A stretch of DNA of 8,219 nt from Streptosporangiaceae bacterium (GTDB taxonomy: Bacteria; Actinomycetota; Actinomycetes; Streptosporangiales; Streptosporangiaceae). The notes under the pieces were generated by a model. That model was not told the origin of the DNA, ran no database searches, and saw nothing but the letters and a program-made list of their open reading frames with translations. The position numbers and the translations under genes were made by a program. The stretch covers positions 1-8,219 of the forward strand of contig JASHOI010000688.1 in NCBI GenBank assembly GCA_030041195.1. Reading direction: 5' to 3'. Positions 1 through 8,219 of the stretch are shown here, in pieces (position 1 is the first letter of the stretch; every line of letters starts with the position of its first letter).

Positions 1-29
1 CTCATCGCCGCGCCCGGCCGTCCGCGCCA

Positions 30-73
30 CCCCCCGCCCCGCCCCCCGCCCCGCCCCCCGCGACCCCCCTCCC
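30..73. repeat. C-rich tract of 12-bp period; minus-strand G-quadruplex candidate
   Basis: C-runs of 6, 4, 6, 4, 6 and 6 bases are separated by single G residues (GCGA before the last run), followed by T and three more Cs. The alternating GCCCC and GCCCCCC units give a 12-bp period. On the minus strand this reads as six G-runs of four or more with one-base loops. That is a strong textbook G-quadruplex motif, with i-motif potential on the plus strand. It lies about 120 bases downstream of the merR stop. Its function is unknown; it could also be simple slippage-prone low-complexity sequence. Confidence 0.7.
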
Positions 74-101
74 GGCTAGCAGCCACGGCCTCGTTGGGCA
101 C

Positions 102-180
102 CATGATCACCGCCACTTCTCACGGGTTCGGTGACCGCAAAGTGGGTCATATCGGTCGTGATCATGAACGGAACCCGTGA
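102..180. repeat. Two interleaved perfect inverted repeats
   Basis: Repeat A is CATGATCAC (102-110) with GTGATCATG (158-166), nine perfect pairs. Repeat B is TCACGGGTTC (120-129) with GAACCCGTGA (171-180), ten perfect pairs. The arms run A, B, A', B', so pairing both at once would give an H-type pseudoknot topology, with 9, 28 and 4 bases between successive arms. A weaker pair, CCACTT (113-118) with AAGTGG (140-145), is nested inside A. The region sits 3' of merR on the minus strand, with no T-tract to suggest a simple terminator. It could be a structured RNA or a multi-site protein-binding region. Confidence 0.55.
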
Positions 181-193
181 AATGTTGCGATGA

Positions 194-619
194 TCAAGGT
201 CTGGTCGGACGGGCGGGGGCGCGGAGGGGTGGTTGGCGGCGGGGCATGGACAGGAGGCGGAGGGCGCGCTCCTGCTCGAAGTCCAGGGCGCGGGCGGCGG
301 GGGCCGGGATGCGGCCGATCCGCCGGCCGAGCTCGGCGACCTCGGCCCGGACCGGCGGCTCGGCCAGCACGCGCAGGCCGAAGGCCAGCGCGGCCGGGGA
401 GATGTCGTAGCGCTGCTCGAGCGCGAGGGCCAGCGCGACCGCGTCCAGGTCGTCCTGGCCGAACTGCCGGTGCGCCGCGGTGGCCGGGCCCGTGGCTGCG
501 GTGGCCGGGCCCGTGGTGGCCGCGGCCGGCCGCAGGCCGGGAAGCAGGCCCAGAGCGTCCCGGTACCGGAGCATTCGCGGGGAGGTGCCCAGGCGCCGCG
601 CGGCCTCCGTGATGCGCAT
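194..619 (-). CDS. MerR-family transcriptional regulator, short, with altered wing
   Basis: A 141-residue protein starting MRITEAARRLGTSPRMLRY, a typical MerR winged-helix DNA-binding start (helix-turn-helix about residues 1-25). The usual RYYE-x-GLL sequence appears as RYRDALGLLP (18-27). The wing is then interrupted by about 18 Ala/Thr/Gly-rich residues (32-49) containing TGPATAA twice, before HRQFGQDDLDAV resumes the family pattern. A helical stretch (about 60-103, LGRRIGRI at the end) would be the dimerisation helix. There is no recognisable C-terminal ligand domain and no cysteine cluster of the metal-sensing type, so the effector is unknown. The tail (126-141) is Arg/Pro-rich and possibly disordered. 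The ATG at 619 lies seven bases after a TAGATT -10 element, suggesting a leaderless mRNA. It is divergent from ahcY (117-bp gap) and may regulate itself and the SAHH pair. The family is fairly sure; the target is inferred. Confidence 0.8.
   Translation of the reverse strand: MRITEAARRLGTSPRMLRYRDALGLLPGLRPAAATTGPATAATGPATAAHRQFGQDDLDAVALALALEQRYDISPAALAFGLRVLAEPPVRAEVAELGRRIGRIPAPAARALDFEQERALRLLSMPRRQPPLRAPARPTRP
477..518. repeat. 21-bp tandem duplication inside merR
   Basis: Units 477-497 and 498-518 share their first 19 bases (GCGGTGGCCGGGCCCGTGG) and differ only in the last two. The duplication is in frame and produces the doubled TGPATAA in the wing of the MerR protein. It looks like a recent slippage or duplication event. 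Confidence 0.85.
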
Positions 620-626
620 GCAGCCT

Positions 627-632
627 AATCTA
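627..632 (-). promoter_or_regulatory. Putative -10 element for merR, leaderless start
   Basis: On the minus strand the hexamer is TAGATT, matching the actinobacterial TANNNT -10 pattern. Seven bases separate it from the ATG at 619, so transcription would begin at or beside the start codon. No good TTGACA-like -35 sits at 17-18 bp, and no Shine-Dalgarno sequence precedes the ATG, which fits a leaderless message. Confidence 0.45.
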
Positions 633-648
633 ACAAAGTTCTGTCAGA
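629..648. promoter_or_regulatory. Imperfect inverted repeat, candidate MerR operator
   Basis: TCTAACA (629-635) and TGTCAGA (642-648) form an inverted repeat with six of seven positions matching and a 6-bp spacer. It overlaps the proposed merR -10 element, so a bound dimer would block or distort that promoter. It lies about 90 bp upstream of the ahcY start. Nested within it is AAC-AAA-GTT, and overlapping it a TTCTG-T-CAGAA palindrome (639-649). Autoregulation is an inference from position and symmetry. Confidence 0.4.
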
Positions 649-723
649 AACAGCCCTTCTGGCGTGCGATCAAGCGCTGGTGTCCCGTAGCGTCGTGGTG
701 TCATCCGAGGGGAAACCCAGCCT

Positions 724-730
724 GGAGGAG
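724..730 (+). promoter_or_regulatory. Ribosome binding site fixing the ahcY start
   Basis: GGAGGAG ends six bases before the ATG at 737. This favours the 482-residue protein over an in-frame GTG at 680, which would add 19 residues and has no such site. The 737 start also gives the N-terminus expected for the family (residues 6-9, VPFK, aligning with LPYK of the human enzyme). Confidence 0.85.
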
Positions 731-736
731 CGCGCA

Positions 737-2185
737 ATGTCCACTGAAGCCGTCCCGTTCAAGGTCGCCGACTTGTCGCTTGCCGAGTTCGGCCGCAAGG
801 AGATCCGGCTCGCCGAGCACGAGATGCCGGGACTGATGGCGGTGCGCGGGGAGTTCGCGCGCTCCCAGCCGCTGCGCGGCGCCAGGATCACCGGGTCCCT
901 GCACATGACCATCCAGACCGCGGTGCTGATCGAGACGCTGGTGGCGCTCGGCGCCCAGGTGCGGTGGGCGAGCTGCAACATCTTCTCCACCCAGGATCAC
1001 GCGGCGGCGGCGGTCGCCGTGGGCCCGGACGGCACGCCGGAGGACCCGAAGGGCATCCCGGTGTTCGCCTGGAAGGGCGAGACGCTGGCGGAGTACTGGT
1101 GGTGCACCGAGCAGGCGCTCACCTGGCCGGGGCAGCCGGGACCGAACATGCTGCTCGACGACGGCGGGGACGCCACGCTGCTGGTGCACAAGGGCGCGGA
1201 GTTCGAGGCGGCGGGCGCGGTGGCCGAGCCCGCCGACGACGACCCCGAGGAATGGCAGGTGATACTCGCATCGCTGCGAGCTTCGCTGGCCGCCAACCCG
1301 CGCAAGTGGACCACGATGGCCGACGAGATCAAGGGCGTGACCGAGGAGACCACCACCGGGGTGCACCGGCTGTATGAGATGGCCAGGGCCGGCACGCTCA
1401 AGTTCCCGGCGATCAACGTCAATGACTCGGTGACCAAGTCGAAGTTCGACAACAAGTACGGCTGCCGGCACTCGCTGGTCGACGGGATCAACCGGGCCAC
1501 CGACGTGCTCATCGGCGGCAAGGTGGCCGTGGTGTGCGGGTACGGCGACGTGGGCAAGGGCTGCACGGAGTCGCTGCGTGGCCAGGGCGCGCGGGTGATC
1601 GTCACCGAGATCGACCCGATCTGCGCGCTGCAGGCGGCCATGGACGGGTTCCAGGTCGCGCGGCTGGAAGACGTGGTGGCCACCGCGGACATCTTCGTCA
1701 CCGCGACCGGCAACTACCAGATCATCACCGCCGAGCACATGAGCCAGATGAAGCACCAGGCGATCGTGGGAAACATCGGTCACTTCGACAACGAGATCGA
1801 CATGGCCGGCCTGGCCCGCCTGCCTGGCGTGCGCCGGACCAACATCAAGCCGCAGGTGGACGAGTGGACCTTCCCGGACGGGCACTCGGTGATCATCCTG
1901 TCCGAAGGCAGGCTGCTGAACCTGGGCAACGCCACCGGGCACCCGAGCTTCGTGATGTCCAACAGCTTCACCAACCAGGTCATCGCCCAGATCGAGCTGT
2001 TCACCAGGGGCGAGGAGGAGTACCCGCTCGGCGTGCACGTGATCCCCAAGCACCTGGACGAGAAGGTGGCCCGGCTGCACCTGGACGCGCTCGGCGTGCG
2101 GCTGACCACGCTGACCAAGGAGCAGGCGAACTACATCGGCGTCCCGATCGATGGTCCCTACAAGTCGGACCACTACCGCTACTGA
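737..2185 (+). CDS. ahcY: S-adenosylhomocysteine hydrolase (adenosylhomocysteinase)
   Basis: This NAD-dependent cytosolic enzyme reversibly splits S-adenosylhomocysteine into adenosine and homocysteine, removing the product inhibitor of methyltransferases in the activated methyl cycle. The 482-residue product is full length for the actinobacterial form and includes the roughly 40-residue insert (about 150-198) seen in many bacterial enzymes. Visible landmarks: SLHMT (H56, T58), [10 protein letters not shown] (79-88), LDDGGD (140-145), TEETTTG (202-208), [11 protein letters not shown] (229-239, with catalytic K234 and D238), the NAD-binding GYGDVGKG (268-275), [17 protein letters not shown] and the C-terminal KSDHYRY that reaches the NAD of a neighbouring subunit. 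Nothing needed for activity appears missing. It is the first gene of a two-gene unit with the SAHH-like gene two bases downstream. I did not find a canonical SAH riboswitch in the 117-bp leader. Confidence 0.97.
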
Positions 2186-2187
2186 GC

Positions 2188-3459
2188 ATGTCCGGCAGCA
2201 ACCAGGCCGAGCTTCCCGATCCGGGCCAGGCCGCCGCCGGCCAGGCCCGGATCGGCTGGGCGGAGCGGGCCATGCCCGTGCTGGGCCTGATCCGGGACGT
2301 GTTCGAGCGGGAGCAGCCGTTCGCCGGGCTCCCCGTCGCGGCGTGCCTGCATGTCACGCCGGAAACCGCGGTGCTGGTGAACCTGCTTACGGCCGGAGGC
2401 GCTGAGCTGCACCTGGCCGCGTCCAACCCGCTGTCCACCCAGGACGACATCGCGGCGGCCCTGGCCGCTTCGGCGGCGGTCAAGGTGTACGCCAGATCGG
2501 GCGTGGACCGGCGCACCTACTACGAGCACATCCACCGGGCCCTGGACGCTGGGCCCGCCCTGGTCATCGACGACGGCTGCGACCTGGTGAACACGCTGCA
2601 CACCGAGCGCCAGGAATTGCTCGCGGGAGTGCGCGGCGGCTGCGAGTCGACCACCACGGGTGTGGCCCGGCTGCGCCGGATGACGGCCGAGGGCACGCTC
2701 GCGTTCCCGATGGTTGCGGCAGACGACTCGCGTACCAGGCGCCGGTTCGACAACTTCCTCGGCACCGGGCAGTCGGTGATCGACGGGATCCTTCGCGCCA
2801 CCAACACGCTGCTGGCCGGCCAGGTGGTCGTGGTGGCGGGCTTCGGGTCGTGCGGCAGCGGGATCGCGGCGCGGGCCAGCGGGCTCGGCGCCCAGGTCAT
2901 CGTCACCGAGGTCGATCCTGACCGGGCCCTTGACGCGCTCATGCAGGGGTTCCGGGTGCTGCCGATGGCCGAGGCCGCGCCGCTCGGGCAGGTGTTCATC
3001 ACCGCGACCGGCTCGCGTGACGTGATCGGACCCGGGCACATGGCGGCGATGCGCGACGGCGCGATCCTGGCGAACGCCGGCCACTTCGACGTCGAGATCG
3101 ACGTGCGCGGGCTGGCCGAGCTTGCCGTCGCGGTCCATCCCTCCGTGCGCCCGCACGCCGACGAGTACCTGCTGGACGACGGCAGGCGGCTAATCCTGCT
3201 GGCCGAGGGCCGGGTGGTCAACCTCGTCGCCGCCGAGGGAAACCCGGCAGCGGTGATGGACCTGTCGTTCGCGGTGCAGGCGCTCGCCCTGGCCTGGCTT
3301 GGAAACGAGCAGGACCCCCTGGCGCCGGGGGTGCACGAGGTCCCTTCCGAGATCGACGCCCAGATCGCGGCGCTCGCGCTCGCGTCGCTGGGCACCGAGA
3401 TCGACGCGCTCACGCCATCTCAGCAGGAGTACCTGGACTCCTGGCGGCAGGGCTCGTAG
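2188..3459 (+). CDS. Second SAHH-family protein, Thermotoga/archaeal-like clade, altered active site
   Basis: A 423-residue SAHH-fold protein. The ATG is two bases after the ahcY stop without a clear Shine-Dalgarno, so it is probably translationally coupled; homology upstream of the internal Met29 (GWAERAMP) supports this start. Conserved: CLHVT (53-57, H55, T57), SNPLSTQDD (79-87), IDDGCD (127-132), FDN (187-189), Rossmann GFGSCGSG (218-225), NAGHFDVEID (296-305, H299) and N345. The SNPLSTQDD, GTGQS, MDLSF and LTPSQQEYLDSW signatures, the lack of the bacterial insert and the lack of a C-terminal HYRY tail match the shorter Thermotoga/archaeal type, as I recall it, not its neighbour. Substitutions against human AHCY: E156 to S154, K186 to R184, N181 to D179, H353 to N352. 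C195 to T193 is probably harmless, since active homologues have Thr. It may be a divergent hydrolase for another thioether nucleoside, or an inactive partner of AhcY. Family certain, activity unknown. Confidence 0.9.
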   Translation: MSGSNQAELPDPGQAAAGQARIGWAERAMPVLGLIRDVFEREQPFAGLPVAACLHVTPETAVLVNLLTAGGAELHLAASNPLSTQDDIAAALAASAAVKVYARSGVDRRTYYEHIHRALDAGPALVIDDGCDLVNTLHTERQELLAGVRGGCESTTTGVARLRRMTAEGTLAFPMVAADDSRTRRRFDNFLGTGQSVIDGILRATNTLLAGQVVVVAGFGSCGSGIAARASGLGAQVIVTEVDPDRALDALMQGFRVLPMAEAAPLGQVFITATGSRDVIGPGHMAAMRDGAILANAGHFDVEIDVRGLAELAVAVHPSVRPHADEYLLDDGRRLILLAEGRVVNLVAAEGNPAAVMDLSFAVQALALAWLGNEQDPLAPGVHEVPSEIDAQIAALALASLGTEIDALTPSQQEYLDSWRQGS

Positions 3460-3489
3460 CCGCGCGGCCGGCCGGATTCGCCGGGGCTA
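3457..3489. terminator. Weak bidirectional hairpin between convergent genes
   Basis: TAGCC (3457-3461) and CCGGC (3468-3472) pair with the contiguous GCCGGGGCTA (3480-3489), giving a ten-pair stem with a six-base bulge and a seven-base loop. The stem begins on the stop codon of the SAHH-like gene and ends on the stop of the RDD gene. There is no T-tract on either side. GGCCGGCC (3466-3473) offers competing pairing. The convergent position is the main support. Confidence 0.3.
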
Positions 3490-4488
3490 GACGGGCGGGG
3501 CGAAGCCGCCATGCGCGGGCGGCTCGTGCCCTGCGGGCACCGTCGGCCCGGGCACAGCCGGGCCGCCAGGTACGCCGGAGCCGTCTTCTACGCCCGGGTC
3601 ACCGGACACGCCCGGGCCGCCGGGTACGCCCGGGCCGCCGGGTACGCCCGGGTCACCGGACACGCCCGGGCCGCCGGGAACGCCCGGCACCGGGGCGGGC
3701 GGCCAGCCGGGGTACGGTCCGGCCGCGGTGGCCTGCATGGCCGTGAGCCGGGCCATTTCCCGGTGCCGCCGCACGGCGAGCACCGCCGACAGGAAGGCGG
3801 CGGGCGGGGTGCCCGGCGGCGGAGGCGGGGTGATCTGGGCGGCCACCGCCGCGGCGATCCGCTGCCCGAACTCGTCCCTGGCGGCCGGTGTCAGCTCGTA
3901 GAAGCGGCGAAGGTAGCTGCTCGCCTGCTCCGCGGTCTGGTCGCTCAGCCCGGACAGTTCGAGCGCCTGCGCCCAGCCAGCCAGCGGGGGCGGCACGACC
4001 GCGAGCGCCGGCGGAAGCCCTGGCCTGCGCGGCAGCCGCTCCTGGATCACGAACGTCCCGGCGAACAGGTCGCCGAGCCGCTTCCCCTTGGCGGACAGCA
4101 GTGAGCAGATCAGTGCGGGCGCACCGGTGAGGAACCAGATCTCCAGGAGCGCCGCGCTCGCCCGCCAGAAGGCCTGCCGGAACCGCACGGGGCCGCCGTC
4201 GTCGCTGACCACCCGCAGCCCCAGGGCCAGCTTTCCCAGCGATTTGCCGCGGCTCAGCGTCTCGAACGTGGTCGGGTAGACGACAAAGATCAGCACGAAC
4301 GCCGCGATCCCGATCGCGGCCAGCGCTGCCGCGTTCAGGTGGCCGGCCGTCGAGGCGACGACCCCGAACACCACGGCGGCCATGACGAGCTGGACCGCCA
4401 TGTCGATGATGATGGCGACCATGCGGCTGGGGAAGCGCGCACACGGGACGTCGAGGACCACGGCCTCGCCGGTGACCACCTCGGTCAT
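3487..4488 (-). CDS. RDD-family membrane protein with collagen-like C-terminal tail
   Basis: A 333-residue protein. The N-terminal half is an RDD domain: R22 in RFPSRMVAIIID, D29, and the second conserved Asp at D140 in GKRLGDLFAGT. Hydrophobic segments lie at about 24-46, 55-75 and 112-132, with a loop TLSRGKSLGKLALGLRVV (77-94) typical of the family. Residues 150-265 are a soluble region with a Pro-run (220-229). Residues 269-301 are eleven uninterrupted Gly-X-Y triplets (GVP, GGP, GVS, GDP types), followed by an imperfect continuation to the C-terminus. The ATG at 4488 has GGGAG seven bases upstream. RDD proteins are thought to be membrane transporters or accessory proteins, but most, including this one, lack an assigned substrate. 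It is divergent from the SpoIIM-like gene, its usual companion. Confidence 0.88.
   Translation of the reverse strand: MTEVVTGEAVVLDVPCARFPSRMVAIIIDMAVQLVMAAVVFGVVASTAGHLNAAALAAIGIAAFVLIFVVYPTTFETLSRGKSLGKLALGLRVVSDDGGPVRFRQAFWRASAALLEIWFLTGAPALICSLLSAKGKRLGDLFAGTFVIQERLPRRPGLPPALAVVPPPLAGWAQALELSGLSDQTAEQASSYLRRFYELTPAARDEFGQRIAAAVAAQITPPPPPGTPPAAFLSAVLAVRRHREMARLTAMQATAAGPYPGWPPAPVPGVPGGPGVSGDPGVPGGPGVPGGPGVSGDPGVEDGSGVPGGPAVPGPTVPAGHEPPAHGGFAPPV
3591..3680. repeat. 18-bp tandem repeat encoding Gly-X-Y triplets
   Basis: Five contiguous 18-bp units start at 3591, 3609, 3627, 3645 and 3663. Two types alternate: CGCCCGGGTCACCGGACA (units 1 and 4) and CGCCCGGGCCGCCGGGTA (units 2, 3 and, with one change, 5). 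Degenerate flanking copies extend on both sides. Read on the minus strand each unit encodes six residues, two Gly-X-Y triplets, of the RDD protein tail. Copy number is likely to vary between strains. Confidence 0.9.
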
Positions 4489-4542
4489 GCCGTATCTCCC
4501 GCTCGCTTCCGGGTGCCCCCGCCCGCCACCGCTTCCCGCTTC

Positions 4543-4571
4543 ACTGCCAAGGCTATCCAGTCTTGGGCAGT
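4543..4571. promoter_or_regulatory. Imperfect palindrome in the RDD/SpoIIM divergent promoter region
   Basis: ACTGCC-AAG (4543-4551) pairs with CTT-G-GGCAGT (4562-4571): nine complementary positions with one bulged G. It lies in the 94-bp gap between the two divergent starts. It contains a minus-strand TAGCCT -10-like hexamer (4550-4555) facing the RDD gene and abuts the plus-strand TAATCT of the SpoIIM-like gene. This is a candidate shared operator; no protein can be named. Confidence 0.35.
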
Positions 4572-4576
4572 AATCT
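4571..4576 (+). promoter_or_regulatory. Putative -10 element for the SpoIIM-like gene, leaderless start
   Basis: TAATCT fits TANNNT and ends six bases before the GTG at 4583, so the transcript would start at about the initiation codon. No Shine-Dalgarno precedes the GTG. No convincing -35 is seen at normal spacing. Confidence 0.4.
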
Positions 4577-4582
4577 CCTGTC

Positions 4583-5578
4583 GTGGATGTGGACGCGTTC
4601 GTCGCCGCGCATCAGGCGGAGTGGGACCGGCTGGACCGTCTCGTCGCCCGCCGGCGCCACCTGTCCGGCGAGGAGGCCGACGAACTGGTCACGGCCTATC
4701 AGCGGGCCGCGACGCACCTATCCACTCTGCGCACCGCCGGGTACGACCCCGCGCTCGTCGCGCGGCTGTCGACGAGGGTGGCCAGGGCCCGCTCCGCCGT
4801 GACCGGCGCGCACACCCCGGCCTGGCACTCGGTCGGGCGGTTCGTCGCCGTGTCCTTTCCGCTCATGGCCTACCGGGTGCGCTGGTGGTGGCTGGCGACC
4901 GCGACGGGATCGCTGCTGGTCGCCTTCATCATCGGCCTGTGGATCGCGAAGTCGCCCGCGGTGCAGGCCAGCCTGCTGCCGCCGGCACAGGTCAGGCAGC
5001 TGGTGAACTCCGAGTTCCGCGGCTACTACTCGCAGTACCCGGCGGCCTCGTTCGCGGCGAAGGTGTGGCTCAACAACGCCGTTGTCGCGCTCGAGTCGCT
5101 GGTCTTCGGGATCCTGCTCTGCGTGCCCACGCTGGTGGTGCTGCTCGAGAACGCGGCCAACATCGGGGTGGACGGCGGCCTGATGGTCGCGCACGGCCGG
5201 GGTGTCGAGTTCTTCGCGCTGATCCTGCCGCACGGGATGCTCGAGCTGTCCGCGGTGTTCCTCGCCGCGGCGGCCGGGCTGCGGCTCGGCTGGCGGATCA
5301 TCGATCCCGGGCCGCTGCCGCGGTCCCAGGCCCTGGCCGTGGCCGGCCGGGAGACGATCACGCTCGCGCTGGGCGCGATGGGGATGCTGCTGGTGTCCGG
5401 GGTTATCGAGGCCTTCGTCACCCCGTCGCCGTTGCCCACCTGGGCCCGGATCGGGATCGGGGCGATCGCCGAGGCGACCCTGCTGACCTACGTGATCGTG
5501 TTTGGCCGCCGCGCCGCCGCCGCCGGGCTGTCTGCCGACATCGAGGAGGCGCCCGACGTGGTCCCCGTGGCCGGCTGA
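4583..5578 (+). CDS. Stage II sporulation protein M (SpoIIM/DUF95) family membrane protein
   Basis: A 331-residue protein starting at a GTG (MDVDAFVAAHQAEWDRL). This opening is characteristic of the actinobacterial SpoIIM-like family and fixes the start despite no ribosome site. Residues 1-98 are a soluble helical region. Membrane segments follow at about 101-121, 166-188, 208-234, 258-280 and 290-311. The family HG-x-x-E signature is PHGMLEL (216-222) and ENAANIG (189-195) is also typical. In Bacillus, SpoIIM belongs to the peptidoglycan-remodelling engulfment complex. The actinobacterial relatives are longer, lie beside RDD, MoxR and DUF58 genes, and are not shown to be sporulation-specific. 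A role as the membrane partner of the MoxR/DUF58 module is inferred from context. The stop is 16 bases from the convergent DUF58 stop. Confidence 0.9.
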   Translation: MDVDAFVAAHQAEWDRLDRLVARRRHLSGEEADELVTAYQRAATHLSTLRTAGYDPALVARLSTRVARARSAVTGAHTPAWHSVGRFVAVSFPLMAYRVRWWWLATATGSLLVAFIIGLWIAKSPAVQASLLPPAQVRQLVNSEFRGYYSQYPAASFAAKVWLNNAVVALESLVFGILLCVPTLVVLLENAANIGVDGGLMVAHGRGVEFFALILPHGMLELSAVFLAAAAGLRLGWRIIDPGPLPRSQALAVAGRETITLALGAMGMLLVSGVIEAFVTPSPLPTWARIGIGAIAEATLLTYVIVFGRRAAAAGLSADIEEAPDVVPVAG

Positions 5579-5594
5579 CGCGGCGGGGGATGGC

Positions 5595-6887
5595 TCAGAG
5601 CCGCCCGGCGGCCTTCAGGTTCAGGTACGCGTCGGCCAGGGCGGCGGGCAGCCGGTCCGGCGGGGCGTCCACGACCTCGACGCCGCGCCGGCGGAGCAGG
5701 GCGGAGATCCGGGCCCGCTCGGACCTGGCCCGCTCGCCCGCCGCGGCGTCGTAGACCGCGGCGGCGTTCCCCCGCGCGGCGGCCATCTCGTCCAGCCGCG
5801 GGTCGGCGACCGCGGCGAGGAGCAGCCGGTGCCTGGACGCCAGCGCCGGAATCCTGGGCAGCAGGCCCTCCTCGATCGCGGTCGGGTTCAGGTCCGTGAG
5901 CAGCACCACCAGGCAGCGCTGCCGGGCGGTCCCCAGCACGGCCGCGGCCATCAGGCCCGCGTCGGACTCGACCAGCTCGGCGTCGAGCACGGCCATCGCG
6001 TTCGTGATCGCGGAGAGGACCTCGGTGCGGCCCGCGCCGATCACCCGGGTCCGCACCTGCCGGTCGACCGCGATCATGTCGATCCGGTCACCGGCCCGCG
6101 ACGCGAGCGCGGTCAGCAGCAGCGCGGCATCCATCGACGTGTCGAGGCGGGGCACCCCGGCCACCCGCCCGGCGGCCGTCCGGCCGGTGTCGAGCACGAT
6201 CAGCACGCGCCGGTCCCGCTCGGGCCGCCAGGTCCGCACCATCACGTCGACCCGCCGCGCCGACGAGCGCCAGTCGATCGAGCGCACGTCGTCGCCGACC
6301 ACGTACTCGCGGAGCGAGTCGAACTCGCTCCCCTGGCCGCGCAGCAGCGAGACGTGCTGGCCATCGAGCTGCCGCAGCCTGGCGAGCTTCTCCGGCAGGT
6401 GCCTGCGGCTGCCGAACGGCGGCAGCACCCGGACCGACCACGGCACCCGGTGACCGCCCTGCCGCCCGGCCAGCCGCAGCGGCCCCAGGGAGCGCACCGT
6501 CACCCTGTCCGCGTTGAAGTCGCCCCGGCGCCGCGGTGTCAGCGTCGTTGTCACGCTCATCGCACCGCCGCCCGGAACGCTAACCTCCGCCCGCCCTGGT
6601 TCCGCCCCGGCACTCGGCTGCCAGGCATCCCGCAAGGTGCCACGCAGCGCGCGGCCACTCGGGTTGGCGACGGTCAGCGTGACCTCGCCGGTGGTGCCGA
6701 GCCGGATCCTGGTGTCGCCGGACCGGGCCAGCCGCAGCGCGCGCACCGGCGCGGCAGCGACCAGGTCAAACCCGATCGCGGCCAGGATCAGCGCGTCGAC
6801 GGCGAGCAGCGCCGCGACGGTGCGCAGCGCCAGCACGACGAGCACCGCGGCCGCCGCGGCAGCGGCCGCCCGCCCGGTCAGCACCAT
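5595..6887 (-). CDS. DUF58 domain protein (vWA-like, MoxR partner)
   Basis: A 430-residue protein. An Ala-rich hydrophobic N-terminus (about 8-46) gives one hairpin or two membrane segments. A beta-rich region (about 60-155) precedes the DUF58 signature GSEFDSLREYVVGDD then VRSIDWRSSAR (186-211). A von Willebrand A-like fold follows, beginning VLIVLDTGRT (228-237). D233 starts a MIDAS-like site, but DTGRT departs from the classical DxSxS. LLTDL (329-333) would carry the later conserved Asp. DUF58 proteins are encoded next to MoxR ATPases and are thought to link the ATPase to membrane or cofactor-loading targets. The ATG at 6887 is 43 bases after the MoxR stop. No in-frame start closes that gap and the ribosome site is weak, so the start is moderately certain. 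It is the last gene of the leftward operon seen here. Confidence 0.9.
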   Translation of the reverse strand: MVLTGRAAAAAAAAVLVVLALRTVAALLAVDALILAAIGFDLVAAAPVRALRLARSGDTRIRLGTTGEVTLTVANPSGRALRGTLRDAWQPSAGAEPGRAEVSVPGGGAMSVTTTLTPRRRGDFNADRVTVRSLGPLRLAGRQGGHRVPWSVRVLPPFGSRRHLPEKLARLRQLDGQHVSLLRGQGSEFDSLREYVVGDDVRSIDWRSSARRVDVMVRTWRPERDRRVLIVLDTGRTAAGRVAGVPRLDTSMDAALLLTALASRAGDRIDMIAVDRQVRTRVIGAGRTEVLSAITNAMAVLDAELVESDAGLMAAAVLGTARQRCLVVLLTDLNPTAIEEGLLPRIPALASRHRLLLAAVADPRLDEMAAARGNAAAVYDAAAGERARSERARISALLRRRGVEVVDAPPDRLPAALADAYLNLKAAGRL

Positions 6888-6930
6888 CGGGCTTGCCCGG
6901 CCGGCCCGGTGGCGTCGCGTTCCGGGATCT

Positions 6931-7988
<1,058 letters not shown>

Positions 7989-7992
<4 letters not shown>

Positions 7993-8219
7993 CGCGTCCG
8001 TACCTCTCTCTCCAGCGCGTCGAGGTCGTCGGCGAGTGCGACGAGCGCGGCATCGTCGCGTGGCGCCGGCCCGAATAGCATTGCCTCGATCCGGGCCTGG
8101 CCGCTACCCGACCGGGCCGAAAATGCGGCCGCCACCTCGCCGGGCCGGGCGTCGGGCGCCAGGCCGAGCGCGGGCAGCGTCCTGGCCAGCATCGCGGCCC
8201 GCAGCGCGGCGGCGGCCCG
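7989..8219 (-). CDS. C-terminal end of a DUF4350-like protein (partial)
   Basis: The frame is open from the right window edge to a TGA at 7989-7991, giving 76 residues. The first nine (RAAAALRAA) precede an internal ATG at 8192 that is unlikely to be the real start. The sequence has a helical C-terminal region with MLFGPAPRDDAALVALADDLDALEREVRTR at the end, resembling the tail of actinobacterial DUF4350 proteins, which commonly precede moxR. Family assignment rests on this tail and on gene order. Function is unknown; family members usually carry N-terminal membrane anchoring, which is outside the window. The stop overlaps the MoxR start. Confidence 0.7.

Follow-up and report, generated by a model that had tools for sequence, protein, structure and literature searches.

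SAH hydrolases (SAHHs) are central to the SAM/SAH balance of the cell, and hence to methylation. To our knowledge, dedicated pseudoenzyme relatives of SAHHs are known from animals only, and in the open-licence PMC literature we found no report of a tandem or an inactive bacterial SAHH partner. Long SAHHs, as described in PMC10978960, are tetramers whose tails cap neighbouring NAD sites. In the mouse enzyme, following PMC4647836, the 2'-OH is bound by Glu156 and Asp190 and the 3'-OH by Thr157 and Lys186, of which Lys186 is proposed to donate a proton to the 3'-keto group; the 5'-OH is held by His55, Asp131 and His301, and His353 touches the adenine through main-chain atoms only. AHCYL1 and AHCYL2 (IRBIT) are SAHH paralogues reviewed as inactive through substitutions in the catalytic site (PMC12955632, PMC7060199). 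A complex between AHCY and AHCYL1 is disputed in PMC12955632; a heteromultimer is claimed in PMC7060199. Another relative with a changed role is the actinobacterial AgmF, the Streptomyces angustmycin dehydratase, which is annotated as an SAH hydrolase and which, by the account in PMC8599513, does not act on SAH, keeps and needs Lys184 and Asp188, and sits in a nucleoside cluster. Euryarchaeal and Thermotoga S-inosylhomocysteine hydrolases are short forms, with no insert and a short C-terminus. The motif HxTxE has been linked to SAH, and HxExK to S-inosylhomocysteine (PMC10978960).

The stretch of DNA analysed here (the window, 8,219 nucleotides from a Streptosporangiaceae bacterium) carries two SAHH genes on its forward strand. 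The upstream gene, at 737..2185, is a canonical long-form ahcY of 482 residues (TIGR00936, 638 bits; PF05221) in which EETTT, NDS, the catalytic Lys, GHP and the HYRY tail are all intact. Its TGA stop occupies 2183-2185, and after a gap of two bases (2186..2187) the ATG of the downstream gene follows at 2188, an arrangement that makes translational coupling of the two genes probable. The downstream gene (2188..3459) is an intact frame of 423 codons. Its product scores 546.5 bits against the TIGR00936 ahcY profile (cut-off 497.6), which places it in the SAHH family by sequence, and it carries both PF05221 (AdoHcyase) and PF00670 (AdoHcyase_NAD). It has the motifs SNPLSTQDD, GTGQS and MDLSF, without the insert of about 40 residues and without the HYRY tail. 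An AlphaFold2 model built on a 26-row alignment has a pLDDT of 86.8 and superimposes on solved SAHHs with TM-scores of 0.90/0.89 (1b3r) and 0.87/0.91 (3x2e). The initial annotation had described an SAHH-fold gene two bases behind ahcY, with short-form signatures and neither insert nor tail, and the sequence bears this out. All source-named entries among the best 120 of 7998 homologues are labelled adenosylhomocysteinase, an automatic name that conceals a second, altered copy.

Upstream of the pair, on the opposite strand, lies a MerR-like frame scoring 27.5 bits, slightly below the Pfam cut-off; downstream are genes that Pfam assigns to RDD, SpoIIM, DUF58 and MoxR-type AAA. Within the reverse-strand RDD-domain gene, positions 3558-3687 form a tandem repeat of 18, 36 and 54 bases that encodes a collagen-like PGVPGGPGVSGDPG repeat. 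No RNA family, SAH riboswitches included, reached its gathering score in a scan of 10 sources, and ten frames around locus L030 of a Thermoleophilaceae genome, which recurs below, gave no functional lead with Pfam.

Set against its relatives, the downstream protein belongs with the short forms. It shares fold, length, NAD loop and the adenine and 5'-side residues with the SAHHs of Synechocystis (7o5l), Pyrococcus (7r37) and Sulfolobus (7r39), being 53% identical to 7o5l and 7r37 in Foldseek alignments. It differs from canonical short forms in that its equivalents of Glu156, Lys186 and Asn181 are replaced and in being encoded directly behind a long ahcY. Its identity to the adjacent AhcY is 37% (BLASTP, 1e-90). 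In a 74-row IQ-TREE quick tree, which held no animal rows, the split between long and short SAHHs has 100% SH-aLRT support. This identity and this fully supported split led us to reject a recent duplication of ahcY, in keeping with the proposal in the initial annotation that the second SAHH came from a different clade. Within the tree, the closest company of the window protein is P0003 and further tandem copies that are altered, inside the tandem clade of the actinobacterial family surveyed below and adjoining canonical tandem copies.

It resembles AHCYL1 and AHCYL2 in being an SAHH paralogue with substituted catalytic residues, although the residues lost in the AHCYL proteins are, we take it, different ones. 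The SAHH match begins at residue 8-11 and no extra domain was found, which leaves no room for the IRBIT N-terminal domain; matches to 3mtg and 3gvp are weaker, at about 241-243 bits, where those to short-form SAHHs reach 392-467 bits. With no such room and a place among the short forms, we do not file the protein as an AHCYL member, and regard it as similar in its working at most. From AgmF it differs in having Arg184, with Asp188 retained. The S-inosylhomocysteine hydrolases are like it in length, in lacking the insert and in their short C-terminus. Its residues 55-59 read HVTPE, however, which is the SAH-type HxTxE of PMC10978960 and not HxExK, and this disfavours S-inosylhomocysteine as a substrate and, with it, the suggestion in the initial annotation of a deaminated nucleoside thioether. 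Other SAHH-like genes turned up along the way. Locus L045 (982-2784, genome G002) encodes a third, more distant protein, 37% identical to the window protein over 15-395, with an HLEPK (HxExK) motif, about 175 residues of open frame ahead of its SAHH match and the Thermotoga and Pyrococcus SAHHs as its best solved relatives. Six genomes of the class of L031's genome (G708, G715, G727, G735, G738 and G744) have second SAHH-like genes, 48-52% identical to the archaeal query.

What sets the window copy apart is its active site. Codon 154 (TCG, 2647..2649, forward strand, as are all four) gives Ser for the Glu equivalent to mouse Glu156, the 2'-OH contact; codon 184 (AGG, 2737..2739) gives Arg for the catalytic Lys equivalent to mouse Lys186, the acid/base at the 3'-OH (roles from PMC4647836). 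Codon 179 (GAC, 2722..2724) gives Asp for the Asn of NDS, and codon 352 (AAC, 3241..3243) gives Asn for the His of GHP. All four substitutions named in the initial annotation are thus present, but they are not of equal weight. Among the best 120 of 7998 homologues passing the E-value cut-off, position 154 is Ser in 119 and position 184 is Arg in 119, whereas position 179 varies (Asp 89, Asn 23, Glu 8), as does position 352 (Asn 79, His 25, Ser 16). Residues fixed in this way at 154 and 184 make sequencing error an unlikely source, and we reject it. Position 352, where the contact described in PMC4647836 is main-chain only and where 8 of the 31 non-tandem forms in the first scan have Ser (one of the 31 is truncated before it), is not diagnostic. 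The telling changes are those at 154 and 184; of the four to which the initial annotation gave meaning, these two stand, 352 falls away, and 179, varying within the clade, is weaker evidence.

Only five differences, defined by 95% or more on each side, are fixed between the window clade (121 rows) and 114 canonical short forms: E154S, V178A, K184R, N276S and L343V. Two of them, E154S and K184R, lie in the catalytic site; V178A, a change that the initial annotation does not mention, adjoins position 179. At the ribose site, then, the equivalents of Glu156, Lys186 and Asp190 are Ser, Arg and Asp, two of the three being replaced. Other parts of the site are retained: His55, Asp131 and His301, the adenine contacts Thr57 and Glu59, the equivalents of Asn191, Thr158 and Thr159, and the NAD glycine loop. 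The initial annotation had seen correctly that NAD-binding and several substrate-binding residues remain. (PDB 1xwf bears the title of a K185N mutated SAHH.)

The pair recurs far beyond the window, which answers a question that the initial annotation had raised. In one actinobacterial family, that of the genome of locus L001, 285 of 297 genomes have a short-form match better than 1e-90 and 12 do not. Of its loci, 115 were read in which the short frame is unbroken; 114 of them have a piece of long ahcY directly upstream on the same strand, and the remaining one starts at a contig edge. A class sample of 296 genomes yielded 84 with a short form and one more that is truncated, and 9 of the 38 loci read outside the family are tandem, with L181-L183, L185, L191, L192 and L201 counted in the family and not in the rest of the class. 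In the order to which L030 belongs, 61 of 121 genomes have the short form, and 42 of the 60 loci read are tandem. These loci came mostly from the head of the match lists and are a non-random sample. Tandem gaps, measured to the first matched codon, are below 150 bases in 138 of 165 cases. Elsewhere the short form is solo (for example in Nanopelagicaceae, a Coriobacteriales class and a halophilic archaeal class) or lies apart from the long ahcY. Judged from these sequences, the tandem pair of ahcY and short SAHH is old and widespread.

Across this collection the short copy has lost catalytic residues again and again. Of 166 tandem copies, the window included, 119 have another residue in place of Glu154, Lys184 or Asp188 (mouse E156, K186 and D190): 71/114 in the family, 9/9 outside it and 38/42 in the order of L030. 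The replacements are unlike. Position 154 in the 114 tandem family copies is Glu (43), Gln (41), Ser (15), Ala (9), Gly (4) or Thr (2), and position 184 is Lys (95), Arg (15), Thr (3) or Gly (1). The nine tandem copies outside the family have Gln (4), Gly (3), Asp (1) or Glu (1) at 154 and Arg (5), Lys (3) or Met (1) at 184, and in four of them His55 has become Pro. In the order of L030, 36 of 42 tandem copies have Glu at 184, and all 36 also carry D188N and N189D, so that KxxFDN reads ERxFND. (L262 and L263, with split frames, are excluded from the residue counts, and the truncated L029 from the conserved-residue and context counts.) The most strongly altered lineage seen is that of the tandem copies L243-L246, with His55 to Pro, E154Q, N345G and H352S. 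Another fixed alternative active site, combining K184H, N179H, D188E and H352Y, occurs in the short forms L222 and L224-L227 of L030's order; these have no long ahcY directly upstream, the long gene lying 4-5 kb off where one contig bears both (4/5 genomes).

The long partners tell a different story. All 159 AhcYs of these loci, the window's own included, retain the Glu, Asn, Lys and His, and YRY closes every one of the 166 long ORF ends examined. Short forms on their own are likewise conservative. Where the genome search found no long AhcY, 23 of 24 short forms keep Glu, Lys and Asp and one is altered, "no long AhcY" here meaning match counts with first-look candidates partly scored and many genomes possibly incomplete. 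In the class sample, the loci outside the family that are not tandem are all canonical (29/29), as are those of the halophilic archaeal and Coriobacteriales classes (60/60, two being re-fetches of L031 and L028), and none of the other 30 non-tandem loci of the first scan is altered (a search of five of those genomes found one match in each). Copies whose genome has a long gene elsewhere, by match counts, are altered in 8 of 21 cases, all eight in the order of L030 and 0/10 outside it; L059, L163 and L235 are excluded from this genome-context comparison. The loci read from that order include 18 non-tandem copies, and 10 of these are altered, namely the eight just mentioned together with L154, for which no long gene was detected, and L163, which lies at a contig edge. 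Such copies argue against the tandem context as a strict condition for loss, and the 47 of 166 tandem copies that keep all three residues show that the pair does not require it.

We counted changes by Fitch parsimony on FastTree trees built without the trait columns; dropping near-identical rows had left 191 of 245. Tandem branches carry 21 events, 10 of them at E154, 8 at K184 and 3 at D188, with 10 first-loss lineages; three events fall where the long gene is elsewhere and one on solo branches. The corresponding branch lengths are 41.3 for tandem plus elsewhere and 15.1 for solo, with 14.4 for the AhcY tree, which has no event. Per branch length, first-loss lineages (12 vs 1) give p 0.10 against solo branches alone and 0.009 with the AhcY tree added; all events (24 vs 1), which are not independent of one another, give p 0.004 and 2.6e-5. 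Phylogenetically independent contrasts of tandem with solo number 2 to 4 pairs only, which is too few. The excess of losses is thus suggestive for tandem over solo short forms, and clearer for the short copy over its long partner. On these trees, loss of catalytic residues from the short copy appears to have happened repeatedly, in some ten lineages, with replacements that differ between them. The ancestor of the tandem copies was probably active. The initial annotation had named orthologues with the altered positions restored as evidence that would count against its reading. They do exist outside the window's own clade, 43 of the 114 tandem family copies keeping Glu154, Lys184 and Asp188. We read such orthologues as a sign of repeated loss from an active ancestor and not of one odd enzyme.

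The altered set was selected by positions 154, 184 and 188, so only other positions are informative about it. All 119 altered tandem copies keep the equivalents of Thr57, Glu59, Asp131, Thr157, His301, Glu243 and the three NAD-loop glycines, and 113 keep His55. The equivalents of Asn191, Thr158 and Thr159, which we take to be cofactor-side residues, are changed in 51, 26 and 10 of the 119 respectively, so NAD binding is not assured in every altered copy; none is changed in the window. Without that selection, the most changed of the 121 positions conserved in solo forms include E154 (altered in 49% of tandem copies) and K184 (39%), but also positions that we did not count as catalytic, for example F285, V226 and N62.

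Our preferred reading, held tentatively and close to an even call, is that the window copy is an SAHH that binds NAD but is impaired in catalysis and that probably serves AhcY as partner or regulator, comparable to AHCYL1 while lying outside that family. Loss centres on residues that meet the ribose 2'- and 3'-OH, and those for the adenine, the 5' side and the NAD glycine loop are kept; this is the pattern of a ligand binder without redox chemistry. The protein would hydrolyse SAH poorly or not at all, and would still bind NAD and an adenine nucleoside (SAH or adenosine). Could it be an ordinary second isoenzyme instead, its substitutions tolerated and SAH still hydrolysed, perhaps more slowly or in other conditions? 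The score above the ahcY equivalog cut-off would suit this, as would the 43 of 114 tandem family copies with all three residues, and K>R and E>Q are mild changes that may leave activity. Yet the three residues contact the 2'- and 3'-OH, Lys186 being the proposed acid of the 3'-keto step (PMC4647836); K>E, K>M, K>T, D>N and H55>P in other tandem lineages are hard to reconcile with hydrolysis; and the long AhcYs are invariant at these sites (159/159). We consider an isoenzyme distinctly doubtful. A relaxed, redundant duplicate on its way to loss strikes us as very improbable. Redundancy with AhcY could permit it, eight of 21 non-tandem copies with a long gene elsewhere are altered, and two of the first 110 loci taken from the family, L262 and L263, have the short frame broken in two, whether as pseudogenes or, possibly, through sequencing errors. 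Apart from these and L029, truncated at a contig edge, the sampled copies run almost full length in a single frame, and both Ser154 and Arg184 are fixed among the best 120 of 7998 homologues. Frame breakage in copies of L030's order flagged "stops inside" was rejected, none being among the split or short frames. Median dN/dS (NG86, rough on GC-rich genes) is 0.187 for 87 altered tandem pairs, no higher than for canonical copies, whether tandem (0.219, 58 pairs) or non-tandem (0.184, 40 pairs); long-gene values (0.25-0.27) exceed those of the short genes, so only like-for-like short comparisons were used. By this measure the relatives of the short copy are under purifying selection.

More serious is the case for a neofunctionalised NAD-dependent enzyme acting on another adenine nucleoside, its new sugar site shaped by Ser154 and Arg184 (or by ERxFND in the order of L030). 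The altered residues are fixed within clades and not drifting, Ser154 and Arg184 each in 119 of the best 120 of 7998 homologues, and all 36 tandem copies with Glu184 also have Asn188 and Asp189; the NAD glycine loop, Asp131 and His301 persist in every altered copy and His55 in 113. There is a precedent, too, in AgmF, an SAHH fold that does not take SAH and acts on angustmycin C (PMC8599513). In AgmF, however, the key catalytic residues are intact, and the variants K184A and D188A are described there as dead. The genes in question adjoin ahcY and are not in a nucleoside cluster, and replacements so unlike between lineages make a single shared new substrate unlikely. We think a new enzyme unlikely, if by no means far-fetched.

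A catalytically impaired partner of AhcY, which the initial annotation had listed among its possibilities, thus remains the best fit to the pattern of residue loss and to the conservation of the tandem. For a protein encoded next to AhcY, with a fold whose long members form tetramers, a partner subunit is the simplest guess. The short copy would be made together with AhcY as its non-catalytic partner, most likely entering mixed tetramers in which activity or cofactor occupancy is tuned by ligand, and the C-terminal tail of AhcY could provide the part missing from the short subunit. A larger proposal, which we regard as possible rather than probable, is that the pair is an old two-subunit module of Actinomycetota for handling SAH, in which an active AhcY is joined by a pseudo-SAHH, a binder of NAD and of SAH or adenosine that sets the output of AhcY. 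A bolder branch of the same proposal would have Ser154 and Arg184 in the window's clade recognise a ribose bearing an anionic group, for example that of a 2'- or 3'-phosphorylated adenine nucleoside. If the two-subunit module is real, methylation potential in these bacteria would be under a dedicated SAH sensor, in which catalysis has been lost some ten times in parallel. A bacterial pair in which nature itself supplies a series of copies, from intact through half-altered to strongly altered, would also make non-catalytic SAHH subunits testable in simple systems.
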